Assembly: GCF_001544355.1 (NCBI RefSeq)
Contig: NZ_BCQI01000027.1
Location: forward strand, 1 to 40,935
Direction: 5' to 3'
Length of the DNA: 40,935 nt
Source: Alicyclobacillus acidiphilus NBRC 100859
GTDB taxonomy: Bacteria; Bacillota; Bacilli; Alicyclobacillales; Alicyclobacillaceae
Below are positions 1 to 40,935 of this stretch, in pieces. Position 1 is the stretch's first letter; each line of letters opens with the position of its first letter. A program made the translations under genes and the position numbers. Under the pieces are notes generated by a model that did not search any database, was not told the origin of the DNA, and was given only the letters and a program-made list of their open reading frames with translations.

Positions 1-19
1 TGTTTCGTTTTGTTGGCAC
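1..19 (-). CDS. possible 5' start of a gene running off the left edge
   Basis: On the minus strand a good ribosome-binding site (AAGGGAGG) lies 5 bases before a GTG codon at 19-17, and the frame stays open to the window edge (M-P-T-K-R-N). It would be the next gene after murA, about 75 bases downstream. Only six codons are visible, so no product can be named. Confidence 0.25.
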
Positions 20-94
20 ATCAGCCTCCCTTATGACCCTTAAGGTGTCCCACCGCTTTTTGATTTATGCAGTCCATCGCCTGGTGACATCCAT

Positions 95-1390
95 CTACAC
101 CAACGTTGGCACAGATGTCGCCGCTTCCGTCCAGTCGTCGACAATCCGCAGCGATGCACCAAGTCGATTGAACGTGCCTACCACGTCCTCGTAACCGCGC
201 TCGATGTGTTCAATCCCGGTGATGGACGTCACGCCTTCCGCCATCATCGCCGCCAGCATGAGGCACGCTCCAGCGCGGACATCGGTCGCATGGACGCCTG
301 CGCCAACCAACTTGCGGCCCCCGCGGATGAGAATACCCGATCCGAATTGCAGAATGTTGGCCCCCATTCGCTGCAACTGCGGAACATGGTTAAATCGATG
401 ATACACGGTGTCGACAATGACGCTTCGCCCCTTGGCCCGCAAGAGCGGCGCTGTCAATGGTTGCTGCAAATCGGTTGGAAATCCGGGATATGGCAAGGTT
501 CGAACGCGTGTTGGCCGCAATTCCCCGTCCGAGAAGGCCGTGATCGATTGATCCGTCACTTCAAATGTCATGCCGATTTCCCTGAGTTTGGTCAAGCAAT
601 TGCCCAAGTGCTCCGGAATGACGCCGGACACCGTCACCGATCCCCCAACCGTCGCCGCCGCCAGCAGATATGTGCCCGCGATCAGCCGATCCGGTATGAC
701 AATGTGCTCGCAGCCGCTCAGGTACGATCGCCCGTCGATATGGATCACGTCCGTTCCAGCTCCGCGGATTCGAACGCCCATCTTGATGAGTAAGTTGGCG
801 ACATCGACGACTTCCGGATCGCGCGCCGCGTTGCGCAGCGTGGTCGTACCCTCCGCCCGCGACGCGGCGAGCATCAGATTGATGGTGCCGCCCATCGTGA
901 TCACGTCGAAATAGATATCAGCGCCGATCAGCCGATTCGCTTCGACAACGTAGTGATCTTCATGCAAATGCACCTTGGCCCCAAGCGCTTCCAGCCCTTT
1001 GAAGTGCTGTTCAATTGGACGTTGTCCAAAATTGTCGCCGCCTGGATACCCAATGGAAACACGCCCCAATTTGGCAAGCAGTGCGCCGACGAAGTAGTAC
1101 CCTGCCCGATAGGACGAGGATTTTTCGGGATCGAACGCCGCTGTAAAAATAGGTCGAGGATCAATTCGATATTTCCCCCGCTGAAGTTGAGTAACTTCCA
1201 CGCCGACCTCCTCGCACATGTCGAAGATGGTCGTCAAATCTTTCAAGCCGGGCACATTTCGGAGTGTAACCGTTTCGTCCGACAGGCACGATGCAGCAAT
1301 CAGTGCTTGTACACTATTCTTCGAGCCCGGCACTTCGACCGTGCCGCACAACTCTGTAACAGGTTCTACAATCAAGGATCTCACACACAC
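95..1390 (-). CDS. murA: UDP-N-acetylglucosamine 1-carboxyvinyltransferase (MurA family, Asp in place of loop Cys)
   Basis: This enzyme transfers enolpyruvate from PEP to UDP-GlcNAc, the first committed step of peptidoglycan synthesis in the cytosol. The 431 aa length fits the family. The N-terminal PGSKN motif (K24, N25) binds substrate, R95 matches the conserved loop Arg, and the catalytic Asp is in PGFPTD. The loop that normally reads GGC-x-x-G-x-RP reads GGDNFGQRP, so the catalytic Cys (Cys115 in E. coli) is Asp119. Asp-type MurA enzymes of mycobacteria and chlamydiae are known to be active and insensitive to fosfomycin. The start is GTG at 1390 or GTG at 1384, behind GAGGCGG. Firmicutes often carry two MurA paralogues, and which one this is cannot be told here. 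Confidence 0.93.
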   Translation of the reverse strand: MCVRSLIVEPVTELCGTVEVPGSKNSVQALIAASCLSDETVTLRNVPGLKDLTTIFDMCEEVGVEVTQLQRGKYRIDPRPIFTAAFDPEKSSSYRAGYYFVGALLAKLGRVSIGYPGGDNFGQRPIEQHFKGLEALGAKVHLHEDHYVVEANRLIGADIYFDVITMGGTINLMLAASRAEGTTTLRNAARDPEVVDVANLLIKMGVRIRGAGTDVIHIDGRSYLSGCEHIVIPDRLIAGTYLLAAATVGGSVTVSGVIPEHLGNCLTKLREIGMTFEVTDQSITAFSDGELRPTRVRTLPYPGFPTDLQQPLTAPLLRAKGRSVIVDTVYHRFNHVPQLQRMGANILQFGSGILIRGGRKLVGAGVHATDVRAGACLMLAAMMAEGVTSITGIEHIERGYEDVVGTFNRLGASLRIVDDWTEAATSVPTLV

Positions 1391-1536
1391 TACCGCCTCT
1401 ATCGATTCATCCGAGAACAGACGCTATGCAATGTCAGTTGGACTCGTCCTGAGTTTACCATAGAGTTCCGCGTTTTCGGTGTGGTGTTGGATCCCGACCG
1501 AAGAAAAGATCTATATAGAATTGGCGCGGGGGGTGC

Positions 1537-1743
1537 GGGGCCGCTTGCCGCAAATAAGCGGCCCCGGGCCGTTTATTTGCGTTGAATCGTCGGATTCGCG
1601 CCGAATAAGCGGCCCACAGCCGCTTAAGTGGCCGAGATCGCTCCATTTGGGGACAGTAGAGGCAAATAAGCGGCCTTGGGTCGCCTATTTGCCTTCGATC
1701 ACGCCACTTTGCCGAAATAAGCGGCCATGGATCGCCTATTTGC
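1537..1743. repeat. array of four related palindromes (AATAAGCGGCC hairpins)
   Basis: Four imperfect palindromes share the arm GCAAATAAGCGGCC. Hairpin 1 (1550-1580) pairs 15 bp with one G-T. Hairpin 2 (1607-1625) has 7 bp around CCACA. Hairpin 3 (1661-1693) has 15 positions with one mismatch and one G-T. Hairpin 4 (1715-1741) has 12 positions with two mismatches and one G-T. A G-rich left arm (1537-1546, GGGGCCGCTT) can also pair perfectly with AAGCGGCCCC (1556-1565), which competes with hairpin 1. Bases 1751-1766 are C-rich. The array fills the gap between murA and an upstream lipoprotein gene. No coding function is evident. It could be a REP-like dispersed element, a structured RNA or a protein-binding array. 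Confidence 0.85.
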
Positions 1744-1785
1744 CCTCACGCCCCCGCCAGCCCCCACATCCTTCGCGGCGTGAAA

Positions 1786-2304
1786 TTATGTGAAGAGGAA
1801 CTGAACCATATCTCCGCCGCCAATACTGACCTGCACGGCCTGAGGTCGATGGGCGGAAGCAAATGTCGCGGTCAGAACGACGTTGTTGCCACTGGACGAA
1901 AATCGATAGGAGATACCTTGACTGGTATAGGATTTGCCGATCACGATGGACGGCGAAACCTTTACATTGACCAATGTCACGCTGAAAGTGCCATTTTGGA
2001 TTCGAGGATTGCGGTACACACTCTGCATGTCTCCGTGCGTCATCAACAGCAAGATGCCGTTTTTCGCAACCTGCACACTTTCCAGCGTGATCGCGTTCTG
2101 CGAGCTGACCTGTCCACCTTCGGGTGTCGTGCGATTGGACGCCGCCGTGTTAGAAGTCTGATGCGAGGCGGCGTTCGTCGCATGGCTCGCACTTCCGGTC
2201 CCATTTCCGGTGCCGTTTCCGGACACCGAGCAACCGCTCACGATGGCGGTCGCCGCCAGAACCATACTTACGACGAGATACAGATGAGTCTGAACCCGAG
2301 TCAT
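1786..2304 (-). CDS. putative lipoprotein of unknown function
   Basis: The 172 aa product has a lipoprotein-type signal peptide. A short basic N-terminus and a hydrophobic stretch lead to the lipobox I-V-S-G-C, with lipidation expected at Cys25, so it should be anchored on the outer face of the membrane. A linker rich in Gly, Ser, Thr and Asn (about residues 26-68) follows. A beta-rich region of about 100 residues ends with a hydrophobic C-terminus (VQFLFT). I recognise no family. The start is ATG at 2304 with AAGGGGGA 8 bases upstream. It is monocistronic, with the palindrome array directly downstream. Confidence 0.75.
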   Translation of the reverse strand: MTRVQTHLYLVVSMVLAATAIVSGCSVSGNGTGNGTGSASHATNAASHQTSNTAASNRTTPEGGQVSSQNAITLESVQVAKNGILLLMTHGDMQSVYRNPRIQNGTFSVTLVNVKVSPSIVIGKSYTSQGISYRFSSSGNNVVLTATFASAHRPQAVQVSIGGGDMVQFLFT

Positions 2305-2670
2305 AAACGCAATCCCCCTTATTGATGATGTAGACGGTGCGGTTCCCCATCAGGTTACGCTCTATTTTTTGGAAATTCATTCATGTCCATGCACGGCTCT
2401 GCAACAAGGTCAAGCGATACGCTCCAAAGGACGAGCCCAAGAAAAAGGCCACTACGGATGCGGGTGTAGTGGCGAAAGTATAGAAAGGATTGGCTTCAAG
2501 CCCATTGTAGCGGCTCGCTTTGGTGCAAATGTGGAGCAGATATGGAGCGGATGTGGAATCCGAACCAAATCCCCTGCGTTCTGCGGCCATTTTCGCCCGA
2601 ATCGAATGGACGATGTGTCGCTTCTCTCCATGCGGCGGTGGATGTTTGCTATGGGATCGGCAATGGGACC
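2305..2670. other. gene-poor stretch, probably decayed sequence
   Basis: No convincing gene is seen here. Several open frames exist but none has a good start signal or recognisable protein. One plus-strand frame encodes a short Lys-rich stretch ending in a stop near 2481. It may be remnant coding sequence, like the broken symporter that follows. Confidence 0.4.
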
Positions 2671-2971
2671 TTCTTCAACGTGCCGATCTTCGCGACATTT
2701 CTGCTCGGCATGTTTTGGAAGAGAGCGACTGGCTGGGGCGGTTTCTCCACCCTTGTCTCAGGAATCGCCTTCTCCTTTATCTTCTAGTTTCTGCTGCCAG
2801 TCCATTTCCTGACCGACAACGCGGAAAATTTCTGGAGAGCCATTTGATTCTGGATCGTGGCCACAGCCGTCGGCCTCTTGGTCAGCACGTTTACGAAGCC
2901 CAAATCGGACGACGAACTCCAAGGTATCGTCTTTGGTGTCGGAAGATATCGTGGACATCATCTTTTGGTAA
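2671..2971 (+). pseudogene. remnant of a sodium:solute symporter (SSS family), C-terminal part only
   Basis: The translated frame shows FFNVPIFATFLLGMFWKR, typical of late transmembrane segments of SSS-family symporters. After two in-frame stops (TAG at 2785-2787, TGA near 2846) comes the hydrophobic IVATAVGLLVSTFTKPK and the acidic tail DDELQGIVFG. A one-base shift is then needed to finish as VSEDIVDIIFW with TAA at 2969-2971. The first two thirds of the gene are missing. A strong ribosome-binding site for the next gene overlaps the stop, so the two once formed an operon. The remnant is not expected to make a working transporter. Confidence 0.7.
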
Positions 2972-2999
2972 GGGGTGACTCAAATGAATCGATCAGGCG

Positions 3000-3212
3000 G
3001 TGGAAACATGCTTGATTTCGGCGGCTCACCGGCATTTGTTGACATTCTACGAGCTCCTTCTGACGACCTACGGGGCCATCCCAGGCAATCACGCCCCATC
3101 CGTTTCATTCAATTTGGACCTTTGGTGGGGGTTGCTCGTCCTGGTCGCTGGAATCTTGTTTATCCTTGGCTCGCTGCGTCGCCCCCGGGAGCCTGAGGAC
3201 GACGAAGACTAG
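3000..3212 (+). CDS. small single-pass membrane protein, partner of the decayed symporter
   Basis: The 70 aa product has one hydrophobic segment (LWWGLLVLVAGILFILGSL, about residues 41-59) and a charged C-terminus ending EPEDDED. The start is doubtful. The GTG at 3000 has no good ribosome-binding site. A fine site (AAGGGGTG, 2970-2977) precedes ATG at 2984, but that ATG is in another frame and would need a frameshift near 3030. The gene follows the broken symporter by a few bases and may itself be damaged. I do not recognise the family. Confidence 0.45.
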   Translation: METCLISAAHRHLLTFYELLLTTYGAIPGNHAPSVSFNLDLWWGLLVLVAGILFILGSLRRPREPEDDED

Positions 3213-3323
3213 ACGACACACGGTTACCACGGTTACCGAATCAAGTTGCGAAGGCATGCGCACATCGCGGCGCTTGCCTTCGTCCCACGCGGTCCAAACT
3301 CTGAACGACGATGCCCAGTGATT

Positions 3324-4253
3324 TTACGATTTCACCCGTCGCCTCCACATGCTCAACATGCCGTTGCGACCCACGGCCCCGTCCGAGTCCACGGCTTGCT
3401 GCTTGTCCATCGTTATATGGTTGATGGTTGAGGACACCTCGGCCCCAATGAGCAAAATGATGCACACAACATAGATCCAAAACGTGAAGAGCATGACAAA
3501 CGCGAACGATCCGTACATCAACGCATAGTTCCCAAGGTAATGGGTGTAGATCACAAACCCCCAACGGCTGGCGTAGATCAGAAGCGTCGCTGTCAACGCG
3601 CCAACGACAGGTGCCCAAGGCCTTTGCGGGGCACTCGGCAAAATGCGATAGCAGCAGTAACAAGTAACCCACAGCACAACCGGAAATGTGACGATCCCGA
3701 GCAGGTGAATGGACATCCATACATCGATCACATTCGTCGACAGAAAGCGCTGGAGAGACGCCGGATCCAACGCCGATATGACGGACGAAGCCACGGTCAG
3801 ACTCAACAGAATGCCCATCATCACAAAACCAATGACGTACTGCAAAATGAAGGAACGACGTTTGCGCACTTCGTAAATGGTGTCCATGATTTGCTGCAGG
3901 TTCACAAATCCTCCAATGGAACCCCAAAGTAGCCCGAACGTTCCCACAATGCTGATATGCGCCCGATAGAGCGTCAAATGCTGAAGCGTCGTTCGCGCGA
4001 AATTTCCTCCAAACGGCAGAGCGGGAATATACGACTGTAGAATTCGTTGCAGAAACTGTGCAACCACTGCCTCTGGAACGACAAACGAAGCCACATATAC
4101 GAGCAGGCAAAGCACTGGAAACAACGAAGAGAAACCGAAAAAGGCGATGATAGCCGCCAACGAACCTATGTTGTGCCGCATGGAGGATCGAAAAAGTGAG
4201 ATGGCAAATTGTTTGATCATACCCATATGATTGCCAGATAACCAATGAAACAA
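3324..4253 (-). CDS. YihY/BrkB-family integral membrane protein
   Basis: The 309 aa protein has about six hydrophobic segments and the layout of the YihY/virulence-factor-BrkB family. An N-terminal membrane segment (IAAIIAFFGFSSLFPVL-type) is followed by the family's IMDTIYEVRKRRSF region and late paired segments ending near ILLIGAEVSS. These proteins were once called RNase BN, but their real role is uncertain; transport or envelope functions are proposed. The start is unclear: TTG 4253, ATG 4226 and ATG 4220 are possible and none has a strong ribosome-binding site. It lies downstream of the coat-protein terminator, so it is probably transcribed separately. Confidence 0.85.
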   Translation of the reverse strand: MFHWLSGNHMGMIKQFAISLFRSSMRHNIGSLAAIIAFFGFSSLFPVLCLLVYVASFVVPEAVVAQFLQRILQSYIPALPFGGNFARTTLQHLTLYRAHISIVGTFGLLWGSIGGFVNLQQIMDTIYEVRKRRSFILQYVIGFVMMGILLSLTVASSVISALDPASLQRFLSTNVIDVWMSIHLLGIVTFPVVLWVTCYCCYRILPSAPQRPWAPVVGALTATLLIYASRWGFVIYTHYLGNYALMYGSFAFVMLFTFWIYVVCIILLIGAEVSSTINHITMDKQQAVDSDGAVGRNGMLSMWRRRVKS

Positions 4254-4274
4254 TCATTGGCGGCTTCCGCCAAA

Positions 4275-4303
4275 CGGATGCCCATGACCTGCATGGGCAT
4301 CCG
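4275..4303 (-). terminator. hairpin after the coat-protein gene
   Basis: A perfect 12 bp stem (CGGATGCCCATG, loop of 5, CATGGGCATCCG) begins 12 bases past the stop codon of the coat-protein gene on the minus strand. Only a short T run (TTT) follows, so termination may be partial. Confidence 0.6.
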
Positions 4304-4315
4304 CACGTTGTCAGA

Positions 4316-4744
4316 CTAGCACGGGCATCCTGGGTCGATCACTTTGTGCTTCACCATCGGTTGCACATAGTGGCGAGGCACGTTGACGATAATCTTGCGC
4401 TGAACGTGGATGACGGGCTGCACAATCGGCACCTCGCGCGGCACATAGCAGTCATGGAAGACGTACTGTGGATCGCACACAATCGGTTTACATTGATTCG
4501 GCGCGGCGTGCACGACCGGATCCACCGCGTGATGCTTGTGATGTTTGGCTACATATGCTGTCGATTTCGGCGCAACATGACCCGGATCATAACCATGCAC
4601 AAACGTCACAGATTTCTTCGAAGTGTATGGAGCTACCGGTGGATAGTACGTTGGACTCGACTCGTGTTCCATAGACGGCGATTCAAAGTCGGACGGAGAT
4701 TCCGATCCATGCGAATACGAATAACCAGATTTCTTGTCGCTCAT
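4316..4744 (-). CDS. spore coat protein, CotD-like
   Basis: The 142 aa protein is rich in His, Tyr, Pro, Val and Cys, with no membrane segment or enzyme motif. Residues 1-60 are Ser, Pro and Tyr rich. The C-terminal half contains CKPIVCDPQYVFHDCYVPREVP, then repeated Val-Pro-Ile-His units, and ends GCPC. This resembles CotD-type inner coat proteins, which are laid down on the forespore by the mother cell. The Cys and His content suggests cross-linking. The start is ATG at 4744; the AGGGG motif lies 13 bases upstream, which is long. A CATACCTATA sequence near 4780 resembles a sigma-K -10 element but has one base too few between its halves. Assignment rests on composition and the short motif. 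Confidence 0.65.
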   Translation of the reverse strand: MSDKKSGYSYSHGSESPSDFESPSMEHESSPTYYPPVAPYTSKKSVTFVHGYDPGHVAPKSTAYVAKHHKHHAVDPVVHAAPNQCKPIVCDPQYVFHDCYVPREVPIVQPVIHVQRKIIVNVPRHYVQPMVKHKVIDPGCPC

Positions 4745-4915
4745 ATGCAGGTGTTCGCCCCTTTCCTTTGATGGTTATAGGTATGAGCACCCATGAGCGT
4801 CTGCCCTAGTCATTTGACCATTTTCGCCGTCGGAGGTTGAATCGATTGTCGGCCGCGTTGGGGGGGACGAGGCGGTGCGGTTCACGCCGTATGCGATGCC
4901 AGAATGCGTTGATGG

Positions 4916-5362
4916 CTAGGAAATCCACCATTGGTCTTTGACTCTCGCTTCAAGGAACTCTTCCAAAGCCTGAGAAGTGATACGATACGGGATGCGTTTC
5001 TTCTTCTTGTAACGAATCATTTGTATCATATGATTGCCATACAGATATGCCTTAAATTCATAGGTCTTCTTGCCCTGTTTGATTTTCATCATAATTGGAT
5101 ACTTGTTCAACGAGGGAATCATACCGTATTCAAAGAGAAATTCGGCATTGTTGAACGCAATCACAAACCTGTCCCGCTCTCTTCCGCGAAGTTCCAAACC
5201 GTAGACGTTCACAGACGAGATTTCCGGATTATTCAGCTTGGGATGAAGGGCAAACGAATCGATCACTCTGTTTACCCATGCAGTCGGAGGACTTAGAAAA
5301 AAGGCCAGCAAAGGAACACAGACTGCAGAGACAAGGACAAGCCAATGTGGTATAGGCGGCAA
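4916..5362 (-). CDS. YfmQ-like protein, membrane-anchored
   Basis: The start chosen is TTG at 5362, preceded by AGGGGGAG at a 7-base spacing. This gives 148 aa, close to the roughly 147 aa of B. subtilis YfmQ. Further in-frame sequence to TTG 5452 lacks a ribosome-binding site. An N-terminal hydrophobic segment (about residues 6-26) is followed by a soluble domain. That domain has the features I associate with YfmQ: HPKL, a GLEL-R-GRERDRFVIAFNNAEFLFEYGMIPS block and a late basic RYKKKKRIPY. The family's function is unknown. It sits about 100 bases downstream of the antiporter gene and may share its transcript. Confidence 0.6.
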   Translation of the reverse strand: MPPIPHWLVLVSAVCVPLLAFFLSPPTAWVNRVIDSFALHPKLNNPEISSVNVYGLELRGRERDRFVIAFNNAEFLFEYGMIPSLNKYPIMMKIKQGKKTYEFKAYLYGNHMIQMIRYKKKKRIPYRITSQALEEFLEARVKDQWWIS

Positions 5363-5467
5363 AACCGTTCTCCCCCTCACCAACTCCGGTTTATCGATAT
5401 TATACAACGCGTAGATTCCATGTTGCACACACCCACGCGAAGCCGGAATCAAGCCCGCGACTCGATG

Positions 5468-6943
5468 CTATGGCAAGAATTCCGGCTCTCCAATCAGTTC
5501 TGAATGGAACAGTGATCGAAGGTGCTGGATGTGGCGACGATCCGACAGCACCAAGAGGTGATCGTACGCTTGCAGCCGCGTCGCCCCTCTGGGAACGATG
5601 ACATGGTTGTCACGGATAATCGCGTAGCACAAGGTGTTCTCCGGAAACTCAATCTCGACCATCTTCCGGTCGATGAAGTCCGAATTGCTCTGTATCTCGA
5701 TAGGCGTCACAATCGCGTTTTCCCGCGCGATCGCGACTAATTCCAACAACCCTTCCGACGGCGATCGCTCAAATAAGTCCAGTCTGTGCGCCAACGGTTT
5801 GACTGTCCATCCTTGCACCAAGGTGGACGCGATGACTACAAAGAACACTGCGTCCAACATGGTGCTTGGCGTGTACCCGGGTGAAAGGATAGCCGTCAGG
5901 ACCAACACAATCGGCACCGCGCCGCGAAACCCAGCCCAGGACATAAACTGTTTCTCCCGCCAATGAAAACCCATGCCGAGGGTCGACAGCCAGACGGCGG
6001 CGGGCCGGGCGATAAACAGTGCGCCTACTGCCAGTCCCAGCCCCGGCAAAACAATGGCAAACAGGCGCGACGGTGACATCTGCAGCCCGAGTACGACGAA
6101 CATGATGATGTGCATCGTCCACGACAGCCCTTCGTGAAACCGCAGAATACTGTAGCGATGTTCGAGTCTGCGATTCCCCATCACCACCGACGCGACATAC
6201 ACCGAGAGGAAGCCGCTTCCGTGGAACAGTACCGCCGCGGCGTAAGACAATATCGCAAACGCCAAGGTCAAAGTCGGATACAATCCGCCGGTATCGAGCT
6301 TGATTCGTTGATTGGCGAGGGAACCGAGATAACCTGCGACAAGACCCACGGCAAGCCCTACCAGCATCTGAAGCGCAAAGGTTCCGACAATATACCAGGA
6401 CGCGTGCCAAAACGATCCCATTCCATGTGTCGACCACTGAATCAAAACGATGGTCAAAAAGAACGCCATCGGATCATTGGTACCCGATTCCACTTCAAGG
6501 ACATCGACCAATCGTCGTCGCAGAGGTTGACCTCCAAGAATCGAAAACACCGAAGCGGCGTCTGTGGAACTCACGGCAACGCCCAATAACGCGGAAGGAA
6601 AAAACGGAAGGTGCAGCAGGTAATGCACGAGACACGCCATGATGGCGGAACTGATGAGTACACCGAAGGTCGCCAGCGAAAGCGCAGGAAGCCAAACTTT
6701 CCGAATTCTCGAAACCGACGTATGTAAGCCGCCCTCAAACAAAATGAGTATCAAAGCGATATACCCGACAGATTGCGCGGCGGACAGTGGAACTTTGGGG
6801 CTGATTCCGATCCCGCCCGGACCGAGCAGCATGCCGATGGCGACGAATCCAATCAGAACAGGGAAACCGATCCGATTTCCCACTCGAGCCGACCAAACGC
6901 CAGCTAGCAGAATCACGGACAACAATAGGAGAAATGACTCCAA
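5468..6943 (-). CDS. NhaP-type K+/H+ or Na+/H+ antiporter with C-terminal TrkA-C domain
   Basis: The protein is 491 aa from the preferred start. Residues 1-380 form a CPA1-type antiporter core of about 12 membrane segments. It includes the SSTDAASVFSIL and ESGTNDPMAFFLT stretches, where the Asp residues form the ion site, and the FRGAVPIVL motif. About residues 395-475 are a soluble TrkA-C (RCK-C) domain of the kind that senses ligands. The layout matches CvrA/NhaP2 proteins, which exchange K+ or Na+ for protons. The start is TTG at 6943 because AAGGGGGAAGG lies just upstream; the frame stays open to 6982. An extended -10 element (TGCTAGAAT) lies about 50 bases upstream. Confidence 0.9.
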   Translation of the reverse strand: MESFLLLLSVILLAGVWSARVGNRIGFPVLIGFVAIGMLLGPGGIGISPKVPLSAAQSVGYIALILILFEGGLHTSVSRIRKVWLPALSLATFGVLISSAIMACLVHYLLHLPFFPSALLGVAVSSTDAASVFSILGGQPLRRRLVDVLEVESGTNDPMAFFLTIVLIQWSTHGMGSFWHASWYIVGTFALQMLVGLAVGLVAGYLGSLANQRIKLDTGGLYPTLTLAFAILSYAAAVLFHGSGFLSVYVASVVMGNRRLEHRYSILRFHEGLSWTMHIIMFVVLGLQMSPSRLFAIVLPGLGLAVGALFIARPAAVWLSTLGMGFHWREKQFMSWAGFRGAVPIVLVLTAILSPGYTPSTMLDAVFFVVIASTLVQGWTVKPLAHRLDLFERSPSEGLLELVAIARENAIVTPIEIQSNSDFIDRKMVEIEFPENTLCYAIIRDNHVIVPRGATRLQAYDHLLVLSDRRHIQHLRSLFHSELIGEPEFLP

Positions 6944-6993
6944 CCGTCCTTCCCCCTTCTTTACGCGCAGCTTCCGTTGCACTATGTTCTTTT

Positions 6994-7002
6994 ATTCTAG
7001 CA
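6994..7002 (-). promoter_or_regulatory. extended -10 promoter candidate for the antiporter gene
   Basis: The minus strand reads TGCTAGAAT, an extended -10 element (TGn plus a 5/6 match to TATAAT), about 50 bases before the likely start. No good -35 is visible at 17 bases. Confidence 0.4.
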
Positions 7003-7100
7003 TTGAGACAAATATTTGCGACAGCGTCGGGCCTTGTTTCGTCGTCTCCAGAGATATGCGATCTCGCAAAAATTTTTTTTGGATCGAGGTGACGAACCGA

Positions 7101-7128
7101 TTGACTTGGCACGTCGCCGGAATACAAT
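7101..7128 (+). promoter_or_regulatory. sigma-A-type promoter of the SPW gene
   Basis: TTGACT (7101-7106) and TACAAT (7123-7128) are separated by 16 bases. The expected transcription start, about 7135, lies just before the CIRCE operator, the usual arrangement for HrcA-repressed genes. Confidence 0.8.
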
Positions 7129-7139
7129 AAGAAATGTAG

Positions 7140-7166
7140 TTAGCACTCTCTAGTCTAGAGTGCTAA
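7140..7166. promoter_or_regulatory. CIRCE operator (HrcA binding site)
   Basis: TTAGCACTC, nine bases, GAGTGCTAA: an exact match to both CIRCE arms with the standard spacing. HrcA binds this site and releases it on heat shock. It lies between the promoter at 7101-7128 and the SPW gene. A second perfect copy precedes hrcA at 36213-36239. Confidence 0.95.
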
Positions 7167-7260
7167 TAAATTAAAGTTTTTGGAAGAAAGGAGTCTGACG
7201 AGGAAATGTGATGCGAAGTTGACTGCGGGTCTGAAATTGGTTGTATTCGCGGCACACACA

Positions 7261-7299
7261 ATGGATCATTCAAGGGATGCTTGGAGGTGCTTGCTATGA
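7261..7299 (+). CDS. possible 12-codon leader peptide upstream of the SPW gene
   Basis: ATG at 7261 opens a 12-codon frame whose TGA overlaps the ATG of the SPW gene (ATGA, 7296-7299). Such overlap allows translational coupling. No ribosome-binding site precedes this ATG, so it may be chance. Confidence 0.2.
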   Translation: MDHSRDAWRCLL

Positions 7300-7685
7300 A
7301 AACCCAATGGAAAATTGTGATCAATGCACTGATTGGAATTTGGTTCATTCTCACGCCTTGGGTACTCAATTTCTCGAGCGATACCGCAGCCCTGTGGACC
7401 AGTGTCGTGATTGGCGCAATTCAGACGTTGGCCTCGCTGGCAGTCTTTGCGCAAAAGCGATGGAACTCTGCGGCGCGCTTCGTATGGATTTCCTTTGTCA
7501 CTGGACTGTGGTTCATCGTTCATCCTTTTGTCTTCCAGATGCAACAAAACAGCGGAGAACTGTGGAACTTCGTCATTCTTGGCGTGATCTCCGCCGTGCT
7601 CTCGTTCTGGTACGGCTGGGAAACCAGCACGGAATCGACCGACAGCAGACATGGTTCCGGTTCCCGTGCGCAAGCGGCAAAATAA
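7296..7685 (+). CDS. SPW-repeat integral membrane protein under CIRCE control
   Basis: The 129 aa protein has four membrane segments arranged as two repeats. The first repeat holds the signature NALIGIWFILTPWVLNFS and the second the degenerate GLWFIVHPFVFQM. Each is followed by a second hydrophobic segment (VVIGAIQTLASLAVF, FVILGVISAVLSFWY). This is the SPW-repeat family, whose function is unknown. The C-terminus is a short Ser-rich polar tail. The start is ATG at 7296, with GGAGG 8 bases upstream. The gene stands alone behind a sigma-A-type promoter and a perfect CIRCE operator, with a terminator-like hairpin after it. Heat-shock induction through HrcA is therefore expected. Confidence 0.88.
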   Translation: MKTQWKIVINALIGIWFILTPWVLNFSSDTAALWTSVVIGAIQTLASLAVFAQKRWNSAARFVWISFVTGLWFIVHPFVFQMQQNSGELWNFVILGVISAVLSFWYGWETSTESTDSRHGSGSRAQAAK

Positions 7686-7728
7686 CAGTCGCATAAGATC
7701 ATGAGACAACGATTGCTGATGATGGGTG

Positions 7729-7760
7729 CCCGACTTTCATGGTCGGGTGCCCGCTTTGCT
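7729..7760 (+). terminator. weak terminator-like hairpin after the SPW gene
   Basis: CCCGAC, a 7-base loop and GTCGGG (7729-7747) are followed by a T-rich stretch (GCTTTGCTTTTG). The stem is short and the T run broken, so efficiency is uncertain. Confidence 0.5.
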
Positions 7761-7801
7761 TTTGCGGATGCACGTGAACACGAGGGATTCGTTGGCTCGG
7801 G

Positions 7802-8026
7802 TCACTCTAATCCCGCAAACGAGCCGAAGAACTCATAATGCCGTCTTTCGGCTGGCACGCCCCACTTTTTCAGCGCTTGATTGACCGCCTTCATAAACGG
7901 GATCGGACCACAAAAATAGAAATCAGCTTGGTTGTCGCCCACCACCTGTTCAATCCACTCTCCAGTGATGAAATCTGCCTGGTCAAAATTTTTCGCTTCC
8001 CGGTCCTCGATCTGGCGAGGAAGCAT
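7802..8026 (-). pseudogene. C-terminal stub of a flavohaemoprotein (NO dioxygenase, Hmp)
   Basis: The 74 aa frame matches only the end of Hmp-type flavohaemoproteins. It has the NAD-binding block ADFYFCGPIPFMKAV, then ALKKWGVP-E and the closing HYEFFG motif. The globin and FAD domains (about 330 residues) are absent. Upstream the frame meets a stop near 8070, and the recombinase remnant begins on the other strand. Intact Hmp converts NO to nitrate; this piece has no haem or FAD site and should be inactive. It was probably cut during insertion or deletion linked to the adjacent recombinase. Confidence 0.75.
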
Positions 8027-8083
8027 AGAACCTACGTTCCATGGCTCAATACGACGTTTCTGTTCGCCTCGTCATCATACACG

Positions 8084-8986
8084 ATGAGGACGACCCATGA
8101 AACGACGCCACGATTCGCTCACGAAATGTTCGAGGATTTCACCGCGTACCTTGAATCACAGAACTACTCCCCTGCGACGGTGACTGCCTACCGTTCGGAC
8201 TTCCGTCTGTTCCACAAGTTTCTCAAGGATCAAGACGTCTTGGAATTGACCGAAATCGATTCATCATTGATGCGCCTGTACCCTCGTTGGCTACATCGTT
8301 CAGGACTGAAGCGAACCAATTCAGCCCGGCGCATCAACTCCCTATGAGCATTCTTCAATGGCTGTGCGACGAAGAACTGATCGACAGTAACCCCATGAGC
8401 CGAATCAAAGTTCCACGACAGGACAAAAAACTACCGACGTACTTTCGACCTGACGAGCTGTCCCGATTTCTCAGCGCCCCCACTCTCAATCATCCGCTGG
8501 ACAAGGCAGTAATTACCTGCTGGTCAATACAGGTCTGCGACGTCAAGAGGTTATCAACCTCACCTTGCAGGACATAGACCTCACGAGCCGTATTCTGAAC
8601 GTGCGCCACGGTAAGGGGGCAAGGATCGCGTCATTCCGCTGAACGACATCGTCGTATCGGCGTTACTCGAATATCTCAAGGTACACCCCGATACAGACAG
8701 CGACGCGCTATTTATCGGGATGAGAAGTGCACGAGTACCAATCGGCGTTCAATACATGCACCGACTATTCCATCGCTGCCTCGATGAATCAGGCATTCGT
8801 CGTAGCGGTCTGACCCTTCACAAGTTACGCCATACTTTCGCGACACGGCTACTGGAACGGGGTGCCGATTTGCGGACATTGCAAGAGCTGCTTGGTCATG
8901 ACGATTTGAACACGACCCAGATATACGCTCATGCAAGCCGAGAGCGCCTGACCGAGGCGGTGCGTCTGCTTGAGGAGGGCGAATGA
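8084..8986 (+). pseudogene. tyrosine recombinase/integrase (XerC/D-like), broken by frameshifts
   Basis: Joining three frames rebuilds an integrase of about 300 aa. The N-terminal SAM-like domain starts MFEDFTAYLESQNYSPATV. The catalytic residues are all present: Arg in TGLRRQE, Lys in GKG-KDR, HKLRH, His in LLGHDDL and Tyr in QIYAH. Damage consists of a TGA at 8345-8347 and three apparent one-base deletions, near 8358, at 8517/8518 and in a G run near 8615. With all catalytic residues retained, decay is recent, or some deletions are sequencing errors; the in-frame TGA argues for real decay. The TGA ending the gene (8984-8986) is followed at once by a small ORF. Confidence 0.9.
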
Positions 8987-8987
8987 T

Positions 8988-9179
8988 ATGTTCATCGTGA
9001 CCTGCACGAATTGTGGCGCTACACGAGAATGGACGACTGGCGTTCTCGTCGGACAAGCACGAATCCAAGTGGCTGGGTTCAGCGTGTATGGACGATGTGG
9101 GCAGGTTGTCACCGAAGAGGAAGGCACCGTGCTGAGAGAGTTCGTTGTGCCGCTGGATGATGGCCAAATAGATGAGTGA
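8988..9179 (+). CDS. small Cys-containing protein downstream of the recombinase
   Basis: The 63 aa product starts at ATG 8988, one base past the recombinase stop, with GAGGAGGG 8 bases upstream inside the recombinase end. This spacing suggests coupled translation. A CTNC motif near the N-terminus and a third Cys (GRCG, about residue 36) could form an incomplete zinc site; the middle is beta-like and the tail acidic. I do not recognise the family. Its link to the recombinase suggests it belongs to the mobile element. Confidence 0.5.
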   Translation: MFIVTCTNCGATREWTTGVLVGQARIQVAGFSVYGRCGQVVTEEEGTVLREFVVPLDDGQIDE

Positions 9180-9593
9180 CGAAAGACATGTCACTCGGGA
9201 TTCAATATCGTCGCGGGGTCTGTTGGTGAACGGGTGTTCGCCGCACTCGCTTCCGTCGCTGAAACCGCAACATCATCACCAGACATTATCCATTCAGCAG
9301 CACCAGCCGTCATTCCACCCCATCAACATAGACGTGCGACCTCAGGACCCACCGTGGACGAACTCAGACATTCGCAACGTCCAGTAATACCTCGAATTCT
9401 CTAAATGCGACAATGATCCTTCCGATCCGACGTGATCGTGGGGGCGTTTTTCTTGATTGGTGAAACATCAGTTGGCACAGTCGAGTAGACAGGTTATGTC
9501 CAGCGTGCTTATGGTACACTTGGGTTATTCAGGTAAAGGACAGTTCAAGTGAAGATGCAGCTTTGATTTAGAAAAAGGAGGTGAGAGACTAAC
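9180..9593. other. accessory stretch without a convincing gene
   Basis: No intact gene is supported. One plus-strand frame from about 9195 to 9404 is open and Ala-rich but lacks a start codon, so it may be a coding remnant. A strong ribosome-binding-like sequence (AAAAAGGAGGTGAGAGA) lies near 9574-9590. The nearest ATG is 16 bases on and opens only a short frame running through the direct repeats. Confidence 0.4.
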
Positions 9594-9700
9594 CGAACAT
9601 ATGTCCGGGGAATCTTACGCGATGATTTTGAGGAAATCAAAACCGATGTTTTTGGGGAAATCAACCCGATTTTTTTGAGGAATTAAATCCGATGTTGACA
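9594..9700. repeat. 23-24 bp tandem direct repeats
   Basis: Units begin with CGAT(G) at 9620, 9644, 9667 and 9690 (spacings 24, 23, 23) and contain a TTTTGAGGAAATCAAAA-like core. A more diverged unit precedes them from 9594. Each core is partly self-complementary (TTTTGA/TCAAAA). The spacing is about two helical turns, as in iterons or operator arrays. The repeats lie just before the phage-like gene. Confidence 0.7.
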
Positions 9701-9735
9701 GCTCACGACGTATCAAACGCAATAATCGCTCAATC

Positions 9736-10254
9736 ATGCCCGATGTTGCCGCCACGCTTCAGATATTGGACAACCAAATTCTACTGGACCGTACCTTACC
9801 TTCTGACCTAGACAGCTTGCCTCGCGATCCCAGCCACCCCGTCTACATCGACGTACGAGGCGGCAGAAACCCAGCAACCAAAGGTAGAAACGCACGATTT
9901 CGGCTTGCTGTGTCGCCCGGTTGGCAGGCGGAATTTCGAATTCTGTGGGAAGCCTCTCTCATCAATCGCGAGACTATGGAGTCTGTGTGTCGCGACGCAG
10001 GGTTGCTTGTCGGTATCGCTGACGGTCGCATGATGGGCTTCGGTAGATTTGAGATTGTCTCATTTGAGTCGAGAGTGCCTAGGAAACGTCCACCACGGGA
10101 CGTATGGAAAGAACTTCGATACATCGTCTGGAATCGCGATCAACAGCGATCGGACACAGCCAGCACGAAGCCGACGGACATCGGCGTTCCCATCCAGAAC
10201 TCGAAGTGCTATAGTTTCATCGAGGCAAGACCGAACACGTCAAAAAGGTCGTAG
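9736..10254 (+). CDS. phage-like conserved protein of unknown function, probably N-terminally truncated
   Basis: The 172 aa frame contains VYIDVRGGRNPATKGRNARFRLAVSPGW, then ILWEASLINRE-ME-VCRDAGLLVGIADGR and GFGRFEIVSFE. I associate this pattern with a longer phage or integrative-element protein family of unknown role. In that family about 100 residues normally precede the conserved block. Here the ATG at 9736 has no ribosome-binding site and the repeats lie just upstream, so the N-terminus is probably lost. The last 50 residues look unrelated and could follow a frameshift. It has no visible partners except the broken recombinase 750 bases away. Confidence 0.5.
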   Translation: MPDVAATLQILDNQILLDRTLPSDLDSLPRDPSHPVYIDVRGGRNPATKGRNARFRLAVSPGWQAEFRILWEASLINRETMESVCRDAGLLVGIADGRMMGFGRFEIVSFESRVPRKRPPRDVWKELRYIVWNRDQQRSDTASTKPTDIGVPIQNSKCYSFIEARPNTSKRS

Positions 10255-10433
10255 ATAGCAGACGTTCTATACTCGCTTCAGGCATAAATCTTCGACGAAG
10301 CCCGACACGACGCTGATTTAAGGGAATACTCCAAGTTATAAAATCGGGATTTTCCAGGAGATTCGCACCAGTCGAAATCAACAAGGACTGGGTCGCTTTA
10401 GATCCCCCCACCGTATGCCATTACAAAAACAAC

Positions 10434-10480
10434 CCAAAAACCGCGCCTCCGCTGGGTTCTGCGCCCAACGAAAACGCGGT
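10434..10480 (-). terminator. intrinsic terminator of rnpB
   Basis: On the minus strand AACCGCG (10480-10474) pairs with CGCGGTT (10444-10438), with an inner TGGG/CCCA hairpin, followed by a T run. It begins about 24 bases past the predicted 3' end of the RNase P RNA. Confidence 0.7.
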
Positions 10481-10503
10481 TCATACAAGGGTATGTAGCC
10501 GTC

Positions 10504-10927
10504 GAAGAAGCAAGCCTGTAAGCCGAGTTCTGTGCTCCTGTGCTGCAAACGGTATCGATGGACACGCGTACGCCCCTGTGATACCTCGCACGTTGGAGTA
10601 GCAATCATCTATCTAGGCTGACTGTTGCCAGCCAGCTCAAGCGACCAACCCGAGTGCGTGGCGGGCAACCACATCTGCACTCCTATCCGGTCTTGCTCCA
10701 GGTGGGGTTTACCTAGCCAGCCCGTCTCCGGGCTGCTGGTGCGCTCTTACCGCACCGTTGCATCCTTGCCTGTGTTCCGAAGAACCATCGGCGGTCTACA
10801 TTTCTGTGGCACTATCCCTAAGATCGCTCTCGCCGGACGTTATCCGGCACCCTGCCCTGCGGAGCTCGGACTTTCCTCCCGTGCGGCCTTTCGGCACTGC
10901 ACCGGCGATTGCCCAGCTTACTTCTTC
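10504..10927 (-). ncRNA. rnpB: RNase P RNA, type A architecture
   Basis: This is the catalytic RNA that trims tRNA 5' leaders. The minus strand carries the 5' hallmark GGGAGGAAAGTCC followed by the GGGCAGGGTGCC-type segment, GCCGATGG, GGTGCGGTAAGAGCGCACC, GGTAAACCCCACC, then AGATAGATGATTG and the 3' hallmark ACAGAACTCGGCTTAC. The ends were set by the P1 helix: GAAGAAGTAAGC at the 5' end pairs with GCTTGCTTCTTC at the 3' end with one wobble. The length is about 424 bases. These segments match the type A (E. coli-like) RNA rather than the type B RNA of Bacillus. Its own promoter and terminator flank it. Confidence 0.95.
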
Positions 10928-10943
10928 GCGAGAAACATTACAT

Positions 10944-10972
10944 AGTATACGCCGGACCGCGACCTTTGACAA
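10944..10972 (-). promoter_or_regulatory. sigma-A-type promoter of rnpB
   Basis: The minus strand has TTGTCA (10972-10967) and TATACT (10949-10944) with a 17-base spacer. The expected start, about 10937, lies roughly ten bases before the mature 5' end. Confidence 0.85.
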
Positions 10973-11118
10973 TTGGCCGCAGTATTTACCATTGCGCTCA
11001 ACATCTGTCCATCACTCGAGTCGATCCGCACAGGATCGGCACGTCGGCGCCACGGCCGCAGCATCCGCCACAACCACACGCCGCCAACGCTGCCGCTCAT
11101 GCCCTCGCCGCGGTCGGC

Positions 11119-12234
11119 TTACAGCCACCGCCACGGATCGGTCGATCCCGGCGCGGCCGCGACGTCCACGCTGTCGCCGAGGCGCTCCTGCAGCTTGGCG
11201 GCGATCACGTTGCATACGGGCTCCTCCATGGCTGCGTGCGGCACGTCGATCACGGCGATACCATCCTGCACCGCGTCCGCCACATCGTGGTGCGACGCGT
11301 CGGCGGTCACCATCGCGTGGGCGCCTTTGCGGCGTGCCGTGTCGATCCAGCCGCTGCCCGAACCGCCGAGCACTGCGGTGGTTTCGATCACGGCTGCGGG
11401 ATCGCCGGCGTAGCGAATGTGCGGGAGGCCGAAGGCGGTGCGAGCGTGATCAGCGAATTCGCGCAGCGACATGGGCGACGGGAGTTTGCCGATCCGGCCG
11501 ATGCCATACTGTTCGCCGGGCAACTGCAATGGGATGATGTCGTAGGCGATCTCTTCATAGGGATGAACTGCCCTCATCGCGGCGAGAACGCCTTGGAGCA
11601 ACGGCTCTGGGACGACTGTTTCGAGGCGCGCCTCGGCGACATGCTCCAATTGGCCAGGCTTGCCGATAAACGGGTTCGTTCCCTGCGACGGGAGAAATGT
11701 TCCGCGGCCCGTCGTGGCGAATGTGCAGTGCGAATAGTTGCCGATGTGACCAGCGCCAGCGTTGCCGATGGCGTCGCGCAAAATGTCGACCTGGGCCAAC
11801 GGCACGTAGACCACGAGTTTCAGAAGCGGTGTGGTATACGTGACATCGAGCGGCTCGACCTCGGACAGGGCGAGGCGTTGCGCGATCACGTCGTTCACGC
11901 CGCCGCGAGCGATGTCGAGGTTCGTGTGCGCGCTGTAGACCACCATCCCCTTGGCAATCAGTTTGGCGATGGCGCGGTGGCGGACCTGGCTGTAATCGAT
12001 CCGTTGGAGCGGATGATAGAGCAGGGCGTGATGCGTGATCAACATGTCGACATCCGCGTCGACGGCGCGATCGACAATCTCCGGCGTCGCCTCGAGCGCG
12101 ACCCAAACGCGGCGGACTGGCCTGGTCACGTCGCCGATTTGCAGTCCAATCTTATCGTTGGGCAACGCCAGATGAGGGGGAGCGAGATCGTCCATATAGC
12201 GGATGACGTCGACTGCGCGTAACACTTCACTCAT
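11119..12234 (-). CDS. Nif3-like dinuclear metal centre protein (YqfO family)
   Basis: The 371 aa protein matches the length of B. subtilis YqfO (about 373). Metal-ligand motifs of the Nif3 fold are visible: ITHHALLYHPL and VYSAHTNLD in the N-terminal half, and ADASHHDV near the C-terminus. A PII/CutA-like insert lies between, about residues 125-235. Family members form toroidal hexamers with two metals per subunit; they are often labelled GTP cyclohydrolase 1 type 2 homologues, but the real role is unsettled. The start is ATG at 12234, with AAAGGAG upstream. It overlaps the end of trmK by 8 bases, so the two are translationally linked, as in Bacillus. Confidence 0.93.
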   Translation of the reverse strand: MSEVLRAVDVIRYMDDLAPPHLALPNDKIGLQIGDVTRPVRRVWVALEATPEIVDRAVDADVDMLITHHALLYHPLQRIDYSQVRHRAIAKLIAKGMVVYSAHTNLDIARGGVNDVIAQRLALSEVEPLDVTYTTPLLKLVVYVPLAQVDILRDAIGNAGAGHIGNYSHCTFATTGRGTFLPSQGTNPFIGKPGQLEHVAEARLETVVPEPLLQGVLAAMRAVHPYEEIAYDIIPLQLPGEQYGIGRIGKLPSPMSLREFADHARTAFGLPHIRYAGDPAAVIETTAVLGGSGSGWIDTARRKGAHAMVTADASHHDVADAVQDGIAVIDVPHAAMEEPVCNVIAAKLQERLGDSVDVAAAPGSTDPWRWL

Positions 12235-13003
12235 ATTCGACTTCTCCTTTCCCGAGCCAAGCGCTGAGAATCGCAATGTCACGTTCGAGCGACTGGCGGC
12301 GATTCGCGGAGGCCGGACGATCACTCTGCCGCAAAGCCCCGACAATCCTGCTCAGGGATTCCACCTCTCGCGCAACCCTCCGCCGCATGAGCGGTGTCGG
12401 GTTGGCCAACAGCGTGGGACCATAGACGAATTGCAGACGCCGACATTCGCTCACGCTCATGGCCGCGTCCAATGCCGTCAAGAAGGGCGCAGTCTCCGCG
12501 TAAATGCGATCCTTGCCGTCTCCTGGCTCGACCGCAATCACTTCGTACAGCTTGTCCTCTTCGGCCACGGTCGCTTCGTGGATAATGTGAAAATCGAGAT
12601 CGTACAACGCTTCCCGCAGCACGTGGCCAGCGTTCATCGGTTGAAACACGAGCCGCCGCGCACTCCTTGCGATATCGATGGACTGTGTGACCATTTGCAT
12701 GTGGACGTGTCCGCCGATCCCGGCGGATACGATAACGTCTGCTTCTCCATATTGGAGCGTGCGCAGGCCGTCGCCGAGCCGAAGGTCAATCTGGCCGATC
12801 AATCCGTACGCGTTGACGTTGTCGGCCGCGCGGGCTAACGGACCTTCGTTGATATCCGATGCGATGGCGCGGGCCGCGAGTTTGGATGTGACGGCATAGA
12901 TTGGCAAAAGCGCGTGGTCTGTGCCGAGATCGGCCAAGGTGTCGCAGGGAAGCGCGAAATCGGCGATTTGTTGCATTCGGTTGGACAGCGATAGTTCAGG
13001 CAT
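12227..13003 (-). CDS. trmK: tRNA (adenine(22)-N1)-methyltransferase TrmK
   Basis: This enzyme methylates N1 of adenine 22 in tRNA using S-adenosylmethionine. The 258 aa protein is slightly longer than usual. The SAM-binding motif is ADLGTDHALLPIY (about residues 24-36), followed by the acidic IASDINEGPL loop and the catalytic-region SAGIGG. A helical C-terminal region (about 180-258) resembles the coiled tRNA-binding part of the family. The start is ATG at 13003; its ribosome-binding site is weak (GAGTGGA). It lies between ydcF and the nif3-like gene, with which it overlaps. Confidence 0.93.
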   Translation of the reverse strand: MPELSLSNRMQQIADFALPCDTLADLGTDHALLPIYAVTSKLAARAIASDINEGPLARAADNVNAYGLIGQIDLRLGDGLRTLQYGEADVIVSAGIGGHVHMQMVTQSIDIARSARRLVFQPMNAGHVLREALYDLDFHIIHEATVAEEDKLYEVIAVEPGDGKDRIYAETAPFLTALDAAMSVSECRRLQFVYGPTLLANPTPLMRRRVAREVESLSRIVGALRQSDRPASANRRQSLERDIAILSAWLGKGEVEYE

Positions 13004-13022
13004 AATTCCACTCTTTCGTTGA

Positions 13023-13625
13023 CTAAGCGTTCCAGAACGGGGCTTCCCGCCCCTTTAAAGTATATTGAATATGCGCAAAAACCTCACGCCTTGCGGCCTT
13101 AAATTCTCGTCGGGTCGAATAGGCCGCGCAGCCGCTCACCCGCATGCCAAGCGTCTGCGCGACGGCCAGCGCCCGGGGCAAGTGGTAATCCGATGTGATG
13201 ATGACGGCTGTTCCGTATCCAAAGCGCTTCATTAAAACGTGACTGTTTTTCAAATTTTCCCACGTGTTGGTGGACCAGTCGTCTTCGTGTACGTGTTCGG
13301 GAGGCACGCCGTTCAACATCAAAAAACGCTTCATGGACGACGATTCGGACACACTTTCGTCAACCCCGCGTCCACCACTCACGATAAAAGCTCGTATGAT
13401 GCCGAGTCGATACAGATGCAATCCCACTTTCAATCGTGCCAGCAGCGGGCGACTCGGATTGTAGCCGTCTGTATAGGCGCCAAGAACGATACCGACGTCG
13501 CTTGGTATGGGGCGTTCTCTTCGGCCGTCGATGCGCAGTCGTTGCGCAAAACGGCGAACAAACATGGATGTTCCCATGCATGTGACAATCACAGCGATGA
13601 TCAGTACGACTATCCATTTCAGCAA
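13023..13625 (-). CDS. YdcF-family protein (DUF218, SanA/ElyC-like)
   Basis: One N-terminal membrane segment (about residues 4-24) is followed by a DUF218 domain. The core reads SDVGIVLGA, then SRPLLARLKVGLHLYRLG, IVSGGRG, E-S-S-S-M-KRFL-LNGVP and TWENLKNS, closing with IITSDYHLPRA. Related proteins affect envelope or vancomycin tolerance in E. coli; the exact reaction is not established. The start is uncertain. TTG at 13625 is preferred because GGTGA lies 7 bases upstream; GTG at 13667 adds 14 residues but lacks a proper site. It is just upstream of trmK. Confidence 0.85.
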   Translation of the reverse strand: MLKWIVVLIIAVIVTCMGTSMFVRRFAQRLRIDGRRERPIPSDVGIVLGAYTDGYNPSRPLLARLKVGLHLYRLGIIRAFIVSGGRGVDESVSESSSMKRFLMLNGVPPEHVHEDDWSTNTWENLKNSHVLMKRFGYGTAVIITSDYHLPRALAVAQTLGMRVSGCAAYSTRREFKAARREVFAHIQYTLKGREAPFWNA

Positions 13626-13730
13626 AGTCTGGTCACCCACCCTTGATGGGTACGTCTGAAGGAGCACCCCACTTAACGATACGCACTGATTTACCGTGGT
13701 AGACCGAAGTAGGTTTCGGGCCGAGATAAA

Positions 13731-13778
13731 GAAAAAGGGCCATCAGCGACAGCCTCCAACGGCTTGCGGACAGCCCTT
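13731..13778 (-). terminator. intrinsic terminator after rpoD
   Basis: On the minus strand AAGGGC pairs with GCCCTT around an inner structured loop, followed by TTTTTC. It begins about 32 bases after the rpoD stop and separates rpoD from ydcF. Confidence 0.7.
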
Positions 13779-13809
13779 ATGATACGGCGACACAACAAAG
13801 CAAGAGCGC

Positions 13810-14928
13810 TTATTCCAAGAAATCTTTCAGCCGCTTGCTTCGGCTCGGATGTCTGAGTTTGCGCAAGGCCTTTGCTTCAATTTGCCGGATGCGCTCGCGC
13901 GTCACTCCGAAAACCTTTCCAACCTCTTCAAGCGTTCGCGTACGTCCGTCGTCGAGCCCAAAACGCAATCTCAATACATTCTCCTCGCGCTCGGTCAACG
14001 TGTCGAGAACGTCCTCCAACTGCTCTTTCAACAACTCGTACGCTGCTGCGTCAGCCGGAGCCGGAGCCTCGTCGTCCGGAATGAAATCGCCGAGGTGCGA
14101 ATCATCCTCTTCGCCGATAGGCGTCTCCAACGAGACAGGCTCCTGCGCAATCTTCTGGATCTCACGCACTTTGTCTGGCGTCAAATCCATCTCTTCCGCA
14201 ATCTCCTCGGCGGTCGGTTCGCGTCCGAGTTCCTGCAGCAATTGACGGGAAACCCGGATCAATTTGTTGATGGTTTCCACCATGTGAACCGGAATGCGGA
14301 TGGTTCGCGCCTGATCCGCAATGGCCCGAGTAATCGCCTGGCGGATCCACCAGGTCGCGTAGGTGCTGAATTTATATCCTTTGCGGTAATCAAACTTCTC
14401 GACCGCTTTAATCAGACCCAGATTGCCCTCTTGAATGAGATCGAGGAACAGCATACCGCGTCCGACATAACGCTTCGCGATGCTCACGACAAGTCGCAGA
14501 TTCGCTTCCGCCAATCTCCGTTTTGCTTCCTCGTCGCCAGCTTCAATTCGCTTCGCGAGTTCAATCTCGTCCTGTGCGGAGAGAAGGGGAACGCGCCCAA
14601 TCTCCTTGAGATACATGCGAACCGGATCGGAAATCTTCACACCCGGCGGCATCGACAAATCGTTCAAGTCGTATTCTTCGTCGCCGGAATCGTCGGATCG
14701 GCTCGGTTCCTCGTCGCGTTCGTTGACCACATCGATGCCCTGTTCGGCAAGCTGTTCGAAGAAATCGTCCAACGCGTCGGTGTCTTGATCAAATGGCGCC
14801 AATCGATCCGTTATCTCTTCGTATGTCAAGGAGCCCTGCTTCTTGCCCATATCGATTAATTGTTGTTTCGCTGTTTGAAGGGTTAAACCTTGGTCATCCT
14901 CGCGGATTTCATCTTTCGCCTTCGTCAT
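13810..14928 (-). CDS. rpoD: primary sigma factor SigA/RpoD
   Basis: This is the housekeeping sigma factor that directs RNA polymerase to vegetative promoters. The 372 aa length is nearly that of B. subtilis SigA (371). An acidic region 1.1 leads to region 1.2 ([18 protein letters not shown]). Region 2 ([16 protein letters not shown] through [14 protein letters not shown]) contacts the -10. Region 3 follows, and region 4.2 ([20 protein letters not shown]) contacts the -35. The start is ATG at 14928 behind AAAGGAGGCGGGGA; an earlier ATG at 14961 overlaps the dnaG stop. It is co-transcribed with dnaG and ends at the terminator 13731-13778. Confidence 0.97.
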
Positions 14929-14957
14929 AACGATCCCCGCCTCCTTTACCCCAAGGG

Positions 14958-16772
14958 TCATTCCGTTTGGTAAGCCCGGGGTTGCTTCAACGTTGCAATC
15001 TGGTCCTGAACTTGCTCCACTTGCAACTTTATCTGTCTAAACGCACCCTCGTCGCCCATCGCCTCTGCCTCGATCCACTGCCGAAGAAGTTGCCTGTGCA
15101 ACATCTCGAGCTGCTGCAATTCCAGCGCACGCATATAGTCGTCGAGCAATGCCGGAGTAAACTCAGGCACCTCATGAAAAAAGAGTGACGACGCCAAATG
15201 CGCGAGCGACTCGTCGTCTAGTTGGTCGACAAAAGCCGACGGCGATCCCTCCGGATTCGCCATCCGCCAGGCATACAGATTGGATAGCAGGGCTGTCTGC
15301 AAAGGTTCTGCGAGCTCCGTTAAACCTCGTTCCATCAGATACGTCGCAGCCTCCGCGTCAAATAAAACAGCTTGCAGCAAACTGATGCTCGCCTTTTGAT
15401 CCGCACGCATCAACGTCTGAGATTCTCGCTCCACCCGGCGAACGGACTTGTCTGCAAACCGTCGAGTAGATTGTTTCGAGAAAGCTCGAAGTTCTTCCTT
15501 CAATGTTTCGACAGACAAATTAAATTCCTGTGACAAATTTCTTAACTCGTATTCCTGTTCGACAGGCGTCGCTCTCGCGGCCAGTATCTGCAACGCTCGA
15601 CGCACAAACTCCGTGCGACCGACCGAACTGACCAACTGCGCGCCTTGCCGCAAATCTTCGAGCAGAAACTGCACGACGGACAGCGTCTGTCTGCTCAGCA
15701 ACCGCTCAAAAGCTTCCGCTCCATGGGCCCTGACATATTCGTCCGGGTCTTTCCCGTCGGGAATTCGTAAAACCAGTGGTTCGATGCCGGCCTCCAAAAG
15801 AATGTCGATGGCCCGAACGGTGGCCTTTCGTCCGGCTTCATCGCCATCATACGATATGATCACTCTGTCACAGTCGGTCTTCAGCAGGTGCGCCTGCTCC
15901 TCGGTGAGTGACGTTCCTAAAGTCGCTACGCCGTTCTCCACGCCCGCTTGATGAAGCGATATCACGTCCATGTAGCCCTCCAGCAGCAAAGCCGACTTCT
16001 GCTGCCGAATGAGCTTGCGAGCGCGATGGTAGTTATACAACAATCGACTCTTGTGGAAGAGCTCGTACTCGGGCGAATTCAGGTACTTCGGCTTGGCGTT
16101 GGCATCCATCGTGCGCCCGCCAAAGGCGATGACCTGCCCTTTTCGATCCATGATGGGAATCATCACGCGTCCACGGAAGCGATCGATCACGTCGTTTCCG
16201 ATTTCCACGGCCAATCCGCACTCAAGCAACTCCGATTCCGCAAACCCCTTGCGCTTCAAAAACTGCACAAGCATGTTCGACGACTTCGGAGCATATCCCA
16301 AGCGGTAATCAACCATGGTCGAGCGCGAAATTCCCCGACTCTGCAGATAATTCAGGGCTTGCACACCAGCGTCGGTATTCATTAAAATATGGTTGAACAC
16401 CTTAGCCGCCAGTTCATGCGCTTCTCGAAATCGATCCAGTTTCGGATTAGGGCCGGCCTGTGCGGAAGAATGGACTTCACCAGGCACAGGTATCCCTTGT
16501 CGTTCCGCAAGGAGAACAACGGCATCCACAAACGATATGCCTTCGATGTCCATGACAAAACGAAATACCGTTCCCCCAGCGCCACATCCGAAGCAATGGA
16601 ACATCTGTCGTTCAGGAGACACGGAAAATGAGGGTGTGCGTTCATTGTGAAACGGACACAGTCCCGTAAACGCACGGCCGCTCTTCCTCAGCTGAACATA
16701 GTCGCTAATCACTTCCACAATGTCGACCTGTTGGCGCAATGACTCTAGGAATGACTCGGGTACTTTACCCAT
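14958..16772 (-). CDS. dnaG: DNA primase DnaG
   Basis: DnaG makes the RNA primers for DNA replication and works with the DnaB/C helicase. The 604 aa protein begins with a CHC2 zinc-binding domain (C39, H42, C60, C63). A primase core with a TOPRIM fold follows ([13 protein letters not shown] then [14 protein letters not shown], about residues 255-335), where the acidic residues bind metal. The C-terminal helicase-binding part is from about 430. The start is ATG at 16772 with AGGTGAGG 5 bases upstream. It leads the dnaG-rpoD operon, behind a sigma-H-like promoter. Confidence 0.97.
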
Positions 16773-17073
16773 GGTAACCTCACCTCACGGTGCGCACTAG
16801 GATTGCAGTACATCGAATCGATCCTTGCCTTAGGGTCTATATACTGTTATTCTACAAAGAAAGACACTTTCCTCCCGTCTGATAAAAGTTTGTCCGGTTT
16901 TCTCCGCAGTCCAATATCAGGTTGCTGTGGAAACATACATCCGGTACGAGTCAAGACAAAACTTAGTATCGACGCATCTAGTCAAATTTATCCTCTTCAA
17001 TGTCCCGCAATCCAGTGTATGGTTTGACAAATCCACTTATGTGTGAATCGTGATTAACTGCTTACCTGCATGC
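16773..17073. other. intergenic region upstream of dnaG
   Basis: About 300 bases separate dnaG from recO, where Bacillus has glyQ, glyS and yqfL. No gene is supported here. It holds the dnaG ribosome-binding site and the sigma-H-like promoter listed separately. It is notably AT-richer than its neighbours. Confidence 0.5.
16849..16873 (-). promoter_or_regulatory. sigma-H-like promoter upstream of dnaG-rpoD
   Basis: On the minus strand AGGAAAG (16873-16867) and GTAGAAT (16855-16849) are 11 bases apart. This fits the sigma-H pattern RnAGGAwww, 11-12 bases, RnnGAAT, with one mismatch. It lies about 75 bases before dnaG. B. subtilis also has a sigma-H promoter for its sigA operon. Confidence 0.45.
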
Positions 17074-17856
17074 TTACCTTGAGGGATTTTCGTTATCCGC
17101 ATCGAATACGCGGGCGATCTCGTCAAGCACCGCACGCGATTTCAAGTATAACCCAGCGAATTCCGTTAGTTGATAGAAGAGAATTCGATCCATGGCTTTC
17201 TTCGTCTGCACGGAAATTGCCACCTGCCCGAGCTGCTCAAAATTGGTGCGCTCCAAGACGGCCAGAATGGCTCCGCAGCGATCAGGCACTTGAAATGTAT
17301 ACGAAGCTTCTTGGGGAGAAAAACAACCGGAGCAAAGCAACCCGCCTTCGCGGATATGGTAACGGACAATCGGTGAGAGATCCCTGCCGCAGCGAACGCA
17401 CTCGGTCCACGTCGGACTGACGCCAAGCCAGCGGCACACTTTGGTTTCAAACATTCTTGCGAGGATGGACGTATCGTGCTGACCAGCTTCCAGTTGATCC
17501 AGCAACGCGGCGAATTGGCGGAAGGCCGACGCGGGCGCGTTCGGCCGTTCCGGCACCGCGTGGGATACGAGTTCACAAAAGTAGGCGGCATAGGCGGCCG
17601 CCTCCAAGTCCTCGTGAAGGCGGCGGCGACTTGCCGTACGTTCAACTTGTTGAACCGTTCCCATCCCCTTGCCTTGATAAAGAAAATAAGTTCCTTGCGC
17701 ACAGACTTGAGCTCCGGCAGATAGACGACTTTGCGGCTTCATTGCCCCCTTTGCCATCGCGCTGGTCAGACCAAGCGGTGTCAGAAGGGTCAGTATCGCG
17801 TTCGATTCCCCGTATCGAACCGTTTTGACGACGATCGCTTCGGTGTTGTAGAGCAC
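17074..17856 (-). CDS. recO: DNA repair protein RecO
   Basis: RecO, with RecF and RecR, loads RecA onto single-stranded DNA coated with SSB during recombinational repair. From GTG at 17856 the protein is 260 aa, close to the family norm. The N-terminal OB fold starts EAIVVKTVRYGESNAILTLLTPLG. A zinc site is visible (CVRCGRDLSP, then LLCSGCF, about residues 150-180), and the C-terminal helical domain follows. An in-frame GTG at 17889 would overlap yqzL but has no ribosome-binding site. It follows yqzL and era, the same order as in Bacillus minus cdd. Confidence 0.95.
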   Translation of the reverse strand: MLYNTEAIVVKTVRYGESNAILTLLTPLGLTSAMAKGAMKPQSRLSAGAQVCAQGTYFLYQGKGMGTVQQVERTASRRRLHEDLEAAAYAAYFCELVSHAVPERPNAPASAFRQFAALLDQLEAGQHDTSILARMFETKVCRWLGVSPTWTECVRCGRDLSPIVRYHIREGGLLCSGCFSPQEASYTFQVPDRCGAILAVLERTNFEQLGQVAISVQTKKAMDRILFYQLTEFAGLYLKSRAVLDEIARVFDADNENPSR

Positions 17857-17885
17857 CGTCTCCCAACTCCATTCAACCAGCCGCG

Positions 17886-18041
17886 TCACGATGGAGGCAA
17901 CTCGGATTCATCCACATAACCGACATCTGCAGCGAGACCTTCCTCATTGGTTTCGGAGTCCGTTTGCTCAAAAGCACGATAAAGTAGATATGCGTCAATG
18001 TCGCCGGTGAGCTCGAACATTTGCCACGTGATGTCACGCAA
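17886..18041 (-). CDS. yqzL: YqzL-like small protein
   Basis: This 51 aa gene starts at TTG 18041, with AAAGGAG 9 bases upstream. The N-terminal half reads ITWQMFELTGDIDAYLLYRAFE, the pattern of YqzL (tryptophan and phenylalanine near the start, a GD/N-V/I-D-A/T-YLL motif). The rest is acidic and ends ELPPS. The position between era and recO is the same as in B. subtilis. Its function is unknown. Confidence 0.82.
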   Translation of the reverse strand: MRDITWQMFELTGDIDAYLLYRAFEQTDSETNEEGLAADVGYVDESELPPS

Positions 18042-18140
18042 CGGGATCGTCTCCTTTCAAGCTCTCTTGGCTACATTCCCGTACGGGCTTAGTTTTCCGC
18101 ACCCGCGGCACCCTATACCTGCTTTCGTCTCGTCCTTGGC

Positions 18141-19034
18141 TCAGGATTCCTCGTGAAATCCGAACTGGCGCAAGAGCGACGGACGATTCCGCCAGTCTCG
18201 TTTCACCTTGACCCACAACTCCAGATACATCCGATTGCCAAGCAGCGCCTCCAACTCTCGCCGCGCCAACTCGCCGACGCGCTTCAACATCTGTCCCTGC
18301 TTGCCAATCAGAATGCCTTTCTGGCTGTCGCGCTCCGTATAGATGGTCGCATTGACGTACACGGTGTCGGATGCTCGACGTTCCATACTCTCGATCTCGA
18401 CCATAACCGAATGAGGAATCTCCTCGTGCGTAAACTGAAGAACTTTCTCGCGAATGATCTCGGAAATGATGAAGCTCTCGGGATAATCGGTCACCATGTC
18501 ATCCGGATAGTACTTGGGTCCGTCCGGCAGCCGTTCTTCGATCAAGGCGGCCAACAGATCCGTTTGATCTTCGCGAAGCGCCGAGATCGGTATGTAGTCG
18601 TCAAACTCATACAGCTTTTGGTATGACGCGATCCGTTCGAGCAACCGCTCCTTCTCGACGGCGTCCACCTTGTTGATCACAAGGAATACAGGTGTTCTGA
18701 CCGATTCCAAGTGCTTGATGATCTGGCGTTCCGTTTCATGGCTAGGCGCGGTGGCGTCGACAACCAGCAGAATCAAGTCGACTTCGCTGAGCGTTTGCAT
18801 CGCCACGTCGACCATATATTCGCCAAGCCTGTGGTGGGGCGTATGAATTCCTGGCGTATCGATGAAGATGGTTTGCGCCTCTGATGTCGTTCGAACGCCA
18901 CGAATACGATTTCGCGTCGTTTGCGGCCGATTGGACATGATGGCGATCTTCTGGCCGATCATCGCATTCAACAACGTCGACTTGCCGACGTTTGGCCGTC
19001 CGATGATGGCCACAAATCCAGATTTAAAACTCAT
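18141..19034 (-). CDS. era: GTPase Era, 30S ribosome assembly
   Basis: Era binds the 3' end of 16S rRNA and checks late assembly of the small subunit. The 297 aa protein has the G-domain motifs GRPNVGKS (G1), DTPGIH (G3) and NKVD (G4). A C-terminal KH domain follows, containing ILIGKQGQMLKRVGELARRELE and ending near FGFHEES. The start is ATG at 19034, with GGAGG 6 bases upstream; the frame upstream belongs to the dgkA end. It overlaps dgkA by 11 bases, suggesting coupled translation. Confidence 0.97.
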   Translation of the reverse strand: MSFKSGFVAIIGRPNVGKSTLLNAMIGQKIAIMSNRPQTTRNRIRGVRTTSEAQTIFIDTPGIHTPHHRLGEYMVDVAMQTLSEVDLILLVVDATAPSHETERQIIKHLESVRTPVFLVINKVDAVEKERLLERIASYQKLYEFDDYIPISALREDQTDLLAALIEERLPDGPKYYPDDMVTDYPESFIISEIIREKVLQFTHEEIPHSVMVEIESMERRASDTVYVNATIYTERDSQKGILIGKQGQMLKRVGELARRELEALLGNRMYLELWVKVKRDWRNRPSLLRQFGFHEES

Positions 19035-19557
19035 GTGTATCCTCCATTCGCCTGCGCTTGATGACCGTCTCGGCGCGGTACGGCCAACAGCGAAATGTCC
19101 AGATGACGGCAAGTGCCGCGAGAACCATCACAGCACCGGGCATGTGACGTCTGGACAGAAGCCAGAAGTGCCACGGCCAAACCTGCGTTAACAGCCAGCA
19201 GGCGACACACAGGGCCCCAATTGAAATCATGGTGACGGCGCCGGACGCGACATCCTTGGCGGCGCCAGCGACGACGTGATAGCGCCAATTGGAGGCCACA
19301 TCGACCGTCAACTCGATGGCCGTGTTGAACAACTCGGCCGCGAAGACACACATCGAGACAAAGAGCGTCACGGTGACTTCCGTCAGCGTCGGCCGCAAAA
19401 CCAATTCGACAATCGCCAACGCGGTGAACAGCCAGACGTCACGCTTTAAGTTGGTCTCCGTGTGAAACGCATAGACGATGCCTTTTGCACTATACGACAC
19501 TGCCGCCCGAAAAGGTTCTTCCGCCTGTTGCTCGATCTTCGGTTCATCCACATTCAC
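19024..19557 (-). CDS. dgkA: diacylglycerol/undecaprenol kinase family protein
   Basis: This membrane kinase phosphorylates undecaprenol (in Gram-positives) or diacylglycerol. The 177 aa protein carries the family signature AAELFNTAIELTVDVAS followed by H-VVAGAAKDVASGAV, where the Glu, Asp and Lys residues form the active site. Membrane segments lie at about residues 43-60, 65-90 and 115-137. A fourth hydrophobic segment (about 143-160) makes it longer than the usual 120-130 aa. The start is GTG at 19557. It sits between ybeY and era, as in Bacillus. Confidence 0.92.
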   Translation of the reverse strand: MNVDEPKIEQQAEEPFRAAVSYSAKGIVYAFHTETNLKRDVWLFTALAIVELVLRPTLTEVTVTLFVSMCVFAAELFNTAIELTVDVASNWRYHVVAGAAKDVASGAVTMISIGALCVACWLLTQVWPWHFWLLSRRHMPGAVMVLAALAVIWTFRCWPYRAETVIKRRRMEDTHEF

Positions 19558-19633
19558 GTGCGTCGCCCCACTTACATCGCCGACCGTCCGTTGGCTGTTG
19601 GCGCCTTTGGTGAACGCCTCATTGCTGAACGAT

Positions 19634-20110
19634 TTACCTCACAAGCCCGATTTGCTTCAAAATCTCTTCTTGGTGTCCGAACATGACCCGTTCGTCTTCT
19701 TCGGTTTCGTGATCGAACCCGTTCAAGTGAAGAAAGCCGTGGACCAAGAGGAAGGCCAATTCGCGTTCGGCCGAATGTCCATAGGCTTCCGCTTGCCGCA
19801 GCGCTGTATCCACACTGACCACGATATCGCCAAGGACAGGCAGTTCATCGTCCACTTCCGGAAACTCGTCCCCCTCTTGCATGGCGAACGAGAGAACGTC
19901 CGTTGGCCGATCCACCTTGCGATACGTCCGATTTAACTCGTGAATCGCCTCGTCGTTGACGAACACAACCGAGACCTCTCCGGCGATTTCCAAGTAATCT
20001 GCAGCAGCCTGCAACACACGCGCCGAAAATTTGTCCGGTTCTTGATTGGACCCAGACAACGGCCAATCAACCTCGCATTCAACATCCACCGACAATGGAA
20101 CGCCAGCCAT
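19634..20110 (-). CDS. ybeY: rRNA maturation endoribonuclease YbeY
   Basis: YbeY is a zinc-dependent endoribonuclease in 16S rRNA 3'-end maturation and ribosome quality control. The 158 aa length is typical. The zinc-binding motif HGFLHLNGFDH is present with three His, preceded by the conserved TDVLSF block and GDIVVS. The start is ATG at 20110, touching the pgpH stop (TAG then ATG), so its translation should be coupled to pgpH. Confidence 0.96.
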   Translation of the reverse strand: MAGVPLSVDVECEVDWPLSGSNQEPDKFSARVLQAAADYLEIAGEVSVVFVNDEAIHELNRTYRKVDRPTDVLSFAMQEGDEFPEVDDELPVLGDIVVSVDTALRQAEAYGHSAERELAFLLVHGFLHLNGFDHETEEDERVMFGHQEEILKQIGLVR

Positions 20111-22234
20111 CTACTTCGCCACTTCCTTCCGGAGTTTCTCGATATCGGGATACTCGATGCGCGAATGGTAGATGCCCTTGAGGGTCTTCATGAAAGCGCC
20201 GACCATCGCGTCCAAGTCTTGCAGCGTGAGATCGCATTCGTCCAATTGCCCATCCTGGAGCCTGTCCCGCACAATCTTTCGAATAACCCCTTCAACACGG
20301 TTCGGTGTCGGCCTCGACATGCTTCGAACCGCGGCTTCCACAGCGTCGCAAATCATGATTATCGCGCACTCCCGGGTCTTTGGCTTGGGCCCAGGATAGC
20401 GGAAATCGTCCGCTTTGACCGTACCGTTCTTGTCCTGCTCTTTCGCCTTGTTTAAAAAATACCACAAGATTGTCGTGCCGTGATGAGTCGCGCAAATGTC
20501 TTGAATCGGCTTCGGGAGCCCTGCCTGGCGCTGCATCTCAAGACCGTCGCTGACGTGCGACGTGATGATCAGGTGGCTAAGCGACGGCGCGATCTTCTCA
20601 TGCGGGTTTTGCTTCGTCATCTGATTCTCGACAAAAAACATCGGCCGCTTCGTCTTACCGACATCGTGATAGTACGCGCCGACGCGGCAAAGGAGCGGAT
20701 CGGCTCCGACGATCTCGGCCGCCGCCTCAGCCAAGTTTCCCACAATCAGGCTGTGGTGGTACGTCCCCGGGGCCTCCAGCAGCACCTTTCGCAACAGGGG
20801 GTTGTTCGGGTTCGACAACTCCAGCAACCGAATGGGCGTCAGTAAAGCGAACGCACTTTCAAAGAACGGCAGTACGCCCATTGCCAGGATCGCCGCGAAA
20901 ATCCCGTTCAGCGCCGCCAGCCCAACGTGCAGGGAGAATGAATGAAGATCCTGCACGTGGCTCGTCTGCAGGAGATACAACGCGACGACGGAGGCCATGT
21001 TCATCAGCGAGACGAAAAATCCGGCCCGCATGAATGTGCCCCTGCTCGTCACGCGCGCCACGCTGTACGAACCCACCAGCGAACCCACGAAGCCGTAGAA
21101 CACGAAATTGTAATCGAAATTCAGCGCCGCGCCGAGCAAAAATGAAAAATAGAACGAAGCGACGACGGCGAGCGAAGAATCCATCATCACCGTGATCAGC
21201 ATCGCGCCCAGCGAGATCGGCAGCAAATACGCGATGGACGCGGGACCGCCAGCCGAGACGATCCACTTCGTCAACGCAATCAACAGGGCCATCAACACAA
21301 AGACCAGGCCGAGGATCGACAACAACAAATTGTCCAGGCGCCGCCGCGGGGCCCGCCGTTCCACGTAGGCCGCCAACAGGCCGATGGACAGCGCGATAAA
21401 CGCGGCAAATCCGACAGCGACACCGAAATTGGGATACGTCGAATAAAGTCCAACATCGCGCAGCTTGCTGATGACGTCCTTGGTCACGATGCCATTCTTC
21501 GAGACGATGATATCTCCTTGATGGATCAACACAGGAGGCACAGTGGCCGCAACCTGTTGGCGGGCTTCCTGGGTCTCCTTCGGCTTGTAGACCATATTCG
21601 GTTTCAGAACGCTGACAGCGATGTTCTGGACGATCAGTTCAGAGACGTGATCGAGCGAAAGATTCAGGTTCAAGATTTGACGGTCGACTAGCAGCGTAGC
21701 CTGCTGCATCGATTCCTGGTAAAACGGCGCCGCGAGAATCTCCTCGACAACCTTTTCCGTATCTCGCTGCAACGTCGAAATTTGCTCTGGCGTCTTGCCG
21801 AGCAGTTCCGTCAGCGTGGCTTGCGACACGCCTTTCGGCGCAACGGCCAACAGCTTGGCCAGCTTCTGATTCTGGGACAACGATTTATCCGAGACCACCT
21901 GCGCGGCGGTCGAGAACAGACTGTCCACCGAATTCACGGCGTCCGTCTGGACTTTGGTCGATTGTTCGTACTGCTTCGGAACCTTGTCTTCAGCAGCCTT
22001 CTTGGCGGCGGCTGTCGCCGCCGTGTCGACGGTCGTCACTGGGGAGATGATGGTGCTGGGACTGGTCTCGCCGATGGCAAAATGATAGCGCGCCGGCAGG
22101 ACACTGCCAACCAAAATGACAAACATCAAAACCCCAAGCCCGAGATAAATGGAAATCCGAATACGGCGATTCTCGCGAAACCGGGAGTCGTCGAGAAACT
22201 GCCGGATGGCTTGTCCCCATCTCGCTACAACCAT
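20111..22234 (-). CDS. 7TM-HD family phosphohydrolase (PgpH/YqfF)
   Basis: Members of this family degrade cyclic di-AMP. The 707 aa protein has an N-terminal membrane segment and then an extracytoplasmic 7TMR-HDED sensor domain (about residues 50-260). Seven membrane segments follow (about 270-470), and then a cytosolic HD domain (about 480-690). That domain includes GTYHHSLIVGNLAE and AYYHDVGK, the metal-binding HD pair. The start is ATG at 22234 with AAAGGGTG 8 bases upstream. It lies between phoH and ybeY, the conserved order. Confidence 0.95.
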   Translation of the reverse strand: MVVARWGQAIRQFLDDSRFRENRRIRISIYLGLGVLMFVILVGSVLPARYHFAIGETSPSTIISPVTTVDTAATAAAKKAAEDKVPKQYEQSTKVQTDAVNSVDSLFSTAAQVVSDKSLSQNQKLAKLLAVAPKGVSQATLTELLGKTPEQISTLQRDTEKVVEEILAAPFYQESMQQATLLVDRQILNLNLSLDHVSELIVQNIAVSVLKPNMVYKPKETQEARQQVAATVPPVLIHQGDIIVSKNGIVTKDVISKLRDVGLYSTYPNFGVAVGFAAFIALSIGLLAAYVERRAPRRRLDNLLLSILGLVFVLMALLIALTKWIVSAGGPASIAYLLPISLGAMLITVMMDSSLAVVASFYFSFLLGAALNFDYNFVFYGFVGSLVGSYSVARVTSRGTFMRAGFFVSLMNMASVVALYLLQTSHVQDLHSFSLHVGLAALNGIFAAILAMGVLPFFESAFALLTPIRLLELSNPNNPLLRKVLLEAPGTYHHSLIVGNLAEAAAEIVGADPLLCRVGAYYHDVGKTKRPMFFVENQMTKQNPHEKIAPSLSHLIITSHVSDGLEMQRQAGLPKPIQDICATHHGTTILWYFLNKAKEQDKNGTVKADDFRYPGPKPKTRECAIIMICDAVEAAVRSMSRPTPNRVEGVIRKIVRDRLQDGQLDECDLTLQDLDAMVGAFMKTLKGIYHSRIEYPDIEKLRKEVAK

Positions 22235-22321
22235 GGTGTTCGCACCCTTTGCTCAATCATATGTAACCATTCGTGCGCAACTGGGCCGCGCTGCCGCGGG
22301 GCGTCCGTGGACCAACCAGTG

Positions 22322-23311
22322 TCAACCATTCAACGCACCCACGGACGCCTCGGCTTCGCTGTAGGCGTCGATGATCTTTTGTACCAGGTGGTGCCGTACC
22401 ACATCGCTCGCCGAAAACAGATGAAACGCGATCCCGTCGACATCACGAAGGACTTTTCGAGCATGGACAAGACCCGACTGCTTTCCAACGGGAAGATCAA
22501 TTTGCGTGACATCGCCCGTGATGACCATTTTCGAATGGAATCCCAACCGGGTCAGAAACATCTTCATTTGCTCAGCCGTCGCATTCTGCGCTTCGTCCAG
22601 AATGACAAACGAGTCATCCAGGGTTCGTCCGCGCATGTATGCCAACGGCGCGATCTCGATGTTGCCGCGTTCCAGCGCGCGCTGCACCTGCTCAAGCCCG
22701 TAGATATCGTGCAAGGCGTCGTACAGCGGCCGCAAGTATGGATCGACCTTTTCCTGCAAGTCGCCTGGCAAAAAGCCGAGCTTCTCGCCCGCTTCGACAG
22801 CTGGTCGCGTCAACACAATCCGCTTGACCTCGCCGCGCTTCAACGCCATGACGGCCATGGCGACCGCGAGATACGTCTTGCCCGTACCAGCAGGTCCCAC
22901 GCCAAACACGATGTCGTTTTTGACGATAGCGTCGATGTATTTGCGTTGCCCGAGCGTCTTGACCCGGATGGCTTTCCCTTTGTACGTCACGCCGATCTCG
23001 GTCGTGTACACGTCGACAACGCTCGCCAAGTCATCCTCCTTGGCCAATGCGATCATGTATCGATAGTCTCCGTCGTTCAGTTGTATGCCATGGCGAACCA
23101 GTGTGGTGACCGTACTGCAAATGGCTTGCATTCGTTCGACATCCACTTCATCGCCAGTGAATACGACTTCCGTACCACGCATACCAACCTTTGCCGAAAA
23201 CGACTGGCCTAAAAGATGAAGCAACAAATCGTTTGGTCCAAGCACCTTCACCGCTTCGTCATTCGTGGCAAAGACCCACTTGCGCGACAACGTTTGTTCT
23301 GTCAACCACAA
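22322..23311 (-). CDS. phoH: PhoH-like ATPase
   Basis: This is a P-loop ATPase of the PhoH family, thought to act in RNA metabolism; its precise substrate is unknown. Walker A is GPAGTGKT and Walker B is FVILDEAQNAT. A KH-like N-terminal region precedes them. The start is uncertain: three TTG codons (23323, 23311, 23305) lie near a GGGAG motif. 23311 is used here because its spacing of 5 bases is best, giving about 329 aa. It is just downstream of yqfD, with a gap of about 18 bases. Confidence 0.95.
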   Translation of the reverse strand: MWLTEQTLSRKWVFATNDEAVKVLGPNDLLLHLLGQSFSAKVGMRGTEVVFTGDEVDVERMQAICSTVTTLVRHGIQLNDGDYRYMIALAKEDDLASVVDVYTTEIGVTYKGKAIRVKTLGQRKYIDAIVKNDIVFGVGPAGTGKTYLAVAMAVMALKRGEVKRIVLTRPAVEAGEKLGFLPGDLQEKVDPYLRPLYDALHDIYGLEQVQRALERGNIEIAPLAYMRGRTLDDSFVILDEAQNATAEQMKMFLTRLGFHSKMVITGDVTQIDLPVGKQSGLVHARKVLRDVDGIAFHLFSASDVVRHHLVQKIIDAYSEAEASVGALNG

Positions 23312-23329
23312 ACCATCTCCCAAGTCTCA

Positions 23330-24553
23330 TCACGTGCCAGCAGTACTTGCCTGTCCCTGCGATTTCGGTTGTACGTTATAGGGTATGGCCGCAGGGGCTC
23401 CGATGTCCTGTTCGACTCGGGTCAGCACTGTCTCGTATAGAGTACCATGCTGAACTCTCTCATGTAAAACAGATTGTCCCAAAACTTTACAATCTCCACC
23501 TGCTTGCGTGCGAACGTCGTTGATCGCCGCCTGTAAGGCCGTTTGTTTCGCGTCCGCGATCGACTTCTGCTCAGCCGACGGCGTCGCCTCAAACAGGTTC
23601 ACATGCTGCCATTGCACAGGAAGCAAAAAGTCTCCGATGCGCCAAGATGTCCCCTGATCCCGTTCGTAGTATGCTTGAAAGTGCGGTTCTTTCCATCCCC
23701 ACACACGCAAGCGCAGCGGCCCGATGTACAAATAGTCGCGTGAAACACGCTCTCCGGTCAACCCTTGCGAATTGACCTGCAGCGGAACGCTGACCTGGGA
23801 TGTGTACCAGACTTCCGCAAGCACTTTGCCACTTGCTGGAACAGGCTTTTCGCCGTCCGACAAGATGCCGGAGATGATCACCTGGCCCGGTCTCACATAT
23901 TGATTGGGCTTGACCAGCACGCGTCCCCGCGTCGCCGCCACAGTGCGAATCACCGCCGGGCGCGTGGCGATAATGTTGTGCGGCGTTTCGTTCACCGTCT
24001 TCGTGCCCGCGATTTTCGGCACGGCTTGGATGGTCGTGACCGATCCGGTGGTCGTCACCCCCACCCACACAAAGTCGGTCGCCTCTTTTAAAATTTTGTC
24101 CGCGAGCACGGCTGGCTCCGGCAACCGGCTCTTCAGTTGTCCCACATACACCCCGCTGTCGACCGCCGCCGCGCGAAGCTGAGTGATTCCTTCTTCGTCT
24201 TCCGGACCGCTGATGTCAACGCGCCAAATGACGGAAGACATGAAATAAATGACGCAGACGAAGGCGACTGCGCCTACGGCGAATAGTTTCCTCTGCCACA
24301 AGCGGCGTCCCCAGAACGGAGCGCCATGTCTCGCTTCGATGTGAAAACGAACGCCGTATTTGCGGCATACCGAATAAACCGTGTCGAAGGAACGCAGAGA
24401 GACCGTACACCGCGCGGTTCTTCCTCGCACCCGCACATGCCGAAGCGTCACGCCCGATTGATGCAGCTCCGCCAGACAAGGACTGACCGCGTCACCCCGA
24501 AGATGCAGTGTCAGCGAACCATGGAGGGCGAATTCGAAAGGCGTCTCCGTCAT
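23330..24553 (-). CDS. yqfD: sporulation protein YqfD
   Basis: YqfD is needed for efficient sporulation, expressed in the mother cell in B. subtilis. The 407 aa protein has a cytosolic N-terminal domain (about residues 1-85), one membrane segment (about 88-108) and a large extracytoplasmic region. It contains the conserved VRPGQVIISGILSDGEKP block. It overlaps yqfC by 4 bases (ATGA), showing an operon. The start is ATG at 24553. Its exact biochemical role is unknown. Confidence 0.93.
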   Translation of the reverse strand: MTETPFEFALHGSLTLHLRGDAVSPCLAELHQSGVTLRHVRVRGRTARCTVSLRSFDTVYSVCRKYGVRFHIEARHGAPFWGRRLWQRKLFAVGAVAFVCVIYFMSSVIWRVDISGPEDEEGITQLRAAAVDSGVYVGQLKSRLPEPAVLADKILKEATDFVWVGVTTTGSVTTIQAVPKIAGTKTVNETPHNIIATRPAVIRTVAATRGRVLVKPNQYVRPGQVIISGILSDGEKPVPASGKVLAEVWYTSQVSVPLQVNSQGLTGERVSRDYLYIGPLRLRVWGWKEPHFQAYYERDQGTSWRIGDFLLPVQWQHVNLFEATPSAEQKSIADAKQTALQAAINDVRTQAGGDCKVLGQSVLHERVQHGTLYETVLTRVEQDIGAPAAIPYNVQPKSQGQASTAGT

Positions 24554-24846
24554 GTCCTCACCTGCTTGCTCGGCGCGTAGTCCATGCTGATGACCGCGCC
24601 CTCGACGTGGACTTCCCGTTCCGTGATGAGCGTCACCTCAAAATCATGTCCACGCAGAGATAAAGTTTGATCGCCCAAATCAAGGACAATCGACTCCGAA
24701 TCGACCCCAATCAGTCCCTTCGCGCCCTCGACAATGACGTGCGCGGCGCCAACGCACGTGACGCGCGGCACGTCCAACAGCGCGTCCGGCGGCAGATTCA
24801 GCAACTCGGTGGCACGTTTACGAATCCGCGTCTTCCATCCTGACAT
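24550..24846 (-). CDS. yqfC: sporulation protein YqfC
   Basis: This is a 98 aa partner of YqfD with no known enzymatic role. The sequence starts MSGWKTRIRKRATELLNLPPDALLDVPRVT and has the YqfC-type beta-rich core with a repeated GHDF-VTLI strand. The start is ATG at 24846 (GGAGG 7 bases upstream) rather than the GTG two codons earlier. It overlaps yqfD by 4 bases. A gap of about 290 bases separates it from yqeY, so it has its own transcript, probably sporulation-specific. Confidence 0.92.
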   Translation of the reverse strand: MSGWKTRIRKRATELLNLPPDALLDVPRVTCVGAAHVIVEGAKGLIGVDSESIVLDLGDQTLSLRGHDFEVTLITEREVHVEGAVISMDYAPSKQVRT

Positions 24847-25061
24847 GGCCACTCCTCCCCCTCCTGCATTCGTATGAGCGAAAGGGACGGGCTAGTACCC
24901 CAATTGCTTGCCACGCTGCACGGAGAGCCGAGAGGGCAACTGGACGGCGTAGGGGCAGCATGGAGTGTGAGGTCAGCGTTGACGGCGCGATGGTAGCATG
25001 GAAATGGAGGGCGGACCAGGAGCGGCACATGGGCGTCTTGGGCCGCCTTTCGGCCGACTTC

Positions 25062-25108
25062 AAAAAGGGCCGCCCCTGCGTCATCGTGAATGACGACTGG
25101 GACAGCCC
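25062..25108 (-). terminator. strong intrinsic terminator of rpsU-yqeY
   Basis: The minus-strand stem pairs GGGCTGTCCC with GGGGCGGCCC (all positions pair, with two G-T) and continues inward with CGTCAT/ATGACG, followed by TTTTT. It begins about 28 bases past the yqeY stop. The region 24853-25061 beyond it holds no gene I can support. Confidence 0.85.
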
Positions 25109-25135
25109 CTGCTTTGTTCGATCTGCGGCTTACAC

Positions 25136-25579
25136 CTATGACAACAGCGATTGCACCGTTTGTTGCACAGCTCGGCCATCGGCTCGCACGCGAACGAGCG
25201 GCATCAATTCGGCCATGACCTTACCCATGTCGGCTTTGGATGTCGCGCCGACGCGGTTGACCACTTCCTGTGCCAAGTTGCGCAACTCGTCTTCGCTCAG
25301 CGGTTCGGGTAAGTATGACTCGAGTACCGCGATTTCTTCGATTACAGCATCTGCCAAATCCGTACGATTAGCATCCTGGAACGCTTGGAGGGAATCTTTG
25401 CGTTGCTTGAGTTCCTTTTGAATGACACCCATCACATCGTCATCCGAAAGGGGATGCCCAAGTTCGATTTCTCGATTCTTGGTGGCGGACTTGACCATTC
25501 GGATCACGGAAAGTTTTACCTTATCCTTGTCCTTCATGGCTTGCTTCAAATCATCGTTCAGACGTTGAAGTAAATCCAC
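25136..25579 (-). CDS. yqeY: GatB/YqeY domain protein
   Basis: This 147 aa protein is all helical and related to the tRNA-binding tail domain of GatB, suggesting a role with tRNA, though the function is unproven. It starts LLQRLNDDLKQAMKDKDKVKLSVIRM and has the conserved YLPEPLSEDEL and GATSKADMGKVM blocks. The start is GTG at 25579 with GGAGG 7 bases upstream. It follows rpsU closely and shares its terminator. Confidence 0.95.
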   Translation of the reverse strand: MDLLQRLNDDLKQAMKDKDKVKLSVIRMVKSATKNREIELGHPLSDDDVMGVIQKELKQRKDSLQAFQDANRTDLADAVIEEIAVLESYLPEPLSEDELRNLAQEVVNRVGATSKADMGKVMAELMPLVRVRADGRAVQQTVQSLLS

Positions 25580-25602
25580 GAAACGTCCTCCTGCATCACG
25601 CT

Positions 25603-25785
25603 TTAGAATCCCTTGCGCTTATTCTTCCGAGCAGCCTCTGCCTTCTTCTTGCGAGCAACACTCGGCTTCTCGTAGTGCGCGCGTTTGCGAGCTTCCGCCA
25701 AAACGCCGTCGCGAGCGGTTGCCTTCTTGAAACGGCGAAGCGCACTATCCAACGACTCATTTTTGCGTAGACGAATTTCAGACAT
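25603..25785 (-). CDS. rpsU: 30S ribosomal protein S21
   Basis: The 60 aa product matches S21: [21 protein letters not shown], then [19 protein letters not shown], and a Lys/Arg-rich tail. It belongs to the small ribosomal subunit near the 3' end of 16S rRNA. The start is ATG at 25785, with GGGAGG 7 bases upstream. rpsU-yqeY is a conserved pair. Confidence 0.97.
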
Positions 25786-25911
25786 CGAATTCCCTCCCTC
25801 CAGTGATGCATCAACAGACGTATTATAGTACAGCGAAAAAAAGCTAGTCAAACCTAAGCATGGTCATCCGCACATCCGCATACGGTTGTCCTAGGATGGG
25901 AGGCGTTTCGT

Positions 25912-26850
25912 GTGTGGAGTCACAGCATCGCTGTCGTCTTGTCCATAGTCGCGTTTGTCGGCGGCTTGCGAGTGATGCGGCACGGCCTGGAAGGCATGGC
26001 TGAAGGCAAATTGACCCGCTGGATCGGCAAACTCGTCGCAAGTCCCACCCGGGGCATTGCGACGGGTGCCATCACCACCGCGCTCTTGCAAAGCAGTGCG
26101 GCACTGACCGCCATGACAGTCGGTCTCGTCGCCGCCGGCAGCCTGACCTTCCGAAACGGACTGGCTGTCGTCTTGGGGGCGAATGTGGGATCGACCATCA
26201 CGCCGCAATTGCTCAATCTCAATCTGTGGGGCCTCGTCATCCCATCGCTGGTCATCGGCATCGCCTTCGTACTCGCCAGAAAACCGCGCCTGTTCCGTCC
26301 AGGGCAAGCGATGATTGGCTTCGCATGCATCTTTATCGCGCTCCAAGCCCTGAAGGTCTCACTCGAACCATTGGCGGCCAGTTCCTGGTTCCGCAGCGGC
26401 CTGGAGCACGCGGGAAATCACGCCGCGCTCGCGGTGGCGATTGGTTGCCTCGCCAGCGCCATGGTGCAATCGTCGACCGCGACCACACTGATCGCCATGG
26501 CGCTCGCCGCGGACGGGTTGATCCCTGCCAGCGGCGGGATCGCCATCGTGCTCGGCGCCAACGTCGGCACCTGCCTGACGTCCGTGATCGCCGCCATCGG
26601 CACGACGCGCCCCGCCGCGCAAGTGGCCTTGGCGCACGTGATTCTCAATGTGGGCGGCGTGATCCTATTCTTTCCGATGCTCACGCCCTTCAGCGCCTGG
26701 ATGGGCTCCCTCACGCCCGACGTCGCGCAGCAGCTCGCCAACGCCAACACCATCTTCAACATCGCGTGCACGTTGGCCGTATGGCCCTTTACGAAGCAGT
26801 TCGCGAACTTCGTCGAACGTCTCCTGCCCGGCGAAGGCCACGTTGCGTAG
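25912..26850 (+). CDS. Na+/phosphate cotransporter family protein (PF02690-type)
   Basis: The 312 aa protein has about eight membrane segments and two copies of the QSS motif that forms the ion site in this family: TTALLQSSAALTAMTVG and SAMVQSSTATTLIAMAL. It imports phosphate, or exports it in some bacteria, coupled to Na+; which applies here cannot be told. The start is GTG at 25912 with GGGAGG 8 bases upstream. It is the only plus-strand gene of the right half and is read away from rpsU. It lacks the C-terminal PhoU-like domain found in some relatives. Confidence 0.92.
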   Translation: MWSHSIAVVLSIVAFVGGLRVMRHGLEGMAEGKLTRWIGKLVASPTRGIATGAITTALLQSSAALTAMTVGLVAAGSLTFRNGLAVVLGANVGSTITPQLLNLNLWGLVIPSLVIGIAFVLARKPRLFRPGQAMIGFACIFIALQALKVSLEPLAASSWFRSGLEHAGNHAALAVAIGCLASAMVQSSTATTLIAMALAADGLIPASGGIAIVLGANVGTCLTSVIAAIGTTRPAAQVALAHVILNVGGVILFFPMLTPFSAWMGSLTPDVAQQLANANTIFNIACTLAVWPFTKQFANFVERLLPGEGHVA

Positions 26851-26861
26851 CGTCGCAACGT
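26840..26861. terminator. hairpin at a convergent gene junction
   Basis: ACGTTGCG and CGCAACGT pair perfectly over 8 bases around a 6-base loop containing the stop of the Na/Pi gene. The deoC-fusion gene ends 24 bases further on, on the other strand. No T run follows in either direction, so this is only a candidate bidirectional terminator. Confidence 0.4.
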
Positions 26862-26873
26862 CCCGGGCCGTTC

Positions 26874-28154
26874 TCAGCCTTCGACCAACGCCCTGCCGGA
26901 CGATGTGCCCAGTCTGTCCGCCCCGTAGCGCATCAACTGCCGCGCCGCATCCGCTGTGCGAACGCCGCCGGACGCCTTGACGCGGGCGACATTCCCGGCG
27001 CACAAAGCCATCGCGCTGACGTCTGCCAGTGTGGCCCCTGCCCGATGAAACCCGGTCGACGTTTTGACGAAGTCGGCTCCCGCCGAGATCGCGAGCAGTG
27101 ACGCTTTGATCACGCCGTCCATCGAGAGCGCGCTCGTCTCGACGATGACCTTGATGGCGGGAGGGTTCGGCAACGAGCGCGCAGCCTGCACGACGCGATG
27201 GACGTGATCGAACACGGTGAAGGCGTCATCCTCGACCATGGCGCCGATGGGGATGACCATGTCGATCTCGCTGGCCCCCTTCGCGGCCAACTCGATGGTC
27301 TCGAACGCGAGGGCGTCAGCCGTAGCAGCGCCAAGCGGGAAACCAATCACCGTGCAGACTCGCGTCTTTGTTCCTGCCAGCCGCGACGCGGCAAAAGCGA
27401 CGTGGCGCGGGTTGATGCAGACCAGCGGAAACGACTCGCGCACCGCTTCGTCGCACAGGGCCGCAACGGCCACCTCGCTCGCCTCTGGCTTCAACAAGGT
27501 GCTCTCGACGGCCACGCGCACATCGGCGACGCCAAGGCCCTCACGCGGAAGCGAGACGTCTGGCACAGCCGGGATGGAGATGGACGGACAGGTGACCCGC
27601 AGTTCCTCGCGGCAGGCTTCAACCAGTTGTCGTACGACAGGCAGAGCCTCGGCCGCCAAGGCATCGATGTCCTGCTGCGGGGACGAAGCCGGCAATCCCC
27701 TCCAACGCGTTTCGTAATCGCCGTCGAGCCACGCAAGAAGCGCTTTCGCCTTCGCAAACACAAATGACCAGTTCGCGTAGCCGTGTTCATCGTGTTTGCG
27801 CTGTGCCTCGTCGATGGGCAGAAAGTACGCGCCGCGCACTTCCTCCGCCTGGTGGACGACGTTGCTGTCGTCTTCCGCTTCCAGGAGAAACAGTCGAACC
27901 TGTTTGCGAATCGGCTCCCCATCGCGCTCGATGCGGTACTCGACCCGGCCGATCGACCCGATGATCCTGGCCGTGACACCTGTTTCCTCCGCGATCTCGC
28001 GCACAGCCGCTTCTTCCCAGCTTTCGCCAGGTTCGAGGTGCCCCTTTGGGAACGACACCTTGCCGTACGCGTCGTCAATCATCAACAACTCGCGCCGACC
28101 TTGTGGTCCACGCACAACCAGTCCTCCGGCCGCGCGCTCAATCCGTTCGTTCAC
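26874..28154 (-). CDS. deoC: fused Nudix hydrolase and deoxyribose-phosphate aldolase (DeoC)
   Basis: The 426 aa protein joins two enzymes. Residues 1-145 are a Nudix domain with a perfect Nudix box (G38-x5-E44-x7-R52-E53-x2-E56-E57), which hydrolyses nucleoside diphosphate derivatives. Residues 205-426 are DeoC, which splits 2-deoxyribose-5-phosphate into acetaldehyde and glyceraldehyde-3-phosphate. The Schiff-base Lys is K364 in FVKTSTGF, with D298 in EIDMV and K393 in VKASGGVR. The usual DHTLLKP near the DeoC start reads ESTLLKP. No frameshift separates the halves; the linker is about 60 residues. The gene overlaps mtaB by 4 bases (ATGA). Together the parts could process deoxynucleotide breakdown products; this link is inference. 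Confidence 0.93.
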   Translation of the reverse strand: MNERIERAAGGLVVRGPQGRRELLMIDDAYGKVSFPKGHLEPGESWEEAAVREIAEETGVTARIIGSIGRVEYRIERDGEPIRKQVRLFLLEAEDDSNVVHQAEEVRGAYFLPIDEAQRKHDEHGYANWSFVFAKAKALLAWLDGDYETRWRGLPASSPQQDIDALAAEALPVVRQLVEACREELRVTCPSISIPAVPDVSLPREGLGVADVRVAVESTLLKPEASEVAVAALCDEAVRESFPLVCINPRHVAFAASRLAGTKTRVCTVIGFPLGAATADALAFETIELAAKGASEIDMVIPIGAMVEDDAFTVFDHVHRVVQAARSLPNPPAIKVIVETSALSMDGVIKASLLAISAGADFVKTSTGFHRAGATLADVSAMALCAGNVARVKASGGVRTADAARQLMRYGADRLGTSSGRALVEG

Positions 28155-29584
28155 GACGTCATCCTCCCCGATATCCCATCGTCATCCGCAAATTCCACCC
28201 GTTCCGGCACAGTCACCTGCGCGGTGAACGATCCCGTCTGTACAACCGCGTCGGATTGCTCCACTCGAACGCGGACGACCTCGCCAATGACATCCTCCGG
28301 CGCGACATGCTCCGGCACGCGAAACGCGACCCGCAAATAGTTGGAGGCATAGCCCACCAGCATGCGGCCGTCGCCATCCGCGAGGCGATTTGCGAGCCGG
28401 CCGCGCGTCGCCTCGTCGGCAGTGGCAATCGGCGATTCCGCGATGACCTCTAGCGTCGATCCGACGAACTTCGATGCGTACGCCGCCGTCAAACGTTCCG
28501 AAAGATCGATCAACCGAGCGACCCGCGCGTGCTTGACGTCCTCCGGCACTTGATCCCCGAATTTGGCGGCAGGCGTTCCCCGCCGCTTCGAGTACGGGAA
28601 GACGTGCAACTGCGAAAATGCTTGAGCCTGGATAAATGAGAACGTGTCTTCGAAATACTCGTCGGTTTCGCCCGGAAAACCGACAATGACGTCGCTTGTC
28701 ACGGCGAGATCGGGCAGGGCCTCGCGCAGTTGCGAGAGCTTGTCGGCGTACTGCTCAACCGTGTAATGGCGGTTCATGCGCTTCAACACCCAGTTGTTTC
28801 CCGCCTGCAGCGGCACGTGCAAATGGTTCACGACTTTGCGCGATCGCGACAGGACCTCGATCAAATGATCGTCGATCTCGCTCGCTTCAATCGAACTGAT
28901 GCGGACGCGAAACGGCTCGTCGATCTGCTCCAGATCCTCAAGCAGATGCGCAAGCCGATAGCCGTCGAGGTCCTTGCCGTAGCCGCCTGTGTGAATGCCT
29001 GTCAGAACGATTTCGCGGTAGCCTGCCCTCGCCAGCTTGGTCGCCTGTGCGACGATCCGTTCCGGCGCACGGCTGCGAATGAGCCCTCTTGCGCGCGGAA
29101 TGATACAAAATGTGCAAAAGTTGTTGCATCCATCCTGAATCTTGAGATTGGCCCGCGTGCGCTCTTCAAAGTAGGGCACGTCCATCTCCTCGAATTCGCG
29201 AGTCTTCAGGATGTTGTTGATACTTTGGTACGGATGTTGCTCCTGGCGCACGCGCTCGACGTGATCGACAATCTGCGACTTCTGGTCGTTGCCGATGACG
29301 AGATCGACACCTGCGATCCTCGCGATCTCGTCTGGCGCAACCTGCGCGTAACAGCCCGTCACGGCAACGACGGCATCTGGATTCGTGCGGACAGCCCGCC
29401 GAATCATCTGCCTGCTCTTCTTGTCGCCGCTGTGCGTGACCGTGCATGTGTTGACCACGTAGACATCGGCTTCTTCCTCAAACGGAACCTGCGTATAGCC
29501 GCGCCGCTTGAAGACCTGCCAAATGCCTTCCGTATCGTAGAAGTTCACCTTACAGCCCAATGTATGAAACGCCACTGTCGGCAC
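28151..29584 (-). CDS. mtaB: tRNA (N6-threonylcarbamoyladenosine(37)-C2)-methylthiotransferase MtaB
   Basis: MtaB is a radical-SAM enzyme that converts t6A37 of tRNA to ms2t6A. The 477 aa protein has the N-terminal cluster domain with Cys11, Cys47 and Cys78. The radical-SAM motif is C153-x3-C157-x2-C160 (CNNFCTFC). A TRAM-like C-terminal domain follows from about 380. The start is GTG at 29584 with GGGAGG 9 bases upstream. It follows rsmE at 5 bases and overlaps the deoC-fusion gene. Confidence 0.95.
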   Translation of the reverse strand: MPTVAFHTLGCKVNFYDTEGIWQVFKRRGYTQVPFEEEADVYVVNTCTVTHSGDKKSRQMIRRAVRTNPDAVVAVTGCYAQVAPDEIARIAGVDLVIGNDQKSQIVDHVERVRQEQHPYQSINNILKTREFEEMDVPYFEERTRANLKIQDGCNNFCTFCIIPRARGLIRSRAPERIVAQATKLARAGYREIVLTGIHTGGYGKDLDGYRLAHLLEDLEQIDEPFRVRISSIEASEIDDHLIEVLSRSRKVVNHLHVPLQAGNNWVLKRMNRHYTVEQYADKLSQLREALPDLAVTSDVIVGFPGETDEYFEDTFSFIQAQAFSQLHVFPYSKRRGTPAAKFGDQVPEDVKHARVARLIDLSERLTAAYASKFVGSTLEVIAESPIATADEATRGRLANRLADGDGRMLVGYASNYLRVAFRVPEHVAPEDVIGEVVRVRVEQSDAVVQTGSFTAQVTVPERVEFADDDGISGRMTS

Positions 29585-29589
29585 GCGTC

Positions 29590-30339
29590 TCAGCCTCCCA
29601 TGTCACCAAAATGGGCAAGTGTGACGGACAGTCCAACCAGCCCGGCGGTCTCCGTCCGCAGAATTCGGCGGCCCAGAGTAATGTGCGAGGCGTTCGGGAA
29701 CGCTGCGAACTCGGTTCGCTCCTCATCGCTCCAACCGCCTTCCGGGCCCACCAACAAGGCGCGGGTCGCCCGTTCGTCGCCATATCCTCGCAGCGCCTCG
29801 AGAATGCCGCAAGTTCGCTCGTCTTCGTCGAGGATCAGCGTCTGCTCGACCCCCAATTCGCCGAGGTGGGCCCTCAAAGCCGCCGACGAACGCGCGTACG
29901 TCAGCGTGGGCACACGATCCCGCTGCGACTGCATCGCCGCCTCGCGAATGATCTTTCGCCACCTGTCGAGCTTGACCTCCACCTTGCCGTCCAGTTTTGC
30001 GACCGACCGGGCCGCCTGATACACAACAAAAGAGATGGCGCCGATCTCGGTGCCTTTCTGCAAGATCGACTCCATCTTATCACCTTTGGCGATGCCCTGA
30101 ACGAGTACCAAAGGCGCCCGTGGTTCCGACGGAGGATACGCGGCGTGAAGGCGCACGTCGACCGATGAACCGCTGACGCGCTCGATGGCTGCGAGCCACG
30201 GGCCATTATCCATCGCGATCACGATTTCCTCGCCCGGCTGCACCCGCAAGACGCGCGCGTAGTGGTGCCCGTCTTCTCCTTCGACTCGCACGAGTTGGCC
30301 AGGCGCACCGACTCCTTCGACGAACACCCGCGGCAGCAT
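29590..30339 (-). CDS. rsmE: 16S rRNA (uracil(1498)-N3)-methyltransferase RsmE
   Basis: This SPOUT-fold enzyme methylates U1498 of 16S rRNA. The 249 aa protein has an N-terminal PUA-like part (HHYARVLRVQPGEEI) and a C-terminal knot with LLVGPEGGWSDEE and LGRRILRTETA, the SAM-binding loops. The start is ATG at 30339, sharing one base with the prmA stop (TGATG). Confidence 0.96.
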   Translation of the reverse strand: MLPRVFVEGVGAPGQLVRVEGEDGHHYARVLRVQPGEEIVIAMDNGPWLAAIERVSGSSVDVRLHAAYPPSEPRAPLVLVQGIAKGDKMESILQKGTEIGAISFVVYQAARSVAKLDGKVEVKLDRWRKIIREAAMQSQRDRVPTLTYARSSAALRAHLGELGVEQTLILDEDERTCGILEALRGYGDERATRALLVGPEGGWSDEERTEFAAFPNASHITLGRRILRTETAGLVGLSVTLAHFGDMGG

Positions 30340-31289
30340 CAGGTCTTCACCGCCAGCAGCGCGACCCAGTCGTCCTTGGTATAACGACGTTCCACGCGAA
30401 ATCCGAAACGGTAGAGTGCGTCTTCGACCAGTGGGCTTTGCGTGTCGATGTAACCCGACGACAGAAAATATCCGCCAGACGGCATCCGCGTCGCAATTTG
30501 CGGGATCAGCAGGATGACAATGTCGCGAAGAATATTGGCCGTGACCACGTCGAATGTCTGAGATTCCGCGAATCCGTTCAGCAGGTTTCCCTCACTGACC
30601 GAAATCTTCGCAGCCAAGTGATTCAATTCGATGTTGTCGCGGGCGGCCCGAACGGCGACCGGATCGATATCGATGGCCGTGACGTGCCGCGCTCCCAGCC
30701 GAGCGGCCGCGATGGCGAGAATGCCCGTGCCCGTACCGACGTCGAGAACGTCCGTGTCCGATCGGACGATTTCAGCGAGCGCCTCCGTGCACATCTGCGT
30801 GGTCTGGTGCGTGCCTGTCCCAAACGCCATGCCCGGTTCGAGGATAATGGGCTCACGGTCAGCGAGTTCTGGAGACAAATCGTCCAGATTCCACACAGGT
30901 ACAATGACCAGCTTGTCCCCAACAGGAATCGGCGCATAGTGCTCTTTCCACGCGTTCAGCCACATCGAGTCATCAATCGAATCGACGCGAATGTCGACGG
31001 GCCCATCCGCGACGAACACGCCAGCGTTTGCTACGCGATCGACCACGTCCGCGACTCGCTCGCGGATGGCGTCCGGTCGATAAGATTCCGGAAAATAGAC
31101 GGACACAAGCACTGTGTCCGTCGGCACGATCATCTCGTCAAACCATTCGCCATACTCGGGATGCGGTGTCTCCAATTCACCGATGCCTTCGAGCTGCACA
31201 CCTTGAATGTCGGGAAAATCTTGCAACAGTGCCGCCACGGCGTCCGCCGCTTCGTGCGACACGTGAAATTGTACATGCCACCAGTGCAT
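30339..31289 (-). CDS. prmA: ribosomal protein L11 methyltransferase PrmA
   Basis: PrmA trimethylates ribosomal protein L11 using SAM. The 316 aa protein has an N-terminal L11-recognition domain and, from about residue 150, a class I methyltransferase fold. Key blocks are GMAFGTGTHQTT, VLDVGTGTGILAIAA and the catalytic-loop TANILRDI. The start is ATG at 31289, 11 bases after dnaJ. It overlaps rsmE by one base. Confidence 0.96.
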   Translation of the reverse strand: MHWWHVQFHVSHEAADAVAALLQDFPDIQGVQLEGIGELETPHPEYGEWFDEMIVPTDTVLVSVYFPESYRPDAIRERVADVVDRVANAGVFVADGPVDIRVDSIDDSMWLNAWKEHYAPIPVGDKLVIVPVWNLDDLSPELADREPIILEPGMAFGTGTHQTTQMCTEALAEIVRSDTDVLDVGTGTGILAIAAARLGARHVTAIDIDPVAVRAARDNIELNHLAAKISVSEGNLLNGFAESQTFDVVTANILRDIVILLIPQIATRMPSGGYFLSSGYIDTQSPLVEDALYRFGFRVERRYTKDDWVALLAVKT

Positions 31290-31300
31290 GAATGGCCTCC

Positions 31301-32443
31301 TCAGGCATTTCCGAGAAATGCGTCCTTCATCCGTTCCATAAATGTGCGCGCCTGTTCGTGCGTCTGTTCACCGAGTTCTTTGGCCAACTGACGGAACAAC
31401 TCCCGCGCTTCCTCGGACAGGTTCGTCGGCGTCATCACCTGCACGCGCACGTGCTGATCTCCCCGAGCAACCGGCGATCCGAGCTTCGGAATGCCCTTTC
31501 CTCGCAGACGGAACGACGTCCCAGATTGCGTTCCTTCCGGAATCCTCAGCTTGACGTTGCCGTCGAGCGTAGGCACGTCGATCTCGTCACCCAACGCCGC
31601 TTGCACAAACGACAACGGCACGTCGACGTAGACGTTCGTGCCGTCACGCTCAAACAGCGGGTGCGGCCGAACATGAATGATAATGTGCAGGTCCCCTGGC
31701 TGACCGCCGTTCGGACTTGCCTCTCCGGCCCCGGCCACCCGCAATCTCGTGCCCGTGTCGACACCGGGCGGCACCTTGATCTGCACGGTCCGCCGCACGC
31801 GCCGACGGCCTTGGCCGCGGCAATCTGGGCACGGTTGATCGACGATCTGCCCACGGCCTTGGCAGGCCTGGCAAACACGGCGATTCACCATGCGGCCAAA
31901 CGGCGTGTTGGTCACAGTCTGCTGCTCGCCGCTGCCGTGACAAACGGAGCACGTCTTGGGACTCGTACCTGGCTTTGCGCCTGTGCCTGAGCACGTCGAG
32001 CACGTCTCCGTGCGAGGAATTTGAATCTCCTCTTCAACACCAAACGCGGCGTCCTCGAAATCCACTTCCAACTCATATTCGAGATCGTGACCGCGCTGTG
32101 GCCCTCTCGCACGCGCACCGCCGGCACCGCCAAAAAACATATCAAAAATATCGCCAAACCCGCCAAAATCAAAATCACCGAAGCCAGCGCCCTGACCGCC
32201 AGCGCCGCCAAATCCTTGCGTGGGATCCTGGTGGCCGAATTGATCATAGCGGGATCGTTTCGCAGGGTCGGAAAGCACATCGTACGCTTCCGCGATTTCA
32301 GCAAACTTCTGCTGCGCCTGGGGATCGTCTTTATTGACGTCCGGATGATATTGGCGCGCGAGTTTTCGATACGCCTTTTTGATTTCGTCCTGGCTGGCGG
32401 ACCGGCTGACACCGAGAACCTCGTAATAATCTCGCTTGCTCAC
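31301..32443 (-). CDS. dnaJ: chaperone DnaJ
   Basis: DnaJ is the Hsp40 co-chaperone that hands unfolded proteins to DnaK and stimulates its ATPase. The 380 aa protein has the J domain with HPD (about residue 33), a Gly/Phe-rich linker and four CxxCxGxG zinc motifs (from CSTCSGTG to CPDCRGQG, about residues 140-215). The C-terminal substrate-binding domain follows. The start is ATG at 32443, with a ribosome-binding site (GGAGGGATTCCGG) upstream. Confidence 0.97.
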
Positions 32444-32486
32444 CGGAATCCCTCCATCGTCGCTTCTTACATCTCCATCTTACAAC

Positions 32487-32514
32487 GGCGGCAGGGGATC
32501 GTCACCCTGCCGCC
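32487..32514. other. perfect hairpin between dnaK and dnaJ
   Basis: GGCGGCAGGG and CCCTGCCGCC (10 bp, loop of 8) lie in the 103-base dnaK-dnaJ gap. No T run follows, so it is more likely an RNA processing or stability element than a terminator. Confidence 0.7.
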
Positions 32515-32546
32515 CATTGATACCGCACTATCTGAAATGCCACCCG

Positions 32547-34382
32547 TTATTGCTTGTCTTTGTCGACCTCGGTAAATTCGGCGTCGACCACATTGTCGTC
32601 GGACTTCTTGTCAGCCGCCTCGCTGCCTTGAGCCGCTCCGCTCGACTGCGCCGCTTGCTCGTAGAGCTTCGTCGACAACTTGTGGAGCACTTCGGTCAAC
32701 TGATCTTTCGCCGACTTGATGGCGTCCGTATCCGTGCCTGCCAAAGCGTCGCGCAAAGCCTTCTGCTTCTCTTCAGCCTCGGTCTTCAACGCCGCGTCGA
32801 CCTTGTCGCCCAAGTCCTTCAACGATTTTTCCGTCTGGTAGAGCAACTGGTCCGCCTCGTTGCGAATTTCCACTTGCTCGCGGCGCTTTCTGTCTTCCTC
32901 AGCATGCATCTCGGCTTCCTTCATCATGCGCTCGACATCTTCTTTGGACAAGCCGCTCGACGCAGTGATGGTAATCCGCTGCGACTTGCCTGTTCCGAGA
33001 TCCTTCGCACTGACGTTGACGATACCGTTCGCGTCGATATCGAATGTCACTTCAATCTGCGGCACACCGCGCGGTGCTGGCGGAATGTCGCTCAGCGTGA
33101 AGCGGCCCAACGTCTTGTTGTCAGCCGCCATTTCGCGCTCGCCCTGCAGCACGTGAATCTCGACCGACGTTTGGTTGTCTGCAGCCGTGGAGAAGATCTG
33201 GCTCTTCGACGTCGGAATGGTCGTATTGCGATCGATCAACCGCGTGAACACGCCACCCATCGTCTCGATACCAAGCGACAGCGGCGTCACGTCGAGCAGC
33301 ACGATGTCCTTGACCTCGCCCGTCAACACGCCTGCCTGGATCGCCGCGCCGACAGCCACGACTTCGTCTGGGTTGACGCCTTTCGAAGGCTCTTTGCCAA
33401 TCAGCTTCTTAATCGCTTCCTGGACCGCAGGAATTCGGGTCGATCCGCCAACGAGAATGACCTTGTCGATTTGGCTGGCCGTCAGTCCCGCGTCCTGCAG
33501 AGCCTGACGGGTCGGACCAAGCGTCGCTTCGATCAAATCAGCCGAGATCTCTTCGAACTTCGCCCGAGTCAAGTTGACTTCCAAGTGTTTCGGACCCGTA
33601 GCATCCGCCGAAATGAACGGCAGTGAAATGGTCGTCGTCAACGTCGAGGACAGTTCCTTCTTCGCCTTCTCGGCAGCGTCCTTCAAACGTTGCATCGCCA
33701 TCTTGTCCTTGCTGAGATCGATCCCCGTATCCTTGCGGAAGGTGTCGATCAGATAGTCCATAATCCGCTTGTCGAAGTCGTCTCCGCCAAGATGGTTGTT
33801 ACCGCTCGTCGCTTTCACTTCAAACACGCCGTCGCCAAGCTCCAGGATGGAGACGTCAAACGTACCGCCGCCAAGGTCGAACACGAGAATCGTGTGATCA
33901 TCTTCCTTGTCCACGCCGTATGCCAAAGCCGCTGCCGTCGGCTCGTTCACGATACGAAGGACCTCGAGTCCTGCGATACGGCCAGCGTCCTTCGTCGCCT
34001 GGCGCTGACTGTCGCTGAAATACGCCGGCACGGTGATGACGGCTTGCGTGACCTTCTCGCCGAGGTACGCTTCCGCGTCGGCTTTCAACTTTTGCAGAAT
34101 CATCGCCGAAATTTCCGGCGGCGTGTAGCTCTTGTCGTCGATCTGCACCTTGTGATCGGTCCCCATATGGCGCTTGATGGAAATAATGGTCCGATCCGGG
34201 TTCGTGATTGCCTGACGCTTCGCCACGTCGCCAACCAAACGTTCTCCCTCGCGGCTGAACGCGACGACAGACGGGGTCGTCCGATTGCCTTCCGCATTCG
34301 GGATGACGACCGGTTCGCCGCCTTCCATCACTGCCACGCATGAGTTGGTGGTACCTAAGTCAATGCCAATGACCTTTGCCAT
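32547..34382 (-). CDS. dnaK: chaperone DnaK (Hsp70)
   Basis: DnaK binds and refolds unfolded proteins in an ATP cycle run by DnaJ and GrpE. The 611 aa protein has the ATPase domain starting [20 protein letters not shown] (residues 1-360). It includes [12 protein letters not shown] and the hinge [26 protein letters not shown]. The substrate-binding domain and helical lid end with the [10 protein letters not shown]-type tail. The start is ATG at 34382, with GAGGAGG upstream. Confidence 0.98.
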
Positions 34383-34441
34383 CGGAAATCCTCCTCGCAA
34401 TTTTTGAAGTCATGAACAGATCAATTCAATCATGTATGAAG

Positions 34442-34458
34442 CGACGGCGGAGCCGTCG
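34442..34458. other. hairpin between grpE and dnaK
   Basis: CGACGGC and GCCGTCG (7 bp, loop of 3) lie in the grpE-dnaK gap, followed on the minus strand by no T run. With the dnaK-dnaJ hairpin, it suggests processing points in the heat-shock mRNA. Confidence 0.6.
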
Positions 34459-34487
34459 GATTACACCTGACTTGTTACATCTGACCT

Positions 34488-35132
34488 TTACACGCTGACT
34501 TTCACCATGGCTGGCCGGAGCACTTTGCCATGAAGCAAATACCCTTTTTGCAATTCCTGCAATACGACGCCGGCTTCTTGGCCTTCGACTTGTTCCTGCA
34601 TGACCGCCTCGTGCATGGACGGATCAAACGAGGCACCCTCCGCCTGCATGGGCGTCACACCGTATTGGCTGAGCAACTGATCCAACTGGCGGTACACCAT
34701 TTCGATCCCGGTCTTCAGTTGCGGCTCGTCGACCGATTCGAGAGCGGTCATGGCCCTGTCAAAATTGTCGACGACAGGCAACAGATCCGTCAGCAACTTC
34801 TTGGTCGCGAACAAGCTCAGTTCTTCCTTTTCCTGCCGCGTCCTTCGACGGAAATTGTCGAAATCGGCCCGGGTCCGCAAAAGCTGTTGCGTCAACGCTT
34901 CGATTTGCCTGTCGCGTTCGTCCTGTTCATCCGACTGCGTCGACTCTTCCACCCGATTGGCACCCTCGTCATCGGCACCGTCGCCGTCAAACGAGATGTC
35001 TTCGGAAGTCACTTCCTCGACATCGACGTCTTGTTCGACCTCCTGCTGTGCTGTCTCGTTCGCTTGCGCAGTCTCTTCGCCGCTTTCTTGGCGCTCATCT
35101 TCATACAATGACTTGTTTGTCTTTTCCGTCAA
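34488..35132 (-). CDS. grpE: nucleotide exchange factor GrpE
   Basis: GrpE swaps ADP for ATP on DnaK and acts as a temperature sensor. The 214 aa protein has a long acidic, disordered N-terminus (residues 1-75) and a coiled-coil (about 75-130). The C-terminal beta-domain follows, containing FDPSMHEAVMQEQ and ending LRPAMVKVSV. The start is TTG at 35132 with AAGGATG about 8 bases upstream. Confidence 0.96.
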   Translation of the reverse strand: MTEKTNKSLYEDERQESGEETAQANETAQQEVEQDVDVEEVTSEDISFDGDGADDEGANRVEESTQSDEQDERDRQIEALTQQLLRTRADFDNFRRRTRQEKEELSLFATKKLLTDLLPVVDNFDRAMTALESVDEPQLKTGIEMVYRQLDQLLSQYGVTPMQAEGASFDPSMHEAVMQEQVEGQEAGVVLQELQKGYLLHGKVLRPAMVKVSV

Positions 35133-35157
35133 GACTCAAACATCCTTTCCAACGCGA

Positions 35158-36195
35158 TCAATGGCCCTCAATCCAGCGCGACATCATCTGCGTCATCGAT
35201 TCGGACGTATAGTTGAGGATTTGCATAATCCGGTTGTAGTCCATCCGCGTGGGCCCCAACACTCCAATATGACCCACCGGGCGTCCGTGCAAACTATACG
35301 TCGTCGTGATCACGGTGCAATCCTGCAAAGCGCCAATCGGATTTTCAGCGCCGATGCGCACCTGCAGTCCCAGCCCTTCCGTGGGGAACAAGCTTGCAAC
35401 CGTTTGCCCCTGCTCCAGCAACGTCAAAATCGTCTGAGCCTTCTCCACATCGTGAAACTCCGGTTGGCTCAACATGTTTGAAGCGCCGCCTATATAGACA
35501 GGCTCTTCGCGTTGGCTCACTTGGCAAACCTCGTTCAGAACCGCTAGGGCGTCCTCAAACCGTTCCACGGTCTGGGCCAATTCTTCCGACAGCTTGCTGT
35601 ACAGATTGCTGCGCAGCCTCGAAATGGGCACACCAACCAATTTGTCGTTCAACACGTGGACGATCGATTCCAGATCTTCGACGCGAATGTCTTCGGACAA
35701 TTGAACCGCGCAATTTTCCACATGGCCCGCGTCCGTCACGAGAATGGCCACAACGCGGCCGCGCGCGAGCGGAACCAATTCGATTTTCCGGACCTTTTCG
35801 GTATACATCTTTGGACCGAGCACAATCGCGGTCTGGCGCGTCAAGGAAGACAGCACCGTCGTGACTTCGCGCACGGCCTTCTCCACTTCGTCGATCCGGC
35901 TCGTGAAAAATTCGCGAAGGCGTTCGCCTGTGGCGCGATCGAAACCGCCCTGCTGCTGCAGCAAGTTATCTACGTAAAACCGATAACCCTTCTGCGACGG
36001 AATGCGTCCGGACGACGTGTGAAGCTGGGTCAGATACCCCATTTCTTCGAGATCGGCCATCTCGTTTCGAATCGTCGCGGGGCTGAACTGAATATCATCG
36101 TGCTTGGCGAGTGCCCGAGACCCGACTGGCTCAGCCATTCGCACATAGTCTTCAATAATTGCAGACAAGATCAACTCTTGGCGTGGGGTCAGCAT
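35158..36195 (-). CDS. hrcA: heat-inducible repressor HrcA
   Basis: HrcA binds CIRCE operators and represses chaperone genes at normal temperature. The 346 aa protein has an N-terminal winged-helix domain starting MLTPRQELILSAIIEDYVRMAEPVGSR and a GAF-like middle domain (about 100-300). The start is ATG at 36195, with GGAGG 6 bases upstream. The upstream region has a promoter and perfect CIRCE operator, so it represses itself. The same regulator should act on the second CIRCE at 7140-7166. Confidence 0.97.
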   Translation of the reverse strand: MLTPRQELILSAIIEDYVRMAEPVGSRALAKHDDIQFSPATIRNEMADLEEMGYLTQLHTSSGRIPSQKGYRFYVDNLLQQQGGFDRATGERLREFFTSRIDEVEKAVREVTTVLSSLTRQTAIVLGPKMYTEKVRKIELVPLARGRVVAILVTDAGHVENCAVQLSEDIRVEDLESIVHVLNDKLVGVPISRLRSNLYSKLSEELAQTVERFEDALAVLNEVCQVSQREEPVYIGGASNMLSQPEFHDVEKAQTILTLLEQGQTVASLFPTEGLGLQVRIGAENPIGALQDCTVITTTYSLHGRPVGHIGVLGPTRMDYNRIMQILNYTSESMTQMMSRWIEGH

Positions 36196-36212
36196 CTCTC
36201 TCGCCTCCTCTG

Positions 36213-36239
36213 TTAGCACTCAAACGAACCGAGTGCTAA
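36213..36239. promoter_or_regulatory. CIRCE operator of the hrcA operon
   Basis: TTAGCACTC, nine bases, GAGTGCTAA: a perfect CIRCE. It begins 18 bases upstream of the hrcA ATG and just after the promoter, so HrcA can block its own transcription. Confidence 0.97.
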
Positions 36240-36253
36240 AGCTACTCTATTTG

Positions 36254-36282
36254 ACAATAGCAACGCGAAGGCATGTTGTCAA
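36254..36282 (-). promoter_or_regulatory. sigma-A-type promoter of hrcA-grpE-dnaK-dnaJ
   Basis: The minus strand has TTGACA (36282-36277, consensus) and TATTGT (36259-36254), spacer 17. The -35 overlaps the hemW stop codon, so the promoter is buried in the end of hemW. Confidence 0.8.
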
Positions 36283-37490
36283 TTGACCTGAACGACCGAT
36301 ACAAATTTCTCGAAAATCGCATTGGCGACGGGCCAATACGGCGCGGGAATTCGGTACGCCCCGCCGCTTCTTTCGAGCAATCCATTCGCCATCAGCGAAC
36401 GGATGACGTCGCCGAACACCGCTTCGACGGGTACGCCGAACCGCTGCTCAAACGCGTCCTCCGCAACGCCTTCGGCCAACCGCAAACCGAGCATCATCTG
36501 ATCTTCAGCCCGTTCGCCGACATCCAGCAGCGTCGACTCCGCAACGGGGCGCTGGCCGGCTTCAAGGTGACGAAGATAATCCGGGATTCTCCGCACATTT
36601 TCGTATCGGACGCCGTGGACATAGCCGTGCGCGCCAGCGCCCGCCGCGAGATAGGGCCGGTTGCGCCAATACACCAGATTGTGTCTGGCCTCGCCGCCAT
36701 CTTTGGCGAAGTTGCTGATTTCGTAGTGGCGGAAGCCCTGGTCAAGCAACGTCCGGCGAACCAAATCGTACATGTCCGCCTCCGCGTCTTCGCCCGGCAG
36801 CGACAATTGGCCCATGTCGCGCCAGCGGCCGAACGGCGTGCCCTCTTCGACCTTCAGCCAATACGCGGAAACGTGATCGACAGGAAGCAAGGCGACTTCC
36901 GCAAGGGCGTGTTCCACATCCTCCAGCGTCTGGTCCGGCAGCCCGAACATCAGGTCGATGTTGATATGTTGAAATCCAACGTCGGCCGCCAGGCGAACCG
37001 CTTCGCCAATGGCCTGCACGTCATGTGCGCGACCGATGGCCATTAAGAGATGATCTCGAAACGTCTGCGCGCCAAAGGAAATGCGGTTGACGCCGTGATC
37101 GCGCAGAACCTGCAACTTTTCCCGATCAATCGAATCTGGGTTGGACTCGAACGTGAATTCCGCGTCGTCAGCCAACGAAAAATGCGCATGCAGCGATTGC
37201 AACATGCGCGAAAGCAAACGGGCGGGCGGCAGCGTCGGCGTACCGCCGCCAAAAAAGACGGTCTGCAGCAAACCGCGTTCTTCCGCCGAAACGAGCTTGA
37301 ACTCAGCCGCCAAGGCCTCGGCGTACCGCTCCATCGTCTCCTCCGGAGCCACGTACGTGTTGAAGTCGCAATAAAAACAGCGGCTCTTGCAAAATGGGAT
37401 ATGCACGTAGAGCGATGTCGGAGCACAATCCGCGTGGCGATCCGCCAGTTGCACGGCCCCGCCGCGATGCCAAACCTGTTGGTTGCCCAC
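36279..37490 (-). CDS. hemW: radical-SAM haem chaperone HemW (HemN-like)
   Basis: HemW proteins bind haem and pass it to haem enzymes; they were long annotated as coproporphyrinogen III oxidase. The 403 aa protein has the radical-SAM motif C34-x3-C38-x2-C41, GGGTPT, and a C-terminal HemN_C-like domain (about 320-395). The start is GTG at 37490, with GGAG 10 bases upstream. It follows lepA by about 7 bases. Confidence 0.92.
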   Translation of the reverse strand: MGNQQVWHRGGAVQLADRHADCAPTSLYVHIPFCKSRCFYCDFNTYVAPEETMERYAEALAAEFKLVSAEERGLLQTVFFGGGTPTLPPARLLSRMLQSLHAHFSLADDAEFTFESNPDSIDREKLQVLRDHGVNRISFGAQTFRDHLLMAIGRAHDVQAIGEAVRLAADVGFQHINIDLMFGLPDQTLEDVEHALAEVALLPVDHVSAYWLKVEEGTPFGRWRDMGQLSLPGEDAEADMYDLVRRTLLDQGFRHYEISNFAKDGGEARHNLVYWRNRPYLAAGAGAHGYVHGVRYENVRRIPDYLRHLEAGQRPVAESTLLDVGERAEDQMMLGLRLAEGVAEDAFEQRFGVPVEAVFGDVIRSLMANGLLERSGGAYRIPAPYWPVANAIFEKFVSVVQVN

Positions 37491-37497
37491 TCTGCAA

Positions 37498-39306
37498 TCA
37501 CTCCATTTTCAGTACAGCCATGAACGCTTCCTGCGGGACCTCGACGTTCCCGACTTGCTTCATGCGTTTCTTGCCTTCCTTTTGTTTCTCCAACAGTTTG
37601 CGTTTGCGCGAGATGTCGCCGCCGTAACACTTTGCGAGCACGTTCTTGCGCATCGCTCGAATCGTCTCCCGGGCAACCACCCGGTTTCCGATGGCCGCTT
37701 GGATCGGCACTTCAAACATCTGGCGCGGAATGAGTTCTTTCAGTTTCTCGCAGAGAATGCGGCCGCGATCGTACGCTTTGTCGCGGTGAACGATAAACGA
37801 CAAGGCGTCGACGACCTCGCCATTGAGCAAAATATCCATTTTCACCAGGTTCGATTCGCGATAGCCGACCAGTTCGTAGTCGAACGACGCGTAACCTTTG
37901 GTCGACGATTTCAGGCGATCGAAAAAGTCGTAGACAATCTCAGACAGCGGCAGATCATAGATGATGGTCGTCCTCGCCTCGTCCAAATACTGCATGTCGT
38001 GAAACTGCCCGCGCTTTTCCTGGCACAATTCCATGACGCTGCCGACGTAGTCCTTCGGCACGAAGATAGAAGCCCGAACGTACGGCTCCTCGATGCGCTC
38101 AATCCGATCCGGATTTGGCATATCGCTCGGGTTGTCGATGGCCTGCATCGTCCCGTCGGTCTTGTAGACGTTGTACACCACGCTTGGAGCCGTCGTGATC
38201 AGCGTAATGCCGTACTCGCGTTCGAGCCGCTCCTGCACAATTTCCATGTGCAGCATACCCAGGAAGCCGCAGCGGAAGCCAAAACCAAGTGCGCTCGACG
38301 TCTCTGGCTCGTAGGACAAAGCGGCATCGTTCAGTTCCAGTTTCTCAAGCGCCTCTCGCAGATCCTGGTAATCCGCCGTATCGACCGGGTACAAACCGCA
38401 GAACACCATCGGGTTTGTCCGCCGATACCCTGGCAGCGGTTGTGCCGTCGGCCGATCCGCCTCTGTCACCGTATCGCCGACACGCGTGTCACGCACGTTT
38501 TTGATACTGGCGGCGAGGTATCCAACGTCGCCGGCGTACAAGGCGTCAACCGGCGTCATCCTCGGCTTGAACACACCGACCTCGTCGACTTCGAACTCCT
38601 TGCCTGTCGCCATCATGCGCACGCGCATACCTTTCCGAATGGTGCCGTTGAACACGCGCATGTAGACGATGACGCCGCGATATGGATCGTAGTGGGAATC
38701 GAAGATCAGCGCTTGCAGCGGCGCGTCGACATCGCCCTTCGGAGCAGGCACCTTCGCGACGACTTGCTCGAGAATATCCTCGATGCCAATCCCCGCTTTT
38801 GCGGACGCGAGCACCGCGTCGCTGGCATCCAGCCCAATCACGTCCTCGATCTCGCGGCGGACCCGCTCCGGCTCGGCGCTTGGCAAGTCTATCTTGTTGA
38901 TGACCGGCAAAATTTCGAGGTTATTGTCCAAAGCCAGGTACACATTGGCGAGGGTCTGCGCCTCAATCCCCTGTGCCGCGTCGACGACAAGCAAAGCGCC
39001 TTCGCAGGCCGCGAGCGACCTGGACACCTCGTATGTAAAGTCGACGTGGCCTGGCGTATCAATCAAGTTCAATTCATATTCTTCTCCATCTTTCGCCCGA
39101 TAGCTCAAGCGAACAGCCTGGAGTTTAATTGTGATGCCGCGCTCGCGCTCCAAATCCATCTGGTCCAGCAGTTGGTCCTGCATTTCTCGTTCACTGACAG
39201 CACCTGTCAATTGGAGAATTCGGTCAGCCAACGTGGACTTTCCGTGATCGATATGCGCGATGATGGAAAAATTGCGAATCCGCGATTGGCGGTCTGCGTT
39301 GGACAC
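37498..39306 (-). CDS. lepA: elongation factor 4 (LepA)
   Basis: LepA is a ribosome-binding GTPase that acts in translation and 30S assembly. The 602 aa protein has G motifs [17 protein letters not shown] and NKIDLP. EF-G-like domains and a LepA C-terminal domain (about 480-600) follow. The start is GTG at 39306, with GGAGG 6 bases upstream; an earlier frame from 39336 has no site. It leads the lepA-hemW pair. Confidence 0.96.
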
Positions 39307-39429
39307 GTGCATCCTCCCCTCTGACGTCGCGGACATCCACGGTCAGAGATACCATGGTAGCTTCGACAAAGCCTGATCCTTGGACCAACTCTGCGAAAAC
39401 ATCTGTAAAAACAGCTCACACGAACAAAA

Positions 39430-39446
39430 CCGCGCCTTGAGCGCGG
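39430..39446 (-). terminator. GC hairpin with T run between the cation-efflux gene and lepA
   Basis: CCGCGC and GCGCGG (6 bp, loop of 5) are followed by TTTT on the minus strand. It is about 120 bases past the cation-efflux gene, so it can terminate it. It also begins within a few bases of the predicted lepA transcript start and could act in that leader. Confidence 0.55.
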
Positions 39447-39455
39447 CTCGTCAAA

Positions 39456-39485
39456 ATTATAGCATTCTCGACAGTCCACCAACAA
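39456..39485 (-). promoter_or_regulatory. sigma-A-type promoter of lepA-hemW
   Basis: The minus strand has TTGTTG (39485-39480) and a consensus TATAAT (39461-39456), with an 18-base spacer. The expected start is about 39449, next to the GC hairpin at 39430-39446. Confidence 0.65.
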
Positions 39486-39565
39486 GCCGAGTCCCTGCGA
39501 TTCAGGCCGAGGTTCAGCATAGGGATTCGGCGCGGCGGTTAAGCCCAGCGGTTCGGGCCGGGGAT

Positions 39566-40222
39566 TCAATGGCGGTGATGGTGATGCTCGTGTACGTGTG
39601 GCTCGCCCGACTTGAACGACTCGAACGATTCGAATCCTTCGCGCAGTACGAAATACAGGATTCCTGCAGCGGCGATCGAATCCACCCACCACCAGTGGAA
39701 CACATCGTTCGCAACCAACCCAGCGAGCAGTGTCCAGGACATGTAGGCACACGTGAATGAACACATCGCGTCCCCGATCAGCGACGGGCTGCCGAGTTCG
39801 CGGCCGTAACGGAGCTTCTGCACAGCCATCCACGGCGTGATGACACTGCTCCCCAAGGCAACCGCCAAGCCGAGAACGGAGAGTTCAGGGCCCTGCCGCA
39901 GGCGCAACGCCTGTCCGGACTTCAGCGAAATGTAGGCTGCGAGAACAAACAAACAGAGTGCGATAAAACCGCTTGTCCACCGTTCGACCGCGTGTTTCGC
40001 GTCCATTTGCTCCCCTGACTGAATCTCGATAAAGAGCCGGGCAACCAACAGCATGCCGCTCATCAGTTCCACCGCGCTGTCCACGCTGAAGGCGGACAGC
40101 GACAGACTGCCGACACGATACGCCGCCACCGCGGACAGAATCGCTTCCGTCATGATCCAGCCGACCGACAAGAGTTCCAGTTCAAACGCGCCGCGCAGGC
40201 GCTTTTCGCGAAATGTCTCCAT
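39566..40222 (-). CDS. cation-efflux-like membrane protein with His-rich tail
   Basis: The protein is about 218 aa, with roughly six membrane segments and the layout of small cation diffusion facilitator-like proteins. The canonical H-x3-D sites are altered. The first site reads FSVDSAVELMSG (Asp and Glu), and the later one GDAMCSFTCAYMS (Asp then Cys). The C-terminus HVHEHHHHRH probably binds a metal such as Zn or Ni. It probably exports a divalent metal, but the substrate is unknown. The start is unclear: ATG at 40222 or TTG at 40234; GGAGG is too close to the latter and 14 bases from the former. Confidence 0.7.
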   Translation of the reverse strand: METFREKRLRGAFELELLSVGWIMTEAILSAVAAYRVGSLSLSAFSVDSAVELMSGMLLVARLFIEIQSGEQMDAKHAVERWTSGFIALCLFVLAAYISLKSGQALRLRQGPELSVLGLAVALGSSVITPWMAVQKLRYGRELGSPSLIGDAMCSFTCAYMSWTLLAGLVANDVFHWWWVDSIAAAGILYFVLREGFESFESFKSGEPHVHEHHHHRH

Positions 40223-40243
40223 GTGACGCTGCAACCCTCCAAG

Positions 40244-40750
40244 TCAATTCGTGTTGATAAACAGGGTATTGAGCACGCCTTTCAACATCGAACCAAAGAC
40301 GTGCGAAATACGTTCGCCCACGAATACGCCACCCGTGTCCATCGCGGATGCCAATGCGCTTGGAGCCGCGTCCTGAGGGTCCGGTTGGGTGGAATTGGAG
40401 GTCACCTGTGTCGCCGACGGCGTCGACGGATTGGTATATTCCATGATCGGCGGCTGATAGCCGGAGATCGAGTTGGTTGTGCCTGAGGTTGGCGAATTGG
40501 CGACAGAGTTCGCGATATCGGATCCGTTGTCGGTTGCAAAGCTGTTCAGCGACGTCTGCCCGGCAACAGCCGTGGTGTCGTTGGCAGCCTGACTGGTGAA
40601 TGTCGCAGCCTGTCCGCTTCCCAAGTGGGACAGTACGCTCGAAAATACGGTGAACACGGTGCCACTGGCTCCAATCAGGAGACCCAAGAAGATGGTTGTG
40701 GCTGTGATCTGTTTCAATCGCCTGCGCGCGTGCTTCCATGTGTGGTTCAT
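40244..40750 (-). CDS. hypothetical membrane-anchored protein with Ser/Thr/Asn-rich stretch
   Basis: The 168 aa protein has a basic N-terminus and one hydrophobic segment (about residues 15-42, ATTIFLGLLIGASGTVFTVFSSVL). A low-complexity Ser/Thr/Ala/Asn region (about 50-130) follows. The C-terminus has a second weak hydrophobic stretch (VFGSMLKGVLNTLFI). It may be anchored by its N-terminus, with the tail outside. No family is recognised. The start is ATG at 40750 with GGGAG 10 bases upstream. It is directly upstream of the cation-efflux-like gene, so the two may be co-transcribed. Confidence 0.65.
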   Translation of the reverse strand: MNHTWKHARRRLKQITATTIFLGLLIGASGTVFTVFSSVLSHLGSGQAATFTSQAANDTTAVAGQTSLNSFATDNGSDIANSVANSPTSGTTNSISGYQPPIMEYTNPSTPSATQVTSNSTQPDPQDAAPSALASAMDTGGVFVGERISHVFGSMLKGVLNTLFINTN

Positions 40751-40840
40751 CTGTGCGCATCTCCCTTATACGGTGTTATCACAACCTATGTCAGGCATCG
40801 GAAGATTATCACTAGCTTATTGAGAAAAAAGTTCGTGGTA

Positions 40841-40908
40841 GGGGGTGGGGCGGGGTGCGGGCGCGGGCCGGGGTGGGGTGGCGGGCGCGGGTCGGGGGGA
40901 GTGGCGGG
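40841..40908. other. G-rich tract with G-quadruplex potential
   Basis: The plus strand holds many runs of three to six G separated by short loops (GGGGGTGGGGCGGGG at its start). Many four-run combinations fit the G-quadruplex pattern. It lies upstream of the hypothetical gene and directly before the repeat at 40916. Confidence 0.7.
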
Positions 40909-40915
40909 ATCGACC

Positions 40916-40935
40916 GCAGATAGGCGGCTCTGAGA
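40916..40935. repeat. edge copy of the palindromic repeat family
   Basis: GCAGATAGGCGGCTC (40916-40930) resembles the arms GCAAATAGGCGACCC of the array at 1537-1743, and follows a G-rich tract as that array does on its minus strand. The window ends before a second arm could be seen. Confidence 0.5.

Follow-up and report, generated by a model that had tools for sequence, protein, structure and literature searches.

In groESL operons, HrcA represses transcription through a CIRCE element that lies behind the promoter, and the repression is relieved when GroEL is drawn away. CtsR is the second heat-shock repressor of Gram-positive bacteria, and clpP and genes for Clp-type ATPases are its classical targets. 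Proteins of the SPW repeat family (PF03779) have been modelled as repeats of two helices in which the SPW motif lies close to the outer side, and members that carry an extra VKOR or epimerase domain are reported in the same source (PMC8078820). The literature searched yielded no paper on how SPW genes are regulated.

The SPW gene described here resides in a stretch of 40,935 nucleotides from an Alicyclobacillus-type bacterium, the whole of which we call the window. Judged from sequence, this gene is likely a member of a heat-shock (proteostasis) regulon, controlled by HrcA in this organism and by CtsR in several further genera of its family.

The SPW gene, its operator and hrcA in the window

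Elements of the SPW locus and of the hrcA region are as follows.

7101 to 7128, + strand: sigma-A-type promoter, TTGACT-16-TACAAT, 10 of 12 consensus matches
7140 to 7166, + strand: perfect CIRCE operator, TTAGCACTCTCTAGTCTAGAGTGCTAA, 11 nt past the -10
7167 to 7295, + strand: 5' leader of 129 nt between CIRCE and the ATG
7283 to 7288, + strand: Shine-Dalgarno sequence GGAGGT, read in the sequence
7296 to 7685, + strand: SPW-repeat membrane protein gene (PF03779), 129 amino acids, four hydrophobic segments
7723 to 7753, + strand: terminator-like hairpin of 13 pairs with a weak T tract, from folding and a terminator search
35158 to 36195, - strand: hrcA, the CIRCE repressor, with its ATG read by eye behind AGGAGG
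36213 to 36239, - strand: second perfect CIRCE, before hrcA

The operator at 7140 to 7166 has the form TTAGCACTC-N9-GAGTGCTAA with 0 mismatches. When up to three mismatches are allowed, the window contains two CIRCE matches, this one and that at 36213 to 36239, compared with 0.02 expected. The earlier note's observation of a perfect CIRCE behind a sigma-A-type promoter and ahead of an SPW gene is thus upheld. The span 7101 to 7685, which the note treated as the feature, does include the SPW gene, but position 7101 is the start of the promoter, and the gene itself extends from an ATG at 7296 to a stop codon at 7683 to 7685.

Promoter-like pairs of such quality are expected 0.9 times per shuffled 1-kb region and are weak evidence alone, so that it is the place of this pair that counts, and not its presence. 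It is the sole promoter-like pair found between 6900 and 7900, and it points toward SPW. The gap from the -10, taken as the best consensus match, to CIRCE is 11 nt at the window's SPW gene, at the SPW gene of A. suci and at groES, and 14 nt at hrcA. Only 8 of 12 consensus positions match in the promoters of groES and of A. suci SPW. Folding of the leader region (7135 to 7275) is no better than that of shuffled sequences (z -1.3). The hairpin that the note placed after the gene is a strong fold, since the region 7700 to 7770 beats 200 of 200 shuffles (z -4.7), although the T tract is weak and two terminator-like sites were found where shuffles give 1.6.

The predicted protein scores 71.4 bits against PF03779 (cut-off 31.5) over profile positions 1 to 92 of 93, and the tripeptides TPW and HPF occupy the two SPW motif places. 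Hydrophobic segments at residues 7-25, 33-51, 62-80 and 89-107, together with an N-terminus and a middle loop that carry positive charges, would fit a protein of four transmembrane helices with both ends inside. The protein has no cysteine. AlphaFold2 models are poor (mean pLDDT 59.1 and pTM 0.32 with 19 sequences, 61.1 and 0.33 with 39), and both of these low-pLDDT models display four helices. A profile of 19 SPW proteins gave no match to solved structures up to E = 1.

Downstream of SPW, an ORF at 7838 to 8344 (+ strand) matches only the N-terminal SAM-like domains of phage-type integrases (PF02899, 44.5 bits), and looks like a truncated remnant of a mobile element. The window also carries a bacterial class A RNase P RNA at 10503 to 10924 (- strand, 303.9 bits).

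The note had further assigned the second CIRCE to hrcA and taken the regulator to be present, and both assignments hold: the site at 36213 to 36239 precedes a gene whose product matches PF01628 with 224 bits, and also PF03444, as scored on the longer ORF 35158 to 36219. SPW, hrcA and groES are each preceded by a perfect CIRCE in the 3.86-Mb assembly, which contains no fourth perfect one and a single further CIRCE-like site with two mismatches. DnaK and GrpE labels were assigned by position alone.

CIRCE elements and SPW genes in relatives

Each of the 41 genomes in the GTDB family has CIRCE elements with at most two mismatches. Among the 105 with zero or one mismatch, 51 are assigned to groES(L), 42 to hrcA, 8 to htpG and 3 to SPW, and a single one, located at a contig end, has no assigned gene; the perfect elements alone are distributed as 48, 40, 7, 3 and 1. 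The HrcA label was Pfam-checked on the window's gene, and the GroES, HtpG, ClpP and SPW labels on examples. SPW is the only assigned target of these elements besides chaperone and hrcA genes.

The three cases of CIRCE before SPW are the window genome and G003 and G013, two relatives from its genus. The CIRCE-SPW stretch in G013 is identical to that in a record of A. suci (L231), and G003 and G013 share an identical SPW protein and an identical CIRCE loop, and therefore represent one lineage, so that the association rests on two lineages. Between the window and the G003/G013 lineage the CIRCE loop, the leader length and the neighbouring genes differ, yet CIRCE still stands before SPW. The 13 ORFs around the window's SPW gene had no counterpart at 39 SPW loci, a set that includes duplicate places and in which most flanks are 1.5 to 2.5 kb. 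Because CIRCE precedes SPW here and in two relatives of the same genus, and lies 11 nt from the -10 as at groES, control of the window's gene by HrcA is well supported by sequence, and its place in the class I regulon, as a gene that encodes no chaperone, is very probable.

SPW genes occur in 29 of the 41 family genomes, in 31 of 398 sampled Bacilli and in 25 of 398 sampled Bacillota, where 10 to 11 are above Pfam's cut-off (15 of the 25 phylum loci fall below it). For the order we used one SPW gene per genome, 31 in total, of which 29 are from the family and two from a sister family (G048 and G050); in G005, G006, G007, G018 and G020 the SPW start is approximate. CIRCE is absent from 28 of these 31 genes, which, taken alone, would weaken the idea of HrcA control. 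The refuting condition proposed in the note, a lack of CIRCE upstream of SPW in relatives, thus has a mixed outcome: CIRCE recurs in G003 and G013, which are one lineage, but not in these 28 genes or at the scanned loci outside the family.

Neither CIRCE nor a CtsR-type site (described below) precedes 20 of the 31 genes, including those of the close relatives G026, G027, G028 and G035; in G031, for example, the best CIRCE match has seven mismatches and the CtsR score is -12.2. In a scan of 32 SPW loci from named genomes, A. suci alone has CIRCE before SPW, and the rows from Bacillaceae and Paenibacillaceae have neither type of site. Neither operator was detected at 34 class and phylum loci and five plasmid loci, where the best CtsR score is 7.5 and the fewest CIRCE mismatches are seven. 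No SPW gene scanned outside the family, in samples of Bacillota and five plasmids, reached the CIRCE or CtsR threshold. Upstream stretches at named-genome, class and phylum loci were counted from the profile match and not from a checked start codon, and those of plasmid loci from the annotated start (L324: from the match). Positions of the 34 class and phylum loci were rechecked; three are at contig ends, and none scores 8. The plasmid scan covered 5 of the 140 plasmid records with an SPW match. HAIR (HspR) sites, sought with a consensus sequence, were not found within three mismatches at the 32 named-genome loci or the 39 class, phylum and plasmid loci.

SPW genes are frequent on Priestia plasmids, which can be as small as ~10 kb, and these account for 29 of the 140 matching records (NZ_CP035098.1, NC_014031.1 and 27 others). 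SPW genes of Bacillaceae, of Priestia plasmids and of one Paenibacillus have a palindrome of the GAAATC...GATTTC type behind the -10, at the place that CIRCE would occupy and just before the SPW start (L229, L230, L232, L233, L247, L321, L322, L323 and L325). Two of its six pairs exhibit two-sided changes, and its consensus fold is very weak (-0.12 kcal/mol). This palindrome could be an operator or a 5' hairpin.

Another CIRCE-like site, with one half changed, is found in at least 15 genomes among the matches listed, as TTAGCAGCC-N9-GAGTGCTAA in at least 12 and with TTAGCAGAC in at least three. Three such sites were inspected (G000:C13:51559-51585, which is L004, and L070 and L073). By eye, the gene downstream resembles a sugar-nucleotide transferase or a glycosyltransferase in all three, a -10-like box is nearby in two, and the site has no Rfam match. 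It may represent a second non-chaperone target of HrcA, and the retention of a site with two mismatches in at least 15 genomes shows that non-chaperone genes other than SPW may also carry CIRCE-type sites.

CtsR-type sites before SPW genes in other genera

CtsR is encoded in 40 of the 41 family genomes. We modelled its operator as a weight matrix from 40 ctsR promoters (28 distinct cores), using no SPW sequence; the core spans 22 bases, with hexads at offsets 0, 10 and 16. A CtsR-type site (score of at least 8) is present in 8 of the 28 SPW promoters that lack CIRCE, in genera g2, g5, g9, g13 and g14, and all eight genomes encode CtsR. Scores are 22.8 (G015), 18.8 (G036), 16.5 (G037) and 15.0 (G030) for the strong sites, and 10.0 (G025), 9.3 (G023), 8.7 (G016) and 8.1 (G024) for the weak ones. 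The best scores among 571,822 background windows, mostly around CIRCE sites and so not random genome, are 11.0 and 7.5. At SPW loci (222,234 windows, SPW promoters included), two windows outside the promoters reach 8, with scores of 10.5 (L034) and 8.5 (L023). Given that windows of 11.0 and 10.5 occur elsewhere, the four strong sites rise above the background and the four weak ones do not.

When SPW promoters were shuffled by dinucleotides, none of 300 shuffles reached the promoter's own score in seven of the eight cases, and 1 of 300 did so for G016. The sites stand in both orientations, and their hexad spacing of 0/10/16 is that of ctsR operators. Of the SPW genes associated with CIRCE, the window's has a best CtsR score of -11.2 in 250 bp, indicating no CtsR operator, and that of G003 reaches 4.3. 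Ten further SPW copies (loci L215-L224) score 3.2 at best. Five of the 32 named-genome loci score at least 8 (A. macrosporangiidus, A. contaminans and three metagenome assemblies), and all five are copies or close kin of genomes already scored.

Ten whole genomes were also searched with a CtsR core pattern, which was loosened after the SPW sites were known. In G036 the exact pattern matches at only two places, ctsR and SPW. The SPW sites of G015 and G023 are recovered at one mismatch and that of G024 at two, and those of G016, G025, G030 and G037 are not within two mismatches. Among 13 other matching loci that were inspected, six are at clpP and four at a gene for a Clp-type ATPase, as assigned by eye with one of each Pfam-checked. 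Three do not fit: L277 is before small genes, and L293 and L294, both at two mismatches, have no clear gene. CtsR may thus control SPW in these genera, where the gene is probably a member of the class III regulon, and the presence of such sites in five other genera suggests that the link of SPW to heat shock may be broader than HrcA.

At five clpP loci (L269, L270, L272, L273 and L285) the CtsR-type site lies between clpP and a divergent gene for a small membrane protein, YgaP-like_TM, with a match to PF11127 in L270 and L273, the two loci that were tested. This gene may be one more membrane protein gene in the CtsR regulon.

In the SPW tree, the window's gene is on a long branch and does not group with that of G003. 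Nonetheless, a single clade of CIRCE-associated SPW genes is not rejected by the AU test (p 0.079). The A. suci gene (L231_spw) was counted as having no group in the tree grouping despite its CIRCE, and was included in the AU test. The split in the tree, the AU result and the occurrence of CtsR-type sites in both orientations make repeated recruitment of heat-shock repressors to SPW possible.

Regulatory reading, alternatives and known systems

The CIRCE might instead serve the divergent Na+/H+ antiporter gene (5468 to 6982, - strand), or be a stray or decoy site, with SPW as a bystander. The longest antiporter ORF begins 158 bp from the CIRCE, on the opposite strand, but the only promoter-like pair between 6900 and 7900 reads away from it, toward SPW. 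In G003 CIRCE again adjoins SPW, but the gene on its far side encodes a peptidoglycan-binding-domain protein and not an antiporter. The lack of the window's 13 surrounding ORFs at 39 SPW loci, and the assignment of 104 of 105 family CIRCEs to a chaperone, hrcA or SPW gene, also argue against this explanation, which we consider very improbable. Slightly less remote, though still unlikely, is the proposal that the CtsR-type sites before SPW arose by chance or belong to another repressor, in which case heat-shock control would be confined to the CIRCE lineages. Four of the sites are weak (8.1 to 10.0) in comparison to windows of 11.0, 10.5 and 8.5 elsewhere, and the sites have no fixed orientation. 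However, eight of 28 promoters reach a score of 8 when ~0.05 would be expected (from three other windows in ~794,000, and 28 x 458 windows), with the qualification that the genomes are related, though from five genera, and both the shuffles and the hexad spacing favour genuine ctsR-like operators.

Control of a general envelope or redox protein by several stress regulons, with heat as one input among them, is an explanation to which we give real weight, although we hold it possible rather than probable. It would accommodate the 20 of 31 order SPW genes and all 39 class, phylum and plasmid loci that have neither a CIRCE nor a CtsR-type site, the nine SPW genes in Bacillaceae, Priestia plasmids and one Paenibacillus with a different palindrome at CIRCE's place, and the SPW proteins with VKOR or epimerase domains noted in PMC8078820. 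On the other hand, the operators sought and found in the family are those of two heat-shock repressors, with the caveat that few other kinds were sought.

We favour membership of SPW in a heat-shock regulon, and it looks like a heat-shock gene, under either repressor, in parts of the family. From established HrcA and CtsR biology, and from the same operator in the same position, we infer how repression and induction might proceed. HrcA would bind the CIRCE just behind the promoter and hold SPW expression low. Heat or unfolded protein would draw GroEL from HrcA and lift repression, so that SPW, GroESL and the hrcA operon would be expressed at the same time. CtsR would take the same role, through its own operator, in a number of further genera of the family. 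The predicted four-transmembrane protein most likely acts in the cytoplasmic membrane when heat or unfolded proteins stress the cell, and the plainest guess, in line with the note, is that it protects the membrane or the proteins in it from heat. On a wider and rather doubtful conjecture, SPW proteins of the family make up a membrane arm of the heat-shock response, as small guards with four transmembrane segments that protect the membrane or its proteins and that came under heat-shock repressors several times, under HrcA and CIRCE in one genus and CtsR in others.

Since the CIRCEs of the family with at most one mismatch otherwise mark, where a gene is assigned, chaperone and hrcA genes, the SPW family, which has no known function, gains a setting in protein-folding stress. 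If CtsR holds SPW in related genera, as it seems to, a stray operator becomes less probable, and a switch by a heat-shock repressor is a first testable clue to the protein's role.

Among described systems, the window's locus resembles the HrcA/CIRCE class I regulon in its operator, in the presence of the repressor in the genome and in the groES-like place of the operator behind the -10. Its target, however, is an uncharacterised membrane protein and not a chaperone or hrcA operon. The SPW promoters of five other genera resemble the CtsR class III regulon in that their sites are of the type seen at ctsR, at clpP and at a gene for a Clp-type ATPase, but SPW is no protease or chaperone subunit, and the window's SPW gene has no CtsR-type site. 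The protein conforms to the SPW repeat family in its nearly full-length match to PF03779 (71.4 bits, positions 1-92 of 93) and its four hydrophobic segments. A further parallel is lp_0726 of Lactobacillus plantarum, a membrane-bound CAAX-family protease tabulated in its source among genes with a predicted HrcA or CtsR site, although it belongs to a different protein family, a distinction made here by name only (PMC3842655).
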